Origin: Flavobacterium bernardetii
Lineage (GTDB): Bacteria > Bacteroidota > Bacteroidia > Flavobacteriales > Flavobacteriaceae
DNA length: 64,000 bases
Direction: 5' to 3'
Assembly: GCF_011305415.1 (NCBI RefSeq)
Contig: NZ_JAANOQ010000001.1
Coordinates: 186,001 to 250,000, forward strand
Both the position numbers and the translations under genes were made by a program. Of this stretch, positions 1-64,000 are shown one piece after another (the first letter of the stretch is position 1; the number at the start of each line of letters is the position of its first letter). Under the pieces are notes generated by a model. It had not been told where the DNA came from. It did not search any database and saw nothing but the letters and a program-made list of their open reading frames with translations.

Positions 1-1185
1 AGTTGGTGGTAAAACTAAACCAGCTGCTCCAGCATATACTACAATACTAATTTTGTCTTCTTTGCGTAATTGTTTAGTTAGAATTTTTAGAGATTCAATA
101 ACTAAAGGCAATCTGTTTTCGCCACTCATAGAACCCGAAACATCAATTAAAAACACAAAATTTGAATTGGGTAAATTTCCAGTGGCGATTTCTCTTCCCT
201 GTAAACCAATTTTAACTAATTTATGGTTCGTATTCCAAGGACAATCTCCATATTCTGTTTGTATAGAAAACGGATCATCGTTTTTTGGTTTCGCATACGA
301 ATATTTAAAAAAGTTCATCATTTCTTCAATTCTTACAGCATCTTTTGGAACATCATTTCCGTCGTTGATGAATTTTCTAATGTTGGTATAAGAGGCATTG
401 TCAACATCAATTGAAAAGGTTGAAAGTGGATTGGAAGTTGAATTTTCAAATGGGTTTTCTAGAAACGCATCATACTCATTATTTAAATTATCGAAATCTA
501 ATTCGTTTAAATTTACTCCTTTTCGACCCATTTTATTGAAAAATTTTTCAACAACATTATAATTGTTAACTTCTGTTGTAATTATTATTACACCATTCTT
601 ACCTTTTTGTCCAAAAACTTTTATGGCATCTTCAACATTAATAACTTTGATTGAGTTTATTGTTTTGTTGTCAATTAAATCCAACTCTTTTTTCAAAGCT
701 TTTTCACCGTCGATATAAAATAATGGTTCGTTTTTAGTCTCAAATTCTTCACTACTTAATTTAGTAATTTCATCAGAAAAAGTTGCGCTAATTTCGATTG
801 TTGAATTAGATGTTTTAGTTGCTTTAGCGGGTGCTCTATGTTTGCTGCTTTTTTTGCTACCGCTGTAACCCATTGTCACTACCAAACATTCAATAGCATT
901 ACTAGAAGTTGCTAAAACTACATTAATTACGTTTTCAGTACCAACTGTAATTGCTTTAGTTTCTTTCCCCAAGAAAGAAAATTCTAGAACATCACCTTGA
1001 TTGGCTTTTAAACTGTATTTTCCTTTTTCATCGGTTTGTGTGCCTTGTTGCGTTCCAGCAATTGATATTATAGCACCTGGTAATGGCACTCCTTCAGAAG
1101 TCACCGTTCCAGTGATTGTTTTCTGTTGTGAAAAAACGGTATTTACTACTAATAGTACGAAGATTAAAATTTTTAGTTTTGTCAT
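1..1185 (-). CDS. von Willebrand factor A domain protein with carboxypeptidase-like N-terminus (C-terminus outside window)
   Basis: The reading frame is open from an ATG at 1185 to base 1, giving 395 codons with the C-terminus missing. It starts with a signal peptide (MTKLKILIFVLLVVN...) and a CarboxypepD_reg-like beta domain (about residues 22-85). A short TonB-plug-like segment follows, ending in FGQKGKNGVIIITT near 575-620. The YfbK-type domain comes next (TFSIDVDNASY, VRIEEMMNFF), then the start of a VWA domain with the MIDAS motif DVSGSMS and the conserved VVYAGAAGLVLPPT at the window edge. VWA domains bind a metal and usually a protein ligand, so this is probably an exported or outer-membrane-associated binding protein. 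It lies 30 bp downstream of the anti-sigma-like gene on the same strand and probably belongs to the sigma operon. Family assignment is firm; the exact role is unknown. Confidence 0.88.
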   Translation of the reverse strand, partial: MTKLKILIFVLLVVNTVFSQQKTITGTVTSEGVPLPGAIISIAGTQQGTQTDEKGKYSLKANQGDVLEFSFLGKETKAITVGTENVINVVLATSSNAIECLVVTMGYSGSKKSSKHRAPAKATKTSNSTIEISATFSDEITKLSSEEFETKNEPLFYIDGEKALKKELDLIDNKTINSIKVINVEDAIKVFGQKGKNGVIIITTEVNNYNVVEKFFNKMGRKGVNLNELDFDNLNNEYDAFLENPFENSTSNPLSTFSIDVDNASYTNIRKFINDGNDVPKDAVRIEEMMNFFKYSYAKPKNDDPFSIQTEYGDCPWNTNHKLVKIGLQGREIATGNLPNSNFVFLIDVSGSMSGENRLPLVIESLKILTKQLRKEDKISIVVYAGAAGLVLPPT

Positions 1186-1215
1186 AAGGTTTTGTTTTTT
1201 TGAATTTGACTATTT

Positions 1216-2211
1216 TTATTTTTCCGCCGGTTTCCCGTCTTTTGTGGTGATGATTACAATTCCGTTTTTACCTTTTTTGCCATAAATTTTAGTAGCATCA
1301 GCAGGTTTTAAAATGTTAGTTGAAGTTATTCTTTGTTTATCTAAAGGCGCATAAGGACTCGTTGGGTTTTTCCCAAATAACGATTCTTCCGAATATTCTA
1401 TTCCGTTAATTATATACAATGGATTTGGTAAATAAGTGAATTCCTCAACATCTTCATCATTTATTTTGTTTAATTCTTTTTTCGCATTGTAGCTTTTGTC
1501 CATAGCCACGCCATCAATTACCACTAAATCTTTATTTTGTTGAACAGGAGCTACTTCTGCCGTTTTAGATTTAGCGGGCTTATATTTAGATTTTACTTCT
1601 TTAGCAGTTGCATCATATTTTTTGTTTGGAGCCAAATAACCATTATTTGAACTCGAAGAGTTAAGTGCACTATTTCTATAGCTAACTTCGTTTTCTGTAG
1701 TGCTATTTTTATTCAATTCGTTTGAAATTATTCCTTTTTCTTCCAAAGTAGAATTGTCTTCTCTCATTTCCATTTTTGCGGCAGCATCATCAATTACTTC
1801 TGATGATGTAAGTACTTCTGGATAAAAACTACTTTCTGCAGAGGCTACTCCAGAATTATAATTTGGATTTATCGCTTTTTTCGGATCGTTATTGTCAACC
1901 ACAACTTCTTTTGCTTCATCAATAATTTTCTTCACAGAATCATTAGAAACAATAACTGGATTTGTAGTGTTATTGATGACTTTGCCTTTGATTGTTTCAT
2001 CATTGGAAACAAATTGGTAAATGATAGAAAAACTTAATAAAACCGTTGCCGCAATAGCTAGTTTTTGCCAAGTGTTTTTCTTCTGAACCACAATAGTGTT
2101 GTCCAGTTTCTCTTCCACACGATTCCAAACCTTATCCATTCCAGGAAAGTCTTTTTCGCCATTGTGGGAAGCGTTTTTTATTTTGCAATATATTTTTTCT
2201 TCTGAGTTCAT
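1216..2211 (-). CDS. Putative anti-sigma factor with one membrane segment and a C-terminal TonB-plug-like tail
   Basis: This 331-residue protein has a short cytoplasmic N-terminus, one hydrophobic segment at about 48-68 (TWQKLAIAATVLLSFSIIYQ) and a long polar, low-complexity periplasmic region. The last ~65 residues resemble a shortened SusC/RagA plug: PLYIINGIEY, then TSTNILKPADATKIYG and KGKNGIVIITT. It directly follows the ECF sigma gene (79-bp gap), which is the usual place for a membrane-bound anti-sigma factor. No classical zinc-binding anti-sigma motif (HxxxCxxC) is visible. The anti-sigma role is inferred from context and topology. The periplasmic tail could receive a signal from an outer membrane protein. 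Confidence 0.7.
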   Translation of the reverse strand: MNSEEKIYCKIKNASHNGEKDFPGMDKVWNRVEEKLDNTIVVQKKNTWQKLAIAATVLLSFSIIYQFVSNDETIKGKVINNTTNPVIVSNDSVKKIIDEAKEVVVDNNDPKKAINPNYNSGVASAESSFYPEVLTSSEVIDDAAAKMEMREDNSTLEEKGIISNELNKNSTTENEVSYRNSALNSSSSNNGYLAPNKKYDATAKEVKSKYKPAKSKTAEVAPVQQNKDLVVIDGVAMDKSYNAKKELNKINDEDVEEFTYLPNPLYIINGIEYSEESLFGKNPTSPYAPLDKQRITSTNILKPADATKIYGKKGKNGIVIITTKDGKPAEK

Positions 2212-2238
2212 TTTTTGTTTTTTAATTTATTATAATTT

Positions 2239-2260
2239 GACTTCGAGAACCTCAGTCACC
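2239..2260. repeat. Copy 1 of an interspersed repeat (half of an inverted repeat)
   Basis: The string CTTCGAGAACCTCAGTCACC lies between the sigma and anti-sigma genes and recurs exactly at 45209-45228. There it forms the left arm of a hairpin. Here only the one arm is present. It looks like a dispersed intergenic repeat rather than an operon-specific site. Confidence 0.6.
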
Positions 2261-2290
2261 TTATCACTCCATCTCCAAATCGCCTTTTCT

Positions 2291-2827
2291 TTAATTTACT
2301 TTTTGATAATAAAACGTATTTACCAAATCTTTTAATTTTGTTTTTGCCACATTGAGTTGCGATTTTGAGGTGCCTTCCGAAATTTGAAGCTTCTCAGCAA
2401 TATCTTTGTGTGAAAAACCTTCTATTACAAACAGACTGAAAACCGTTTTGCAACCATCGGGCAAATAATTGAGCAAGTTGAGTAAATCTTCTTCCTCTAA
2501 TTCACACATTTCATCTGTTAACGGCTGGTCTTTTAAACTCACATCTTCCAAATACAAATTAAAATTGACATTCTTTTTCAATTGCATCAAACACTGATTC
2601 ACCGCAATTTTTTTCGCCCAACCTTCAAAAGCTAATTCTTCTTTCAATTGGTCAATTTTGGTAAAAATGATGTAAAACGCATCGGCCATAGCTTCTTCAA
2701 TTTCTTCTTCTTTTTTCAAATAACGTGAACACGTATAGTACAATTTGCGTGCGAGCAATTCGTACACTTGCCGTTGGGCATCGCGTTGCTGTTTTTTGCA
2801 GGCTTGTATGAGTTGTATGTCAATCAT
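2291..2827 (-). CDS. ECF-type RNA polymerase sigma factor (sigma-70 family)
   Basis: At 178 residues it has the usual ECF length. Region 2 spans about residues 10-80 (YYTCSRYLKKEEEIEEAMAD, then AFYIIFTKIDQL and FEGWAKKIAVNQCL). Region 4 spans about 115-170, with the helix-turn-helix FSHKDIAEKLQISEGTSKSQ. It would direct RNA polymerase to a small regulon, probably held in check by the membrane protein encoded downstream. The gene is first in a three-gene minus-strand unit (sigma, anti-sigma-like, VWA protein). Its leader carries GTTTCAR-type heptamer repeats and an AATTCAAA run. The regulon and signal cannot be read from the sequence. Confidence 0.9.
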   Translation of the reverse strand: MIDIQLIQACKKQQRDAQRQVYELLARKLYYTCSRYLKKEEEIEEAMADAFYIIFTKIDQLKEELAFEGWAKKIAVNQCLMQLKKNVNFNLYLEDVSLKDQPLTDEMCELEEEDLLNLLNYLPDGCKTVFSLFVIEGFSHKDIAEKLQISEGTSKSQLNVAKTKLKDLVNTFYYQKVN

Positions 2828-2833
2828 TTATTT

Positions 2834-2909
2834 TGTTTCAGGTTTTAAATTTTTGGTTTCAAGTTTCAGGTTTCAAGTTTCGAAATTCAAAATTCAAAAT
2901 TCAAAATTC
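2834..2909. repeat. Degenerate heptamer tandem repeats (GTTTCAR) followed by AATTCAAA repeats
   Basis: Just upstream of the sigma factor start there are several 7-bp units (GTTTCAG, GTTTCAA) with one interruption, followed by about three 8-bp AATTCAAA units. The same GTTTCAG unit is reiterated upstream of the thiamine pyrophosphokinase gene at 7618-7659. The tract is AT-rich and could vary in copy number. Confidence 0.7.
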
Positions 2910-3039
2910 GTTGTTCAATGTTTGTTTCTTATATAGATGACTTTTTTTACCAAAAGGTTGGGACGACTTTAAATTATTTTAAAAAAAAAATCGCAAGTGG
3001 TGAAACTTACGATTATAAAAATACAATTTTATTTAAAAT

Positions 3040-3624
3040 TTATTCTTTAAATACCATATCAATACACATTACAGCGGCAATCATCAATTGACGTAATGAA
3101 TTATCTTGTGGAACATCTGAAATATTAATGACATAATTATCAGCACTTGTAAAAAATTCTTTTCCTAAACCAGCCCATTTTTTAGAAACATTGGCTAATT
3201 CTTTGTTGTCTTTACTGAATTTAAAATCCCATCCGGTCCATTTACCTTGAAGTGTACATAAATTTTTATCCTGTTGGTCGTGGATTTCAAATCTTCCACC
3301 AAAAGAAAAGAATTGTTGCTTAAACACACCAATTTTTCTTCCTCCACCATCAAAAACATCAATATCTGAACGAAAAATAGTTACGCCTCTTTTAATTTGA
3401 ATAACCAATTCTCCAGTTGCAGTTCTAATTTCAATATCAAATGGTGTCATTCTTTTGTAATCTGTAAAACGGAAAAGTTTGGTAAAGAAGCCTAAGTTAG
3501 GTTCTCTACAAGTTAAAACTAATTCGTTATTTTCTGGATTAAAAATGTCGAAATTATTGGAAGCTTTAAACATGCCGACTTGTTCTTTGACAAGAAAAAT
3601 GTTTTGATTGAAAATTGGATGCAT
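3040..3624 (-). CDS. Scramblase/LURP-one-like family protein
   Basis: The 194-residue protein begins MHPIFNQNIFLVKEQVGMFK and is rich in predicted beta strands. It has repeated patterns such as YDI-like FDIFNPENNELVL, IEIRTATGELVIQIKRG and IDVFDGGGRKIGVF, which resemble the beta-barrel of phospholipid scramblase and LURP-one-related proteins. There is no signal peptide. The C-terminal hydrophobic helix (LRQLMIAAVMCIDMVF) is typical of the family. It is immediately downstream of the 273-residue protein gene on the same strand (2-bp gap), so the two are probably co-transcribed. Bacterial members have no established activity. Confidence 0.7.
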   Translation of the reverse strand: MHPIFNQNIFLVKEQVGMFKASNNFDIFNPENNELVLTCREPNLGFFTKLFRFTDYKRMTPFDIEIRTATGELVIQIKRGVTIFRSDIDVFDGGGRKIGVFKQQFFSFGGRFEIHDQQDKNLCTLQGKWTGWDFKFSKDNKELANVSKKWAGLGKEFFTSADNYVINISDVPQDNSLRQLMIAAVMCIDMVFKE

Positions 3625-3626
3625 TC

Positions 3627-4448
3627 TTATTTTTTAATAGTTAATTTATAAATTTTTGATTCTAATACTTCGGTATCAGTATCTTCGCAAAGTAAGAATT
3701 TTATTTCATTATCATCGTTTTCATATAAAGTAATTCCTTCAAATTTATGAGAAATGGAAATGATTTGTGTTTCAATAACTTCGAAAGTTTCCGCATTCAT
3801 TTTTCCGATAATCGAACCTAAAACTTCGCCGTCTTCATATGTCGAAACTGTATCTTCTGCAGAAGCTAAGAAATAAATAAAATTATCGACTAAAATCGCA
3901 TCGGTAAAAGTAGTTTCAATTTTTGAAATTTCTGGAAGTTTTACGGCAACAAAACCTTGTGGTTGTTCAGGGTTATCTGGTACAATGAAAATTCCGTTTT
4001 TGTTATTTGCTCCATTTCCTCTTTGAAAAAGCAACATAGTTTTATTAATGCAAATGGCACCTTCAATATTTAATTCATCTTCTTTTAAAGTAGCTAAATT
4101 TCTTAAATGTTGGTATAATTGAGACAAATCGTTTTTATGTAATCCATCATTTTCTAAATTTAAAGAAAACATCGTGTTGCGTTGCGAAGTCGAACCTGAA
4201 CCAAAAATAAAAATTTGATTGCCATAACTTGTCATCGCTTCTAAATCTAATTTGTCTTTCTTGGCAATGTTTTCTTGCGGATTCTCCACTAATGGAAATT
4301 TCAAAACCACATCTTTATCAATGACATATTGATATAAAAATGTACTGTTGTCTGAAATAATAAAAAGTACATCTTGATAATAAATTAAACCTGAAGCGGA
4401 ACCAATTCCTTTAATGTGACAGAATTCTGTTAATTGAAAATTTTGCAT
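3627..4448 (-). CDS. Predicted beta-propeller-like protein of unknown function
   Basis: This protein has 273 residues and no signal peptide. It contains repeated short beta-rich segments such as IKGIGSASGLIYYQDVLFII, MTSYGNQIFIFGSGS and FEGITLYENDDNEIKFLLC. The pattern recalls seven-bladed propellers of the phytase-like/SdiA-regulated type, and it matches a conserved Bacteroidetes family (I believe DUF6929). It forms a two-gene unit with the scramblase-like protein. No catalytic residues are recognisable, and the function is unknown. Confidence 0.6.
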   Translation of the reverse strand: MQNFQLTEFCHIKGIGSASGLIYYQDVLFIISDNSTFLYQYVIDKDVVLKFPLVENPQENIAKKDKLDLEAMTSYGNQIFIFGSGSTSQRNTMFSLNLENDGLHKNDLSQLYQHLRNLATLKEDELNIEGAICINKTMLLFQRGNGANNKNGIFIVPDNPEQPQGFVAVKLPEISKIETTFTDAILVDNFIYFLASAEDTVSTYEDGEVLGSIIGKMNAETFEVIETQIISISHKFEGITLYENDDNEIKFLLCEDTDTEVLESKIYKLTIKK

Positions 4449-4470
4449 ATATTTATGTTTTGAAAACGAA

Positions 4471-4594
4471 AGCCTAGCCCTGATAGTAGCGGCATCCTTT
4501 TTATTTTAAGTTGCTTGAATTGTCACACTGAGCGGTGTCGAAGTGGCGAAGGTAACTTAAAATAAAAAGATATAGCGGATAGCAGGATATAGCT
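4471..4594. repeat. Intergenic palindromic (REP-like) element with a perfect 16-bp inverted repeat
   Basis: The arms CTTTTTATTTTAAGTT (4497-4512) and AACTTAAAATAAAAAG (4554-4569) are perfect reverse complements. They enclose a GC-richer block containing CACACTGAGCGGTGTCGAAG. Conserved-looking flanks, AGCCCTGATAGTAGCGGCATCC (4477-4498 region) and ATAGCGGATAGCAGGATATAGC, lie on either side. From memory this flank pair recurs in flavobacterial genomes. It sits between divergently transcribed genes, so it is unlikely to be only a terminator. Confidence 0.75.
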
Positions 4595-4615
4595 TCAAAT
4601 TATTGGTATAAAAAT

Positions 4616-5485
4616 ATGGAAAATTTTAATTTAGAAGATTATAAAGTTACAAAACCTATACAATTATCGGATTATAAAACAGAATTGGATAGTTTTTGGG
4701 ATGATGATAAAAAAGAAAAAGAGTTAGACCAACTTCGTAACAAGTTAAGCGAATGGCAAGATATTATGTATGCGCATAATAGATATGGTGTTTTAGTTGG
4801 TTTACAAGGCATGGACACGAGTGGAAAAGACAGCTTGATTCGGGAAGTTTTTAAGGAATTTAATCCGCGTGGCGTAGTGGTGCATAGTTTTAAAACTCCA
4901 AATAGTACGGAATTGGAGCATGATTATTTATGGCGTCATTATTTAGCACTTCCAGAAAAAGGAAAGTTTGCGGTTTTTAATAGAACACATTATGAGAATT
5001 TATTAGTCACTCGCGTGCATCCAGAATATATTTTAAATGAAAATATTCCCGGAATTGAAAAAGTGGAAGACATCCAACCTGAATTTTGGGAAAACCGTTT
5101 CGAACAAATCAATAATTTTGAAAAACACATTTCTCAAAATGGAACCATTGTGATGAAATTTTTCTTTTATATGAGTAAAGACGAACAAAAGAAACGCTTA
5201 TTAAAACGTTTGGAAGACGAAGATCATCAATGGAAATTTTCTTCTGGCGATTTAAAAGAAAGAGGATTTTGGGATGATTACATGAAACATTACGAAGAAA
5301 TTTTAAACAAGTGTTCAAAAGAAAACGCACCTTGGTACATTATTCCAGCGGATGATAAAGATATGGCGCGTTATTTAGTAGCGAAAATTATGTGGGAAGA
5401 ATTACAGCAATATCCAGTCAATGAACCTGTTTTGTCAGAAAAAGATAAAGCGAATTTTGCGATGTATAAAGAGCAATTGAAATAA
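4616..5485 (+). CDS. ppk2: Polyphosphate kinase 2 family (polyphosphate:nucleotide phosphotransferase)
   Basis: PPK2 enzymes move phosphate between polyphosphate and nucleotides in the cytoplasm. The 289-residue length fits a single-domain class I/III PPK2. The Walker A motif is GLQGMDTSGKDS (residues 62-73). The family signature FNRTHYENLLVTRVHPEY lies at 121-138, and the lid region (KRLLKRLEDEDHQWKFS, then ERGFWDDYMKHYEEIL) carries the expected basic residues. The ATG at 4616 follows the palindromic element with no obvious ribosome site. It stands alone between a divergent gene upstream and a convergent gene downstream. Whether it prefers NDP or NMP cannot be decided by eye. Confidence 0.93.
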   Translation: MENFNLEDYKVTKPIQLSDYKTELDSFWDDDKKEKELDQLRNKLSEWQDIMYAHNRYGVLVGLQGMDTSGKDSLIREVFKEFNPRGVVVHSFKTPNSTELEHDYLWRHYLALPEKGKFAVFNRTHYENLLVTRVHPEYILNENIPGIEKVEDIQPEFWENRFEQINNFEKHISQNGTIVMKFFFYMSKDEQKKRLLKRLEDEDHQWKFSSGDLKERGFWDDYMKHYEEILNKCSKENAPWYIIPADDKDMARYLVAKIMWEELQQYPVNEPVLSEKDKANFAMYKEQLK

Positions 5486-5516
5486 TTTTGAATTAATCAA
5501 CTAATGTTTTAAAAAA

Positions 5517-5654
5517 AAACGATGTTGTCTAAAAGGTCTGAAAACCTGTCATTCTGAATTTATTTCAGAATCTCAAAAAAATGGTTATCAATAATATTTA
5601 GAATCTGAAGCAGTTCAGATTGACAAAATAATTATTTTTTAGACAACATCGTTT
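5517..5654. repeat. 138-bp nested inverted repeat between convergent genes
   Basis: The outer arms AAACGATGTTGTCTAAAA (5517-5534) and TTTTAGACAACATCGTTT (5637-5654) are perfect reverse complements. Inside, TGTCATTCTGAA and TTCAGATTGACA form a second pair with one mismatch. The whole segment can fold into one long hairpin. It lies between the convergent ppk2 and T9SS genes, so it could stop transcription from both sides. Its size and nested structure also fit a small non-autonomous mobile repeat. Confidence 0.8.
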
Positions 5655-5658
5655 CTTT

Positions 5659-6906
5659 TTACTCTTTTATAAATTGTTTAGTATAAACTGAATTTTCGGT
5701 TTTAATTTTTAAGAAGTACGCTCCATTTTGTAATTGCGAAACATTTATTTGAAAAACGTTTCCTAATTCTTTTTGTACAATTTGTCCTAATTGATTGTAA
5801 ATTTCGATGGTTTGAATTTCATATTGATTGGTGTTTGAAATATTTAAAATATCAGAACTAGGAACAGGATAGATATTAAATATATTTGAATTTTCAAAAG
5901 ATGTGTTGTCAAGAAATGAACAGTTAGAATTTACTTGCACTTGGTTTTGTAAACCTAATTGATTAATTTGATTTTGAATATATTGTTTTTCGCCCTCATC
6001 TACACAAAAAAAGTTTAGGTTTGGACAGTTTTGTATTCTTACAAAAACATTTTCACTACAAACTGTTTCTCCCATTACTTGCCAGCAATTGATAAAAAAA
6101 TTATGCTCATTTTTAGCATAAATTGTTTGTAAATTAGTACAGTTAATAAATTCTATGGCAGTACTATTATATTCTGAATTTCCACCAACAGGATCTTTAT
6201 ATTCGGTTAAGTCTAAATAGCTACTTGATATATTTTCAATATTTATTAAATTTAAAGCATGTCCAGTAGATATTAATTCCGTTAAAGGGTTGTTATTTAG
6301 GTAAATAGCTGAATATCCACTATAAAAATTTAAACCAGTAATATCAATTTCATTTATTAAATTACTTTGAAGATATAATCCCTGACTTATATAAATATTT
6401 CCCGATATATTAAAAGATGTAATTTGATTATGATTAAAACTAAAACCACCACCGCCAGCTGTAACATTGTTTAATGTTACGGTTTGTAGATTGTTATAAC
6501 TAAAATCACACTCGCTAAACATTGTTCCTGAAATTGACAAATTTATTATTTGATTATGAGTAGCAATTACATAAACATTATTTGGTATTGTATAGTTGAA
6601 ATGATTTAAATTATTATAACTACAATCTAAGAAACCTAAATTAGTAAAACTTTCAACTCCTGTTAAATCCGAAATATTACTGTTTGAAATTGTTAAATTA
6701 TAAACAGTTAATGCTTCACTAACTTCAATTTCACTATTGTTATTTGTATCAATTTTTAAATTATTTTCACTGTCATCTTGAGCAATAATATTTGTAACAT
6801 CTGCTTGTAACAATTTTGCTTTAAAATTTGCGTCAGGAATATTGATGATTTGTGAAAATGAAAATGTACTGAAAGTCAGAAGTATAAATAAGTAGAATAT
6901 TTTCAT
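5659..6906 (-). CDS. Secreted leucine-rich repeat protein with T9SS type A sorting domain
   Basis: A signal peptide (MKIFYLFILLTFSTFSFSQ) is followed by the common IINIPDANFKAKLL start and SEIEVSEALTVYNL, then irregular leucine-rich repeats built around LxxLxLxxN/xLxSLDCSxN-like units (about residues 60-300). The last ~75 residues are a type A sorting domain (FNIYPVPSSDILNIS, then IEIYNQLGQIV and LQNGAYFLKIKTE). It should cross the outer membrane through the type IX system and be anchored at the surface or released. The 415-residue size is normal for such proteins. The binding target is unknown. Confidence 0.9.
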   Translation of the reverse strand: MKIFYLFILLTFSTFSFSQIINIPDANFKAKLLQADVTNIIAQDDSENNLKIDTNNNSEIEVSEALTVYNLTISNSNISDLTGVESFTNLGFLDCSYNNLNHFNYTIPNNVYVIATHNQIINLSISGTMFSECDFSYNNLQTVTLNNVTAGGGGFSFNHNQITSFNISGNIYISQGLYLQSNLINEIDITGLNFYSGYSAIYLNNNPLTELISTGHALNLINIENISSSYLDLTEYKDPVGGNSEYNSTAIEFINCTNLQTIYAKNEHNFFINCWQVMGETVCSENVFVRIQNCPNLNFFCVDEGEKQYIQNQINQLGLQNQVQVNSNCSFLDNTSFENSNIFNIYPVPSSDILNISNTNQYEIQTIEIYNQLGQIVQKELGNVFQINVSQLQNGAYFLKIKTENSVYTKQFIKE

Positions 6907-6947
6907 AATTTAGATTTTTTTTTAAAAAAATAAAAAAAATCTGATAT

Positions 6948-7610
6948 TTACTCAAAACTTTCAATCAAAAGTAAATTTCCTTTTTCATGAGTAATAGTAA
7001 CGATTCCATCTTCGGAAACATGGTTACTACTTCCAGTTCTATAGCCTAATTCTAAGCTTCCGTTTTGTAGAGGATAAAAAAGATTTTCTGTTGTAATTCC
7101 TTCCACTTTTCCTAAAGGAATCAGCGAAATAATTGCATCTTTTGGATACCATTTTTTGAAGGAATTTGAAAGTAAAAAGACTTTAGAATGGTCATCGAAT
7201 AAAACAATTTTTAAATCATTTCGGTACGATGCTAAAGTGGATAGGTTGTTTAAAGTATGGTCAGCACGTTTACCAGTTGCCCAAACTACATTTACCGCTT
7301 TATGCCCTTTTTCAATCAGAAAGTCAAATGCTTTTTGTAAATCGGTTTTGTTTTGATCTGGCGTATGAACAATTTCAATCGGAAAATGATTTTCTTTGTA
7401 AAATTGGGCGTCAAAATCTCTGTCAAAATCTCCTAATAAAACATCCACTTTTATGCCTAATTCAATCACACGTTCTATGGCAGAATCTAACACAATTACA
7501 TAGGGTGACCATTCTAAAAGTTGGCCTAATAATTCGTTATTGCATTCTAAACCATTCGCAATTATTAAAGCAGGTTCTTGATCGTCGCGAACAATGTGGT
7601 GTGATGACAT
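6948..7610 (-). CDS. Thiamine diphosphokinase (thiamine pyrophosphokinase)
   Basis: The enzyme would transfer pyrophosphate from ATP to thiamine to make TPP. Hallmarks are LLGDFDRD (residues 58-65, the GDxDS-like acidic motif), DQNKTDLQKAF (85-95) and TGKRADHTLNN (112-122). The 220-residue length is typical. It lies about 40 kb from the thi biosynthetic operon and has no TPP riboswitch of its own, so it is probably constitutive or salvage-oriented. Its leader contains six GTTTCAG/GTTTGAA heptamers. Confidence is high from the motif set. Confidence 0.9.
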   Translation of the reverse strand: MSSHHIVRDDQEPALIIANGLECNNELLGQLLEWSPYVIVLDSAIERVIELGIKVDVLLGDFDRDFDAQFYKENHFPIEIVHTPDQNKTDLQKAFDFLIEKGHKAVNVVWATGKRADHTLNNLSTLASYRNDLKIVLFDDHSKVFLLSNSFKKWYPKDAIISLIPLGKVEGITTENLFYPLQNGSLELGYRTGSSNHVSEDGIVTITHEKGNLLLIESFE

Positions 7611-7617
7611 GTTTTTT

Positions 7618-7659
7618 GTTTCAGGTTTCAGGTTTCAGGTTTCAAGTTTGAAGTTTGAA
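7618..7659. repeat. Heptamer tandem repeat (GTTTCAG, six units)
   Basis: Six consecutive 7-bp units lie in register: GTTTCAG x3, GTTTCAA, GTTTGAA x2. They occupy the space just upstream of the thiamine pyrophosphokinase start codon, where the promoter or leader should be. Confidence 0.85.
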
Positions 7660-7723
7660 GTTAGAAAATATTAAATTCAAAGATATTCTTTTTTATTGAT
7701 TTTTGGAATTTGACGAAAAAAAG

Positions 7724-7777
7724 AAACACAGATTTAAGAAATTATAAAAATTACTATAATTTCTTAAATCTGTGTTT
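7724..7777 (-). terminator. Perfect 23-bp inverted repeat downstream of the DUF4249 gene
   Basis: The arms at 7724-7746 and 7755-7777 are perfect reverse complements around an 8-nt loop. The hairpin lies about 20 bp after the DUF4249 stop codon (minus strand). It could end the TonB receptor/DUF4249 transcript before the thiamine pyrophosphokinase gene. A clean U-run is lacking on the minus strand, so it may act by structure alone or be a repeat. Confidence 0.6.
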
Positions 7778-7796
7778 AAAATAAATGTTGATTTTG

Positions 7797-8615
7797 CTAT
7801 TGAATGGTATAATTTCTCACATCCACTTCAGACAATCTGAAATACCCTAAAGGGAAATTTGATGCGTTACTTTGATTGATAATATTTCCTTTTACAGAGG
7901 CTGGTGGCGTGCTGAAAGGTCCATTACTTAATCCGCCAGAAATACCAATTAAAATATTCATAAAATTATGATATCGTTCTGAAACGCCGTGTAGCGTAAA
8001 ATTGATATTTTGTCCTGCAGCTAAATCTTCATCAATAATTAACGAGAACATTTCATTTCCGTTAGTAAAATTATCATCAAAAACGCCTAAAAGAGGAAAA
8101 GGTCTGAAAGGCACTTTATATTCTTCCATATAGAAATTTTCTTCGGCTCCGTTATCTTGAAAATTAAATTTTAATTCGATTTCGTTACCTGTAATCCCGT
8201 TTAAATCTTGTTCAATCGAAGTAATCGTTGGAACTGGATATAATTTATCTGTAGACGTATAGTTTTGTCCTTTGTAACTAACAGAAAGTGTATACACCCC
8301 ATTTATAACAGGGTTGAAATTGGTGCATTTGTAATATCCAGTTGCTCCATCTTCGATAAAAGCATAAACAATTGCATTCGAATCTGTAATAGTAACTGTT
8401 GCTCCATTTGCTACAGGAACGCTATTGTTAAAATACTCGCCAGTAGTTGTTAAACGTATGGTTTGATCGTTTCCAGTTGTTCCTTTTTCCCATTTAATGG
8501 AAGCGTCAATAACCAATTTTGGTTCACTATTGTTTAAATCTACATCAACCACTTCTTCGCAGCTAATAAAAGCAAAGCTAATTGCTAAAATGGAATATTT
8601 TATAATTGTCTTCAT
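7797..8615 (-). CDS. DUF4249 family lipoprotein
   Basis: The N-terminus MKTIIKYSILAISFAFISCEE is a lipoprotein signal with the lipobox ending at the cysteine. The following EVVDVDLNNSEPKLVIDASI is the typical start of DUF4249 proteins. These are Bacteroidetes lipoproteins encoded beside TonB-dependent receptors. The gene sits 4 bp after the receptor gene on the same strand, so they form a two-gene operon. By analogy with SusC/SusD-type pairs it may help load a substrate onto the receptor at the cell surface, but no substrate is known. The 272-residue length is normal. Confidence 0.85.
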   Translation of the reverse strand: MKTIIKYSILAISFAFISCEEVVDVDLNNSEPKLVIDASIKWEKGTTGNDQTIRLTTTGEYFNNSVPVANGATVTITDSNAIVYAFIEDGATGYYKCTNFNPVINGVYTLSVSYKGQNYTSTDKLYPVPTITSIEQDLNGITGNEIELKFNFQDNGAEENFYMEEYKVPFRPFPLLGVFDDNFTNGNEMFSLIIDEDLAAGQNINFTLHGVSERYHNFMNILIGISGGLSNGPFSTPPASVKGNIINQSNASNFPLGYFRLSEVDVRNYTIQ

Positions 8616-8619
8616 CGTC

Positions 8620-10998
8620 TTAAAATTTAAAATTATAGGTGATACTTGGAACCATTCCGAAAATAGATAATCTCACGGCTTCATTTAATCCTGTATCTTG
8701 ATTTTGTCTGAAATTGATAGAAGCTGCATTTTTTCGTCCATATAAATTATAAACTGAGAAAACCCATTCGCCTTGCCATTTTCTATCTTTGTTTTTGGTT
8801 GGATTTAGAGTAGCTGAAACATCTAAACGATGATATGCTGGTAAATTATCTTGGTTTCTATTTCCATAAACTGGAACATTTATACCTTGATATTGATATT
8901 GTGCTGTTGGAAAAGTTACTGGTTGTCCAGTTTGATACGTGAAAATACTTCCAAAACTCCATTTTTGATTGAGTTTGTAGCTTCCCGTTACGTAAATATT
9001 ATGTGTTTTATCCCAACCTGTTTTGTACCAATCTCCATTGTTTATTCCGGTTTCAATTGGTGTTCTTCCTTCTGTTAATTGTTCTGAACGAGACAGTGTG
9101 TAGGAAATCCAACCTGAAAGTTTACCTACGTTTTTCTTAACCATAACTTCTAATCCGTAAGCACGAGTTTTTCCTGTAAGTAGAACTTGTTCAATGGCTT
9201 CGTTGGCAATTAAATCGGCACCATCAATATAGTCTAATCGGTTTTTTACGGTTTTGTAAAACGATTCGACTTCCAAAGTATAATCTCCATTTTTGATATT
9301 TTTGAAATATCCAACGGCAAACTGATCTAAAATTTGAGGTTTCAAAAAGTTATCACTTGGTGTCCAAATGTCTAATGGAGTAGGCGACTGCGTATTGGAA
9401 ATTAAATGTAAATACTGACTCATACGGTTGTAACTCGCTTTTACAGATTGATTGTCATCAATTGTGTATGCTATTGCTACTCGAGGTTCTAAATTGTCAA
9501 AACTTGCTATAGTTTCGTTTTTACCATAATATTTGGTGTCAATTGGAGTGGCCTTTTCATAAATACCTAAATCTGCATCATAAGTTACAGGCTGGTCATT
9601 GGCATAAATATTTACTGTTTCTTCACCTAAACGATAAAACATACTATATCTTAATCCGTAATTTACTGAAAGTTTATCTGAAAGTTTTTGTTCTGCATCA
9701 ATATAAATAGCAGGTTCGAAAGCGTGTTTTTTGGCTAATTGTTTTTCATTTATTCCTGAATCTGAATCAATTGGTTCAATTTTTCCTGGATTGAAGTCGT
9801 AATAAATAGCATTCGCACCGTAAAACAATTTGAAATTATCTGATAAATAATGTTTGAAATCGTATTTGAAGTTATAATTTTTAATACCGCTTTCCCAATT
9901 GAAACCTATGAAATCTAATGTCAAACCGTAATAATAATCGCTATAAATGAAGGAAGCATTGGAGAATAATTTATCATTAAATAAGTGATTCCAACGTAGG
10001 TTTAAAACCGAATTTCCGTAGGTGTTTATGAACTGTTTGTTTAAACTAAAAACATCTCTACCAAAATATCCCGATACAAACAGATTGTTGTTTTCGTTTA
10101 ATTTGTAATTGATTTTAGTGTTTAAATCATAAAAGTAAGCGGAATTATTATTGTCGGCAAGTTTTAAAAACAAATGTGCATAACTACTTCTTCCTGCAAC
10201 TAAAAAAGAACCTTTATCTTTTACAATCGGACCTTCGGCTAAAAGTCTACTCGAAATTAGTCCGATTCCGCCCGTCATACCGAACTTTTTACTGTTTCCT
10301 TCTTTCTGATAAATATCTAAAACGGAAGCGACTCTTCCTCCAAATCGTGCTGGAATTCCACCTTTATAAAGTTTTAAATCTTTAATCGCATCAGCATTAA
10401 AAACCGAGAAAAATCCAAATAAATGGGATGAATTATAAATGGTAGCTTCGTCTAATAAAATTAAATTTTGATCGGCAGCACCACCTCTAACATTAAAACC
10501 TGATTGTCCTTCACCAGCATTTGTTACACCAGGTAAAGTTAAAATAGATTTTATGACATCTACTTCCCCTAAAATAGCAGGCATCGATTTTATTTGGGCG
10601 ATAGAAAGTTTATTGACACTCATTTCTGGTTTGTCAATTTGAAGTTTTTTCGAATTTCCGGTAACTATAACTTGTTCAATTTCATTGTTTTTTTCAGCTA
10701 AAATGAAATCTTTTTTAGTGTTGGCATCTAAAGTTATGGTTTCAGAAAATCCAGCATAACTTAAGGAGTTAATTTGTACTGTGTATTCACCTTTTGGTAA
10801 GGAAATGGAATAAAATCCGTATTCGTTGGTTAACGAAGTTCGAATTGTTGTACTGTTTTCAAATGAAACGGTTACACCAATTAAGGTTTCATTAGATTTT
10901 TGGTCTTTTACAATTCCACTTAAAGTAACTTTTTCTTGAGAAAAGGCTGATGATAAAAATAAGGAGAATAGGAGAATAAGAAAATTGACTTTTTTCAT
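8620..10998 (-). CDS. TonB-dependent outer membrane receptor with carboxypeptidase-like domain
   Basis: I place the start at the ATG at 10998 (MKKVNFLILLFSLFLSSAFSQ), because the longer frame to 11049 adds residues before a perfect signal peptide. Length from this start is 792 residues. A CarboxypepD_reg-like domain (about 25-110, VTLSGIVKDQKSNETLIGVT) precedes the plug (PAILGEVDVIKSILTLPGV, then GFNVRGGAADQNLILLDE and FGGRVASVLDI). The remainder is a 22-strand-type barrel ending in ITYNFKF with the terminal aromatic residue. It would import an unknown ligand using TonB energy. The DUF4249 lipoprotein gene follows directly. Confidence 0.93.
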   Translation of the reverse strand: MKKVNFLILLFSLFLSSAFSQEKVTLSGIVKDQKSNETLIGVTVSFENSTTIRTSLTNEYGFYSISLPKGEYTVQINSLSYAGFSETITLDANTKKDFILAEKNNEIEQVIVTGNSKKLQIDKPEMSVNKLSIAQIKSMPAILGEVDVIKSILTLPGVTNAGEGQSGFNVRGGAADQNLILLDEATIYNSSHLFGFFSVFNADAIKDLKLYKGGIPARFGGRVASVLDIYQKEGNSKKFGMTGGIGLISSRLLAEGPIVKDKGSFLVAGRSSYAHLFLKLADNNNSAYFYDLNTKINYKLNENNNLFVSGYFGRDVFSLNKQFINTYGNSVLNLRWNHLFNDKLFSNASFIYSDYYYGLTLDFIGFNWESGIKNYNFKYDFKHYLSDNFKLFYGANAIYYDFNPGKIEPIDSDSGINEKQLAKKHAFEPAIYIDAEQKLSDKLSVNYGLRYSMFYRLGEETVNIYANDQPVTYDADLGIYEKATPIDTKYYGKNETIASFDNLEPRVAIAYTIDDNQSVKASYNRMSQYLHLISNTQSPTPLDIWTPSDNFLKPQILDQFAVGYFKNIKNGDYTLEVESFYKTVKNRLDYIDGADLIANEAIEQVLLTGKTRAYGLEVMVKKNVGKLSGWISYTLSRSEQLTEGRTPIETGINNGDWYKTGWDKTHNIYVTGSYKLNQKWSFGSIFTYQTGQPVTFPTAQYQYQGINVPVYGNRNQDNLPAYHRLDVSATLNPTKNKDRKWQGEWVFSVYNLYGRKNAASINFRQNQDTGLNEAVRLSIFGMVPSITYNFKF

Positions 10999-11065
10999 TA
11001 TAATATGTTTTTGATTTGACGCAAATTTCGCACAAATGTTACAAAACATGTGTTAAGTTGTAGTT

Positions 11066-11104
11066 AATAAAAAAGGCGATATGAAATTAATTCACATCGC
11101 CTTT
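11066..11104 (-). terminator. Rho-independent terminator of icd
   Basis: On the minus strand the stem from AAAGGCGATGTGAA and TTCATATCGCCTTT (one mismatch) is followed by a run of Us. It starts about 20 bp after the icd stop codon. Confidence 0.85.
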
Positions 11105-11125
11105 AAATATTTAAAAAAATAAAAA

Positions 11126-13339
<2,214 letters not shown>

Positions 13340-13375
13340 TTATGTAGTTTGTTTGTTTCTAAAATTTTAGGTTAG

Positions 13376-13383
13376 CAAATATA
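13376..13383 (-). promoter_or_regulatory. Predicted icd promoter -7 element
   Basis: TATATTTG on the minus strand matches the Bacteroidetes TAnnTTTG consensus and lies 40 bp before the icd start codon. A -33 TTG was not securely placed. Confidence 0.5.
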
Positions 13384-13503
13384 AGAAATTCGAAGACTAA
13401 ATTAAAGACTAAAATGCAATTAACGTTACATTTTCGAATTTGATAATTTAAGTTCGAAAAAATACAGAATTGATAATTTTGATATACGAAAAATAGGGAT
13501 AAA

Positions 13504-13532
13504 AAAAAATCCCGACAGAATCGGGATTTTTT
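13504..13532 (-). terminator. Terminator of rplS
   Basis: The inverted repeat AAAAAATCCCGA / TCGGGATTTTTT with a 5-nt loop lies 20 bp after the rplS stop. It has A and T tracts on both sides, so it could work in either direction. Confidence 0.9.
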
Positions 13533-13551
13533 ATAATAACAAATAAAAAGA

Positions 13552-13902
13552 TTAACCTCTTCTTTCTTTGATTTTTGCTTTTTTACCAGTAAGTTCTCTA
13601 AAGTAGTAAATTCTAGCTCTACGTACTTTACCTTTTTGGTTCATTTCAATTTTTTGTAAAGCTGGCATGTTAACTGGGAAGATACGCTCTACACCAATTG
13701 CTCCAGACATTTTACGAATTGTAAACGTTTCAGTAGAAGAAGATCCTCTTTTTTGAATTACAACTCCTTTAAAAAACTGAGTTCTTGTTTTTTCACCCTC
13801 TTTAATTTCGTAGTACACAGTAATTGTGTCTCCAGCGCTAAAGTTAGGAAAGTCTTTTTTTGATACCATTTCGTTTTGAACGAAATCCATTAAATTTGAC
13901 AT
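13552..13902 (-). CDS. rplS: 50S ribosomal protein L19
   Basis: L19 sits at the 30S-50S interface. The 116-residue protein has the family features FSAGDTITVYYEIKEGEKTR, FKGVVIQKRGSSSTETFTIR and GVERIFPVNMP, and ends KVRRARIYYFRELTGKKAKI plus KERRG. It is a single gene with its own promoter and terminator, unlike the rpsP-rimM-trmD-rplS operon of many bacteria. The trmD and rimM neighbours are absent here. Confidence 0.97.
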   Translation of the reverse strand: MSNLMDFVQNEMVSKKDFPNFSAGDTITVYYEIKEGEKTRTQFFKGVVIQKRGSSSTETFTIRKMSGAIGVERIFPVNMPALQKIEMNQKGKVRRARIYYFRELTGKKAKIKERRG

Positions 13903-13972
13903 AATAATATGTATAAATCATTAATTTTAAGTAACATACGCGTCTTTCGCCAGAGGTTAGTTAAAGTGGATG

Positions 13973-14005
13973 CAAAAGTAATACTATTTTTTATTTCTGC
14001 AAAAC
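13973..14005 (-). promoter_or_regulatory. Predicted rplS promoter
   Basis: On the minus strand TTTTG (14004-14000) is followed after 19 nt by TACTTTTG (13980-13973). This matches the flavobacterial TTG-N19-TAnnTTTG promoter. It leaves a leader of about 65-70 nt before the rplS start. Confidence 0.7.
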
Positions 14006-14057
14006 ATTTCTCAAGCAAAATGCTTTGAAGCGTTAATTTTATTGTAAAGTTGTAAAA

Positions 14058-14085
14058 ACTTCCAACTTCTAACTTCTAACTTCTA
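14058..14085. repeat. Heptamer tandem repeat (ACTTCTA, four units)
   Basis: Four in-register 7-bp units, ACTTCCA then three ACTTCTA, lie directly upstream of the predicted tgt promoter. They share only the unit length with the GTTTCAG and GTAAAAA arrays elsewhere in the window. Confidence 0.8.
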
Positions 14086-14096
14086 ATCTTTTAAAT

Positions 14097-14104
14097 TATA
14101 TTTG
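14097..14104 (+). promoter_or_regulatory. Predicted tgt promoter -7 element
   Basis: TATATTTG matches TAnnTTTG and ends 17 bp before the tgt ATG. The predicted leader is therefore about 10 nt. Confidence 0.55.
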
Positions 14105-14121
14105 CCACTTAAAATTACCTC

Positions 14122-15252
14122 ATGAAGTTTGATTTATTAAAAACAGATGCTCAAAGCCAAGCCAGAGCAGGGCTTATTACTACTGATCACGGTGTTATTG
14201 AAACACCAATTTTTATGCCTGTTGGTACGGTAGCTTCTGTAAAAGGAGTGCACCAACGCGAATTAAAAAACGATATTAATCCAGATATTATTTTAGGAAA
14301 TACTTACCATTTATATTTAAGACCTAAATTAGACGTTTTAGAAAAAGCGGGTGGTTTACATAAATTTATGAATTGGGATAGAAATATTTTAACCGATTCT
14401 GGTGGATACCAAGTTTATTCTTTGTCTGGACGAAGAAAAATTAAAGAAGAAGGTGTGAAATTTAAATCGCATTTAGATGGTTCATATCACTTTTTTTCTC
14501 CAGAAAATGTAATGGAAACGCAACGTGCAATTGGTGCCGATATTATTATGGCTTTCGATGAATGTACGCCTTATCCTTGTGATTACAGATATGCACAACG
14601 TTCAATGCACATGACACATCGTTGGTTAGACAGATGTATCAATCATTTAGAGACTTTACCTTTTAAATATGGATATTCTCAAGCTTTTTTTCCTATTGTT
14701 CAAGGAAGTACGTATAAAGATTTACGTCAACAATCAGCGGAATTTATTGCAAGTAGAAATCAAGTTGGAAATGCAATTGGCGGACTTTCTGTAGGTGAGC
14801 CAGCAGAAGAAATGTACGCAATGACAGAAGTTGTTACAGCAATTTTACCAAAAGATAAACCACGTTATTTAATGGGAGTTGGAACACCAGCTAATATTTT
14901 AGAAAACATTGCTTTAGGTATTGATATGTTTGATTGTGTAATGCCAACTCGTAACGCAAGAAACGGAATGTTGTTTACATCGGAAGGTTTTATCAATATA
15001 AAAAATAAAAAGTGGGAAGAAGATTTTTCTCCAATTGATACAATGGCTCATACATATGTTGATACAGATTATTCAAAAGCTTATTTACGTCACTTGTTTA
15101 TTGCTAACGAATTTTTAGGAAAACAAATTGCTACGATTCATAATCTTGGTTTTTATATGTGGTTGGTTCGTGAAGCAAGACGACAAATTTTAGCAGGAAC
15201 TTTCAGGGAATGGAAAGAAGCAATGGTTAAAAAAGTAACAACAAGATTATAA
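14122..15252 (+). CDS. tgt: Queuine tRNA-ribosyltransferase (TGT)
   Basis: TGT exchanges guanine-34 for preQ1 in tRNAs with GUN anticodons. The 376-residue length is standard. Visible motifs are the substrate loop LTDSGGYQVYSLSGRRKIKE (catalytic Asp in TDSGG), GADIIMAFDECTPYP, GGLSVGEP and FDCVMPTRNARNG (second catalytic Asp). The expected zinc-site cysteines (CxCxxC) are not evident in the C-terminal part, where ...YVDTDYSKAYLRHLFIANE replaces the CxCxxC segment. That difference deserves a structural check. It is probably co-transcribed with the LptF/G permease gene 98 bp downstream. Confidence 0.95.
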   Translation: MKFDLLKTDAQSQARAGLITTDHGVIETPIFMPVGTVASVKGVHQRELKNDINPDIILGNTYHLYLRPKLDVLEKAGGLHKFMNWDRNILTDSGGYQVYSLSGRRKIKEEGVKFKSHLDGSYHFFSPENVMETQRAIGADIIMAFDECTPYPCDYRYAQRSMHMTHRWLDRCINHLETLPFKYGYSQAFFPIVQGSTYKDLRQQSAEFIASRNQVGNAIGGLSVGEPAEEMYAMTEVVTAILPKDKPRYLMGVGTPANILENIALGIDMFDCVMPTRNARNGMLFTSEGFINIKNKKWEEDFSPIDTMAHTYVDTDYSKAYLRHLFIANEFLGKQIATIHNLGFYMWLVREARRQILAGTFREWKEAMVKKVTTRL

Positions 15253-15350
15253 TTTGAAAATTAGAAGTTAGAATTCTGAATTTAGAAATTGACTTAGGCA
15301 CTCGAAGTCAAAATAATTGAAGTCAGAAGATGTAACTAAAAAATACAAAT

Positions 15351-16427
15351 ATGAAAAAAATAGATTGGTACATATTTAAAAGATACTTAATCACATTTAC
15401 AGCGATGTTGTTAATGTTTATTCCTATTGGAATTATAATTGACGTGTCGGAAAAAATCAATCGAATGATTGAAAATAAAGTCGCTTTTAAAGATGTTTTG
15501 GTTTACTATTACGGATTTACCATCTATTTTGCTAATTTATTATTTCCTATTTTTCTGTTTTTATCCATCATTTGGTTTACATCCAAACTGGCAAATAACA
15601 GTGAGATTATCGCCATTTTAAGTTCTGGAATTTCATTTACTCGATTTTTACGTCCTTATATTGTTGGTGCTACTTTAGTTTCTTTTATTACTTTATTAAT
15701 GGGGTTCTTCATATTGCCTGATGCGAGTGAAAAGTATTGGGATTTTAGATATACTTATCTAAAAAAGAACGTAGAAACAAGGCAAACTTCCGATATTTTC
15801 AGACAAGTTACGCCAAATGAATACATGTATGTAAGTAGTTATAATGTGTTGTCTAAAACAGGTTTCGATTTTATTTACGAAAAATTTAATGGCAATAAGT
15901 TAGAATATAAATTATACGCCAATCGTGTAAAATATAATGAAAAAACCAAAGATTATTCGTTGTTTAATTATGTTAAAAGAACAGTTGGTAAGAACGGAGA
16001 TGTCATTGAAAAACAAGAAAAATTAACCAGAAAATTTGAATTTGAACCAGATGATTTGACTCCAGTAGTATATGTAGCTGAAACCATGAATATTTTCGAT
16101 TTAGTTAAATTTATCGATAAAGAGAGAGCCAAAGGAAGTTCTAATTTAGATGTTTATTTGGTGGTTTTATATAAGAAATTTAGTATTCCAGCATCAGCTT
16201 TTATATTAACGATTATTGCTGTAGCGGTTTCTGCGATGAAACGACGTGGTGGAATGGGAGTGAACTTAGCTATTGGTATTTTGGTTGCTTTCTCATTTGT
16301 GTTTTTCGATAAAATTTTCGGAACACTAGCAGAAAAATCAAGTATTCCGCCAATTGTTGCGGTTTGGTTTCCAAATTTTGTTTTCGGAATATTAGCTTTT
16401 TACTTATTAAGAAATGCCAGACGTTAA
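15351..16427 (+). CDS. LptF/LptG family lipopolysaccharide export permease
   Basis: The 358-residue membrane protein starts MKKIDWYIFKRYLITFTAML, the typical YjgP/YjgQ beginning. Three membrane segments lie near 12-35, 55-80 and 100-120. A periplasmic beta-jellyroll follows (about 130-255), then three more segments (about 270-355). LptF and LptG form the LptB2FG pump that extracts LPS from the inner membrane. I cannot tell F from G. It overlaps the EamA transporter gene by 14 bp, so the two are translationally linked. Confidence 0.93.
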   Translation: MKKIDWYIFKRYLITFTAMLLMFIPIGIIIDVSEKINRMIENKVAFKDVLVYYYGFTIYFANLLFPIFLFLSIIWFTSKLANNSEIIAILSSGISFTRFLRPYIVGATLVSFITLLMGFFILPDASEKYWDFRYTYLKKNVETRQTSDIFRQVTPNEYMYVSSYNVLSKTGFDFIYEKFNGNKLEYKLYANRVKYNEKTKDYSLFNYVKRTVGKNGDVIEKQEKLTRKFEFEPDDLTPVVYVAETMNIFDLVKFIDKERAKGSSNLDVYLVVLYKKFSIPASAFILTIIAVAVSAMKRRGGMGVNLAIGILVAFSFVFFDKIFGTLAEKSSIPPIVAVWFPNFVFGILAFYLLRNARR

Positions 16428-17334
16428 TTTAAAACATAACTTACATCTTCATTTAATTGTATTTATTTGGGGATTCACAGCTGTTCTAGGTAAGCTAATT
16501 TCATTAGATGCTTTACCATTAGTTTGGTGGCGTATGTCGTTAGCGGTTTTACTAATTTTAGGCTATATTTATTATAAAAAAACAAGTTTCAAATTATCCA
16601 AAAAAGACATTGTTTTATTACTGATTTCAGGTTTAATAATTGCTCTGCATTGGATTACGTTTTTTAAAGCTATTAAAGTTTCTAACATATCCATCACATT
16701 AGCTTGTTTGTCAACCGGTGCGTTTTTTACATCCATTTTAGAACCTATTTTTTACAAACGAAAAATGGTTTGGTACGAAATCGTTTTTGGATTAGTGGTT
16801 CTTATAGGTTTATATTTTGTAATTGAATCTTCCGAACCCAACTTCATTCAGAAAAGTTTTAGTGATAATATGTCGGGCACCATGCAAGGTGTGCTTTTAG
16901 CCTTAACTTCTGCATTTTTGTCAGCGAGTTTTTCTATCATCAATGGAAAATTTGCGCAAAGAATTGATGCTACAATTGTTTCGTTTTACGAATTGTTTGG
17001 TGGTGTGTTATTTTTAAGTGCATTTCTATTGTTTAGTGGACAATTCACTACAGAATTTTTCACCATAACAGCTTCAGATTTAATGTGGTTGTTTGTTTTG
17101 GCTTCTATTTGTACAGCATATGCATTTATTGCTTCAGTTGCGGTAATGAAGTTCATTTCTCCATATACAGTCATGCTTACCATAAATTTGGAACCTGTTT
17201 ACGGAATAGCGTTAGCCGTCTTAATTTTCGAGAAAAACGAACAAATGAGTTTCTCCTTTTATATAGGCGCAGCAATTATTCTTATGACGGTGATTTTGAA
17301 TGGGTTAATACGAAATAACAAAAAAAATAATTAG
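16414..17334 (+). CDS. EamA/DMT-family transporter
   Basis: The 306-residue protein has ten predicted membrane helices in two EamA halves (about 8-140 and 155-298). Family motifs include FIWGFTAVLGKLISLDALPL near the start, and ALTSAFLSASFSIINGKFAQ at the start of the second half. The second half ends with the SPYTVMLTINLEPVYGIALA signature. Members export or import amino acids, sugars or other metabolites. The substrate is not predictable. The start overlaps the end of the permease gene. Confidence 0.92.
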   Translation: MPDVNLKHNLHLHLIVFIWGFTAVLGKLISLDALPLVWWRMSLAVLLILGYIYYKKTSFKLSKKDIVLLLISGLIIALHWITFFKAIKVSNISITLACLSTGAFFTSILEPIFYKRKMVWYEIVFGLVVLIGLYFVIESSEPNFIQKSFSDNMSGTMQGVLLALTSAFLSASFSIINGKFAQRIDATIVSFYELFGGVLFLSAFLLFSGQFTTEFFTITASDLMWLFVLASICTAYAFIASVAVMKFISPYTVMLTINLEPVYGIALAVLIFEKNEQMSFSFYIGAAIILMTVILNGLIRNNKKNN

Positions 17335-17372
17335 ATAAGGGTACAAAAATTATTCAAATAATTTTTAAATAG

Positions 17373-17380
17373 TATCTTTG
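17373..17380 (+). promoter_or_regulatory. Predicted accA promoter -7 element
   Basis: TATCTTTG fits TAnnTTTG and lies 34 bp before the accA ATG, giving a leader of about 27 nt. No convincing -33 TTG was found at the usual distance. Confidence 0.5.
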
Positions 17381-17413
17381 TCATTACAAACAAATTAAAC
17401 AAAACTAACTTTT

Positions 17414-18370
17414 ATGGAATATTTAGATTTTGAATTGCCAATAAAAGAGCTGGAAGATCAAATGGAAAAATGCGTTGTTTTAGGGCAAGAATCCGATGTT
17501 GATGTTTCTGCAACTTGTAAACAACTAGAAGAAAAATTAGAACAAACTAAAAAAGATATATACAAAAATCTTACGGCTTGGCAAAGGGTACAAATGTCTC
17601 GTCACCCAAACAGACCTTATACCTTAGAATATATTACAAACTTAACTGACGGTACATTTTTAGAATTATTCGGAGACAGAAATTTTAAAGATGACAAAGC
17701 AATGGTTGGTGGTTTAGGAAGAATCAACGGTCAGTCGTATATGATTATCGGACAACAAAAAGGTATTAATACTAAAATGCGTCAATTGCGTAATTTCGGT
17801 ATGGCGAATCCTGAAGGTTACCGTAAAGCTTTACGTTTAATGAAAATGGCAGAGAAGTTCAACCTTCCTGTGTTAACATTAATTGACACTCCTGGAGCTT
17901 ATCCTGGTTTAGAAGCGGAAGAGCGTGGACAAGGTGAAGCAATTGCAAGAAATATTTTCGAAATGGCTCGTTTAAAAACACCAATCATCTCAATCATTAT
18001 TGGTGAAGGTGCTTCTGGTGGAGCATTAGGAATTGGAGTAGGAGATAGAGTATTTATGTTGGAAAACACTTGGTATTCTGTAATTTCTCCTGAATCTTGT
18101 TCTTCTATTTTATGGAGAAGTTGGGAATTTAAAGAACAGGCAGCTGAAGCTTTAAAATTAACGGCTATCGATATGAAAAAGCAAAAGTTAATTGACGATA
18201 TTATCCCAGAACCATTAGGTGGAGTTCATCGTGATAAAGAAACGATGTTCAAAACTGTTGAAAAGTACATTACCAAATCATATAAGGAATTAAAAGACTT
18301 ATCAACAAAAGATTTAGTAGCGCAAAGAATGGATAAATACTGTAATATGGGAGAATTCTCCGATAAATAA
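17414..18370 (+). CDS. accA: Acetyl-CoA carboxylase carboxyltransferase subunit alpha
   Basis: AccA pairs with AccD to move carboxyl from biotin to acetyl-CoA, the first step of fatty acid synthesis. The 318-residue sequence has the N-terminal coiled segment ([16 protein letters not shown]), [59 protein letters not shown] and [17 protein letters not shown]. The length is typical. It is a monocistronic gene with a clear terminator; accD is not in the window. Confidence 0.97.
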
Positions 18371-18388
18371 GTAAAATATATTATAAAG

Positions 18389-18417
18389 CGCCTTGTCAAT
18401 CACAAGGCGTTTTTTTT
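18389..18417 (+). terminator. Terminator of accA
   Basis: The stem CGCCTTGT/ACAAGGCG (8 bp, 5-nt loop) is followed by eight Ts, about 20 bp after the accA stop. Confidence 0.92.
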
Positions 18418-18506
18418 GACATGTTAACAAATAGTAGTAAGTTGTTAACAGTTTTTCATTAACAAGTAAAATTTATTTTTTCTACTAATTACATTACATT
18501 CGCAGT

Positions 18507-20069
18507 ATGGAAAAATCGTTAAATATAAACCCTGTTCGAGTAGATAAAACTACTATTATTAATTTAGAAAAAGGAAAATTACCTCCTCAAGCTGTAGATA
18601 TTGAAGAAGCAGTTTTAGGAGCGATGTTAATTGATATAAAAGCACCAGGTGAAGTAATTGATTTACTAAATCCAGATGTTTTTTATAAAGAAGCACACAA
18701 ATATATTTACGAAGCGATTAACCAATTATTCCATAGCACACCACCGCAACCTATCGATTTATTAACTGTTTCTGCACAATTAAAAAGAAACGGAAAATTA
18801 GAAATGGCAGGTAGCGATTTTTATTTGATTCAACTTACACAAAAAATTGCCTCTTCGGCGCATATTGTTTTCCATGCTCGTATTATTCTTCAGAAATTTA
18901 TTCAAAGAAGTTTAATTACTATTTCAAGTAAATTAATTGAAGATTGTTACGATGAAGGAATGGATGTTTTCGATTTATTAGATACAGCCGAAACGAATTT
19001 ATACGAAATCACACAAGGAAATCTTAAAAAAGGATACGAAACGGCTCAGAGTTTAGTAAACCAAGCTAAACAACGTATTGAAGAAATTTCCAACAAAGAA
19101 GGTTTATCTGGAATTCCAACAGGATTTAGAAAATTAGATGATTTAACATCAGGTTGGCAACCTTCCGATTTAATTATTATTGCAGCGCGTCCAGGTATGG
19201 GTAAAACCGCTTTCGTATTGTCGATGGCAAGAAATATTGCTGTTACGAATAACGAACCTGTTGCTTTATTCTCATTGGAGATGTCATCTGTACAGTTAAT
19301 AACGCGTTTGATTTCAAGTGAAACCGGATTAACTTCTGAAAAACTTCGTAAAGGAGATTTAGAACCTCACGAATGGGAACAATTAAACGTTAAAGTTAAA
19401 GATTTAGAAAAAGCACCTTTATATATTGACGACACACCTTCGTTATCAATTTTCGATTTACGTGCCAAAGCCCGTCGTTTAGTTTCTCAACACGGAATTA
19501 AACTAATTGTAATTGACTATTTGCAATTAATGTCTGCTGGTCAATCTGGAAAAGGTGGTGGAAACAGAGAGCAAGAAATTTCGATGATTTCTCGAAGTTT
19601 AAAAGCTTTAGCGAAAGAATTAAGTGTGCCAGTAATTGCACTTTCTCAGTTATCTCGTGCCGTGGAAACTCGTGGTTCTAGTAAAAGACCTTTACTTTCC
19701 GATTTACGTGAATCTGGAGCGATTGAGCAAGATGCCGATATCGTTTCGTTCATTTATCGTCCAGAATATTATAAAATTGACAATTGGGATGATGAAGAAG
19801 CAGCTCCAACCACTAATCAGGCTGAATTTATTGTAGCTAAACACAGAAATGGTAGTTTAGATAACATTCGTTTAAAGTTCTTAGGACAATTTGGTAAGTT
19901 TGACAATTTAGATGAATTTGGAATGTCTTATGATGATTCTTTTACATCTAAAATGAATTTAGACTCACAAGCCAACCCATTTGCAACTCCAAATTTACCT
20001 TCACCAAATGATGCTTTTGGTAGCAGTATGAATAGTAGCTTTGATGAAAATAGTGATGTTCCGTTTTAA
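18507..20069 (+). CDS. dnaB: Replicative DNA helicase DnaB
   Basis: DnaB is the hexameric fork helicase. The N-terminal domain (about 25-130, PPQAVDIEEAVLGAMLID) is followed by a RecA-like core with Walker A RPGMGKTA (228-235), Walker B LIVIDYLQLMSA, VIALSQLSRAVETRGSS and DLRESGAIEQDADIVSF. No intein is present. The protein is 520 residues, longer than the ~470 of E. coli. The extra C-terminal tail is rich in N, S, P and F and ends SSFDENSDVPF, like the acidic tip of SSB. The start ATG is 90 bp after the accA terminator. Confidence 0.97.
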   Translation: MEKSLNINPVRVDKTTIINLEKGKLPPQAVDIEEAVLGAMLIDIKAPGEVIDLLNPDVFYKEAHKYIYEAINQLFHSTPPQPIDLLTVSAQLKRNGKLEMAGSDFYLIQLTQKIASSAHIVFHARIILQKFIQRSLITISSKLIEDCYDEGMDVFDLLDTAETNLYEITQGNLKKGYETAQSLVNQAKQRIEEISNKEGLSGIPTGFRKLDDLTSGWQPSDLIIIAARPGMGKTAFVLSMARNIAVTNNEPVALFSLEMSSVQLITRLISSETGLTSEKLRKGDLEPHEWEQLNVKVKDLEKAPLYIDDTPSLSIFDLRAKARRLVSQHGIKLIVIDYLQLMSAGQSGKGGGNREQEISMISRSLKALAKELSVPVIALSQLSRAVETRGSSKRPLLSDLRESGAIEQDADIVSFIYRPEYYKIDNWDDEEAAPTTNQAEFIVAKHRNGSLDNIRLKFLGQFGKFDNLDEFGMSYDDSFTSKMNLDSQANPFATPNLPSPNDAFGSSMNSSFDENSDVPF

Positions 20070-20150
20070 TTGAAATTTTTGTTAATTTTTTGTTTTTTGT
20101 GTTAGTTTTTTTATTAATTTTAGGAAATTAACTATAAAAAATTAACAACT

Positions 20151-20450
20151 ATGCCTAATTACATCATCCCCCTATCCGATGCAGAAGCATGGGCAAAATC
20201 ATGGCAAACAAATCCGCCAAAACCATTAGCAAAAGCACATTTAATTCCATTAGATGTTTTAACAGAATTACTTGTCATTCCAGAAGTTGTAAATGTTAGA
20301 GCTTATATGGGAGTTGACACAACTGGAATGCAAAAATTAATGTTTGTAGGTGTTGATAGAAACGAAAATGACATGACTGATACTATTTATAGTGGCACAA
20401 TGCCTTGTCCTCAAACTTGTGATATAACAAGCCCGCTTTATAATCCTTAA
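20151..20450 (+). CDS. Hypothetical 99-residue protein, first gene of the sensor operon
   Basis: A small soluble-looking protein, with no signal peptide or membrane segment, begins MPNYIIPLSDAEAWAKSWQT. It ends with a proline and cysteine-containing stretch (GTMPCPQTCDITSPLYNP). Related small proteins are common in flavobacteria, but I know of no function. It sits 3 bp before a TTG-started membrane protein and in front of a histidine kinase and response regulator pair. The four genes are probably one transcript. Confidence 0.7.
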   Translation: MPNYIIPLSDAEAWAKSWQTNPPKPLAKAHLIPLDVLTELLVIPEVVNVRAYMGVDTTGMQKLMFVGVDRNENDMTDTIYSGTMPCPQTCDITSPLYNP

Positions 20451-20453
20451 GAT

Positions 20454-21095
20454 TTGAAATCAAAATACTATTTTTTATTATTAGCATTTTTTGTTGCGAT
20501 AATGTATCTTATAGGCTTTAAAAACAAAAGCAAAGCCTATAAGATATTTTCAATATATCTTATTGTTTTATTTATTCTTGATTTTATAAGTAAACATCTT
20601 TATTCTTGGTTTAAAATGTATAATCATTTTTTTATAAATATTATATTTATGATTCAATTTGGTTTATTGAGTTTATTTTATTCTTATTCGTTTGAAAGTA
20701 AAAAATGGAGAAATATTGTTGAAATTTTACTTATTTTAGTTTTAACATATTTAATAATAAAATATAGTATTTATCCTAAATCTTTTTTTGTTTTTCATTA
20801 TCAAGACATTTTTATTACAATATTTCCACTTATTGTTTATGGTATGGTTTACCTATATAATGAATACGATAAACCTCAAGAATTATACTATGTAAATTTA
20901 GCCCTGTTAATTCATTTTATAATTAATTTTTTTTGTTATTTGAGTTGGCCTCTGCAAAGTATTTCTATCTATGATAATTACATGATCGAGTTTGGAAATG
21001 TTTTTAGTAGATTAAATTCACTTCTGACTCACTTTACTGCTGTGATTTATTCAATTGTTCTACTTTATCAATTAAAAAAACTAAATTCTAAATAA
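20454..21095 (+). CDS. Multi-pass membrane protein linked to a two-component system (TTG start)
   Basis: This 213-residue protein is almost wholly hydrophobic, with six or seven predicted helices and no recognisable soluble domain. The only start that covers the first helix is TTG at 20454, three bases after the previous stop; no ATG lies close by in frame. It is 2 bp upstream of the histidine kinase gene. Since the kinase has only one membrane helix and no sensor domain, this protein may be the sensing partner. That role is inferred from position. Confidence 0.72.
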   Translation: MKSKYYFLLLAFFVAIMYLIGFKNKSKAYKIFSIYLIVLFILDFISKHLYSWFKMYNHFFINIIFMIQFGLLSLFYSYSFESKKWRNIVEILLILVLTYLIIKYSIYPKSFFVFHYQDIFITIFPLIVYGMVYLYNEYDKPQELYYVNLALLIHFIINFFCYLSWPLQSISIYDNYMIEFGNVFSRLNSLLTHFTAVIYSIVLLYQLKKLNSK

Positions 21096-21097
21096 AT

Positions 21098-21889
21098 ATG
21101 GAAGTTACTCATATTGCTGTTGAGCAAATTATAAAAGCTTTTCTGTTTATATTATTTGCTTTTTTTAGTGTTTTTTTAACTTTAGTACTTTTCTTTTACT
21201 TTTCACGTAAGAAAATTGTGAAAATTGCTGTTGAAAAAAAAAATCAAGAAATTATGTATCAAAAGGAAATATTGCAATCGGTAATTCAAACGCAGGAAGA
21301 AGAACGCATGCGAATTGCTCAAGATTTACACGATGATATCAGTTCTAAATTAAATATCGTTTCTTTAAATACACATTTGCTAAAAACACCAAATTTATCA
21401 GAATCTGAACATACTGAAATTACTAATAATATTATTGATTTAACTAAGAAAGCATTAGAGAATTCGAGAAGAATTGCGCACGATTTATTGCCTCCAGTTT
21501 TTGAGAAATTTGGATTACATGCTGCGATTGAAGAATTAGTTTTAGAATTTTCAACAGCTAAAAATGTAAAAATTAATTATGAAAACGAATTAGAATTCAG
21601 TGTTTTAGAAGTCAAAAAGCAATTACACATTTTCAGAATTTTACAAGAAGTATTAAATAATTCAATGCGACATGGAAAAGCAACTAGTATTTCAATTACT
21701 TTTGTAAGTAAAAACAAACAAAACACTTGTTTATATATAGATAATGGGGTTGGTTTTAATGCGAGTTTAGGTAATCAAAAAAGAGGAATCGGAATGCAAA
21801 ATATTGAAAGTAGAGTAAATTACTTAGGTGGGAAATTAACTGTCCAATCGGAAATTAATAAAGGTGTTCTAATAGAATTTAATTTTTAA
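21098..21889 (+). CDS. Sensor histidine kinase, NarX/DesK-type (HisKA_3)
   Basis: The 263-residue protein has one membrane helix (about 12-36) and a coiled linker. The H-box is EEERMRIAQDLHDDISSKLN with the phospho-accepting His78, and the N-box lies at RILQEVLNNSMRHGKA. The G boxes are DNGVGFN and GIGMQNIESRVNYLGG. It would phosphorylate the response regulator encoded 3 bp downstream. It has no periplasmic sensor domain, so another protein, perhaps the adjacent multi-pass protein, must detect the signal. Confidence 0.93.
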   Translation: MEVTHIAVEQIIKAFLFILFAFFSVFLTLVLFFYFSRKKIVKIAVEKKNQEIMYQKEILQSVIQTQEEERMRIAQDLHDDISSKLNIVSLNTHLLKTPNLSESEHTEITNNIIDLTKKALENSRRIAHDLLPPVFEKFGLHAAIEELVLEFSTAKNVKINYENELEFSVLEVKKQLHIFRILQEVLNNSMRHGKATSISITFVSKNKQNTCLYIDNGVGFNASLGNQKRGIGMQNIESRVNYLGGKLTVQSEINKGVLIEFNF

Positions 21890-21892
21890 AAT

Positions 21893-22570
21893 ATGAGCAC
21901 TATAATAAATATTGTTTTAGCAGACGATGAGGTGCTGTTTAGAAAAGGAATTTCTTTTTTATTGCAACGTGAACCCAACTTTAAAATAGTTTTTGAAGCC
22001 AATGACGGTCAAGAATTAGTAGATTATTTAAAATCTACAGCTGTTTTACCAGATATTGTTATTACCGATTTAAAAATGCCAAATCTTAATGGCGTTGAAA
22101 CTACAAAAATCTTACATGCAGAATTTCCAGAACTGAAAGTTATTGCATTAACAAGTTATAATACACCATCGTTTATTTCAAACATGATTCAAGTTGGAGC
22201 GGTTTCTTATATTGTTAAAAATGCATCACCTGAAGAAGTAGTGCTGACAATAAATGAAGTAGCAAATAAAGGTTTTTATTATAATGATGAAGTAATGAAA
22301 GTCATTTATAAAGATATTATTTCTGGAAAACATCCTTCTAAAAGCGATTTTGATACGACGCAATTAACTACAAGGGAAATTGAAGTGTTAAAATTAATTT
22401 GTAAACAATATAATGCGGTTGAAATAGCAGAGAAATTAAGCATTAGTCCGAGGACTGCAGAAGGACATAGAAATAATTTGTTATTAAAAACTCAAACAAA
22501 AAATATTGCTGGATTAGTAGTCTACGCTATCCAAAACAATATAATCACATTAGAGGAAATAGATTTGTAA
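21893..22570 (+). CDS. Response regulator, NarL/LuxR family
   Basis: The 225-residue protein has a receiver domain (1-125) with the acidic pair ADDE and phospho-acceptor Asp59 in VITDLKMPNLNG, the conserved Thr/Ser region LTSYN, and Lys in SYIVKNA. The GerE helix-turn-helix is LTTREIEVLKLICKQYNAVE, then IAEKLSISPRTAEGHRNN (about 160-215). It is the partner of the kinase upstream and a transcription factor. Three direct repeats 300 bp downstream, ahead of the next gene, are possible but unproven targets. Confidence 0.94.
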   Translation: MSTIINIVLADDEVLFRKGISFLLQREPNFKIVFEANDGQELVDYLKSTAVLPDIVITDLKMPNLNGVETTKILHAEFPELKVIALTSYNTPSFISNMIQVGAVSYIVKNASPEEVVLTINEVANKGFYYNDEVMKVIYKDIISGKHPSKSDFDTTQLTTREIEVLKLICKQYNAVEIAEKLSISPRTAEGHRNNLLLKTQTKNIAGLVVYAIQNNIITLEEIDL

Positions 22571-22690
22571 TTTTTTTTGAATTCAGTTTGAACAATTTAA
22601 ATACATAAAGAATTGTTGAATATAAATTGAATAATCAGGTTTTCCTAAGGACTAGGAGAGGAAAATTATCCGAACTGAATTCAAAAAAAA
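22571..22690. repeat. 120-bp structured element bounded by an 18-bp perfect inverted repeat
   Basis: TTTTTTTTGAATTCAGTT (22571-22588) pairs perfectly with AACTGAATTCAAAAAAAA (22673-22690). The interior can form two further hairpins: one from GAACAATT/AATTGTTG, and one from TTTTCCT/AGGAAAA around AAGGACTAGGAG. It begins at the stop codon of the response regulator, so it could be its terminator. The branched interior is more than a terminator needs. Confidence 0.75.
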
Positions 22691-22694
22691 TATA

Positions 22695-22823
22695 CTAACT
22701 TATTATTAAAAATCTAGCTACCAAAACAGCATAGATACATATCGTTATACCAAGTAAAACTAATCCAATTAGTCTTAACGTATTGTTGTATTTTTTTTCA
22801 AACATGGGGAGCAGAGTATTCAT
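22695..22823 (-). CDS. Small single-pass membrane protein, 42 residues
   Basis: An ATG at 22823 opens 42 codons ending with TAG at 22697-22695. The peptide starts MNTLLPMFEKKYNNTLRLIG and has a hydrophobic helix LVLLGITICIYAVLVARFLI (about residues 21-40) after a basic stretch, so it looks like a real one-helix membrane protein. Met7 is an alternative start. No homologue is known to me. It is transcribed against the neighbours and ends next to the inverted-repeat element, which could serve as its terminator. Composition supports coding; there is no other evidence. Confidence 0.5.
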   Translation of the reverse strand: MNTLLPMFEKKYNNTLRLIGLVLLGITICIYAVLVARFLIIS

Positions 22824-22871
22824 ATCATTAATTTTTTACTAAATTATAGCGTTTAAATTAATTATTTTAGA

Positions 22872-22933
22872 GTAGAATTACCTGATTTTTTATACAGGTA
22901 GAAATACCTGGTTTTGCAAATGTAGAATTACCT
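22872..22933 (+). promoter_or_regulatory. Three direct repeats (GTAGAAWTACCT) upstream of the secreted protein gene
   Basis: GTAGAATTACCT (22872), GTAGAAATACCT (22898) and GTAGAATTACCT (22922) are spaced 26 and 24 bp apart, close to two and a half helical turns. The last ends 34 bp before a predicted -7 element. The arrangement suggests activator or LytTR-like binding sites. Confidence 0.6.
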
Positions 22934-22966
22934 ACACTTTAACATTTAATTATTTTATCTTTTGCT

Positions 22967-22974
22967 TATCTTTG
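22967..22974 (+). promoter_or_regulatory. Predicted promoter -7 element
   Basis: TATCTTTG matches TAnnTTTG and lies 38 bp before the ATG at 23012. The three direct repeats lie just upstream. Confidence 0.55.
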
Positions 22975-23011
22975 GTTTGTTATTAGTAAATCAACGAATT
23001 ATAACTATTTA

Positions 23012-24292
23012 ATGAATTCAAAATTTAAGTTTTTTGCACTAGCAATTTGTTTCGTTTTCTCTAGCTTTCAAGCTAAGGCATCTTCTATATTGCTACCCAT
23101 GGATGATGAAGGACAACAAAATCATCTAAAGGCTTACGGAATTACCTATTGGGCATTAGCCAAAAGTTATAAAGTAAATTGGTTGTTAAATTATAGAGGT
23201 GGTTCTTTTTTATTACCAGATGGTGACGATATTAGAAAAGAATGTCAAATTCGTGGTGTTTCTTTTGAAGTTTTAACAGATGGAGCAACGGCGTCAATTT
23301 TGGAAGAAATAAGTAGTCCATCTCAAAATATGGAAACGGTAGTATTAGAAAAAGCACCAAAAATTGCAGTTTATACTCCAAAAGGGAAGCAACCTTGGGA
23401 TGATGCCGTAACTATGGTCTTAACCTATGCTGAAATTCCTTATACCGAAATTTATGATGAAGAAGTACTTTCTGACCAATTGGTTTTGTACGAATGGCTG
23501 CATTTACATCATGAGGATTTTACAGGACAATATGGTAAGTTTTTCGGAAATTATAGAAATGCACCTTGGTACATTCAACAAAAACTTGAAGCCGAAGCAT
23601 TAGCTAAAAAACTAGGTTTCAGTAAAGTTTCTGAAGAAAAGTTGGCAGTAGCTACAAAAATTAGAGACTATGTTATTGGTGGCGGATTTATGTTCGCGAT
23701 GTGTTCTGCTACTGATAGTTTTGATATTGCACTTTCTGCAGAAAGTACAGATATATGTGAACCAATGTTTGATGGTGACGCAAGTGAACCCAATTACCAA
23801 GCAAAAATCGATTATAACAACACGTTTGCTTTCAAAGATTATATTTTGGAAAAACAACCCATGAAATATGAATTTTCAGATATTGACACCACAGAAGAAC
23901 ACGGTAAAGGAAGTTTTTCTATGGAAGTTGATTATTTTACTTTAATGGATTTTTCAGCAAAATGGGATCCAATTCCTACCATGTTATGTCAAAATCATAC
24001 GCAAATTGTAAAAGGTTTTATGGGTCAAACTACAGCTTTTGCTGCTGATAAAATTAAATCAAATGTGCTATTAATGGGCGAATGTAAAATAAATGGTGAG
24101 GCAAGATATATTCATGGACAAAAAGGAAAAGGAATGTTTACCTATTATGGCGGGCACGATCCAGAAGATTATCAACATAGAGTAGGAGATGCGCCTACAG
24201 TTTTAGACTTACATCCTAATTCTCCTGGTTATCGTTTAATTCTTAATAATGTTTTATTTCCAGCAGCTAGAAAAAAGAAATTGAAAACATAG
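23012..24292 (+). CDS. Secreted protein of the family often named asparagine synthetase B
   Basis: The 426-residue protein starts with a signal peptide (MNSKFKFFALAICFVFSSFQ, then AKAS), so it is exported. I see no N-terminal glutaminase Cys2, no PP-loop SGGxDS and no asparagine synthase domain, although flavobacterial annotations use that name. The fold hints at a class I glutamine amidotransferase-like protein: a Rossmann-like IAVYTPKGKQPWDDAVTMVL, and a nucleophile-elbow-like GGGFMFAMCSATD with Cys231. His- and Gly-rich GKGMFTYYGGHDPEDYQHRV is near the end. The actual activity is unknown. The gene has its own promoter and a shared terminator. Confidence 0.75.
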   Translation: MNSKFKFFALAICFVFSSFQAKASSILLPMDDEGQQNHLKAYGITYWALAKSYKVNWLLNYRGGSFLLPDGDDIRKECQIRGVSFEVLTDGATASILEEISSPSQNMETVVLEKAPKIAVYTPKGKQPWDDAVTMVLTYAEIPYTEIYDEEVLSDQLVLYEWLHLHHEDFTGQYGKFFGNYRNAPWYIQQKLEAEALAKKLGFSKVSEEKLAVATKIRDYVIGGGFMFAMCSATDSFDIALSAESTDICEPMFDGDASEPNYQAKIDYNNTFAFKDYILEKQPMKYEFSDIDTTEEHGKGSFSMEVDYFTLMDFSAKWDPIPTMLCQNHTQIVKGFMGQTTAFAADKIKSNVLLMGECKINGEARYIHGQKGKGMFTYYGGHDPEDYQHRVGDAPTVLDLHPNSPGYRLILNNVLFPAARKKKLKT

Positions 24293-24298
24293 AAAATA

Positions 24299-24333
24299 AA
24301 AAATCCCATATTCAAACTGAATATGGGATTTTT
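24299..24333. terminator. Bidirectional terminator between convergent genes
   Basis: AAAAATCCCATATTCA and TGAATATGGGATTTTT are perfect reverse complements with a 3-nt loop. A/T tracts on both sides suit both the gene ending at 24292 and the gene ending at 24355. Confidence 0.92.
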
Positions 24334-24354
24334 AAATTTTAAAGGTTTTGAATA

Positions 24355-25011
24355 TTACATTCCACCTAATTCTTTTTGTAATTCTTCTTGAGTTACTTTT
24401 TTATAACCTTCTGGAATTACAAAACAGTTAGCAGTTGGTGCTTTATCAAAAGCAGTTGCTAACAATATTATTTTTCCTTTTTCACTATTTACTTCAATTT
24501 CTAATGGAAAACCTGATAATTTTATTTTGTCATCAGCTTTTGTTTGTACTGTAATGGCTTCCGTTACATAAAAATTAGAAACCGTTCCATCTGTCATTTT
24601 AACAGTTGCATTATAGCATTTGTATCCTAAAATTTCTTTAGTATTTTTTTTGTCATAAGTAACAGATACAGCATCTTTTAAAGAAGCAATATCAGAGTTT
24701 CCAAATCCCTGAGAACCGCCAGTTACTTCATATTTTTTACCCATCATGTCCATCAACATTCTAGTGTCAGTTGCATTGCTTTTATCTGGAGTAATGGTTT
24801 TGATTGAAATCATTCCGCCCATCATATCCATTTGTGTAGCAGTAGATTTTTCACTAAATGAAACCTTAATAGTATTAGTTCCCATTGCTGATAATTCTGC
24901 ATTGTCTGGCATTGACATTTCATAAGTTACGGCACCAGTTTTTGTTTGTGCGTAAAATTGTGTAGAGAAAATTGCGAATGCAACTAGAGCAATTTGTTTT
25001 AAATTTTTCAT
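24355..25011 (-). CDS. Secreted DUF4412-like protein
   Basis: The 218-residue protein has a signal peptide ending FYAQ, then a beta-rich body with repeated methionine-rich segments (ATQMDMMGGMISIKTITPDK, MLMDMMGKKYEV). The C-terminal half has GYKCYNATVKMTDG, typical of DUF4412 or GLPGLI-like periplasmic proteins. It follows the YceI gene by 31 bp and is the last gene of the minus-strand arm of the redox cluster. The methionines could bind metal, but this is only suggestive. Confidence 0.65.
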   Translation of the reverse strand: MKNLKQIALVAFAIFSTQFYAQTKTGAVTYEMSMPDNAELSAMGTNTIKVSFSEKSTATQMDMMGGMISIKTITPDKSNATDTRMLMDMMGKKYEVTGGSQGFGNSDIASLKDAVSVTYDKKNTKEILGYKCYNATVKMTDGTVSNFYVTEAITVQTKADDKIKLSGFPLEIEVNSEKGKIILLATAFDKAPTANCFVIPEGYKKVTQEELQKELGGM

Positions 25012-25042
25012 ATTTTTTTGGTTTAATTTTAAGATTAGTGTG

Positions 25043-25582
25043 CTATTTTAATAAAAAGTTACAATCTATAGAAACTTTTTTGGCTACCTTTTTTGAAACA
25101 ACACTTGGGATTTCAATTTCGAAGTCGGAAACATTTACTGGAAAAGTAGTTTTTACTTCAATATCAGTTCCTATTTTTTTAATTTTTGCTACAGTGGTAA
25201 TGTCTTTACTTTTTCCATGAAGTTCTAGTTTTCCTTTAAGAGTGAACTCTTTCGTTGTTGCGGTTAGTTTTGAAATATCAAAATTTTCAATTTTTCCTTT
25301 AAAAGTTGCTTTAGGATATTTAGAGCTTTCCATGTAGTTTTCATTAAAATGTTCTTCCATCAAAGCGATTTTAAATCGGAAACCTTTCATTAGTGCCAAT
25401 GCTGCAATTTCTCCATTTGAAGTATTTAAAATACATGTTACTGCCGTATTTTTTCCTTTCACTTCTTCGAATGATGGAACAGAAGCTTCAAATGTAATTG
25501 TACCTGTTTTAGTTATTTTTTTTTCTTGTATTGGAACAAAACTACACAGTGTAACCAATATTAATAATGAAATTTTTTTCAT
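25043..25582 (-). CDS. YceI-family periplasmic lipid-binding protein
   Basis: This 179-residue protein has a signal peptide and a YceI lipocalin-like barrel: GTITFEASVPSFEEVKGKN, then FNENYMESSKYPKATFKGKI and TLKGKLELHGKSKDI. YceI proteins bind isoprenoid or other amphipathic molecules in a hydrophobic pocket. YceI genes are often near cytochromes or stress operons. It is 42 bp downstream of the haem c lipoprotein gene on the same strand. Confidence 0.92.
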   Translation of the reverse strand: MKKISLLILVTLCSFVPIQEKKITKTGTITFEASVPSFEEVKGKNTAVTCILNTSNGEIAALALMKGFRFKIALMEEHFNENYMESSKYPKATFKGKIENFDISKLTATTKEFTLKGKLELHGKSKDITTVAKIKKIGTDIEVKTTFPVNVSDFEIEIPSVVSKKVAKKVSIDCNFLLK

Positions 25583-25624
25583 ATTTTATTGTTTTAAATT
25601 ATTATAATTTTTTATATACAAATA

Positions 25625-25978
25625 CTATTCTAGTAATCCGTCTGTATTCCAATCTGAAATTTTTAGTAATGTGTTTTCTGGTAATTTCCCAGAAGTTGGC
25701 ATAACAGATGATGCGTCATTTGAATTAATTCTATCTAATAAATTATTGTTCAATACAGCGTTTTTTACTTGATTATATGTTGTTAATGTCAAGCCACCGT
25801 ACGGGCTTGTTGCACCATGACAACTTATGCAATTATTGTCAATTACAGATTTTACATAATTATTGTAAGTTGTTATTTCACCAGAATTTATAGGTGTTGT
25901 TAAGTCATCTTCTGAATTATTACTACAACTAATTCCAGAAAATACGGACAGAATTATTAGGTATTTTGCTTTTTTCAT
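25625..25978 (-). CDS. Small c-type cytochrome-like lipoprotein
   Basis: The 117-residue protein has a lipoprotein signal (MKKAKYLIILSVFSGISC) and one CxxCH haem attachment motif, NCISCHG, at about residues 49-55. A possible axial methionine lies in SSVMPTSGKLPE near the C-terminus. Bacteroidetes proteins of this kind are haem c domains that donate or accept electrons at the envelope. It is the first gene of the leftward arm, facing the two-palindrome intergenic region. Confidence 0.85.
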   Translation of the reverse strand: MKKAKYLIILSVFSGISCSNNSEDDLTTPINSGEITTYNNYVKSVIDNNCISCHGATSPYGGLTLTTYNQVKNAVLNNNLLDRINSNDASSVMPTSGKLPENTLLKISDWNTDGLLE

Positions 25979-26010
25979 GTTAAATTTTTAATATTTAAGC
26001 AATATTACAA

Positions 26011-26070
26011 AAAAAACATTAAGTTTGTATATACAAATGAAAAAAAACATTATGTTTGTAATCACAAATA
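26011..26070. promoter_or_regulatory. Twin palindromic operator candidate in the divergent promoter region
   Basis: TTTGTATATACAAA (26024-26037) is a perfect 14-bp palindrome. TTTGTAATCACAAA (26055-26068) is a degenerate copy 31 bp away. Each is preceded by AAAAAACATTA, so the larger unit is a direct repeat. The sites lie between the cytochrome gene (leftward) and the OB-fold gene (rightward). They resemble MarR- or CRP/FNR-type operators; the regulator is not encoded nearby. Confidence 0.65.
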
Positions 26071-26083
26071 CAAAAAGAAGAGT

Positions 26084-26461
26084 ATGAAAAAAATAGTTGC
26101 AGGTTTTCTTATTTTAATTTTCGGATTATTTATTACATATAAGTATTTATATCATGATCATCGGGATATTTCTTCTGAAAAATCATTATATACTTTAACT
26201 GTAAAAGATCTTTTGAAAGAATTTTTAGCTAACGAAAGTTCTGCCAATAGAAAATATTTAGATAAAGCAATTACTATAAAAGGAAAAATTACAAGTATTG
26301 ATGATAAAAACAGTACAATTGTTATAGATGATAAAGTATTTGTAATAATGTCAGAATTAACAAAAATAGAGTTGAATTCTAATGTTTCTGTACAAGGTAG
26401 ATTAATAGGATTTGATTCTTTATTAGAAGAAATTAAAATAGACCAAGCCCAAATAAAATAG
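26084..26461 (+). CDS. OB-fold (tRNA_anti-like) membrane-anchored protein
   Basis: The 125-residue protein has an N-terminal membrane anchor (KKIVAGFLILIFGLFITYKY). It is followed by an OB-fold of the tRNA_anti-like type: YLDKAITIKGKITSIDDKNS, TIVIDDKVFVIMSE, SNVSVQGRLIGFD. Exported OB-fold proteins of this kind are common in Bacteroidetes but have no defined role; nucleic acid binding is unlikely in the envelope. It is the first gene of the rightward operon, 5 bp before the DUF5777 gene. Confidence 0.78.
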   Translation: MKKIVAGFLILIFGLFITYKYLYHDHRDISSEKSLYTLTVKDLLKEFLANESSANRKYLDKAITIKGKITSIDDKNSTIVIDDKVFVIMSELTKIELNSNVSVQGRLIGFDSLLEEIKIDQAQIK

Positions 26462-26466
26462 AAATT

Positions 26467-27321
26467 ATGTTTAAAAAGAATATAGTAGTATTGTTTTTTG
26501 TTTTCCCTTTATTAATGGTTGCTCAAGGCGATTTGTTAAATGAAATAGATACAGTTGCTCAGCCTAATGAAAGTGTTTCTTCAGCATTTAAATCGTTGAA
26601 AATTGTAAACTTAGAATCAACAAAATTAGCTTCTAAAGGTGATTTGTTTTTTGTAGTTGCTCACCGTTTTGGATATTTTGATAAAGGCTTTGATAACTTT
26701 TTTGGTTTAGATAATGCCAATACTCGTTTACAATTTGTTTATGGTTTATCAGATAAAGTAAATTTGCAAATATCGCGTTCAGGATTTCAAAAAGCCTATG
26801 AATTTGCTGCAAAATATAAATTAATTAGTCAAAAGACAACAGGTTCTCCTTTTGATGTTGTTGGATTTAATAGTGTCACTATAAATTCTGAACTTGAAAA
26901 AACTGTTTTACCCAAAATAGAATTTTCTGATAGATTAGCATATGTTACGCAAATTTTAGTATCAAGAAAGTTTAATGATAATTTGTCATTGGAGTTGGCC
27001 CCAACACATTTTCATGAAAATTATGTTGCTAATAATTTTCAAGATAATAGTCAATTTGCTTTAGGTTTAGGTGGAAGATATAAGTTTACGAAGCGTTGGT
27101 CATTTAATATGGATTATGTGGCTCATTTAAATAGAACTGAAACATCTGATTTTAAAAATCCATTATCAATTGGGTTTGATTTAGAAACAGGTGGGCACGT
27201 TTTTCAAATGCATTTTACCAATTCACAAGCCATGCACGAATCAGGTTATTTAGGAAGTACATCTGGTGATTGGGGAAAAGGACAAATTGCTTTTGGATTT
27301 AATTTAATTAGAGTTTTTTAA
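26467..27321 (+). CDS. DUF5777-like outer membrane beta-barrel protein
   Basis: The 284-residue protein has a signal peptide (ending VAQG) and alternating aromatic/polar strands typical of a beta-barrel. Typical stretches are DLFFVVAHRFGYFDKGFDNF, FVYGLSDKVNLQISRS and FALGLGGRYKFTKRWSFNMD. It ends IAFGFNLIRVF with a terminal Phe. This matches the DUF5777 barrel family, which often neighbours YceI and haem c proteins. I infer it forms the outer-membrane part of the same system. Confidence 0.82.
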   Translation: MFKKNIVVLFFVFPLLMVAQGDLLNEIDTVAQPNESVSSAFKSLKIVNLESTKLASKGDLFFVVAHRFGYFDKGFDNFFGLDNANTRLQFVYGLSDKVNLQISRSGFQKAYEFAAKYKLISQKTTGSPFDVVGFNSVTINSELEKTVLPKIEFSDRLAYVTQILVSRKFNDNLSLELAPTHFHENYVANNFQDNSQFALGLGGRYKFTKRWSFNMDYVAHLNRTETSDFKNPLSIGFDLETGGHVFQMHFTNSQAMHESGYLGSTSGDWGKGQIAFGFNLIRVF

Positions 27322-27322
27322 A

Positions 27323-27838
27323 ATGCGTATAGTACTTATTTGTTTTTTTATTACCAATTTAGTCTTTTCACAAAAGGATGTATTTGATGTTGCTAGAACA
27401 GGAAATGTTGTTGAGTTGCAACAATTAATTAAAGAAAATGCTAATTGTATTAATGAAGTAAGTCCTAGTGGCTATACACCATTGATTTTGGCTACATATA
27501 GAGGCAATACAGAAGTTGCAAAATATTTAATAAATGAAGTAAAAGATATTGATTTTATTTCTACTAGTGGAACTGCTTTAATGGCAGCAGTGATGAAACA
27601 AAATTTAGAATTAATAAAGTTGTTTGTTAGTAAGAAAGCAAATTTAAACATACAAGATAACAACGGAACTACAGCTTTAATGTTAGCTATAACTGTTCAG
27701 AACACAGAAATTATTAAAGAGATTTTAGTAGCAAAGCCGGATTTAAAAATTAAAGATAAAAATAATAAAGAAGCATTAGATTATGCTTTAAATACAAATA
27801 ACCAAACTATAATAAAATTATTTAATTATGAAAAATAA
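27323..27838 (+). CDS. Exported ankyrin-repeat protein
   Basis: The 171-residue protein has a signal peptide (MRIVLICFFITNLVFSQ) and about four ankyrin repeats: GYTPLILATYRGNTEVAKYL, GTALMAAVMKQNLELIKLFV, GTTALMLAITVQNTEIIKEI and a degenerate last copy. Exported ankyrin proteins often act as partners or protectors of redox enzymes. It begins one base after the DUF5777 stop and overlaps the DOMON gene by 11 bp, so all three are translationally coupled. Confidence 0.9.
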   Translation: MRIVLICFFITNLVFSQKDVFDVARTGNVVELQQLIKENANCINEVSPSGYTPLILATYRGNTEVAKYLINEVKDIDFISTSGTALMAAVMKQNLELIKLFVSKKANLNIQDNNGTTALMLAITVQNTEIIKEILVAKPDLKIKDKNNKEALDYALNTNNQTIIKLFNYEK

Positions 27839-28601
27839 ATTACTTTTAGGCTTTTTACTTTTTTGTGCATTTACATCAGCTCAAAATTACACTACAAATT
27901 TTATTGAACTTAGTGGTACAACTTTTAGAGTAAAATTTGATACTAATCCTACAACGGTTACAATGACAATGGTTGGTCCTTCCGCTAATGGTTATGCAGT
28001 TGGTTTAGGTATGACTTCAATGTTTACTGCTGGTGGAGATTGTGCATTTGTATCTGGTGCAAGCGTTGCAGCGGCAACTTTATCCGATAGAAGATTTAGC
28101 GGTTCTGGTGCTCAACCTGCTTTAGATTCCGCTCCAAATAACTGGACAGTTACCTCTAATGTTGTGGCATCTGGAGTAAGAACATTAATTGCAACACGTG
28201 CTTTAAATACAGGAGATACTGCTGGTGGAGACTTTGTTTTCACAAACGGACCAAGTACTATTGATTTGATTTGGGCTCTTGGAAGTAGTATTACTTTTAC
28301 TTCACACAGTTCAAGAGGTAATGGTGTTTCTGCAAATTTTGTATTGAGTACAGATTCTTTTTATTTAGCTGGCTTTAAAATGTATCCCAATCCTGCAGAT
28401 GAAATATTTGCGATTGATTTACCAAATGGGACAGAAACTGTAGAAGTTAAATTGTATGATATTTTAGGAAAACTTGTTTTAGAAAAAACTATTACTAAGT
28501 TGGAAAATAAAATTATAACAAATACTTTAAATTCAGGAAATTATATTGTAAAAGTAACTTCAGACGATAAGTCTTATTCTACAAATTTAGTTATTGAATA
28601 A
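27828..28601 (+). CDS. DOMON-like haem-binding domain with T9SS type A sorting tail
   Basis: The 257-residue protein has a signal peptide (1-18), a DOMON-like domain (about 28-172) and a T9SS sorting domain (183-257; MYPNPADEIFAI, LYDILGKLVLEKTI, LNSGNYIVKVT). In the DOMON part, GYAVGLGMTSMF and LIATRALNTGDTAGGDFVF are typical, and SHSSRG (His160) matches the family's HxxRG position. Met62 or Met65 with His160 could be the axial haem b ligands. It would be placed on the cell surface by type IX secretion. The DOMON assignment is by motif, not by search. Confidence 0.75.
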   Translation: MKNKLLLGFLLFCAFTSAQNYTTNFIELSGTTFRVKFDTNPTTVTMTMVGPSANGYAVGLGMTSMFTAGGDCAFVSGASVAAATLSDRRFSGSGAQPALDSAPNNWTVTSNVVASGVRTLIATRALNTGDTAGGDFVFTNGPSTIDLIWALGSSITFTSHSSRGNGVSANFVLSTDSFYLAGFKMYPNPADEIFAIDLPNGTETVEVKLYDILGKLVLEKTITKLENKIITNTLNSGNYIVKVTSDDKSYSTNLVIE

Positions 28602-28621
28602 AAAGATTATACTATTTTTAC

Positions 28622-28647
28622 AAAGTCCCATAATTTGGGACTTTTTT
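28622..28647 (+). terminator. Terminator of the rightward redox operon
   Basis: AAAGTCCCA/TGGGACTTT with a 5-nt loop and six Ts follows the DOMON gene by 20 bp. The potassium channel gene starts 6 bp later, so it would need its own promoter or read-through. Confidence 0.88.
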
Positions 28648-28652
28648 AATAT

Positions 28653-29609
28653 ATGGCACTACTTAAAAAAATAAATAAGAAAGCAAAAGCTGAAACTAAT
28701 ACGGGATTTGGAACCAATTCTCAAAATTATGGTGGCCGATTTATAAATAAAAACGGAAATGCCAACATTCAAAAAGTAGGTATTGGATTTCTAGATAATA
28801 TCAGTTGGTATCATATTATGCTAAAAATTCCGAGATGGAAATTCTTTTTTATCATCATACTTTTCTATTTTATTGTAAATATATTTTTTGCTTCAATATA
28901 CTTGCTTATTGGTGTTGAAAATTTACGTGGTGTAGATTCAATCACAAGAATGGATAAGTTTGGAGAAGCTTTTTTCTTTAGTATTCAAACCTTTACCACA
29001 GTTGGATATGGTCATATTAGTCCTTCCGGTTTTGCAGCTAGTTTTGTAGCAGCTGTAGAAGCTTTATCGGGATTGTTGAGTTTTGCTATTGCAACAGGAT
29101 TATTCTATGGAAGATTTAGTAAACCAAATGCTCATATTCAGTTTTCAGAAAATGCATTAATTGCTCCATATAAAGAGGGTAAAGCTTTAATGATGCGAAT
29201 GGCTCCTCATAAAAACACGAATTTGACAGACGCAGAAGCTTTTATAACAGTTGGTATTTTAATTGAAGAAAACGGCATTTCTACCAATAAGTTTTATAGT
29301 TTACCATTAGAGATGACAAAAATTAATTCCCTAACTTTAAGTTGGACATTAGTACATCCAATTAATGAAGAAAGTCCTTTGTTTAATTTGAATATAACTG
29401 ATTATCAACAAACTATTGGGGAAGTATTAGTATATGTGAAAGCTTTTGACGATATGTATAGTGCAACTGTAGTAAAACGAACTTCTTATACTTTTGATGA
29501 GATTGTTTATGGTGCAAAGTTTTTACCTATGTATGACAAAAACGAATCGAACACTAAAACCATTTTACATTTAGATTATCTAAATAAATTTGTAAATGTA
29601 GATTTATAA
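28653..29609 (+). CDS. Inward-rectifier (Kir-type) potassium channel
   Basis: The 318-residue protein has two membrane helices (about 66-92 and 128-152). Between them are a pore helix and selectivity filter, FSIQTFTTVGYGHISPSGFA, with TVGYG at about residues 117-121. The C-terminal half is the Kir cytoplasmic immunoglobulin-like domain: FSENALIAPYKEGKALMMRM, then FYSLPLEMTKINSLTLSWTL and VHPINEESPLF. It should conduct potassium across the inner membrane. The start is an ATG within 6 bp of a terminator. Confidence 0.94.
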   Translation: MALLKKINKKAKAETNTGFGTNSQNYGGRFINKNGNANIQKVGIGFLDNISWYHIMLKIPRWKFFFIIILFYFIVNIFFASIYLLIGVENLRGVDSITRMDKFGEAFFFSIQTFTTVGYGHISPSGFAASFVAAVEALSGLLSFAIATGLFYGRFSKPNAHIQFSENALIAPYKEGKALMMRMAPHKNTNLTDAEAFITVGILIEENGISTNKFYSLPLEMTKINSLTLSWTLVHPINEESPLFNLNITDYQQTIGEVLVYVKAFDDMYSATVVKRTSYTFDEIVYGAKFLPMYDKNESNTKTILHLDYLNKFVNVDL

Positions 29610-29611
29610 AA

Positions 29612-29640
29612 AAATGGCTGCCTTAAAAGACAGCCATTAG
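29612..29640 (-). terminator. Terminator of the DUF3857 operon
   Basis: On the minus strand the stem from ATGGCTG and CAGCCAT (about 7-9 bp) is followed by TTTTTT just after the stop at 29642. It is also placed to stop the channel transcript from the other side. Confidence 0.8.
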
Positions 29641-29641
29641 A

Positions 29642-31798
29642 TTAGTTTTTCTTGAATAATATTTTTTCCTGAGTAAACTGATAAGATAAATTTAAAAAAT
29701 CTACCATTTTTGACCAATTGCTCGAAGGTTCGTAGCTGTTTTTGTAAAATTTATTAGCTTTAATTATTAGTTTGTTATCTTTAATTACTGCTGTACTAAT
29801 AAATCCTCCAGTTTCATTTTCAATAGATGTATTTAATTTTTCAATTCCAGTTACAGTAAATCCTGTTGGAATATCTAAAGTTACATTATAATCAAAAGTT
29901 CTTGGAAAAATAGAATAGATATTATTAGTTCTATTTTTTTCTTTTTCTTCAATTTCTACTTGTGAAGTGATGAATTTACCTATTTCTAAAATATAATTTG
30001 AACCTGCTTTTTTAATTAATTCATTAGAAATTGTAAAATCTGCATTATAATGAAGTGGATTGTTTTTATCAAAACGACCTGTATTTACTAATTCATATTT
30101 TAAATCTTCAATTTTAAATCCGAATTCACTTTCAATACCTTGTTTAGTACTTTCTAATTGATTGTCTTTTATCTTTTTTAATAAGGCATCATATTCTTTT
30201 TTATACTGCTCTTTTTTCTTTTTATTTTTTACTAAATCTAAAAGTGGTGTTGTACCATATTTTTTATAATCTTCATTTACAAAATCAATAAAATTTACTT
30301 TGTCTTCAATTTCAAATTCTTTGTTATGTCCGAATAACTTTTCTTCACGCTTAACAGAAATTTTATTAAAATCGGCATTGATAGTTAAATAAGTTGTTGA
30401 AGTTGAAACGTTGTCTTTATGAGTTGTTTTTGGTAACGTAATTTCTTCTATCGCATTTACTTTTTTGTTATTTGAAACTTTTAAAGCAAATGCTTTAGTG
30501 TTTTCAATGTTTGCATTAAAAATATCAGGCGTAGAGTAAGGAGTAAAGAAGCCAAAAATTAACGGATTTTCAGTTTGAATTTTTAATAATACTTTAGCAT
30601 TTCTTTGAATTAAAATATCACTAATTGGACCGTTTTCTCTATCTGTTGCAATAATAATATCAAAATTTATTTTTTCACTTTTTAAATATTGCATGAAAAA
30701 GTTGATAAACTGTTGTTCGTAAGTAAAGAAAATTGGGTACGATTCAAACAATTCATACGGATACATAATTTTAGCTTCATCAACTACAAAAGCTTCTACA
30801 TATCTAGTATAGTATTGATGACGACAGAAATAATAAACTTCTTTTACTTTTTCTTCATCATTTTTAAACGTTTTTCCTTTTAAAAATTTTTCAATATCCT
30901 TGATATCACCTAAAGGTTTGAATTTCGTATCGTAATAGTTGTAAACATCATCTTTTGAAACTCTCGATTTAATAACGCTTTCTTTGTCAGATAAAAAGGC
31001 ATCAGCTAATTTTTCAAATTTTCCAGATCTTGCAAAAAACACTTGAAATTTATAACATGGTAATTCTACTAAAGGTAAAAACCATCTTGGGAAATCGTTT
31101 TTAGCTACATCTTTGGCAAGTAATTCATATTTTCTTGCACTACTTTTTCCAGTATCTACTTGTTTTAATTTTGGAGCACCATTATAGCTTTCAAAATTCA
31201 CAAAAAAGTCATTTTCAGTATTGAAAGATAGTTTTAAATCTAAAATAGGATAAGTTTCACCTAAAGTAGTTTCCACTGGGTCGAAACCATATTCTTCAAA
31301 AGATTTAAATGGTTCAGTAATGTGAACATAGAAATCAATAATGTCATTAACTTCTAAATTTGAAATCGCAATTTTTTTAGATTTGTCTTCCGTTACAGCT
31401 TCTTTTTCTACATCAATTTCTACTTCTTTTCCGTCTGGTTTTATAACTTTTACACCTAAAACTAAAGTTGAAGATCTTAACGAATAATTTCCTTTACTTG
31501 AAACGAATTTATCATCATATGAAAATTCTGAAAATTCTTTAACCGCTGCTTGATCTAATAATTTGATTCTTTTTCTGTTGGAAGAAATGAAAGTAACGCT
31601 TTTACCAAATTTATGATAATCGAAATTTTGATTTTTATATATGATTACAGCTGATTCATTTTTATATTTTTCGGGTATGGTGTTTGCGGATTTGTAAGTG
31701 TCATTTTTTCCCCAAAAAAACTCTTTAATTTCTTCTTTTGTTTGAGAATGTGATAGTAATGAACTTAAAAATAAAACTATTAATAATTTGAATTTCAT
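29642..31798 (-). CDS. DUF3857 protein with a degenerate transglutaminase-like domain
   Basis: The 718-residue exported protein (signal peptide MKFKLLIVLFLSSLLSHSQ) has a DUF3857-type N-terminal beta domain. The region aligned with transglutaminase (about residues 315-420, KVKEVYYFCRHQYYTRYVEA) lacks the catalytic Cys in a GDCK context. The usual His and Asp are also not recognisable there (YEQQFINFFMQYLKSEKINF). A C-terminal DUF3858-like domain follows. It is last in its operon and adjacent to an apparently intact paralogue. I infer a non-catalytic partner. Confidence 0.82.
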   Translation of the reverse strand: MKFKLLIVLFLSSLLSHSQTKEEIKEFFWGKNDTYKSANTIPEKYKNESAVIIYKNQNFDYHKFGKSVTFISSNRKRIKLLDQAAVKEFSEFSYDDKFVSSKGNYSLRSSTLVLGVKVIKPDGKEVEIDVEKEAVTEDKSKKIAISNLEVNDIIDFYVHITEPFKSFEEYGFDPVETTLGETYPILDLKLSFNTENDFFVNFESYNGAPKLKQVDTGKSSARKYELLAKDVAKNDFPRWFLPLVELPCYKFQVFFARSGKFEKLADAFLSDKESVIKSRVSKDDVYNYYDTKFKPLGDIKDIEKFLKGKTFKNDEEKVKEVYYFCRHQYYTRYVEAFVVDEAKIMYPYELFESYPIFFTYEQQFINFFMQYLKSEKINFDIIIATDRENGPISDILIQRNAKVLLKIQTENPLIFGFFTPYSTPDIFNANIENTKAFALKVSNNKKVNAIEEITLPKTTHKDNVSTSTTYLTINADFNKISVKREEKLFGHNKEFEIEDKVNFIDFVNEDYKKYGTTPLLDLVKNKKKKEQYKKEYDALLKKIKDNQLESTKQGIESEFGFKIEDLKYELVNTGRFDKNNPLHYNADFTISNELIKKAGSNYILEIGKFITSQVEIEEKEKNRTNNIYSIFPRTFDYNVTLDIPTGFTVTGIEKLNTSIENETGGFISTAVIKDNKLIIKANKFYKNSYEPSSNWSKMVDFLNLSYQFTQEKILFKKN

Positions 31799-31808
31799 TT
31801 GGTTAAGG

Positions 31809-33713
31809 TTATTTAGTTAGGACAATTTGTTCAGAATAATTTTTGTTGATAGATTCAAAATGATTTTTCCAATCATTAAATTTTGCCGATTTTATAATTC
31901 CATTTTTGAAGTTAAAAATCTTTTTATATTTGATTGTATTTCCAACAACTTCATAAGTTAATGAAATAGAATAATCGTCTGTTGTAATATTTATATTTTG
32001 TGGCAATTTTGAAACTTTATAATTTTCTGGAATTTGAAAGATTATTTCAACATCATTGTATTTTTTAAAATCAAATTCGAAATCTTTTTTTCGCTCTTTA
32101 AAATCTAGTGAACTGTATTCTTTTTCGTAATCTAAATCTACATACATTTCATTATCAAAAGTGGAAACTTTATTTAAAATATTTGCTTTGTATTGTAAAT
32201 TCAGCTTTTGATCTCTGTTATTTAAATCTGAAGTTACAATATCAGAAATGATGAAATTTTTATCATTATTGTTTAAATAGAATTTTAGGGCATCTTCTTT
32301 TTTATCGTTTTTAATTACATTGTAACTATATAAAAAACTCGATTTACTTTCTCCAATGAACTCTTTTGTAATATGACCAACAAGGTTATCGTTATTAACA
32401 CTATAATTAATGATGGTTTTTTCTTTGTTGTCAATAGATTTTTGCAAAGGAATTTTCTCTAAAATATATTTTTCTCCATCTTCAATTAAAACTTCTTTAC
32501 CTTGAATTCTCTCTGCATATTCACCAAAAGGATTATATTTTTCAGTTCCATCTAAGAAATATCTTTTACCATTTAACTGTAAAGAACAAATCATATGATT
32601 GTCAACACATAAAGAAGGAATAGAATAATTATAAGCAATATGTTTTGTACCAATCCAGCACAAACGCGCATCATAACCAGCAATTTTCAGCATTTGTTTG
32701 GTTAAATTTGCCATTCCTTTACAATCTCCATATCTTTTATTAAATACATTCTGTGAATCGTCTGGTTTGAAGCCGGCAATACCATTTTCAAATGCAATAT
32801 ATCTAATGTTATCTTGCACCCAATAATATATTTTTTTAATTTTTTCTTCATCTGTTTTTGTGTTAGCAATAAGCTCTTTCACTTTGCTTTCAAATACTTT
32901 AGAATCATCTTTCATATCGTTAACCAAAGATTTATACCATTGATATAAGTCTAAAGTGGTACTAAATAAAGTATTCTTTTTTGTTTTATGTGTGAAAGAT
33001 TTTGCCACAAATAAAATATGCGGATATAAATAACTTGGACCACTTGTGAAGTCTTCTGTACTGTTAGGATCTAAGTTTTGAATTTTATATTTGTGTGTCG
33101 TGATTTCACCTAAAGTTGACGAAGTTTTGCTAATAGTATGTCCAGCAAAATTCATTTCTTTAATTTCCAATTCTAACCATTTCGGAACTTCAATTACAAT
33201 TTCTTTATTCAGAACTGGATATTCATCTACAAAATAAATGGAAGTGAAATATTTTATATCTTTTGTTTTCTTTTCTTGTTCAAAATTATACGAATAACCT
33301 TGAAGTGGAAAGTCAACAACAGCATATTTTACTCTTGCATCATTGTAAAACAAGTCGTCGCTTTTATAAAACTCATCATGAATAGGAAAGAAAACTTCCT
33401 TGTTCGTTTTATATTTAAATTTGAAGGCATTTATTTCAGATTGACTGTCGTAAAACTCATATTTATGAATATCAGCACGGTGATTAATATTCATTAATTT
33501 TTCGTTGATTTGACTTGTAACTTCAACGTTTTTTTCATCTTTTGAAACGTTAAATTTTATTTTTTCCGAACTTTCTAAAATAGCAATATCAGATTTCTTG
33601 TATTGTTCTCTTAAAGCTACTGCTTTTTTAGTTTCTTCTGTAGTTGGTTCGTATTGTTTTTGAGCATAGGTAATACATCCAAAAAGCAGGAAAGTCAAAG
33701 ATAGTTTTTTCAT
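31809..33713 (-). CDS. DUF3857 transglutaminase-like protein (intact catalytic triad)
   Basis: The 634-residue exported protein has a signal peptide (ending TYAQ), a DUF3857 domain (about 30-250) and a transglutaminase-like core. The core contains the Cys in NKRYGDCKGMANLTKQMLKI, the His in DNHMICSL and the Asp in YFLDGTEKYN. A C-terminal domain follows. Such proteins may be amidases or peptidases in the periplasm. The signature differs clearly from the degenerate neighbour downstream. It lies 10 bp upstream of that gene. Confidence 0.88.
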   Translation of the reverse strand: MKKLSLTFLLFGCITYAQKQYEPTTEETKKAVALREQYKKSDIAILESSEKIKFNVSKDEKNVEVTSQINEKLMNINHRADIHKYEFYDSQSEINAFKFKYKTNKEVFFPIHDEFYKSDDLFYNDARVKYAVVDFPLQGYSYNFEQEKKTKDIKYFTSIYFVDEYPVLNKEIVIEVPKWLELEIKEMNFAGHTISKTSSTLGEITTHKYKIQNLDPNSTEDFTSGPSYLYPHILFVAKSFTHKTKKNTLFSTTLDLYQWYKSLVNDMKDDSKVFESKVKELIANTKTDEEKIKKIYYWVQDNIRYIAFENGIAGFKPDDSQNVFNKRYGDCKGMANLTKQMLKIAGYDARLCWIGTKHIAYNYSIPSLCVDNHMICSLQLNGKRYFLDGTEKYNPFGEYAERIQGKEVLIEDGEKYILEKIPLQKSIDNKEKTIINYSVNNDNLVGHITKEFIGESKSSFLYSYNVIKNDKKEDALKFYLNNNDKNFIISDIVTSDLNNRDQKLNLQYKANILNKVSTFDNEMYVDLDYEKEYSSLDFKERKKDFEFDFKKYNDVEIIFQIPENYKVSKLPQNINITTDDYSISLTYEVVGNTIKYKKIFNFKNGIIKSAKFNDWKNHFESINKNYSEQIVLTK

Positions 33714-34691
33714 TTATTTTGTATTAATTTGTTCAACAAATTCAATTTCAATAGTATCAATTCTAGTTTCTTTTTGGTCTTTTATATCAATCTCAACTCT
33801 TCTGGTATTGATTATATACATTGGAACACCTGGATTATAAATGTAATCAAATCCATTAGAATCATTTATTTCATACTTCGATTTTTTAATTTGTTTTTTT
33901 ATTTCTTCATCTTTTATTCCCATGTTTTTAAATAAAGAAGTAATCATTTTTTTAGAATCATCTGGGTCGATATTTAATTCTGAATAAAAAGTACAATGTG
34001 AGTCTTTATAATTATGATCTTCAAAATAAACTCTAGTTTTAGCTTTTAAGCCTTCTTTTGAATAAGGACTTGGAATAATTTGGTCATAGGTTATTTCTTC
34101 TTCTGGGTCAAATTCTACACCAAAAGGAAAATGAAACAAGTTTAATTCTTTTGCACAATATTCCTCAATTCCTTCTTTTTTTGATAAGGCATTTAGCATT
34201 GGATCTAAAACGCTAGTGTAAATTTTTTCTTCTTCAGCAGTTAGATTGTTTTTTACATCATTTATTACTTTAGTGTAAATATCAGATATTGTTTTCCAGT
34301 TTTCAATATCAACACCCATTCCAGTTTCATCAGTTGTGTAAATAACTTCAATATTAGTAATTGATTTTTTATCTTTTTTAAGTCTTTCTGGAAGATTTAA
34401 CGAATACAAAATATCACAATTATATTTCCAACTTATTTTGTAAGATGTTGAAGTAGAATCCAAAACTTTAAAAAACGCATCATAAACTATAGAATCATTT
34501 CTAATTGATTTGTCATTTTTAAGTCTTTCTATAGACTTAACCATCTTAAATTTATGATTGTCACCTTTCGCCCAATAGGCAATAAAAGCAATCTTTGTTG
34601 TGTCAACTTCCTTTTTTGTTTGAGAATAGTTTTCTATAGTAAAAACAAGAAACAAAGCAAGAAATAAAGTTTTGATTGTATCGTTTTTCAT
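33714..34691 (-). CDS. Exported hypothetical protein in the DUF3857 operon
   Basis: The 325-residue protein has a signal peptide (ending ENYSQ) and no motif that I recognise. It is rich in K, D, E, S and T, with repeated amphipathic beta-like segments such as STSYKISWKYNCDILYSLNL and TRVYFEDHNYKDSHCTFYSE. It overlaps the thioesterase gene by 1 bp and abuts the DUF3857 gene, so it is part of the same transcript. It could be a partner of the transglutaminase-like proteins. Confidence 0.7.
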   Translation of the reverse strand: MKNDTIKTLFLALFLVFTIENYSQTKKEVDTTKIAFIAYWAKGDNHKFKMVKSIERLKNDKSIRNDSIVYDAFFKVLDSTSTSYKISWKYNCDILYSLNLPERLKKDKKSITNIEVIYTTDETGMGVDIENWKTISDIYTKVINDVKNNLTAEEEKIYTSVLDPMLNALSKKEGIEEYCAKELNLFHFPFGVEFDPEEEITYDQIIPSPYSKEGLKAKTRVYFEDHNYKDSHCTFYSELNIDPDDSKKMITSLFKNMGIKDEEIKKQIKKSKYEINDSNGFDYIYNPGVPMYIINTRRVEIDIKDQKETRIDTIEIEFVEQINTK

Positions 34692-35236
34692 TATTTTAGG
34701 TTAATTATGATATTGTATTTTTTTAAATTTTCTAATGCTTCATCCGATGAAAAATCTAAAGTAATTTCGTCTTGTAAGGATGCTTTTTTAGCTGAAATTC
34801 GGTTAATACTTTCGTAAAAACGACGTACTTCTTCTAAATTTGATAATATTAATTTCGGAACTTGAACATTTTCGCCTTCTGAGTTTTTGGCAACCATTGT
34901 AAAATAGCTAGAATTAGTATGCTTCACTTTTCCAGTTTGGATGTTTTGCGAAGTCACTCGAATTCCAACAACCATAGAACTATTTCCAACATAATTCACA
35001 CAAGCTTTTAAGGTTACCAATTCACCAATTTCTACTGGATTTAAAAAGTTTACGGTATCAACAGAAGCAGTTACACAATAACTTCCACAATATTTGGAAG
35101 CACATGCAAACGCAATTTGATCCATCAAACTTAGCAAATAACCACCATGAATTTTTCCACTAAAATTGCTATGTGAGGGCAACATTAATTCCGATAATGT
35201 GATTTTTGAAGCGGAAACAGTATTGGTTTTATTCAT
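34691..35236 (-). CDS. Acyl-CoA thioesterase (hotdog fold)
   Basis: The 181-residue protein has the hotdog features GKIHGGYLLSLMDQIAFACA, TASVDTVNFLNPVEIGELVT and VRVTSQNIQ-like VGIRVTSQNIQTGKVKHTNS. It would hydrolyse acyl-CoA to CoA and free acid. The single hotdog domain and the C-terminal helical extension match the YciA/BFIT-like group. It shares single-base overlaps with genes on both sides. Confidence 0.9.
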   Translation of the reverse strand: MNKTNTVSASKITLSELMLPSHSNFSGKIHGGYLLSLMDQIAFACASKYCGSYCVTASVDTVNFLNPVEIGELVTLKACVNYVGNSSMVVGIRVTSQNIQTGKVKHTNSSYFTMVAKNSEGENVQVPKLILSNLEEVRRFYESINRISAKKASLQDEITLDFSSDEALENLKKYNIIINLK

Positions 35237-35613
35237 TATTTGACATTAAAATAAGGTGATTTTTCTGGAGTAACTTTGGTGATGTAATAATTGGTTTCGC
35301 CCCACCATGAAAAGGTTCCGTAGCGTTCGATATATTCAATTTTTACAAATTTTCCTTGATTCAGTTTCATTTGTTCAATTACTTCTGGTTGATTGTCCAT
35401 TACAGAAAATGCAAATTTTTGTGAACCTGAAAGTCCTTGACTTAATTCGCCTTCCCAAGTTTTAAAAATATATCCTTTATGACTAAATTTAATTAATTCG
35501 CCAGTTCTAATTCCGTCACTAAAAGTTGCGTAATATAATGCGGCGATGTACGCTGAAGCAGCTAAAACTATTGCTAATATTCCATACACTAAAATCTTTC
35601 GTATTATAGTCAT
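35236..35613 (-). CDS. Small membrane-anchored protein of unknown function
   Basis: The 125-residue protein has one membrane helix (about 5-28, IRKILVYGILAIVLAASAYI) and a beta-rich tail. The tail has FSHKGYIFKTWEGELSQGLS, KFVKIEYIERYGTFSWWGET and NYYITKV. Homologues are sometimes labelled 6-phosphogluconate dehydrogenase, but no such domain is visible and the size rules it out. It lies 22 bp after rmuC and overlaps the thioesterase gene by 1 bp. Confidence 0.72.
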   Translation of the reverse strand: MTIIRKILVYGILAIVLAASAYIAALYYATFSDGIRTGELIKFSHKGYIFKTWEGELSQGLSGSQKFAFSVMDNQPEVIEQMKLNQGKFVKIEYIERYGTFSWWGETNYYITKVTPEKSPYFNVK

Positions 35614-35635
35614 ATTGTTTGGTTTTTAATCTGAG

Positions 35636-36982
35636 TTAGTTTTCAGATTCAGTTAGTAATTCTTCGTTGTTTTCGGCTCTTTTTAAAATGGCTTCTGGTA
35701 AAGCTTTTTTTGCTTTAGCACCCATTTTCTTTAGTTTTTCTGCACTTATTACTAAGTTTCCTTTTCCTTCTGTCAACTTATTCATAGCTGAAGAATATTC
35801 TACTTTGGCTTCATCCATTTTCTTTCCAATCTTAATTAAATCGGAAACAAAACCTTCAAATTTATCGTATAAAGCTCCAGCTTGACGCGCAATTTCTATC
35901 GCATTTTCTTGTTGCTTTTGATTCGTCCACATGCTGTCAATTGTACGTAAAGTCGCCAAAAGAGTAGAAGGTGTTACAATCACAATGTTTTTCTCAAATG
36001 CCTTGTTGTATAAATTTAAATCTTCTTGTAAAGCCAAGGCAAAAGCGGGTTCAATTGGAATAAATAACAAGACAAAATCCGGACTTTCCATGTGATAAAT
36101 ATCTTGATAACGTTTGTCACTCAATTGCTCCACATGACGTTTTACAGAATTTACGTGTTCTTTTAAATAGATATTTTGTTGTGCATCGTCTTCTTCATTT
36201 ACATATCTTTCATAAGCTGTTAACGAAACTTTACTATCTACAATCATCTTTTTTCCATCAGGTAAATTGATAATCACATCAGGTAAAATTCTAGTTCCTT
36301 CTTCGTTAGTAAATGATTGTTGCACTTCGTATTCGCGGCCTTTTTCTAAACCTGATTTTTCTAACACACGTTCTAAAACTAATTCGCCCCAATTTCCTTG
36401 CATTTTACTATCGCCTTTTAAAGCTTTAGTTAGGTTGATGGTTTCTTTACTCATTTGTGCATTCATTTCGCGTAAGCCTAATATTTGCTGACGTAAAGCG
36501 GCATGATAATCAATGCTTTCTTTATGAGTATCTTCAACTTTTTTCTCAAAATGTAAAATTTTATCTTGTAAAGGCGATAAAATATTTTTTAGATTTTCTT
36601 TATTTTGTTCGGTAAATTTCTGTGTTTTTTCTTCTAGAATTTTATTTGCTAAGTTTTCAAATTCTTTGCTGAATTTTTCTTGAAGTTCGTTTACTTCTTG
36701 TTTTTGTTCTTTATTTCTTTCCAATAAATTATCGAAATCATTTTCCTTTTTCGCTAATAAAATGGCAAATTCTTCTTTTTCAGCTTGTACTTTTTGCTTC
36801 TCGATTTGTAAATTCTGAAGTGTAATTTTTAATTCGGAAAGTTGGTTGTTTTGTGAAGTTAATTGTCCGTCTAAATTGCTTTTTTCAGCATTAGATTGGG
36901 TTTTTGAAAGCAGTTTGCCAATGTAAAAACCAATGGCTAACGAAACTAAAATGGCGAATACTAAGAGAATAGATGTGTTCAT
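35636..36982 (-). CDS. rmuC: DNA recombination protein RmuC
   Basis: This 448-residue protein has an N-terminal membrane anchor (SILLVFAILVSLAIGFYIGK), a long coiled coil (about 30-150), and the RmuC nuclease-like domain (about 185-400). Motifs in the domain include MQGNWGELVLERVLEKSGLE, GTRILPDVIINLPDGKKMIV and DSKVSLTAYERYV. RmuC limits inversions at short repeats and is thought to be a PD-(D/E)XK-type nuclease. It heads the operon running to 29642. Confidence 0.95.
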   Translation of the reverse strand: MNTSILLVFAILVSLAIGFYIGKLLSKTQSNAEKSNLDGQLTSQNNQLSELKITLQNLQIEKQKVQAEKEEFAILLAKKENDFDNLLERNKEQKQEVNELQEKFSKEFENLANKILEEKTQKFTEQNKENLKNILSPLQDKILHFEKKVEDTHKESIDYHAALRQQILGLREMNAQMSKETINLTKALKGDSKMQGNWGELVLERVLEKSGLEKGREYEVQQSFTNEEGTRILPDVIINLPDGKKMIVDSKVSLTAYERYVNEEDDAQQNIYLKEHVNSVKRHVEQLSDKRYQDIYHMESPDFVLLFIPIEPAFALALQEDLNLYNKAFEKNIVIVTPSTLLATLRTIDSMWTNQKQQENAIEIARQAGALYDKFEGFVSDLIKIGKKMDEAKVEYSSAMNKLTEGKGNLVISAEKLKKMGAKAKKALPEAILKRAENNEELLTESEN

Positions 36983-37101
36983 TTTTGGGATATAATTTTA
37001 TAAAAAGTAAAAATAGTATTTTTTTTAAATTTTACCGCAGGTTTTTATATTTTCCTTTTTAATCTTTATTAATCTACGTGAAATTATTTTTATGATTGTT
37101 T

Positions 37102-37210
37102 GCCACGAATTATCGAATTAAAAAATCTTGATTTGTGAAATTTGTTCATTTTCGATGAAATTCGAATCTTACTAATTCCAAGAGGCAAAAAATATTCGTG
37201 AATTCGTGGC
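37102..37210. repeat. Intergenic inverted repeat with GCCACGAATT arms
   Basis: GCCACGAATT (37102-37111) and AATTCGTGGC (37201-37210) are perfect reverse complements 89 bp apart. The right end also holds ATTCGTGAATTCGTGGC. The region between the divergent rmuC and pseudouridine synthase genes has no coding potential. The string resembles a dispersed flavobacterial repeat I have seen elsewhere, though I cannot confirm this here. Confidence 0.6.
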
Positions 37211-37232
37211 GTTTTAAATTAAAAATTAAAAC

Positions 37233-37240
37233 TATTTTTG
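37233..37240 (+). promoter_or_regulatory. Predicted promoter -7 element almost touching the start codon
   Basis: TATTTTTG matches TAnnTTTG and ends 4 bp before the ATG at 37245. If used, transcription would start at or within the first codon, giving a leaderless mRNA. Confidence 0.5.
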
Positions 37241-37244
37241 CAAA

Positions 37245-37817
37245 ATGGAGTCACATCAACATTTTATTTTACACAAACCACACGGATTTATCAGTCAGTT
37301 TATTTACGAACTAAAACGTAACAAACGAAAACTAGGTGAATTATACGATTTTCCGGAAGGAACTATGGCGATTGGTCGTTTAGATGAAGATTCGGAAGGT
37401 TTGTTATTACTGACCACTGATGGCATGATGAGCGAATTAGTTCGAAGTAAAAAAGTAGAAAAAGAATATTATGCGCAAGTCGATGGAATTATTACCGAAG
37501 AAGCTGTCGAACAATTAAAAAATGGTGTAGAAATCGGTTTTCACGGTAAAAAATACATCACTAAAAAATGTGATGCGAAGTTAATTCCAGTTCCAACACA
37601 TATTGGTGAAGGTAGAAGAATTAGAGATGAACGTCATGGTCCAACAAGTTGGGTTTCGATAACTTTAACCGAAGGGAAATTCCGTCAAGTACGAAAAATG
37701 ACTTCAGCTGTTGGTTTTCCAACGTTGCGATTAATCCGAGTTCGTGTAGGAAATATTGAATTAGGAGATTTAAAAGCGGGTGAAGTGAAGGAGATTAAAG
37801 GATTTGATTATGAATAA
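37245..37817 (+). CDS. Pseudouridine synthase, RsuA/RluB/E-type without S4 domain
   Basis: The 190-residue enzyme would isomerise a uridine in rRNA. It starts HFILHKPHGFISQF and has the catalytic motif MAIGRLDEDSEGLLLLTTDG with the conserved Asp in GRLDEDS. VEKEYYAQVDG and TEGKFRQVRKMTSAVGFPTL follow. The S4 domain found in RsuA and RluB is absent, so it is closest in layout to RluE. Its target cannot be settled by eye. Confidence 0.92.
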   Translation: MESHQHFILHKPHGFISQFIYELKRNKRKLGELYDFPEGTMAIGRLDEDSEGLLLLTTDGMMSELVRSKKVEKEYYAQVDGIITEEAVEQLKNGVEIGFHGKKYITKKCDAKLIPVPTHIGEGRRIRDERHGPTSWVSITLTEGKFRQVRKMTSAVGFPTLRLIRVRVGNIELGDLKAGEVKEIKGFDYE

Positions 37818-38271
37818 TTTATATTATAACGAAAGTCAGTATCCTGAAAAATTAAATATTTTTTATAGTAAGACAAATATACAGTTGGGTTTTCTTTTGT
37901 CTCTAATTTTCTTCGTTTTTGGGGTTTATCAACTTGTAAATAAAAATTATTTAGGAGCAATAATTATTTTAATTTCTTTGATTAATTTATTTTTCAATAA
38001 TAAAAAAAGGAAAAGGTTACATATTATTCTGTTGAGTATTTCAAATAAAGAAATTTACATTCGTGAAAAATATTGTTATGAATGGCAAAATGTAAGTGGT
38101 GAGAAAATTGAAATAATCCAAAATGGAGATACTTCAGTGCAATATTTAACTTTCTACTATGAGGGAAGAAAGATAAAACTTAAAACGGATGATTTAGATT
38201 TTGATAGTAAGCAATTAGAAACAGCTTTAAAAGTTTACAGAAAACGTTTTGAAAACCCTATTTCACAATAA
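37810..38271 (+). CDS. Small membrane protein of unknown function
   Basis: About 153 residues from the ATG at 37810 (MNNLYYNESQYPEKLNIFYS); a TTG at 37804 is an alternative start. Two hydrophobic helices (about 26-46 and 50-66) lead into a basic, beta-rich C-terminal domain with YCYEWQNVSGEKIEIIQNGD and FYYEGRKIKLKTDDLDFDSK. This resembles small PH-like or bacterial membrane-anchored domains. It overlaps the pseudouridine synthase by 8 bp and converges with the ABC ATPase gene. Confidence 0.68.
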   Translation: MNNLYYNESQYPEKLNIFYSKTNIQLGFLLSLIFFVFGVYQLVNKNYLGAIIILISLINLFFNNKKRKRLHIILLSISNKEIYIREKYCYEWQNVSGEKIEIIQNGDTSVQYLTFYYEGRKIKLKTDDLDFDSKQLETALKVYRKRFENPISQ

Positions 38272-39037
38272 ACTTACCATAAGTTTTATCAAAAACGATA
38301 TGTTCATCTTTAAATAAAGTATCAAAAATACCTTTTTCTATTAAATTACAAGGTTGGTCTTGAATGCAAAAATCTTCAGTCATCACAATCATTTCATCAC
38401 TTAATTGAATCGCCAAATCGATATCATGTGTCGAAAATAAGATGCATTTATTGTTTTCGTTGGCTAATTTCTTCAACAATTTAAAAACCGTCACTTTGTG
38501 AAATAAATCTAAATGAGTTGTTGGTTCATCTAAAATAATTAGCGGTGTATCTTGTGCTAAAGCTCTTGCAATCATCACTTTTTGCAATTGACCATCGCTT
38601 ATTTCGTTGTATTTTTTATATTGTAAATGACTAATATTTGTGATTTTTATCGCTTCTTCAATATGATTCAAATCGGTTTCTGTATAGTTACCCATCCAAT
38701 TCGTATAAGGATGTCGACCTAAAGCAATTAATTCCGAAACCGTTAAATTACTGGCTGGTAATTTTTCAGTCGTAACAATGCTTAAATTTTGCGCTAAAGT
38801 TTCTGGAGAATACTCCGCTATTTTTTTATCAGAAAGAAAAACTTCGCCTTCCAATGCTGGAATAATGGAAGTGATGGTTTTTAATAAAGTCGACTTACCA
38901 ATTCCGTTTCCTCCAATTAAAGTAATTAATTTTCCGGCTTCTAATTCGATGTTGATATTTGAAGCAATCTCGATTTTCCCTTTTTTAGAGGTGTATCCGA
39001 TGTTTAGATTTTCTGTTTTTAAGATGGAGGTTTTCAT
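38258..39037 (-). CDS. btuD: ABC transporter ATP-binding protein (B12/siderophore type)
   Basis: The 259-residue ATPase has Walker A GGNGIGKSTLLK, the signature ISDGQLQKVMIARALAQ, Walker B LIILDEPTTHLD and the H-loop FSTHDIDLA. It is closest to FecE/BtuD-type ATPases. It lies 585 bp after the permease gene; the gap holds the GxxExxY cassette. In the signature, SDGQ replaces the usual SGGQ. The cobalamin substrate is inferred from the adjacent cob genes. The symbol is given on that basis. Confidence 0.85.
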   Translation of the reverse strand: MKTSILKTENLNIGYTSKKGKIEIASNINIELEAGKLITLIGGNGIGKSTLLKTITSIIPALEGEVFLSDKKIAEYSPETLAQNLSIVTTEKLPASNLTVSELIALGRHPYTNWMGNYTETDLNHIEEAIKITNISHLQYKKYNEISDGQLQKVMIARALAQDTPLIILDEPTTHLDLFHKVTVFKLLKKLANENNKCILFSTHDIDLAIQLSDEMIVMTEDFCIQDQPCNLIEKGIFDTLFKDEHIVFDKTYGKFIVK

Positions 39038-39056
39038 TACTTAGTTTTTTTATTTG

Positions 39057-39608
39057 AACCACATAGGCACATAGTTATATTGAGGTTAAAGGAAGGCGCT
39101 CCGCTTTAAATAATAAACATAAGCTATTTTGGTATGTTTTTAAAATGTTCGTTAACCAAAGTTTTTTGACCTTCACGAAAAATATTATTACTATGAAAAT
39201 TTAATATTAGTCCTTTTGGAACGGATAATAATTTCATATAAGTTAATAATTGTGCATCGTGTATTGGTAAAATTTCATTTACAGCTTTTAATTCTACTAT
39301 AACCAGATCTTCTATAAATAAATCACATTTAAAATCAAAGTCTAAATCAACTCCTTTATAATTAATTGGAACTTTAAATTCTGATTTGAAATTTATCTTT
39401 CTTATTTTTAATTCTTCAATCATGCATTTGTGATACACACTTTCTAATAAACCTTTACCAAGAATTTTATGAACTTCTATTGCTGCTCCAATTATTTCAT
39501 ACGTTAATTGATTAATAGAATTTTGTGTTATCATATTTATTTTTCTATGTTTATTATTTTAAGCGAAGCGCTTTTATTTATTAAATAAATCTATGTGCCT
39601 ATGTGGTT
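39057..39608. mobile_element. 552-bp inverted-repeat cassette carrying a GxxExxY gene
   Basis: The termini AACCACATAGGCACATAG (39057-39074) and CTATGTGCCTATGTGGTT (39591-39608) are perfect 18-bp inverted repeats. Inside them AAATAATAAACATA (39108-39121) and TATGTTTATTATTT (39546-39559) form a second perfect 14-bp pair. A GC-rich AAGCGAAGCGC-like hairpin lies close to both. The only gene inside is the 136-codon GxxExxY ORF. The block sits between the permease and ATPase genes of an otherwise compact operon, which is good evidence of insertion. No target duplication or transposase is visible. Confidence 0.75.
39124..39534 (-). CDS. GxxExxY family protein (PD-(D/E)XK nuclease fold)
   Basis: The 136-residue protein has the family signature GLLESVY (residues 28-34). 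It also shows a nuclease core: Asp71 in CDLFIED, then VIVELKA with Glu81 and Lys83, and QLLTYM (Q95-Y99) like the RecB-family QxxxY motif. The nuclease activity is not proven for this family, but the triad is present. It is oriented like the ABC transporter genes and occupies almost the whole inverted-repeat cassette. Confidence 0.92.
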   Translation of the reverse strand: MITQNSINQLTYEIIGAAIEVHKILGKGLLESVYHKCMIEELKIRKINFKSEFKVPINYKGVDLDFDFKCDLFIEDLVIVELKAVNEILPIHDAQLLTYMKLLSVPKGLILNFHSNNIFREGQKTLVNEHFKNIPK

Positions 39609-39622
39609 AAAAATAATTAAAT

Positions 39623-40651
39623 TTATCTAATTCCCTTTTTTCTAATAATTAACCAAATCACAACCGGTGCGCCTAAAATAGAAGTAATCGCATTAATTGG
39701 AATAGTGAAATCTTGATTGGGCATTTGCGAAATCGTATCACAAACTAACATCGTTATTCCGCCTAAAAGCAACGTCGCTACAAAAAGTGTTTTATGCTGA
39801 CTCGTTTGAAAAATCAACTTCGCCATATGCGGAATCGCTAATCCAACAAAAGCAATTGGACCCACAAATGCGGTAATTGTTCCAGCTAAAATACTAGTAG
39901 CTATAATGCTGATATTTCGTGTTCTTTTGATTGAGATTCCTAAACTTCTCGCGTAATTTTCACCTAATAATAAACCATCTAAAGGTTTGATAATCGTAAA
40001 GCTTAAAAGTAAACCAATTAAAACTACGATAGCTAATAAGTACACTTGATTTTGGTTTAAATTACCTAAACTTCCTAAAGTCCAAAAGGTGAATTTTTGT
40101 AATTGTTCTGCACTCGAAAAAGAAGTTAACACATTGATAATTGCACTCGTTAAACTGCTAAACATCAATCCGACAATCAAAATAGACATGGTGTCTTTTA
40201 ATTTTGAAGCTACGAAGAAAACCAATAATAAAACTAAAAAACTTCCGAAGAAAGCACCAATTAAGATTCCGTAATCATTGACTAGAAAATCTGCTACAAA
40301 AGTGGGCAATAAGAAAGAACCCATAATCACAATGGCAACGCCTAAACTTGCGCCAGAACTCAAACCTAAAACATAAGGTCCAGCTAATGGATTTCTAAAA
40401 AGTGTTTGCATGATTAACCCAGAAATGCTTAGTCCAACTCCAGTTAAAATCGCAACAATTGCTTTTGGAAATCTATACTCTAAAACGATATACGTCCAAG
40501 TTTGCTTTTCATGAGATTGATGGATTAAAATTTCGCACACATCTCCTAACGGAATTAATACGTTTCCTAAAGCTAAATTCGCTAGAAAAGCTAAAATAAG
40601 AATGGTAAACAATCCAATAAATAGCGAGCTGTTTTTGAAAGTTTTTTGCAT
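39623..40651 (-). CDS. btuC: FecCD/BtuC-type ABC transporter permease
   Basis: The 342-residue protein has ten predicted membrane helices and the family signatures LANLALGNVLIPLGDV, YRFPKAIVAILTGVGLSISG, MQTLFRNPLAGPYVLGLSSG and FVGLAIPHMAKLIFQ. It would move a corrinoid or siderophore across the inner membrane. It begins at the base after the substrate-binding gene ends. The ATPase partner comes after the cassette. Confidence 0.9.
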   Translation of the reverse strand: MQKTFKNSSLFIGLFTILILAFLANLALGNVLIPLGDVCEILIHQSHEKQTWTYIVLEYRFPKAIVAILTGVGLSISGLIMQTLFRNPLAGPYVLGLSSGASLGVAIVIMGSFLLPTFVADFLVNDYGILIGAFFGSFLVLLLVFFVASKLKDTMSILIVGLMFSSLTSAIINVLTSFSSAEQLQKFTFWTLGSLGNLNQNQVYLLAIVVLIGLLLSFTIIKPLDGLLLGENYARSLGISIKRTRNISIIATSILAGTITAFVGPIAFVGLAIPHMAKLIFQTSQHKTLFVATLLLGGITMLVCDTISQMPNQDFTIPINAITSILGAPVVIWLIIRKKGIR

Positions 40652-41782
40652 TTATTTGATTTTTGTAGCAAAGGTAAATTCGTAATTTTCCATCAATTCT
40701 GGATGTAAAATTTTAATAAAATCTTTCAACACTAAGTCAGGACGAGAGGGACTTTGTTCGTAATAAATTACACCACCTGTTTTTCCTTTCTTAACTTCAA
40801 AACTATATACTTCTCCTTTTTTAAAGGCATCGAAAGCAGCATAATTTGGGTTGGTAGTTTTCATGTTATTTAAAGAACTGAAACTGCTTGTTATCCATTT
40901 ATCTGCGGAGTGAGCGGTTTCTAAAACTTTTTCAAAACCTAAAGGCGTACTTCCGGTTCCTTCTGTTTGTTTCCATAAATAATCGCCTTTTGCCTCTTTC
41001 ATATAATACGCCAACCAACTATTTCCATTCGGCACAAACCATTGATCTTGATACAACGAACCTAAAAAGATAGAAGGTTGTTTCTTTGTATTTTGAACTA
41101 AAGCTAGGGTTTCATTATAATTTTTTTCAATCGAATTAAAAATATCATTGGCTTCTTTTTCTTTTCCGAATAAAGCGCCGTATAATTTGATCCATTCTGC
41201 TTTTCCAAGTGGGGTTTGTTCCATCCAATCCGCTTGAATGACAATTTTGATTCCGTTTCGTTCTAAGTTTTTTAAGGTCGGATTTACATTATCGACACAA
41301 AAAGAAACTAAAACATCCGGATTTAATTCTATGATTTTTTCAATATTTAAACTCTCGTTCTGACCCACATTAGCAATCTTTTTTTGCTCAATTAACGCTC
41401 TTGTTTTTTCTGACGAAATGTAATCGGTATGAGGAAATCCAATTAATTTTTCTTCAACTCCTAATTGCTCTAAAAATGGAATGATAGTCGTAGAAGTAAC
41501 TATAGAATTTTTTAGAGGAACGTCAATAACTGGAAATTTTGAATAAGTACTTGGGATTTTACTATTATTTTTTCTTAAAACATAAGTAAACGTTTCTTTA
41601 GCATTCGGCCAAGGATTTGAAACTTTTACGATTGTAAAATCATCACCTTCTTCAATAGATAAACTTTTAGCATACTTGATGTTGTTTTTCGAAAGTTCAA
41701 TTTCATTTGTAGAAGTTTCTTTCTTACAATTAAATAGGAATAAGGATAAAAAGGTAAAAATAAATAAGTAAAAGCGATTCAT
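40652..41782 (-). CDS. btuF: ABC transporter substrate-binding lipoprotein (BtuF-type)
   Basis: The 376-residue protein has a lipoprotein signal (FTFLSLFLFNC) and the type III binding-protein fold. Motifs include PFLEQLGVEEKLIGFPHTDY, ANVGQNESLNIEKIIELNPD and VLVSF, then QADWMEQTPLGKAEWIKLYG and EKEANDIF. Members bind vitamin B12 or Fe-siderophores. B12 is favoured here because the cobU-cobS genes follow divergently within 600 bp. It is first in the operon btuF-btuC-(cassette)-btuD. Confidence 0.87.
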   Translation of the reverse strand: MNRFYLFIFTFLSLFLFNCKKETSTNEIELSKNNIKYAKSLSIEEGDDFTIVKVSNPWPNAKETFTYVLRKNNSKIPSTYSKFPVIDVPLKNSIVTSTTIIPFLEQLGVEEKLIGFPHTDYISSEKTRALIEQKKIANVGQNESLNIEKIIELNPDVLVSFCVDNVNPTLKNLERNGIKIVIQADWMEQTPLGKAEWIKLYGALFGKEKEANDIFNSIEKNYNETLALVQNTKKQPSIFLGSLYQDQWFVPNGNSWLAYYMKEAKGDYLWKQTEGTGSTPLGFEKVLETAHSADKWITSSFSSLNNMKTTNPNYAAFDAFKKGEVYSFEVKKGKTGGVIYYEQSPSRPDLVLKDFIKILHPELMENYEFTFATKIK

Positions 41783-41858
41783 TGTTGTTGTTTTTGCAAA
41801 TGTATAAAAAAAATGAGGGTTTAATTTTTGAAATTCGTAAAAATACTATCTTTACGAA

Positions 41859-42242
41859 GTGAATACAATTAGACAAAAATACTGCTCCGTTTGTGAATCT
41901 CCATTTGGTTGTGGAAATGAATCGGAAGTAAAAAAATGTTGGTGTAATGATTTACCACCTATATTTACTTTAGATGGCATTTCTGACTGTTTATGTCCGC
42001 CGTGTTTAAAAGATGCTACTGTTGCAAAAATTGAGGAATATATTGAAACAATTACTCCTGAAAACGCGAAAGATAACAAAGCGAAAGATTTACCTAACAC
42101 CACTCATTTCATTGAAAATATTGATTATTATATCGAAAATGAAAAGTATGTTTTAACAAAATGGTTTCATTTAAAAAGAGGAACGTGTTGCGAAAATGGT
42201 TGTCGTCATTGTCCATATGGTTTTGTAAAAAGTAAAAAGTAA
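41859..42242 (+). CDS. Cysteine-rich CWC domain fused to DUF5522
   Basis: The 127-residue protein starts at GTG 41859, with no good ATG before the first cysteines. The N-terminal part (residues 8-55) has CSVCESPFGCG, KKCWCNDLPP and CLCPPC, matching the CWC cysteine pattern. The C-terminal part is DUF5522, WFHLKRGTCCENGCRHCPYG. The twelve or more cysteines suggest zinc or iron-sulfur binding. The last residues (VKSKK) are encoded by the first heptamer repeats. Function is unknown. Confidence 0.85.
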   Translation: MNTIRQKYCSVCESPFGCGNESEVKKCWCNDLPPIFTLDGISDCLCPPCLKDATVAKIEEYIETITPENAKDNKAKDLPNTTHFIENIDYYIENEKYVLTKWFHLKRGTCCENGCRHCPYGFVKSKK

Positions 42243-42276
42243 AAAGTAAAAAGTAAAAAGTAAAAAGTAAAAAGTA
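42225..42276. repeat. GTAAAAA heptamer tandem repeat, seven units, covering the stop codon
   Basis: Seven in-register copies of GTAAAAA run from 42225 to 42273, followed by a partial unit. The stop codon of the DUF5522 gene lies inside (42240-42242). Because the unit is 7 bp, a change in copy number downstream of the stop would alter only the spacing to cobU, while a change upstream of it would shift frame. ATTGCCATTG-type imperfect repeats follow at 42300-42355. Confidence 0.92.
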
Positions 42277-42364
42277 ATTTCATTATTAAAATTGAATTTT
42301 GCCATTGCCATTGTGATTGCCATTGAATTTTGAAATTGTTATTGCCATTGATATTTAAAAAATT

Positions 42365-42871
42365 ATGATATATTTAATTACTGGTGGAGAACGTTCTGGA
42401 AAAAGTAGTTATGCTCAAAATGTAGCATTGGAACTTTCTGCAACCCCAATGTATGTGGCTACAGCCCGAAAATGGGATGGTGATTTTCAGAAAAGAATCG
42501 ACAGACATCAAAGTGAAAGAGACGAAAATTGGACTAATATTGAAGAAGAAAAAAACTTGTCTCAAATTGATTTTAAAGGAAGAGTGGCCATTATAGATTG
42601 TGTGACTTTATGGTTAACCAACTTTTTTGTAGATACGAAAAATGATGTAGAACTTTCTTTAGCATTAGCTAAAGCTGAAATTGAAAAGTTAGCTTTAATG
42701 GAAGATACAACCATCTTAATCATCACAAACGAAATCGGAATGGGCGTTCATGCAGAAACCCATATCGGTAGAAAATTTGTTGAATTACAAGGTTGGGTCA
42801 ATCAGTTTATTGCTAAAAAAGCAGATAAAGTGACTTTTATGGTTTCTGGTTTACCGATGCAAGTCAAATAA
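42365..42871 (+). CDS. cobU: Adenosylcobinamide kinase/guanylyltransferase
   Basis: CobU phosphorylates adenosylcobinamide and forms adenosyl-GDP-cobinamide. The 168-residue sequence has Walker A ITGGERSGKSS, YVATARKWDGDFQKRIDRHQ with the guanylylated His region, Walker B-like VAIIDCVTLWLTNFF and ITNEIGMGVHAE. The length is normal. It opens the plus-strand cobalamin cluster and is 1 bp before the PP-loop ATPase. Confidence 0.95.
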   Translation: MIYLITGGERSGKSSYAQNVALELSATPMYVATARKWDGDFQKRIDRHQSERDENWTNIEEEKNLSQIDFKGRVAIIDCVTLWLTNFFVDTKNDVELSLALAKAEIEKLALMEDTTILIITNEIGMGVHAETHIGRKFVELQGWVNQFIAKKADKVTFMVSGLPMQVK

Positions 42872-42872
42872 G

Positions 42873-43523
42873 ATGCGAGTACTAAGTTCTTGGAGCGGTG
42901 GAAAAGACAGTTGTTTCGCCTTAATGAAAGCAGCTGAACAAGGTTTAAAGCCAACCGTTTTACTAAACATGATGAATGAAAACGGAAAAGTTTCGCGTTC
43001 ACACGGTATTCCATTTTCTGTATTAGAACAACAAGCTAAACAAATTGGTGTGCCTTTAGTAGCAGTTCCGGCATCTTGGAATGACTATGAGAAAAATTAT
43101 ATTGCAATTTTGCACGATATAAAAAAACAATACGAAATTGAAGGTGTTGTTTTTGGTGATATAGATTTAGAACCGCATCGTGAATGGGAAGAAAAAGTTT
43201 GTAATGCGGCTGAACTAAAAGCGTTCTTACCATTATGGCAACAAGATAGAATAGATTTGGTTTTTCAAATGATTGATGCTGGAATTGAAACGATGATAGT
43301 TTCCTGTAATTTAGAAATGGGCGAAGCATATTTAGGTAAAATCATAACCAAAGAATTAGCACTCGATTTACAACAAAAAGGAATTGATGCTTGTGGAGAA
43401 AATGGAGAATATCATACGTTAGTGATCAATTGTCCTTTGTTCAAAGAGAAAATTAATTTACCAAAATATCACAAACAAACGTATGAAAAGTACTGTTTTA
43501 TCGTTTGGCAAGAAAATAAATAA
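42873..43523 (+). CDS. PP-loop ATPase, diphthine-ammonia ligase-like (Dph6/COG2102)
   Basis: The 216-residue protein has the PP-loop WSGGKDSCFALMKA (residues 7-20), RSHGIPFSVLEQQA, VVFGDIDLEPHREWEEKVC and CGENGEYHTLVINCP, all typical of the ATP_bind_4 family. In eukaryotes Dph6 amidates diphthine, but bacteria lack diphthamide. It is tightly packed between cobU and bluB-cobT (gaps 1 and 5 bp), so a role in corrinoid amidation or remodelling is plausible. I cannot prove this from sequence. Confidence 0.85.
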   Translation: MRVLSSWSGGKDSCFALMKAAEQGLKPTVLLNMMNENGKVSRSHGIPFSVLEQQAKQIGVPLVAVPASWNDYEKNYIAILHDIKKQYEIEGVVFGDIDLEPHREWEEKVCNAAELKAFLPLWQQDRIDLVFQMIDAGIETMIVSCNLEMGEAYLGKIITKELALDLQQKGIDACGENGEYHTLVINCPLFKEKINLPKYHKQTYEKYCFIVWQENK

Positions 43524-43528
43524 ATTTA

Positions 43529-45208
43529 ATGAAGTCATTATACGATATAATTTCCGAACGAAGAGATACACGCCATTTTACAAATGATGAAGTTCCTGCT
43601 GAAGTGTTGGAAAAAGCATTAGAAGCCGGACACAAAGCACCATCCGTAGGATTAACTGATGCGACTAGATATTATATCATTGAATCTGAAGAAATTAAAA
43701 AGCAAGTCAAAGAATTATTTACTTCATATCATAAAAAATCAGCCAATCAAACCGATTCTGAAAATCAAAAAAAATCATATTTAGAATTAAAGTTAGAAGC
43801 GATTGAAGAAGCACCAATCGGATTAGTGATTGCTTACGACCGTTCGGTTTTAGATAAATTTACTATTGGAACTGTTGGAAGTAATGAATCTGTAAAATTT
43901 AGTTCGGTTTGTGCGGCTCAAAATATTTGGTTGTCGTTGACCGAACAAGGTTATTCTATGGGTTGGGTTTCGATTATCAATTACCATCATTTTAAAAAGT
44001 TATTAAATTTACCCGATTATATTGAGCCTTTGGGTTATTTCTGTATCGGAAAACCAGCAACAGATTACGGAAAACAACCGATGTTACAACAATTAGATTG
44101 GAAACAAAAATTGGATAAACCAATCGTTACTAAAATTGAAAATTTCACACCAGTTAATCATTTAGAATTAGAGAATTTTGCGGTTTTACATTCGCATTCT
44201 TCTGTTTTAAAAGATCAATTGAATGATAAGATTAATCAGAAGACAAAACCTTTAGGTTCATTAGGCGTTTTAGAGAAATTGGCGTTACAAATTGGTTTAG
44301 TATTTCAAACAGAAACGCCAAAAATTGTAAATCCAACGATTGTTGTTTTTGCTGCTGATCACGGAATTGCTAATCACGGTGTAAGTGCTTATCCGCAAGA
44401 AGTAACGCGACAAATGGTAGAAAATTTCTTAAAAGGTGGCGCGGCAATTTCAGTATTTTGTAAACAAAACAATATCGATTTAAAGATTGTTGACGCAGGT
44501 GTTAATTACGATTTTCCAACGAATACTCCAATCATGAATAAGAAAATTGCAAAAGGAACGCAATCCTTTCTAACTACTTCAGCAATGAGTAGCAATGAAA
44601 TGAATTTATGTTTTCAATATGGTGCCGAAGTGGTAAATGAAATTCATCAAAACGGAAGTAATTGCATTGGTTTTGGAGAAATGGGTATCGGAAATACTTC
44701 TACAGCTTCAGTTTTAATGAGTGTGTTAACCAAGATACCAATTGAAGATTGTGTAGGAAAAGGAACTGGAGTTGTAGATGAAAAATTAAAAAACAAAATT
44801 GAGATTTTATCAAAAGCGATTTCTAATTTTGAAGAAGAAGCGAATTGGGGAAATTTAGTTCAATATTTTGGTGGTTTTGAAATTTTGCAAATGGCAGGAG
44901 GAATGTTGCAAGCCTATCAAAATAAGATGCTAATTTTAGTGGATGGCTTTATTTCTACGGTTGCGTTTTTAATTGCTTATCAAAAGAATCCAGCAATCAA
45001 ACAAAATGCTATTTTTTCACATTGTTCAGAAGAAAAAGCACACATCGATTTGCTAAATTATTTACAAGTAGAACCTATTTTATCTTTAAATATGAGATTA
45101 GGTGAGGGAAGTGGTTGTGCAGTTGCATTTCCTGTTATTCAATCTTCGCTAACTTTTTTAAACGAAATGACAACTTTTGAAAGTGCCGGAATAAGTAATA
45201 AAGAGTGA
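43529..45208 (+). CDS. bluB-cobT: BluB-CobT fusion: dimethylbenzimidazole synthase and its phosphoribosyltransferase
   Basis: The 559-residue protein joins two enzymes. Residues 1-205 are BluB (nitroreductase fold; RRDTRHFTNDEVPAEVLEKA, GHKAPSVGLTDATRYYII, GYSMGWVSI, GYFCIGKPA), which makes 5,6-dimethylbenzimidazole from FMN. Residues 215-555 are CobT (TKPLGSLGVLEKLALQIG, FAADHGIANHGVSAYPQEVT, GIGNTSTASVLM, LGEGSGCAVAFPVI with the catalytic Glu), which activates it to alpha-ribazole phosphate. The linker is short. The fusion makes and uses the lower ligand in one polypeptide. Confidence 0.93.
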   Translation: MKSLYDIISERRDTRHFTNDEVPAEVLEKALEAGHKAPSVGLTDATRYYIIESEEIKKQVKELFTSYHKKSANQTDSENQKKSYLELKLEAIEEAPIGLVIAYDRSVLDKFTIGTVGSNESVKFSSVCAAQNIWLSLTEQGYSMGWVSIINYHHFKKLLNLPDYIEPLGYFCIGKPATDYGKQPMLQQLDWKQKLDKPIVTKIENFTPVNHLELENFAVLHSHSSVLKDQLNDKINQKTKPLGSLGVLEKLALQIGLVFQTETPKIVNPTIVVFAADHGIANHGVSAYPQEVTRQMVENFLKGGAAISVFCKQNNIDLKIVDAGVNYDFPTNTPIMNKKIAKGTQSFLTTSAMSSNEMNLCFQYGAEVVNEIHQNGSNCIGFGEMGIGNTSTASVLMSVLTKIPIEDCVGKGTGVVDEKLKNKIEILSKAISNFEEEANWGNLVQYFGGFEILQMAGGMLQAYQNKMLILVDGFISTVAFLIAYQKNPAIKQNAIFSHCSEEKAHIDLLNYLQVEPILSLNMRLGEGSGCAVAFPVIQSSLTFLNEMTTFESAGISNKE

Positions 45209-45249
45209 CTTCGAGAACCTCAGTCACCGGTTGGCTGAGGCTCTCGAAG
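45209..45249. repeat. Intergenic hairpin, copy 2 of the CTTCGAGAACCTCAG repeat
   Basis: CTTCGAGAACCTCAG (45209-45223) and CTGAGGCTCTCGAAG (45235-45249) pair with one mismatch around an 11-nt loop. The left arm continues into TCACC, as in the copy at 2239-2260. It starts at the stop codon of bluB-cobT and may act as a terminator or processing site before cobS. Confidence 0.7.
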
Positions 45250-45253
45250 CCAA

Positions 45254-45288
45254 GTAAAAAGTTAAAAGAGTCAAGTAAAAAGTAAAAG
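45254..45288. repeat. Degenerate heptamer array (GTAAAAA-like) upstream of cobS
   Basis: Five 7-bp units are in register: GTAAAAA, GTTAAAA, GAGTCAA, GTAAAAA, GTAAAAG. They are followed by CTTTGCG-type repeats (45293-45333), which recur before thiF at 53614-53640. Confidence 0.65.
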
Positions 45289-45346
45289 AAATACTTTGCG
45301 AGCCTTGCGAAAAACTTTGCGTTCTTTGCGGTTAAATATAAAAAAC

Positions 45347-46141
45347 ATGAAAAAACAATTAGATATATTTTTTACAGCCTTAATGTTTTACACAAGAATT
45401 CCTTGTCCGAAAAACATCACACACGATCCAACTTATTTAAACAAAGCCACCAGGTATTTTCCTTTAATTGGATGGATTGTTGGAGGAATTGGAGCTATAT
45501 TTTTTGCCATTTCTTATAAAATATTTTCTTTAGAACTAGCGATTCTTTTTAGTTTGATAGCTAATATTTTAACAACAGGCGCGTTTCACGAAGATGGTTT
45601 CGCAGATGTTTGTGACGGTTTTGGTGGCGGTTGGACGAAAGAAAAAATCCTAAAAATCATGAAAGACAGCGCCATTGGTGCCTATGGTGCGATTGGTTTG
45701 GTGTTGTTATTTGCGATTAAGTTTTTCGCGATTAAAGAAGTTATTGATACTGATAGTAACTATTATATTGTAATTACCGAGTGTGCTTTCTTATTTGTAA
45801 TGGTTCACGCGTTAAGCAGATTAACTGCCATATCCATTATTTTCACCACAGAATATGTACGAGAAGATGAATTGTCCAAAAGTAAACCCATCGCAAAACA
45901 AAACACTTGGAAAGAAATTGTTGGTGCTTTTGTTTTTGGGTTAGCTCCTTTGTTGTTTCTTACTTTTTTTAACTGGAAATATATTTTAATCTTAATTCCT
46001 TTATGTGTTTTACGTTTTTTCTTAATTCGTTATTTTAAAAAATGGATTGGCGGCTATACTGGAGATTGCTTAGGAGCCACACAGCAATTAGCTGAGGTAA
46101 TTATCTATTTATCAATTATTGCACTATGGAAATTTATTTAG
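45347..46141 (+). CDS. cobS: Adenosylcobinamide-GDP ribazoletransferase
   Basis: CobS joins GDP-cobinamide and alpha-ribazole to finish the nucleotide loop. The start is set at the ATG at 45347 (MKKQLDIFFTALMFYTRIPC), since the longer frame to 45296 runs through CTTTGCG repeats. It encodes 264 residues with about seven membrane segments and the signature FHEDGFADVCDGFGGGWTKE (metal-binding HEDGxAD..DG). It overlaps cobC by 16 bp. Confidence 0.93.
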   Translation: MKKQLDIFFTALMFYTRIPCPKNITHDPTYLNKATRYFPLIGWIVGGIGAIFFAISYKIFSLELAILFSLIANILTTGAFHEDGFADVCDGFGGGWTKEKILKIMKDSAIGAYGAIGLVLLFAIKFFAIKEVIDTDSNYYIVITECAFLFVMVHALSRLTAISIIFTTEYVREDELSKSKPIAKQNTWKEIVGAFVFGLAPLLFLTFFNWKYILILIPLCVLRFFLIRYFKKWIGGYTGDCLGATQQLAEVIIYLSIIALWKFI

Positions 46142-46647
46142 TTCGTCATACGGAAACTATTTGTGAAAAAGGGATTTGTTACGGTCAAGCCGATATGGAC
46201 ATAAAAGAACCATATTTAGATGTTTTTGAAGAAATAAAAGCACAACTTCCTACTGATGCTATTGTGTATTCGAGTCCTTTGATGAGATGTAAAAAAATGG
46301 CTGAATTTATTTCAAACGAAAGTACTTTCGATAAACGTTTGATGGAAATGAATTTCGGCAATTGGGAATTACAACCTTGGAATGACATTTCGCAAGAAGA
46401 AATTCAATCTTGGATGGATAATTTTGTTACCGTAAGTGTTCCTAATGGCGAATCATTTGAAGATTTACATGAACGTGTAGGTGAATTTTATTCCGAATTA
46501 CTTCATAAAAAAGAAGCTAAAGTCATAATTATTTGTCATGCTGGCAGTATAAGAAGTATTTTATCTCACTATCATAAAACCAATCTTATAGATGCTTTTT
46601 CGTTATATTCTATTAAATATGGAGAAGTAATAAAACTTAGTTTTTAA
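46126..46647 (+). CDS. cobC: Alpha-ribazole phosphatase (histidine phosphatase family)
   Basis: The 173-residue protein has the RHG-type motif LVRHTETICEKGICYGQADM, then VYSSPLMRCKKMAEF, LMEMNFGNWE and IICHAGSIRSIL with the second catalytic His. CobC would dephosphorylate alpha-ribazole phosphate or the finished cobalamin phosphate. It overlaps cobS by 16 bp. It also overlaps the T9SS gene at its 3' end by 11 bp in the convergent direction. Confidence 0.92.
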   Translation: MEIYLVRHTETICEKGICYGQADMDIKEPYLDVFEEIKAQLPTDAIVYSSPLMRCKKMAEFISNESTFDKRLMEMNFGNWELQPWNDISQEEIQSWMDNFVTVSVPNGESFEDLHERVGEFYSELLHKKEAKVIIICHAGSIRSILSHYHKTNLIDAFSLYSIKYGEVIKLSF

Positions 46648-47479
46648 TTATTTTATGAGTTGACTTAGAGCTGTCATCATAGTTTAGTTGAAGAAAATAT
46701 ATTCCATTATTTAATTGTGAAATCGAATTTTCAAATTCAGTTTTACTTTGAGAATTAATTATCATTTTCCCAGAAATATCAATTACTTCATAATTTGAAA
46801 TTGTTTTAACAGATTCTATTTTTAATTCATTTTGAAATGGATTCGGATAAATTGAAGTTGCTTTGTTTTCAAATGTTTCGTTGTTTAAAACCAACTGACT
46901 GGTTACGTATTCTGTATTTATAATTCCAGTTACATAAGACTCTAATTCAGTTTTTAAATTGTTTAAATTGCAATCATTACATTTAATAAAATATCTGTCT
47001 TGCATAGAATATGCATTATTCATTAAATAAACATTATGATTTTGAAATATTGAATTTAAGGGACTATCATTTGTTTCAATTATTCCATTATTTGGATTTA
47101 TACTTGTTATAAAATTATTATTTATAAATCTTACAATCAATGTATTATTGAAATAATAATATTCCGAAATACCCGCACTTTGAATTACGCTGTTATAATT
47201 AATTAAATCTTGTTTTAAATTTTGTAAGTTACAGTTTCCGCAATCAATTGCCATATAATGTAAATTGTCTGCAGCATTTATTCCTTTATCTGCATAAGTC
47301 ATAACATTATGGTTTAGTAATATTGCATTTAATCCAGCATCATTAGAGTTTGCTCCATAAATACCTGCCATAGAATTATAAAATGGTGTACCAATATTAT
47401 CATTCACTAACTTTAGTTCAATCGATTGTTGTGCAAATCCCACAAATGAACTCAATAATAATAGTATAAATTTTTTCAT
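46637..47479 (-). CDS. Secreted protein with an internal duplication and T9SS type A sorting domain
   Basis: The 280-residue protein has a signal peptide (ending GFAQ) and a T9SS tail (YPNPFQNELKIES, VIDISGKMIINSQ, LNNGIYFLQLNYD). Two ~50-residue repeats share LNxIxxNHNV, then a CxNCNLxNLK motif: AIDCGNCNLQNLKQDLINYN and IKCNDCNLNNLKTELESYV. The CxxC pairs suggest structural disulfides. Function is unknown. The 3' end overlaps cobC convergently. Confidence 0.87.
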   Translation of the reverse strand: MKKFILLLLSSFVGFAQQSIELKLVNDNIGTPFYNSMAGIYGANSNDAGLNAILLNHNVMTYADKGINAADNLHYMAIDCGNCNLQNLKQDLINYNSVIQSAGISEYYYFNNTLIVRFINNNFITSINPNNGIIETNDSPLNSIFQNHNVYLMNNAYSMQDRYFIKCNDCNLNNLKTELESYVTGIINTEYVTSQLVLNNETFENKATSIYPNPFQNELKIESVKTISNYEVIDISGKMIINSQSKTEFENSISQLNNGIYFLQLNYDDSSKSTHKIIKN

Positions 47480-47549
47480 AATAATTTACGTGCTTAAATT
47501 CTTACGTAAAGATAAGGAAATAATTTCAGAATGTTAATAATTTTATTAA

Positions 47550-47557
47550 TATATTTG
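47550..47557 (+). promoter_or_regulatory. Predicted promoter -7 element of the thiamine operon
   Basis: TATATTTG fits TAnnTTTG and ends 6 bp before the TPP riboswitch, consistent with transcription starting at the riboswitch 5' end. Confidence 0.6.
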
Positions 47558-47562
47558 CAATG

Positions 47563-47645
47563 CTTTAGGGGTGTTTGCGAATTAGCAAGCTGAGATTTTA
47601 CCCTCTGAACCTGATCTAGATCATACTAGCGTAGGGAAAAGTAAA
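47563..47645 (+). ncRNA. TPP riboswitch (THI element)
   Basis: The core is textbook: AGGGGTG, CTGAGATTTTACCC, GAACCTGATCT and ATACTAGCGTAGGGA. These motifs bind thiamine pyrophosphate. It controls the thi operon that starts at 47726. A hairpin with a T-run at 47662-47686 lies between the aptamer and thiS. Confidence 0.97.
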
Positions 47646-47661
47646 TGACTTCTTTCTGTAT

Positions 47662-47686
47662 AAGTGTATTTCATACGCACTTTTTT
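47662..47686 (+). terminator. Likely riboswitch-controlled terminator
   Basis: The hairpin AAGTGTAT/ATACGCACTT with a 2-nt bulge and six Ts lies 17 bp after the aptamer. It fits a transcriptional expression platform that closes when TPP is bound. The alternative antiterminator pairing was not traced. Confidence 0.6.
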
Positions 47687-47725
47687 GAGTAGCCATTCCT
47701 AAAGCTTTTTTTAAAAATTTAGGTA

Positions 47726-47932
47726 ATGGAATTAAAAATCAACAATCAATTAAAAAGCTTCGAACAAGAAACTATTTCTGTTCAAGAACTTTTGGATTTA
47801 GAACGTCCAAACAAACAAAATGGTATTGCCATTGGTGTTAACGGCTCTATTGTTTCCAAAATTCATTGGGAAAACACTTTCCTATTTCCTTCAGACGATA
47901 TTCTAATCATTACTGCAACTCAAGGCGGTTAA
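47726..47932 (+). CDS. thiS: Sulfur carrier protein ThiS
   Basis: The 68-residue ubiquitin-like protein has the beta-grasp pattern (MELKINNQLKSFEQETISVQ, ELLDLERP, IAIGVNGSIV) and ends ATQGG with the essential GG. It carries sulfur as a thiocarboxylate to the thiazole synthase ThiG. It is the first gene after the TPP riboswitch. Confidence 0.95.
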   Translation: MELKINNQLKSFEQETISVQELLDLERPNKQNGIAIGVNGSIVSKIHWENTFLFPSDDILIITATQGG

Positions 47933-47936
47933 CTAA

Positions 47937-49768
<1,832 letters not shown>

Positions 49769-49769
<1 letters not shown>

Positions 49770-50356
49770 TGATTGTCATCACTAATCCTTTTTCAATCGA
49801 AAATGAATTTCAAATACTTCATCAATTGTTTGAAGAAGGATTAGCATTATTACATGTTAGAAAACCAACGTATTCCGAAAAGGAGATGAGAAGTTTTCTT
49901 ACTAATATTGATGAAAATTATCGTTCTCGAATTGTGTTACACAAGTATCATAAACTGGCGGAAGAATTTCAAATCAATCGAATTCATTTTTATGAGAAAG
50001 AGCAAGTTAATCCTGCAAGGTTTCAAAAACCTTGTAGGTATGTTTTCTCAACATCAACACATAATATGACAATATTTAATGATTTAAAAACCGAATTTTA
50101 TTCTGCTTTTTTGAGTCCTGTTTTCCCAAGTATTTCGAAACCAAATTATAAGTCAGATGAAAATCTTTTAGAAACAATAAGTAAAAGAACCAATTTTAAT
50201 ACAAAGTTAGTAGCACTTGGAGGAATAAATGAAAATAACATCAAAATCGCTTTAGATTCTGGTTTTGATGATGTAGCGCTTTTAGGATGTATTTGGTTAA
50301 ACGATAATCCAATTCAAAAATTTAAAAAATGTCAGAAAATCGTCCATTCGTATTAA
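49769..50356 (+). CDS. ThiE/TenI-like protein (divergent thiamine phosphate synthase paralogue)
   Basis: The 195-residue protein has a TIM-barrel layout resembling ThiE: ALLHVRKPTYSEKEMRSFL, RFHFYE-like RIHFYEKEQ, FSTSTHN, FLSPVFPSISKPNY and LGGINENN. Several ThiE residues (the NDHV and HLGxxD motifs) are lost. It may be the TenI-type thiazole tautomerase or a structural partner. It lies between thiC and thiD, an order common in Bacteroidetes. A true ThiE follows at 51074. Confidence 0.85.
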
Positions 50357-51081
50357 CCATTGCAGGATTTGATCCTTCAGCTGGAGCTGGAATTTTAGCG
50401 GATATTAAAACGTTTGAACAATTGAAAACGTACGGAATTGCTATTCCAACAGCTTACACCATTCAAACGGAAAATCAGTTTATAGAAATGGAATGGGTTG
50501 CTATTGAAAAAGTAGTATTTCAAATTGAATTGTTCCTGAAAGCATATAAAATTAAAGCCATCAAAATCGGAATTGTTTCTTGTTTGTCGGATTTGAAATT
50601 TATCATTCAAAAAATTAGAAGTATAGATTCAAAAGTTCCAATAATTTGGGACACTGTTTTAAAATCGACAACCGAATTCTCTTTTTTAGAAATAGAAAAC
50701 CGGCAAGATTTACAATTTATTTTACAAGCAATTCAATTAATTACACCAAATAATGATGAGGTTTTAAAATTAATTCCGAGTGCCATTTCAGTGGAAGAAA
50801 ATCTGAATTATTTAAGAAATCATACTGCAGTTTTATGGAAAGGCGGACATAAAAAGGAAGCAAAAGGAACAGATATTCTTCTTACCAAGAATACAGAAAT
50901 TAGTATACATCCAACTTTAAATAATTGTTCAGAGAAACATGGATCTGGTTGTGTGTTGTCTTCGGCAATTACAGCTTATTTGAGCTTAGGTGAAAACTTA
51001 GAAGAAGCTTGTAGAAAAGCAAAATTATATACAGAAAAAATATTACAATCCAATTTATCAAAATTAGCGTATCATGCTTGA
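50329..51081 (+). CDS. thiD: Hydroxymethylpyrimidine (phosphate) kinase ThiD
   Basis: ThiD makes HMP-PP. The 250-residue ribokinase-fold protein has TIAGFDPSAGAGILADIKTF, AIKIGIVSCL, LITPNNDEV and KHGSGCVLSSAITAYL (GSGC in place of the usual GTGC). It overlaps the ThiE-like gene by 28 bp and thiE by 8 bp. Confidence 0.93.
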   Translation: MSENRPFVLTIAGFDPSAGAGILADIKTFEQLKTYGIAIPTAYTIQTENQFIEMEWVAIEKVVFQIELFLKAYKIKAIKIGIVSCLSDLKFIIQKIRSIDSKVPIIWDTVLKSTTEFSFLEIENRQDLQFILQAIQLITPNNDEVLKLIPSAISVEENLNYLRNHTAVLWKGGHKKEAKGTDILLTKNTEISIHPTLNNCSEKHGSGCVLSSAITAYLSLGENLEEACRKAKLYTEKILQSNLSKLAYHA

Positions 51082-51694
51082 AAAAATTCAATACATCTCG
51101 CAAGGAGATTCACCTGAACAACAATTAGCCAATATTAGTAAGGCTTTAGACGCTGGCTGCAAATGGATTCAGTTACGCTATAAAAACAAAGCCATAGAAG
51201 AAGTACAAACGCTTGCTAAAATGGTACAAAAAATTTGTAGAGCGTATGACGCCACATTCATAATTAATGACCATGTGCAAGTGGCTAGTGAAATTAATGC
51301 AGATGGAGTGCATTTAGGTTTAGATGATATTTCTGTTATGGAAGCAAGAATATTATTAAAAGACAAAATCATTGGCGGAACTGCAAATTCATTAAAAGAT
51401 GTTTTACAAAGAGTGAATGAAAAATGCGATTACATCGGATTAGGCCCCTTTCGATTTACAACAACTAAAGAAAAATTAAGTCCAGTCTTAGGAATTGAAG
51501 GCTATCAAGAAATTTTAAAGGAAGTAAAAAATAGAAATATTGACATCCCAATTTATGCTATTGGCGGAATTGAAATAGAAGATGTTGAAAAATTAGAGCA
51601 AGCGGGTGTGTATGGAGTAGCAGTATCTGGTTTAATTACACATCATAAAAACCCAGAAATTTTATTTAAACCCAAAGAAATATGCAACCATTAA
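51074..51694 (+). CDS. thiE: Thiamine phosphate synthase ThiE
   Basis: ThiE couples HMP-PP and thiazole phosphate to thiamine phosphate. The 206-residue TIM barrel keeps the catalytic motifs [35 protein letters not shown] and [18 protein letters not shown]. It overlaps thiD and thiG by short stretches. Confidence 0.95.
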
Positions 51695-52452
51695 AAATAG
51701 GAAATACCACGTTCAACTCGCGTTTGTTTTTAGGAACTGGAAAATTTGGTTCGAATGTAGAAATGGGAAAAGCGATTTTAGCTTCGGAAAGTGAATTGGT
51801 AACAGTTGCTTTGAAACGAGTCGATTTTGAAACAGAAACGGATGCGATTTTATCAAATCTCCCAAATAATATTAAGCTATTACCAAATACTTCTGGTGCG
51901 AGAAATGCTAAAGAAGCAGTTTTTGCTGCTCAATTAGCCAGAGAAGCTATGGAAACAAATTTCATAAAATTAGAAATTCATCCCGATCCAAAGTATTTAA
52001 TGCCTGATCCAATCGAAACCTTAAAAGCAACAGAAGAATTAGCAAAACTAGGTTTTATTGTATTACCATACATTCACGCCGATCCCGTTTTGTGTAAGCT
52101 TTTAGAAGAAGTTGGAACTGCAGCTGTTATGCCATTAGGTGCGCCAATTGGAAGCAATAAGGGCTTAAAAACCATCGATTTTTTAGAAATTATTATCGAA
52201 CAAAGTAAGGTTCCTGTAATTATTGATGCAGGTTTAGGTGCGCCATCTGATGCAGCAAAAGCCATGGAATTAGGTGCTGATGCGGTGTTAGTAAACACGG
52301 CAATTGCAGTTGCTGGAAATCCAGTTTTAATGGCGCAAGCTTTTAAAGAAGCTGTAATTGCTGGGCGACATGCCTTTGAAGCTCAATTAGCACAACCGAT
52401 GAAATTTGCAGTGGCTTCAAGTCCGTTAACAGCCTTTTTAAATGATTTATAA
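51682..52452 (+). CDS. thiG: Thiazole synthase ThiG
   Basis: ThiG builds the thiazole from DXP, dehydroglycine and ThiS thiocarboxylate. The 256-residue TIM barrel has [55 protein letters not shown] with the catalytic Lys, and [11 protein letters not shown]. It overlaps thiE by 13 bp and shares its last base with thiH. Confidence 0.97.
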
Positions 52453-53570
52453 TGAATACTTTTAAAGCTGTTTTTGAACACTATAATTGGAAGGAAATCC
52501 AAACTAAAATCTATCAAACGACCACAATTGATGTGGAAAGAGCGTTAGCTAAATCAAAGAAAAGTTTGGAAGATTTCATAGTTTTAATTTCACCAGCCGC
52601 CCAACCTTATTTGGAAGAAATGGCACAAATGAGTCATTATTTAACGAAAAAGAGATTTGGAAAAACGATTCAAATGTATGCGCCGTTGTATTTAAGTAAC
52701 GAATGTCAGAACATTTGTACCTATTGTGGTTTTAGTTTAGATAATAAAATAAAGCGCATTACTTTAAAAGATTCAGAAATTTTACTAGAAGTGGCTGAAC
52801 TCAAAAAAATGGGGTTTGATCATGTTTTATTAGTAACAGGCGAAGCGAATTATACCGTTAATATCAATTATTTTTTAAATGCGATTGACTTAATTAAGAA
52901 GGATTTTTCTAATATTTCTGTTGAGGTGCAACCTTTGTCAACGGAAGAATATTCACAATTACATGAAGCGGGTGTGTATTCGGTTTTAGTCTATCAAGAA
53001 ACGTATCATCAAGAAGTGTACAAAAAGTATCATCCAAAAGGAAAAAAATCAAATTTCGATTTCCGATTAGAAACACCAGACCGAGTGGCAAGGGCTGGAA
53101 TTCATAAAATAGGTTTAGGGGTTTTGTTGGGTTTAGAAGATTGGCGAACCGATAGTTTTTTCAATGCTTTGCATATTGATTATCTTCAGAAAATGTATTG
53201 GAAGAGTAAATATTCGGTTTCTTTTCCAAGATTGCGACCAGCAGAAGGAGTAGAACAACCTAATTTTATTATGGACGACAAAGATTTATTACAACTAATT
53301 TGTGCGTACAGAATTTGGAATGAAGATTTAGAAATTTCCATTTCGACTCGTGAAAACGAAAAATTCAGAAATAATATTATTCCGATTGGAGTGACAAGCA
53401 TGAGTGCCGCTTCTAAAACAAATCCTGGAGGTTATGTAGTGAATGTAGAATCTTTAGAACAGTTTGAAATTAGTGATGATAGAAGCGTTGATGAAATCGC
53501 AAATCTGATTAAAAATGCTGGTTATGAACCGGTTTGGAAAGATTGGGATTTGGCTTTTTCTTCAAAATAA
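52452..53570 (+). CDS. thiH: 2-iminoacetate synthase ThiH
   Basis: ThiH is a radical SAM enzyme that cleaves tyrosine to dehydroglycine. The 372-residue protein has the CxxxCxxC cluster motif in SNECQNICTYCGFSLDN, with VLLVTGEANYTV and QPLSTEEYSQLHEAGVYSVL. Its presence instead of ThiO fits an anaerobic-type route. It shares a base with thiG. Confidence 0.96.
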   Translation: MNTFKAVFEHYNWKEIQTKIYQTTTIDVERALAKSKKSLEDFIVLISPAAQPYLEEMAQMSHYLTKKRFGKTIQMYAPLYLSNECQNICTYCGFSLDNKIKRITLKDSEILLEVAELKKMGFDHVLLVTGEANYTVNINYFLNAIDLIKKDFSNISVEVQPLSTEEYSQLHEAGVYSVLVYQETYHQEVYKKYHPKGKKSNFDFRLETPDRVARAGIHKIGLGVLLGLEDWRTDSFFNALHIDYLQKMYWKSKYSVSFPRLRPAEGVEQPNFIMDDKDLLQLICAYRIWNEDLEISISTRENEKFRNNIIPIGVTSMSAASKTNPGGYVVNVESLEQFEISDDRSVDEIANLIKNAGYEPVWKDWDLAFSSK

Positions 53571-53683
53571 AGTAAATAATTGGAGATAGTATAAAAACAA
53601 GATTGCAAAATAAATTCTTTGCGACTCTGCGTCTTTGCGTGAAACTTTAATCACTTAGTATATCTTCAATAAACAAAAATAAA

Positions 53684-54394
53684 ATGATAGAAATTCAAGA
53701 TTTTTTAAGATATAGTAAACAAATACAATTGCCTGAAATTGGCGAATCAGGTCAACTAAAAATCAAACAAGCTCGCGTTTTAGTAATCGGTGCTGGTGGT
53801 TTGGGTTGTCCGGTTTTACAATATTTAGCGGTAGTTGGAGTTGGAAATATTGGTATTGTAGATTTTGATAAAGTGGAAGTACACAACTTGCATCGTCAAA
53901 TTTTATATACTGAAAATCATGTTGGGCAATTAAAAGCATCGACTGCAAAAACAATTTTAGAAAACTTAAATCCGAATATCAATATTCAATCTTTTAAAGA
54001 AAAATTGACTTTAGAAAATGCAAAAGAAATCATCACGAATTTCGATTTGGTAGTCGATGGAACGGATAATTTCACCACCCGTTATATTATCAACGATACT
54101 TGTGTGTTACTTAATAAACCATTGATTTATGGCAGTATTTTTAAATTTGAAGGACAAATTGCTGTTTTCAATCACAAAAATTCTAAAAATTTAAGAGATA
54201 TTTTTCCAGAACCACCGAATCCTGAAGATGTTCCAAATTGTTCATTAAATGGGGTTTTAGGAACTTTGCCTGGAATAATTGGAACGCTAATGGCACAAGA
54301 AACCTTAAAACTTATTTTGGAGTTACCTACTTTAAAAAATGAACTATTACTCTTTGATACTTTGAATTTTAATTTCACGAAATTGAAATTTTAA
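53684..54394 (+). CDS. thiF: ThiF/MoeB/HesA family adenylyltransferase
   Basis: ThiF adenylates the ThiS C-terminus. The 236-residue protein has VLVIGAGGLGCPVLQYLAVV, GIVDFDKVEVHNLHRQILY, GQLKASTAKTI and VDGTDNFTTRYIINDTC. The two CxxC zinc pairs of E. coli ThiF are missing (LRDIFPEPPN in place of CxxC). The NCSLNGVLG cysteine is kept. It lies 113 bp after thiH, with CTTTGCG repeats in the gap. Confidence 0.92.
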   Translation: MIEIQDFLRYSKQIQLPEIGESGQLKIKQARVLVIGAGGLGCPVLQYLAVVGVGNIGIVDFDKVEVHNLHRQILYTENHVGQLKASTAKTILENLNPNINIQSFKEKLTLENAKEIITNFDLVVDGTDNFTTRYIINDTCVLLNKPLIYGSIFKFEGQIAVFNHKNSKNLRDIFPEPPNPEDVPNCSLNGVLGTLPGIIGTLMAQETLKLILELPTLKNELLLFDTLNFNFTKLKF

Positions 54395-54415
54395 TCATAA
54401 AAATTAATTAATATT

Positions 54416-54444
54416 TTGATTTGATTAGATAATTCGTATTTTTG
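54416..54444 (+). promoter_or_regulatory. Predicted promoter of the cobalamin riboswitch transcript
   Basis: TTG (54416-54418) and TATTTTTG (54437-54444) with an 18-nt spacer match the Bacteroidetes promoter. It lies 40 bp before the conserved riboswitch core. Confidence 0.65.
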
Positions 54445-54483
54445 TTCTCGAATTATGGTTGATTTTTACACTTTTCGTAAAAT

Positions 54484-54640
54484 TCATTAAAAGGGAATCA
54501 GGTGAAATACCTGAGCTGTACCCGCAACTGTATGCTAATTAGGTTATTGTTACTACAAATCCACTGAGTTTGTTGAATTTTTTCAGCATCTTGGGAAGGA
54601 AAACAATAATACGCAAGCCAGGAGACCTGCCTCAATTCAT
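54484..54640 (+). ncRNA. Cobalamin riboswitch upstream of btuB
   Basis: The conserved blocks AAAGGGAATCAGGTGAAAT, CTGTACCCGCAACTGTA, TTGGGAAGG and the B12 box AAGCCAGGAGACCTGCC (54615-54631) are all present in order. Adenosylcobalamin binding would shut down expression of the receptor gene. The expression platform up to 54722 contains no clear T-run terminator, so control may be translational. Confidence 0.97.
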
Positions 54641-54722
54641 TGTATCAAGCTTTCGGGAGAAAAAGTTTGGGTATGGGTAATTCTATGCTTTTTTCCTATT
54701 TTTTAAAATTTAAAAATTAAAG

Positions 54723-56639
54723 ATGAAAACAAATTTCATTAAACTTGCCACGTTTTTAACGTTGGTAACTTCTTTTGCAATCGCACAAGAACAAGATTCT
54801 ACAAAAACTATTGAAGAAGTAGTAATTTCTGATACTAAGTTTGCTCAAAGCAAGGAAAAGTCTGGAAAAATCATTGATATTGTTTCTGCAAAAGACTTAG
54901 AAGCAAGAAAAGGACAATCTGCTGCACAAATTTTAAATCAAGTTGCAGGTATTGAAATTAACGGAAGTAATAGTTCTGCGGGAAAAAATTTAGAATATTA
55001 TATCAGAGGAGGAAGAAGTCGTCAAGTATTAATTCTTATCGATGGTATTCCAGTTAATGACGCTTCAAGTATTACCACTGTTTACGATTTGAGATTGTTA
55101 CCAGTTGAACAAATTGAACAAATTGAAATTTTAAAAGGATCTTCAAGTGTTTTATATGGTTCAGGTGCTGCAACTAGCGTAATTAATATTACAACTAAAA
55201 AAGCAAAAAAAGACGGAATTACAGGTAATGCTTATTTTAATATTGGAACACAAAACACTACTGAAAAAACTAATTTATACGGACAAGAACTTAATCAAGG
55301 TTTTGGTATAAATGGAAGCTCAGGAAAATTTAATTTTAATACATCGCTAAATAGTACTGAAGCTAATGGAATTAGTGAAGCACAAGGTGTGAATTTTGAG
55401 CGTGATAAGTTTTCAAGAATCAGCTTAAATCAAAAAATTGGATATAAATTTTCTAATAAATTTAATTTAGAAGCTTTTGCCAATTATGATAAATTTATTT
55501 CTAATTATGATTTAGCAGCCTTCAAAGATTCGGATTTAAATAAATATGCTTCAGAACAATTAAGATTTGGAATTAAGCCACAATATAAATACAAAAAAGG
55601 TGAAATTTATTTAAATGCTGCTTTTGCAAATTTAGAACGTAATTATGAGTCTTTTAATACTTGGACTTTAACTTTAGATGAATCGTATTACAAATCAAGA
55701 ACAGTTAACGCAGATTTAGTAAATAAATTAGATTTAGCAAAACAGGTTTATTTAATTACTGGTGTTCAATCTCAATTTATGGATTATTATCAATCTGGTG
55801 CATGGGGTGAAGTAAATAATAAGATAACAAAATTTAGTATTGTAGATCCTTATGTTACGGCTGTTTATAATAGTTCTTTCGGATTAAATGTAAATACTGG
55901 TGCGCGTTTAAATATGCATAGTCAATATGGTAATAATGTAGTTTATAACATAAATCCATCTTTCAATATTCAAAAAATTAATTTAAGAATTTTATCTTCT
56001 TATAGTACTGCATATATTACGCCTTCGTTATATCAATTATATTCTGCTTATGGTAATTTAGATTTAAAACCTGAAGAAGATAAAACAGCCGAATTTGGTT
56101 TTGAAAAAGCTTTTTTAAATAAAAAAATTATTCTTAATGCAGTTGGGTTTTATAGAGAAGAAAAAAATAAAATCGATTTTATCAATTTAAGTCTTCCACC
56201 TTGGGGACAATATAGAAATATTGTGGATAAAATTAATGCTAAAGGAGTAGAGGTTAATTTTACTTATTTACCTGTTGATAAAATTAAATTATCTACAAAT
56301 TACACATTTACTCAAGTTGAAAATAGTTTTACTTTTTTACAATTAATTCCTAAACATAAATTCAATGCAGGTGTTGATTATCAAATTACTAAAAGATTAA
56401 ATTGTTCTGCTCAATACCAATATACAGATCATAAAGCAGATTTGATTTATAATCCTTCAAGAACGGAAGTTGAGTTAAAATCATTCCAAACATTAAATTC
56501 GAATATATCATTTAAAGTAGATAAATATTTATCTTTATTTGCTGGAGTAACAAATTTATTTGATGTAGATTTTGTTGAAAAAGCTGGTTATTCTACAAGA
56601 GGAAGAAACTTTAAAGTAGGATTAAATTTCAATTTCTAA
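54723..56639 (+). CDS. btuB: BtuB-type TonB-dependent corrinoid receptor
   Basis: The 638-residue protein has a signal peptide (ending FAIAQ), a TonB-box-like TIEEVVISDTKFAQSKEKSG, a plug (AQILNQVAGIEINGSNSSAG, YYIRGGRSRQVLILIDGIPV, EILKGSSSVLYGSGAATSVI) and a 22-strand barrel ending FKVGLNFNF. It lacks the long carboxypeptidase domain. The cobalamin riboswitch in front supports a B12 or corrinoid substrate. It should work with BtuFCD encoded at 38.3-41.8 kb. Confidence 0.93.
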   Translation: MKTNFIKLATFLTLVTSFAIAQEQDSTKTIEEVVISDTKFAQSKEKSGKIIDIVSAKDLEARKGQSAAQILNQVAGIEINGSNSSAGKNLEYYIRGGRSRQVLILIDGIPVNDASSITTVYDLRLLPVEQIEQIEILKGSSSVLYGSGAATSVINITTKKAKKDGITGNAYFNIGTQNTTEKTNLYGQELNQGFGINGSSGKFNFNTSLNSTEANGISEAQGVNFERDKFSRISLNQKIGYKFSNKFNLEAFANYDKFISNYDLAAFKDSDLNKYASEQLRFGIKPQYKYKKGEIYLNAAFANLERNYESFNTWTLTLDESYYKSRTVNADLVNKLDLAKQVYLITGVQSQFMDYYQSGAWGEVNNKITKFSIVDPYVTAVYNSSFGLNVNTGARLNMHSQYGNNVVYNINPSFNIQKINLRILSSYSTAYITPSLYQLYSAYGNLDLKPEEDKTAEFGFEKAFLNKKIILNAVGFYREEKNKIDFINLSLPPWGQYRNIVDKINAKGVEVNFTYLPVDKIKLSTNYTFTQVENSFTFLQLIPKHKFNAGVDYQITKRLNCSAQYQYTDHKADLIYNPSRTEVELKSFQTLNSNISFKVDKYLSLFAGVTNLFDVDFVEKAGYSTRGRNFKVGLNFNF

Positions 56640-56671
56640 TTTATTAATTGAAAATTAAAGTTATGTTGCTA

Positions 56672-56708
56672 AAAGGGTTTAGGGTGTTTTACTTTAAATC
56701 CTTTTTTT
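56672..56708 (+). terminator. Terminator of btuB
   Basis: AAAGGGTTTA and TAAATCCTTT pair with one G-U, with a 13-nt loop and seven Ts, about 33 bp after the btuB stop. Confidence 0.78.
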
Positions 56709-56785
56709 ATGTAACAAAATGTCTAAAGTATTGTCTTATATTTGGAATAGAATTTGATATACTATAAATATAAAATTATTTAAAA

Positions 56786-57304
56786 ATGAAAAAAATTATC
56801 GTTTACGTAGCATTGTTAGTTTCATCTTTGGCGTTTTCTCAAAATGCTTTTGATAAATTAGAAGATAAAGAAGGTGTAGAAAGCATTGTAGTTTCGAAAA
56901 AAATGTTCGAAATGATGAGCAAAGTGAAAGTTGATGCAAAAGACAAAGAAATGCAACAATATATGAACTTGCTTAAAAAATTAGACAATTTACAAGCGGT
57001 TTATACGTCGCAACCAAAATTGAGTGGTGATTTAAATGGAGCTGTAGCGACTTATTTAAAAGGAAATCCGTTAGAAGCTATTTCTACTACTACTCAAGAA
57101 GGAAATGTAATTAAAATTTATGGTAAAACGGATACGAATCAAGCAAATGTTAAAGAAGTTTTAGTTGTGGTAAATGGAAATTTCAACGGTGTGAAAACTT
57201 CTGTTTTATCTATTAAAGGTGATTTTCCATTAAGCGAGATTGCTTTAATCGTAAAGAAATTAAACATTCCTGGAGCAGATATTTTAAGTAAAATTTCAAA
57301 ATAA
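56786..57304 (+). CDS. DUF4252 exported protein
   Basis: The 172-residue protein has a signal peptide (ending AFSQ). Its DUF4252 body includes NAFDKLEDKEGVESIVVSKK, MFEMMSKVK, then LDNLQAVYTSQ and GNVIKIYGKTDTNQANVKEV. A TATATTTG element lies 42 bp upstream (56737-56744). DUF4252 proteins often occur as tandem pairs near ECF sigma systems; here no sigma gene is adjacent. Function is unknown. Confidence 0.88.
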   Translation: MKKIIVYVALLVSSLAFSQNAFDKLEDKEGVESIVVSKKMFEMMSKVKVDAKDKEMQQYMNLLKKLDNLQAVYTSQPKLSGDLNGAVATYLKGNPLEAISTTTQEGNVIKIYGKTDTNQANVKEVLVVVNGNFNGVKTSVLSIKGDFPLSEIALIVKKLNIPGADILSKISK

Positions 57305-57310
57305 AACATC

Positions 57311-57847
57311 ATGAAAAAATTAATTGGTATTGCTTTAGTTGTAGTAATGATGAGTTGTAAAGACGATGAACCTTCTTTGCAAAAATACTTTGTAAAAAGT
57401 GGCGAGAAAAAGGAGTTTATGTCTATGGATATTTCTTCATCGATTTTAAATGTGAACGAAAGTAAATTATCAGCTTCTGAGAAAAAAGCTTTGGCTTCTT
57501 TTGATAAAGTAAATGTATTAGCTTTCAAAAAAGACGATAAAAACAACGCGCAGTATTCAAAAGAAATCAAAGAAGTAAAAGAGATTTTAAAAGATACGAC
57601 TTTTCAACCTTTGATTAAATTAAATGGAGTAGGGCATAACGCTTCTATTATGTTAGTTGGCGATAATAAAGAAATTGACGAATTGGTTTTATTCGGAAAT
57701 CAGAAAGATTTAGGTTTTACTGTAATTCGTGTTTTAGGTGATAACATGAAGCCGGAAGATGCAATGCAGTTTTTCAGCATCTTACAAAAATCAAATATCG
57801 ATATGGAACAACTTAAACCTATTTTGAATTTCGTAAATAAGAAATAG
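57311..57847 (+). CDS. DUF4252 lipoprotein
   Basis: The 178-residue protein has a lipobox (VVVMMSCKD) and a DUF4252 body (KEFMSMDISSSILNVNESKL, FDKVNVLAFKK, NKEIDELVLFGNQKDLGFTV). It lies 6 bp after the other DUF4252 gene and forms a pair with it. A terminator follows at 57955-57990. Confidence 0.87.
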   Translation: MKKLIGIALVVVMMSCKDDEPSLQKYFVKSGEKKEFMSMDISSSILNVNESKLSASEKKALASFDKVNVLAFKKDDKNNAQYSKEIKEVKEILKDTTFQPLIKLNGVGHNASIMLVGDNKEIDELVLFGNQKDLGFTVIRVLGDNMKPEDAMQFFSILQKSNIDMEQLKPILNFVNKK

Positions 57848-57954
57848 CAATAAAAAAGTTTGCGTAAGCAAATACCAAAATAAAAGCTATTCATATATGA
57901 CCTATAAAAAATAAAATTTACATATATAAAATAAGTAAGTTTTTATAAAAATGC

Positions 57955-57990
57955 AAAATCCCGATTCTGTTGAAGTTTCGGGATTTTTTT
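57955..57990 (+). terminator. Terminator after the DUF4252 pair
   Basis: AAAATCCCGA and TCGGGATTTT with a 13-nt loop and a T-run. The same CCCGA/TCGGG stem occurs after rplS and at 61788. Confidence 0.85.
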
Positions 57991-58023
57991 ATGTTAAATA
58001 ACCTATTGTTTTAAATAGTTATT

Positions 58024-58104
58024 TTGCCGTCAGTTCGAGTGGTATTTTGGTGTCTCATTCCAAAATGAGATACCAAAAAAATGTATCAAGAACCTTTTCT
58101 GTTG
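58024..58104. repeat. Partial copy of the CGTCAGTTCGAGTG repeat
   Basis: CGTCAGTTCGAGTG is followed by an internal hairpin (TTTGGTGTCTCATT/AATGAGATACCAAA, one mismatch) and AATGTATCAAGAAC. The left half matches the full element at 58998-59115, but the right arm is missing. Confidence 0.65.
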
Positions 58105-58116
58105 AAAATAACTAGA

Positions 58117-58320
58117 TTACTCAGTATATTCCAAAATATCTCCAGGCTGACAATCTAATACTTTGCAAATCGCTTCCAACGTACTAAAACGAATGGCTTT
58201 TGCTTTTCCTGTTTTTAAGATGGACAAATTCGCTAATGTCAAATCGACTTTTTCTGAAAGTTCATTTAACGACATTTTTCGCTTTGCCATCATCACGTCT
58301 AAGTTTACAACTATAGCCAT
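58117..58320 (-). CDS. Small helix-turn-helix (Cro/C1-type) regulator
   Basis: The 67-residue protein is a single HTH: MAIVVNLDVMMAKRKMSLNE, LSEKVDLTLANLSILKTGKA, then KAIRFSTLEAICKVLDCQPG. This layout (short HTH with LDVMMAKRKMS) is typical of regulators linked to DUF2975 membrane proteins. It is 2 bp after the DUF2975 gene and probably co-transcribed and autoregulatory. Confidence 0.92.
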   Translation of the reverse strand: MAIVVNLDVMMAKRKMSLNELSEKVDLTLANLSILKTGKAKAIRFSTLEAICKVLDCQPGDILEYTE

Positions 58321-58322
58321 AA

Positions 58323-58877
58323 TTATACGGTTAAATCTAGTTCTTCTTGCAATTCAATGCCTCTTTTGAAAATAAAGGCAATCACAAATAAAATCACACC
58401 CATAAATAACCAAACATCTCCACCAGCAATTTTTAATAAATGAATAGTAGGCATTTTTATATTTTGATTCGCTAACCATTCTGTATAATTCAAACCATAA
58501 TTAGAGAAAAAACCTATCCCAAAAGAGATAAATGCTTCTAATAAAATAAATTTTCTCACGGAATGATTAAATGGTGAAGTTATGGAAAGTTCTTTGTTTT
58601 CAATAATTCTAATAATCAAGTAAAACATCAAGGCTTTTAGAATAGACACTATACTCATGATTGAAGTTACAACAATAAAATGACCTTTGTCAAATTGGTA
58701 CAAAGATGAAAAGTCGATTTGATTCCAGAAAAAACCTGCTCCAATTGGATTATAAAGTAAGGTATAAAAAAGATTGAATAGAATTCCACCGGCTTCAATA
58801 CAAAGTCCAATAAAGATAATCCAACAAAGAATTCTTAACACCATAAGCATTTGCTTCGAACTAATTTTAATTTCCAT
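58323..58877 (-). CDS. DUF2975 membrane protein
   Basis: The start is taken as the ATG at 58877 (MEIKISSKQMLMVLRILCWI), giving 184 residues; the longer frame adds ten residues without support. Four membrane helices are predicted, at about 10-35, 65-95, 115-135 and 150-175. DUF2975 proteins pair with small Cro-like regulators in many bacteria and may modulate them. The role is unknown. Confidence 0.85.
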   Translation of the reverse strand: MEIKISSKQMLMVLRILCWIIFIGLCIEAGGILFNLFYTLLYNPIGAGFFWNQIDFSSLYQFDKGHFIVVTSIMSIVSILKALMFYLIIRIIENKELSITSPFNHSVRKFILLEAFISFGIGFFSNYGLNYTEWLANQNIKMPTIHLLKIAGGDVWLFMGVILFVIAFIFKRGIELQEELDLTV

Positions 58878-58997
58878 AATTTTAAATATTAAAAGTTGAT
58901 GATGCAAATATCAATAAAAATTTATTGAAAAACAATAAAAATATATTTTTTCTCGATTGATTTGAAAATAATTTCAAACCCGTGATTTTATTTCCAA

Positions 58998-59115
58998 CGT
59001 CAGTTTGAGTGTTTTTTGTGTAGTGAAACGTAACAAAAAATGTATCGAGAACCTATAATTTTACTTGTTCTCGATACATTCCAATTCATGCTTCAAAGGA
59101 ACACTCGAACTGACG
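58998..59115. repeat. 118-bp nested inverted repeat (CGTCAGTTYGAGTGTT element)
   Basis: The outer arms CGTCAGTTTGAGTGTT (58998-59013) and AACACTCGAACTGACG (59100-59115) differ by one base. The inner arms AATGTATCGAGAAC (59039-59052) and GTTCTCGATACATT (59067-59080) are perfect. It lies between two minus-strand genes. A half copy occurs about 950 bp away at 58024. Confidence 0.85.
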
Positions 59116-59154
59116 AAAATTCCCATAAAATCTAATGATATAATTTTTTAAATA

Positions 59155-59517
59155 TTAATTCGAATAGTTTTTGAAAATATAAATCCAAATCATTCTTGAC
59201 AATCTTAGGTTGAAAGATGACAACAATAAAATCACAACAGCAATAATTGGTATCATTCTTAAATCGATTGTTTTTTCAAAAAATTGATGTGCGATGACGT
59301 ACGTAATTATAGCTTCTCCAACACCTAAACCATAACTAACAAACATTGAACCGAAGAAAAAGCCAGGTTCTTTTTCAAATTTCTTGTTGCAATGACTACA
59401 ATATTCGTTCATTTTTGGAAAACCAATACTGAAGAAAAAACTTTTATCTCTAAATACTTTTCCTTTATAACAATTTGGACAATCATTATTCAATATGTGT
59501 TTGATAATTTGTAACAT
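59155..59517 (-). CDS. DUF983 family protein
   Basis: About 120 residues from the ATG at 59517. Two CxxC pairs, CPNCYKGKVF and YCSHCNKKF, form a zinc-ribbon-like N-terminus. GFFFGSMFVSYGLGVGEAII and two membrane helices follow (about 57-77 and 83-103). The pattern matches DUF983. Function is unknown. Confidence 0.9.
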   Translation of the reverse strand: MLQIIKHILNNDCPNCYKGKVFRDKSFFFSIGFPKMNEYCSHCNKKFEKEPGFFFGSMFVSYGLGVGEAIITYVIAHQFFEKTIDLRMIPIIAVVILLLSSFNLRLSRMIWIYIFKNYSN

Positions 59518-59609
59518 AATCAATTATTTTTATGCAAAATTAAGACATTAACATGTTTTAAAATTGTCGTATATTCGCTAAAAATGGTATTATTAAGACA
59601 TTAGAGTAG

Positions 59610-60470
59610 ATGAAAAAATTGCCTGTTTATCAAATAAAAAAATTCAATTGTCATTCTGAAGAAAACGATTTGTATTTCAATGATTTCAAATCGCATTTAA
59701 TTGATCACGATTTTATTGAAAATTCGCACAGTCATAATTTCTATTTATTGATGCTTTTTACGAATGGTACCGGACTTCATACGGTCGATTTTAATACATA
59801 TGCTATTCAACCGAATTCTTTGTTTGTATTGAAACCTGGACAAATACATAGTTGGCAACTTTCCGAAGATATAGATGGTTATATTGCGTTTTATTCTCAA
59901 GAAGTGTACAATGTGTATTTTGGTTCGAAACAAATTGAAAATTATTCGTTTTATCGAGATTCGAAAAATTCGCCAGAAATGATTTTAAACGATTTTCAAA
60001 CCCAAGAAATTTCTACTTATTTTGATTTGATATTGGAAGAAAATCACAAAAATGAATTCAAAAAAACAGAGAAATTATTAAACCTTTTAGATATCATTCA
60101 TATTGAATTAGCTAGAATTTATGAATCCCAGCAAGATCATAATTTGCATTCGTATAACGTAAAAATTCAGGAATTGGAACAATTAGTGAACCAGTATTTT
60201 AAGACTGAAAAATTGCCTTCTTTTTATGCGGATAAAATGAATATGAGTTTGAAACATTTGAACCGAATTTGCAAAAATGTATTAGATTGTACGCTAACTG
60301 AATTTATTTATAACAAAATTATTTTAGAAAGTAAGCGTTTATTGTCCGCTAATACCATGACAATTGGCGAAGTGGCAAACGAATTAGGATTTGAAAATTA
60401 TTCTTATTTCACGAAAGTTTTTAAAAAATATACCAATTTGACTCCGAAAGATTTTAAGGGGTTGGTGTAG
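59610..60470 (+). CDS. AraC-family transcriptional regulator
   Basis: The 286-residue protein has an N-terminal cupin-like ligand domain (IENSHSHNFYLLMLFTNGTG, IQPNSLFVLKPGQIHSWQLS) and a C-terminal AraC DNA-binding domain. In that domain the second HTH is IGEVANELGFENYSYFTKVF, followed by KKYTNLTPKDFK. It is divergent from the DUF983 gene with an 86-bp gap, so it may regulate it. The ligand is unknown. Confidence 0.94.
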   Translation: MKKLPVYQIKKFNCHSEENDLYFNDFKSHLIDHDFIENSHSHNFYLLMLFTNGTGLHTVDFNTYAIQPNSLFVLKPGQIHSWQLSEDIDGYIAFYSQEVYNVYFGSKQIENYSFYRDSKNSPEMILNDFQTQEISTYFDLILEENHKNEFKKTEKLLNLLDIIHIELARIYESQQDHNLHSYNVKIQELEQLVNQYFKTEKLPSFYADKMNMSLKHLNRICKNVLDCTLTEFIYNKIILESKRLLSANTMTIGEVANELGFENYSYFTKVFKKYTNLTPKDFKGLV

Positions 60471-60496
60471 AAAAATCGCGTAATAGGAAAATATTT

Positions 60497-60904
60497 TTAT
60501 TTACCAATTATTCCAAATCTTTTGATTTTAAGTAATTCGGTAGTATTTTCGTCAGTTAATGAATTGGCTTCAAAAGTAAATTTTTTATCGTATAATTTTC
60601 CGTTTAGAAAATACGTTAACATGAAATGATTGTTCAATTGTAGCACGTTGTTTTCTAATAATTCAACTTTTATGGCAGATTCTGGTAAAACTTCTGCAAA
60701 AGCGTGACGGAAACTTCCGGTTTTTCTTTCTTCGTTATTAATAATTCCTTCTGCATTAGAAACCACCATGGCCATTTCTAATTTTTCTGAACTATTATTT
60801 AAGATGTAGGCATACCAAGAATTTTCTCCAAAATCTTCATTCCATTCTTTAATGGCTACAATATATACGTTTTCCACTTCTGGAATTATAATATCTTTCT
60901 TCAT
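60497..60904 (-). CDS. Hypothetical 135-residue protein
   Basis: The protein has no signal peptide and is beta-rich (VENVYIVAIKEWNEDFGENS, WYAYILNNSSEKLEMAMVVS, then HFMLTYFLNGKLYDKKFTFE). I know of no family. It is 4 bp after the GIN-domain gene and shares its transcript. Confidence 0.7.
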   Translation of the reverse strand: MKKDIIIPEVENVYIVAIKEWNEDFGENSWYAYILNNSSEKLEMAMVVSNAEGIINNEERKTGSFRHAFAEVLPESAIKVELLENNVLQLNNHFMLTYFLNGKLYDKKFTFEANSLTDENTTELLKIKRFGIIGK

Positions 60905-60908
60905 TATA

Positions 60909-61748
60909 TTACTTCTCTTTCTTAGCTAAAATAGCACTATTTGTAAAGACTTTTAAATCTACTTTAGGTTCGCCTAATAAATCGATTTCTGTTTTCCCTG
61001 ATGCTGAAATTTCAATTGATTTTTGAGCGTTTACAGAACATTTTGTGTAGCTTTCTGCGACTAATTCCATATCTTTTACAGTGAACTTTTTCGCAATTAA
61101 ACTTGAATTATTGTCTAATCTGATTTTAGCAATTTGCGCATCGCCTTCAATTTCAGCTTCCGCTTTTTGGTACAAATCGATTTTAGCTTCTGGCGAAGCA
61201 ATTAAGCCTTTTACTTTTGCATCTTTACTTAATTCAAGAAAAGTTTTATCCGATTTAACATTAATTTCTGCTTTCGATTTATCTGTCATTATTAATGTAA
61301 AATTCGTAGATCTTATGTTTAAAAAAGATTGTGATCTATCGAAATTTTTAATGGTAATGTTTTCTAAATTAATATCAGCAATAGCATTAATCTTACTATC
61401 GTGACGGGCTACAATTGTTTTTAAACTATCGGTATAATTTACTCTAATCGCTACCTTTTTTTCGCCAGTAGGTTGTTTTAAAGCTGTTAGTTTTAACGTA
61501 TTTCCCAAAACATTATAACTAATAATGTCGTGTAAATTATCGTCAGCTTCAATTTCAATTGATTGTTTTTCTGATTTTACAAAATACACATCTAAAAATT
61601 CTTCAATTTCAACATTTTCGAATGACTCAACTTCTTTTACTGAAATAGTAACAATTTTTGAACCTTTTATTTTTTCTAATTTAACTTGAGCTGAGGCAAT
61701 AGTGAAGCTAAACAATGCGATAACGATGATTGTGAATTTTTTTGTCAT
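60909..61748 (-). CDS. Exported GIN-domain (DUF2807) protein
   Basis: The start is the ATG at 61748, giving a signal peptide MTKKFTIIVIALFSFTIASA and 279 residues. The rest is a repetitive right-handed beta structure of the head-GIN type (VEIEEFLDVYFVKSEKQSIE, IEADDNLHDIISYNVLGNTL, SFLNIRSTNFTLIMTDKSKA). Such proteins occur with PspC and PadR genes in Bacteroidetes. It lies downstream of PspC after a terminator and a possible small peptide gene. Function unknown, probably envelope-associated. Confidence 0.86.
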   Translation of the reverse strand: MTKKFTIIVIALFSFTIASAQVKLEKIKGSKIVTISVKEVESFENVEIEEFLDVYFVKSEKQSIEIEADDNLHDIISYNVLGNTLKLTALKQPTGEKKVAIRVNYTDSLKTIVARHDSKINAIADINLENITIKNFDRSQSFLNIRSTNFTLIMTDKSKAEINVKSDKTFLELSKDAKVKGLIASPEAKIDLYQKAEAEIEGDAQIAKIRLDNNSSLIAKKFTVKDMELVAESYTKCSVNAQKSIEISASGKTEIDLLGEPKVDLKVFTNSAILAKKEK

Positions 61749-61787
61749 TTTTATGTTTTTTATTTTGATAGGCAAATATATTAAAAA

Positions 61788-61810
61788 AAATCCCGAAAAA
61801 ATCGGGATTT
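61788..61810 (-). terminator. Terminator-like hairpin upstream of the GIN gene
   Basis: AAATCCCGA/TCGGGATTT with a 5-nt loop and a T-run on the minus strand. It lies 62 bp downstream of the small ORF at 61872-61946 and so would end that transcript. Confidence 0.82.
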
Positions 61811-61871
61811 ATATGATATGCAAGTAGAATTTATAGGAAATCCTACAGAAAATATGTTTTGTTATTTATTA

Positions 61872-61946
61872 CTAAAATATGCTTTCTATAAATTGAATCA
61901 CTAGTTGTACAGCAACATCAATTACTTTTATTACAAATTGTATCAT
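61872..61946 (-). CDS. Possible 24-residue hydrophobic/amphipathic peptide
   Basis: An ATG at 61946 gives 24 codons and a TAG at 61874-61872. The peptide begins MIQFVIKVIDVAVQLVIQF and ends in a similar IESIF, with charged residues spaced along a helix. It lies between a terminator (62012-62039) and another hairpin terminator (61788-61810), so it has its own small transcription unit. Coding is suggested by position and composition only. Confidence 0.4.
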   Translation of the reverse strand: MIQFVIKVIDVAVQLVIQFIESIF

Positions 61947-62011
61947 AATTATTTAGTTTAGTGTTTTCGATTTTTAGTGTTGTAAAATTATTAAAATTTT
62001 CTCAACTCTCA

Positions 62012-62039
62012 TTTAACAAAAGTATAAAGTTTTGTTAAA
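62012..62039 (-). terminator. Terminator of pspC
   Basis: TTTAACAAAA (62012-62021) and TTTTGTTAAA (62030-62039) are perfect arms with an 8-nt loop, directly after the PspC stop at 62043. Confidence 0.7.
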
Positions 62040-62042
62040 AAA

Positions 62043-63779
62043 TTAATTTTTTGATTTTCTCACTTCCGTGTTAATAATCTCTTTTCCATTTACTTTAACA
62101 GAAACTTTTTCAATACTATCGTTTTCAATTTTAGTAGTTTCCACTCTATTATCTCCAATTATTTCTCCAGAAACATTTTCAATATGAGTTTCTTCGTCCT
62201 CATTATCCGTGTCAATTGGACAATCTAAACATTTTAGCTCATTTTCAGTAACTTTGTATCTGAAGCCTTCTGGTCCGTATCCGTAATCATAATCAGAGTT
62301 ATGTCCGCTTAAATATCTTTCAACATTTTTGTTTGGATAATATACCATTCCTTCAGGCATGTATAAGTAAATATCTACTTCTTGACCTCTAAATTTATTT
62401 TCAACATCCGTTAAGAAATAATTATCTAAAAGCAATTGTTTACCCACAAATTTGAAGTTGTATTTGATTTTTTCCGCTCTTTTATTTGCTTCATCGAAAT
62501 TTTTACCTTGAGCCGTTTTTTCTACAATAACATAAGGTTGTTTTTTATCTGTATATTTTAAATGAAAGTTTACATTGTTAGAGTAAATTATATCATGTTT
62601 CGCTGAATCTTGAGTAATTCTTAAACCTGAATTGTCATGATTACTTTTTGAGAAGAAATCATTAGTTGCAAATTTAACTTCAAGTGTGTCAGTTGCTACA
62701 ATTGGAAGTAATTCTTTTTTAGAAACTTTTCCATCATGACTTATTTCCGTTGCATAATTTGCACCTACAAATCCTAAAGCCACGATTGAAAATAACCAAA
62801 GTGCCAATAAAGTGTATTTTGCATAATTTCCAATTGATTTGGTGTTCGGAATTAATAATCTTAAACCAACTAATACAAAGAAAAATAATGGAATTCCTAT
62901 TGTAAATAATACAAATAAGCCTTGTGCCCAAAGTGGAATATCAAAATTAAATGGTGTATGAAAATTGTCATGTAACATTATTTCTGGTAATGTTGACGTA
63001 AATAATAAAACGATTGATCCGATTACTACTCCTAAAAATGAAACTGTTGCGAAAAGTAAGATAAAAAATCCAAGTACTTTTCCGAAAGCTTTGAATAAGG
63101 TTACAATAATGTCACTTAATGTAGAACCTACTCTTTCTGCTCCATATTTCGCATTGGCAGCAATCTTGTCGTGATCTAAGTTGGAGAATTTATCTGAAAT
63201 TTCACTAAACCCTTCTTTTACTTTTTTCTCAATATTTGAAATTGTAATCGGCTCTCCTCTCATTTCTAATTTTTGAGAAGTTGTAATAGCTTCAGGTACT
63301 AAAATCCATAAGATTAAATACAACACTAAACCAGTTCCAAATCCGAAGAATAAGATCACCATTATTATTCTTAACCATAATGGATCTACTCCAAAATAAT
63401 GACCTAATCCAGACATAACACCACCTAATAAAGAATTTTCTTTATCTCTGTATAATTTCTTAGTTGAAGCACCTGAGTTAGAATAACTTGAATAATATTC
63501 GTTTTTTGGAGTTTCGTCTTCAATTTTATAGTCTTCAGGTTGTCCCATAATAGCAATAACATCGTCTACTTCTTTCAAACCAATTACTTGTTTCGTAGTC
63601 CCTAGTTTTTCTGTAAAAATTTCAGAAATTCTACTTTCTATATCCTTAATAATTTCTTCTCTACCGTCTGGAGACAATGATCTTCTAACCGCATCAAAGT
63701 AATTGCTTAATTTTTTAAAGGCATCTTCATCTATATGAAAAAAATATCCTCCTAAATTTATACTTGTTGTTTTGTTCAT
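62043..63779 (-). CDS. PspC domain membrane protein
   Basis: The 578-residue protein has an N-terminal cytoplasmic part (MNKTTSINLGGYFFHIDEDA). The PspC domain lies at about 107-165 (KLYRDKENSLLGGVMSGLGH, YFGVDPLWLRIIMVILFF), followed by more helices near 230-345. The C-terminal periplasmic domain is long and acidic. PspC responds to envelope stress. It follows the PadR gene by 6 bp, giving a PadR-pspC operon with the GIN gene further on. Confidence 0.9.
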   Translation of the reverse strand: MNKTTSINLGGYFFHIDEDAFKKLSNYFDAVRRSLSPDGREEIIKDIESRISEIFTEKLGTTKQVIGLKEVDDVIAIMGQPEDYKIEDETPKNEYYSSYSNSGASTKKLYRDKENSLLGGVMSGLGHYFGVDPLWLRIIMVILFFGFGTGLVLYLILWILVPEAITTSQKLEMRGEPITISNIEKKVKEGFSEISDKFSNLDHDKIAANAKYGAERVGSTLSDIIVTLFKAFGKVLGFFILLFATVSFLGVVIGSIVLLFTSTLPEIMLHDNFHTPFNFDIPLWAQGLFVLFTIGIPLFFFVLVGLRLLIPNTKSIGNYAKYTLLALWLFSIVALGFVGANYATEISHDGKVSKKELLPIVATDTLEVKFATNDFFSKSNHDNSGLRITQDSAKHDIIYSNNVNFHLKYTDKKQPYVIVEKTAQGKNFDEANKRAEKIKYNFKFVGKQLLLDNYFLTDVENKFRGQEVDIYLYMPEGMVYYPNKNVERYLSGHNSDYDYGYGPEGFRYKVTENELKCLDCPIDTDNEDEETHIENVSGEIIGDNRVETTKIENDSIEKVSVKVNGKEIINTEVRKSKN

Positions 63780-63785
63780 GACCTG

Positions 63786-64000
63786 TTAGTTTTGATTAGT
63801 TATTGTGTTTACAGCACCAGATAATTCGCTCCAAGTGTTGTTTAATTCTTTTAAAAATTCTTTCCCTTCATCTGTTAAACCATAATATTTTCTTGGTGGT
63901 CCAGAAGTTGATTCTTCCCAACGATAATTTAATAAGTTATCGTTTTTTAATCTTGTTAGTAAAGGATAAACCGTTCCTTCAACTACAAGCAATTTAGCGG
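63786..64000 (-). CDS. PadR-family regulator (N-terminus outside window)
   Basis: The open frame runs from 63786 to the window edge. The visible end of the winged helix is LLVVEGTVYPLLTRLKNDNL, then LLNYRWEESTSGPPRKYYGL and TDEGKEFLKELNNTWSEL. These match the conserved PadR C-terminal half. The start lies beyond base 64000. PadR proteins repress their own operon, here with pspC. Confidence 0.92.
   Translation of the reverse strand, partial: AKLLVVEGTVYPLLTRLKNDNLLNYRWEESTSGPPRKYYGLTDEGKEFLKELNNTWSELSGAVNTITNQN

Follow-up and report, generated by a model that had tools for sequence, protein, structure and literature searches.

The closest described counterparts of the locus analysed here are the REPIN/RAYT systems (REPtrons), in which, according to three publications (PMC3116915, PMC8049555 and PMC8266576; the first also used deep sequencing to look for reads missing single REPINs), a gene is flanked by a repeat that also occurs as extragenic inverted doublets, repeats are more numerous where the gene is present, repeat and protein co-vary, and the gene is mostly inherited vertically. 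A second parallel is provided by MITEs, whose short non-autonomous copies share the ends of a gene-bearing copy, and a third by the intervening sequences (IVSs) of 23S rRNA, in which a long inverted repeat has a small ORF for the four-helix-bundle protein S23p in its loop. In the Coxiella IVS, PMC4990558 describes terminal inverted repeats and tandem GACAGAT heptamers before the S23p ORF; these heptamers are reminiscent of the tandem units in the cassette ends reported below.

We found likenesses to all three in a 552-bp cassette (positions 39057-39608) within a window of 64,000 nucleotides from Flavobacterium bernardetii, the window being the whole stretch of DNA that was analysed. There are also differences from each. 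The cassette encodes a PD-(D/E)XK nuclease, whereas REPIN/RAYT systems encode a HUH Y1 transposase, and its ends are built of tandem 6-8 nt units. Unlike MITEs and IS elements, it features no known transposase domain and no clear target duplication in the sites that were read, and its gene-bearing copy, unlike that of a MITE, is usually resident at one place. The IVS differs in its protein family and in its location within rRNA, and the four-helix-bundle genes of the same genus have ends that are analogous to those of the cassette, but different. With some reserve, we regard the cassette as probably the copy that carries the gene in a population of REP-like repeats, within a REPIN/RAYT-like system with an unrelated nuclease.

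The cassette is bounded by AACCACATAGGCACATAG and its exact reverse complement (Table 1). The perfect 18-bp terminal inverted repeats described in the original prediction are exact, and the second perfect pair, of 14 bp, is present at 39108-39121 and 39546-39559, within inner arms of 35 nt. The flanks gave an inverted-repeat score of 76, while the highest score among 2000 dimer-block shuffles of these flanks was 31, and the spacing from the outer end to the inner CATAG recurs in relatives. As also proposed, the cassette splits a permease-ATPase junction, with a FecCD permease and an ABC transporter ATPase on either side, and encodes a single ORF of the GxxExxY nuclease family. The inserted unit is slightly larger than 552 bp, as most of the two adjacent AT-rich spacers is additional sequence in comparison with two relatives that have empty sites (G166 and G090).

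Table 1. Features of the cassette and the flanking operon genes, numbered from the first letter of the window
Feature	Position	Strand	Remarks
Outer end, AACCACATAGGCACATAG, two direct CATAG units	39057..39074	+	motif kept in 37 orthologous elements
Outer end, exact inverted copy of 39057-39074	39591..39608	-	
Inner arm with GGCGCTCCGCTT and inner CATA site	39087..39121	.	35 nt, 86% complementarity to 39546-39580
Inner arm partner with AAGCGAAGCGCTT	39546..39580	.	
GxxExxY protein (TIGR04256 / PF13366 PDDEXK_3), 136 aa	39124..39534	-	profile matches, model
AT-rich spacer up to ATPase ATG	39038..39056	.	mostly missing from empty sites G166, G090
AT-rich spacer after permease stop	39609..39622	.	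mostly missing from empty site
FecCD permease, flanking gene	39623..40651	-	PF01032, 270.9 bits
ABC transporter ATPase, flanking gene	38258..39037	-	PF00005, 97.6 bits

The 136-aa ORF scores 135.3 bits against TIGR04256 (GxxExxY, curated cut-off 35) and 130.5 bits against PF13366 (PDDEXK_3). The profile search identified no known transposase domain in this protein, and a HUH (Y1) transposase was not found between the repeats, as the encoded protein matches TIGR04256/PF13366 only. The active-site residues singled out in the original prediction proved to be conserved: D71 and K83 are present in 74/74 proteins compared and E81 in 73/74 (with one codon unread), while Q95 and Y99 of the QxxxY feature are invariant in two alignments of 20 and 34 rows, where the wider-locus alignment took in 33 of 80 loci. 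G28, E31 and Y34 are likewise found in all 74 proteins. Values of dN/dS between 0.02 and 0.16 in 14 hand-picked pairs indicate purifying selection. A structure model (pLDDT 91.9) has its best fold match in PDB to SSO0001 (4ic1, Foldseek E 8.7e-4; superposition Z 9.2, rmsd 5.0, 100 aligned), which we take to be a Cas4, followed by weaker matches to lambda exonuclease, LHK-Exo and Hjc-type resolvases. Many restriction-type nucleases appeared at Z 5-8 in the PDB fold comparison and were rated as common by the tool. Cas4 acts on DNA, and PADLOC also reported a weak Cas4 match (17.7 bits). The protein is thus predicted to be a PD-(D/E)XK nuclease with a D..ExK active site, with a model that is Cas4-like. 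A sequence search of the PDB returned no match at E 0.1, an Rfam search returned only four sub-threshold matches, and no phage carriage was detected among 50,697 records; eight plasmid records matched, all with less than 60% identity. In the open PMC literature, we found no role for GxxExxY or PF13366, no link of either to repeats, and nothing on a four-helix-bundle protein with an inverted repeat or on the sequence CACAGAGACACAGAG.

Some part of the operon query matched in 294 of 299 genomes from the same genus, and 70 junctions were read, which derive from the best-scoring operon matches (30 + 40 loci) and are not a random draw. The gene is present with the same ends in 37 of these junctions and absent from 32, while one (G054) retains a 28-aa remnant that was left out of the protein tree and of the 37. 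The gene-less junctions comprise 17 that are compact (1-37 bp), 13 of 81-130 bp, in which hairpins with other types of end are frequent, and two longer ones (226 and 459 bp). The nearest relatives by operon identity, G166 and G090, have junctions of 5 bp, and G166 carries another GxxExxY gene with CACATAG ends at a different place (L362). When mapped to the operon tree of the 70 genomes, the filled state requires 21 changes, at least 18 of them on well-supported branches; shuffled labels need a mean of 23.4 changes, and 101 of 500 shuffles were as low as the observed 21. Element and operon distances correlate with a rho of 0.73 across the 37 genomes (maximum of 0.43 in 999 permutations), and all 37 on-site proteins fall within one supported group of the protein tree. 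The gene is therefore old at this site, mostly inherited vertically, and has been lost many times. Its copy number is mostly one, at times with two or three matches per genome at E 1e-55. The original prediction of a mobile or selfish cassette consequently stands in part: the unit has its own inverted ends and both filled and empty sites exist, but the gene itself has mostly been inherited with the operon.

This pattern bears on the proposal, made in the original prediction, that the cassette moves like a homing endonuclease, with the nuclease cutting the empty permease-ATPase junction and the cassette being copied in. The presence of the cassette at the same single site in 37 genomes, while relatives are empty there, would fit such a process, as would the element of G253, which is closer than its operon to those of G188, G115 and G032. 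By protein distance, the pairs G000/G222 and G253/G188 are odd, but synonymous distances single out neither of them, and in the case of G000/G222 a very long operon branch is shared by G000, G166 and G090. A claim of lateral entry at this site was dropped on these grounds, as synonymous divergence does not clearly mark the supposed transfers and the distances are mostly congruent. Together with the correlation between element and operon distances, and with the dispersal of the ends at many unrelated sites, this makes homing extremely improbable.

Five gene-less junctions (L145 in G150, L141 in G244, L153 in G265, L159 in G201 and L165 in G183) have hairpin ends of other GxxExxY classes (GCCACAGATT, CGCAAAG), and several of these also feature a four-helix-bundle-type half end, CTTAGNNNCTTAG. 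Either repeats have landed in the permease/ATPase junction more than once, or repeats of this kind are simply very common.

The motif AAACACATAGNNACATAG is kept at both ends of the 37 on-site elements while the remaining arms drift, although the right ends of G154 and G179 match it only with a 1-nt insertion. Left and right ends have an identity of 0.938 across these 37 elements, compared with a shuffled mean of 0.891, and none of 2000 shuffles was as high. A C at position 3 is found on both sides in 7 of the 9 elements having it, a G at position 5 is two-sided in 4 of 7, GC at positions 11-12 is two-sided in 3 of 3, and AG at the same positions is two-sided in 2 of 7 and one-sided in the other five. 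Beyond these elements, the CACATAG end occurs at 18 of 20 further loci of the cognate clade (seven of the 20 being on-site), on both sides in 14 and on one side in four. It was found beside none of 37 GxxExxY loci from other clades. It was also found at none of 29 GxxExxY loci (27 places, two of which were seen twice) in seven genomes that do not encode the cognate clade; these were what was left of 30 loci once L343, where no gene was found, had been dropped, while two of the 32 matches were not given as loci.

Other clades have other ends. Classified by end type, GxxExxY clades include CACATAG, ATTAAG and CATATAAG. A sister pair has ACCATTAAG-NN-ATTAAG ends, with the same layout in other letters, and the near group has ACCATATAAG/AACATATAAG types at 14 of 20 loci, CACATAG at four and other letters at two. 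The ends of further clades are CGCAAAG, CTCGCAAAG, CACAGAG/CACAAAG, GCCACRGATT and others. Protein and end distances correlate (Mantel r 0.43, n=66; 0/999 permutations as high), and this was also the case after dereplication (r 0.256, n=32; 0/999 permutations as high). Each GxxExxY clade compared thus has its own end sequence within one common layout, in agreement with the expectation that the ends would co-vary with the ORF. The change of framing repeat from clade to clade suggests a protein that recognises its own repeat and perhaps also spreads it. The further idea that the same ends would be found beside four-helix-bundle genes was not borne out, as the CACATAG end is beside none of 30 such loci, where the ends are of the same kind but in other letters.

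The end sequence is not confined to the cassette. In the F. bernardetii genome there are 22 matches at up to two mismatches, compared with two for the reversed pattern, and across the 299 genomes the count at one mismatch ranges from 0 to 218 per genome (control 0-2 per strand). Many of the listed end places are inverted pairs, and the doublets read span 115-173 bp and contain small hairpins such as GGCGTTTCACTT. An inner CATAG is placed 25-90 nt from the outer end, most often near 60 nt, in 24/37 left and 27/37 right halves of the elements and in 15/17 and 11/16 of those of the doublets, where 5% is expected by chance. The doublets share the internal organisation of the cassette, which therefore resembles a doublet split open in the middle. 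A survey of 800 kb of two chromosomes contained six doublets, two gene-sized units and 11 singlets, and of the 37 loci that were tested, some of which show the same copy, none has its end or doublet inside a frame of at least 100 aa. The original prediction had held that repeats occurring alone throughout the genome would count against a cassette. Such repeats do exist, as 20 of the 22 matches lie outside the cassette, but some of them are cassette-like inverted doublets, which points to a repeat population that is served in trans.

Individual doublets differ between relatives. Two doublets of the F. bernardetii genome are missing in G166, G222 and G090. The first, like the cassette, is located between a stop codon and the start codon of the following gene; its flanks meet to within 1 bp in G166 and G222, and 47 bp of other DNA separate them in G090. 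In relatives without the second doublet, the flanks are 7-13 bp apart. A comparison of 400 kb each of G042 and G057 gave four doublets in G042, of which three could be placed in G057: one is shared, and two are missing there, another repeat occupying the site of one of the latter. Gain and loss of doublets are polarised here only by the number of relatives without the copy. No target-site duplication was evident at the insertion sites read (the cassette, the F. bernardetii doublets and G042/G057).

Two local arrays were also observed. At L214 (G022:C1:2696500-2698800), a near-group GxxExxY gene lies within an array of ~81-bp units that carry ACCACATAGACACATAG in the same orientation. At L215 (G132:C161:5200-6800), ten copies of the CACATAG end in one orientation are spaced at 53-57 bp, with two alternating spacers.

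Repeat number is associated with the presence of the gene. The cognate clade (at least 220 bits, a line between this clade and the near group that was drawn after the scores were seen) is encoded in 57 of 299 genomes, 55 of which have three or more ends (median 33). At least three ends are also found in 26 of 40 genomes with the near group only (median 13) and in 78 of 202 genomes with neither (median 1). The difference between cognate and neither has a Fisher p of 1.3e-16, a value that is uncorrected for phylogeny, shared descent and genome size. However, 19 of the 202 genomes without a cognate or near-group protein at E 1e-55 contain 30-151 ends, and these orphan repeats argue against a strict need for the gene. 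Seven of the 19 are the genomes described above, where such ends were absent from every GxxExxY locus read. The repeats persist without the gene, and perhaps also spread without it; they can either outlast the gene or be driven in another way. E. coli genomes without a RAYT keep REPINs, but fewer of them, according to PMC8049555, and orphan repeats are therefore not fatal to a link between gene and repeat.

A third party, such as another transposase or replication slippage of hairpins, could alternatively spread the doublets, with the GxxExxY gene merely a passenger inside one of them. The orphan repeat populations in 19 genomes, the local tandem arrays and a protein without a known transposase domain are compatible with such a passenger, but a passenger would not need to have clade-specific end types. 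A RAYT as the hidden driver was also considered and rejected, as none of 15 loci with Y1_Tnp (RAYT-type) genes, in four of the five genomes searched, has CACATAG ends within 1500 nt. We therefore view a passenger role as decidedly unlikely. Four of the Y1_Tnp genes (L347, L351, L353 and L354) have REP-like palindromes of their own, such as CCTGCAAGGTTTTCAAAACCTTG.

The cassette transcript is predicted by RNA folding to fold far better than shuffles (z -7.5), with an 18-bp end stem. This stem, and the Coxiella IVS with its terminal inverted repeats and tandem heptamers (PMC4990558), would suit an RNA-level intervening sequence like that of S23p in 23S rRNA, in which RNase III cuts the end stem and insertion into the operon is tolerated. 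However, the elements described here lie between genes and not in rRNA, and the model explains tolerance but neither dispersal nor clade-specific ends, so that we judge it very improbable. A nuclease that serves the host, by processing repeat hairpins in mRNA or at replication forks while the repeats spread by other means, is also unlikely, though less so. It would account for the purifying selection, the long vertical residence, the position of the repeats between genes and the folding of the transcript, but a copy number between 0 and 218 and a gene that is often lost (at least 18 state changes among 70 genomes) would be odd for a host function, and the protein to which the model is most similar, the presumed Cas4, acts on DNA.

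We therefore return to a REPIN/RAYT-like system with an unrelated nuclease. The gene-bearing copy would supply a nuclease that reads the tandem end units, either in folded single strands or in duplex, a recognition step that is supported by the co-variation of protein and ends. GxxExxY may then cut or nick at the ends, and the cut ends could release the doublet or let it be copied, in trans, into an AT-rich intergenic gap. RAYT transposases are thought to serve REPINs in a parallel manner, and a Cas4-like PD-(D/E)XK protein would here replace the HUH enzyme. As no HUH transposase is present and the Y1 genes found in these genomes are not adjacent to the repeat, the system resembles REPIN/RAYT without being a member, and there is a real chance that the GxxExxY-repeat system is a separate class. 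GxxExxY is a common family, to which the repeat link gives a testable job, while a class of dispersed bacterial repeats gains a candidate enzyme. If this is true, populations of REPIN-like repeats have arisen with no fewer than two unrelated nucleases, and the variety of end types would be a ready data set on how a small nuclease changes its DNA specificity.

To extend the comparison beyond the genus, 80 GxxExxY loci were taken from one scan of a genome collection that included more Flavobacteria. Four of these loci, along with two four-helix-bundle loci, were dropped due to short flanks. Inverted arms with a score of at least 30 were found at 47 of the 76 remaining loci, compared with 2 of 62 when their outer flanks were used and 14 of 223 when flanks were paired across loci; 29 of the 76 wider loci and 11 of 38 genus loci fall below this threshold. 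The labels among the 47 include Alpha- and Betaproteobacteria, Chloroflexota, Nitrospinota, Planctomycetota and Ignavibacteria, although many wider records are metagenome bins, so single taxon labels may be wrong. The arms in these records from other phyla are of the ACCACAGAG or ACACGGAG kind. Within the genus, the cross-locus control was spoiled by related flanks for both GxxExxY and four-helix-bundle genes (scores up to 802 and 642), and outer flanks were therefore used: inverted arms are present at 27 of 38 GxxExxY loci versus 1 of 36 outer flanks, and at 21 of 28 four-helix-bundle genes versus 0 of 28. Tentatively, GxxExxY proteins could serve as the enzymes in a large class of minimal systems that spread repeats in several phyla, each clade reading its own tandem-unit end and moving inverted doublets of it in trans, and the four-helix-bundle (S23/IVS) proteins could run another class alongside it, with ends designed in the same way.

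The ends of the four-helix-bundle genes use other units, such as CTAAG, TTAGAC and CAAAG. Genes of this type (TIGR02436) are found in 60 of 61 genomes of the genus, and those at L068-L097 have tandem-unit inverted arms whose units differ between copies.
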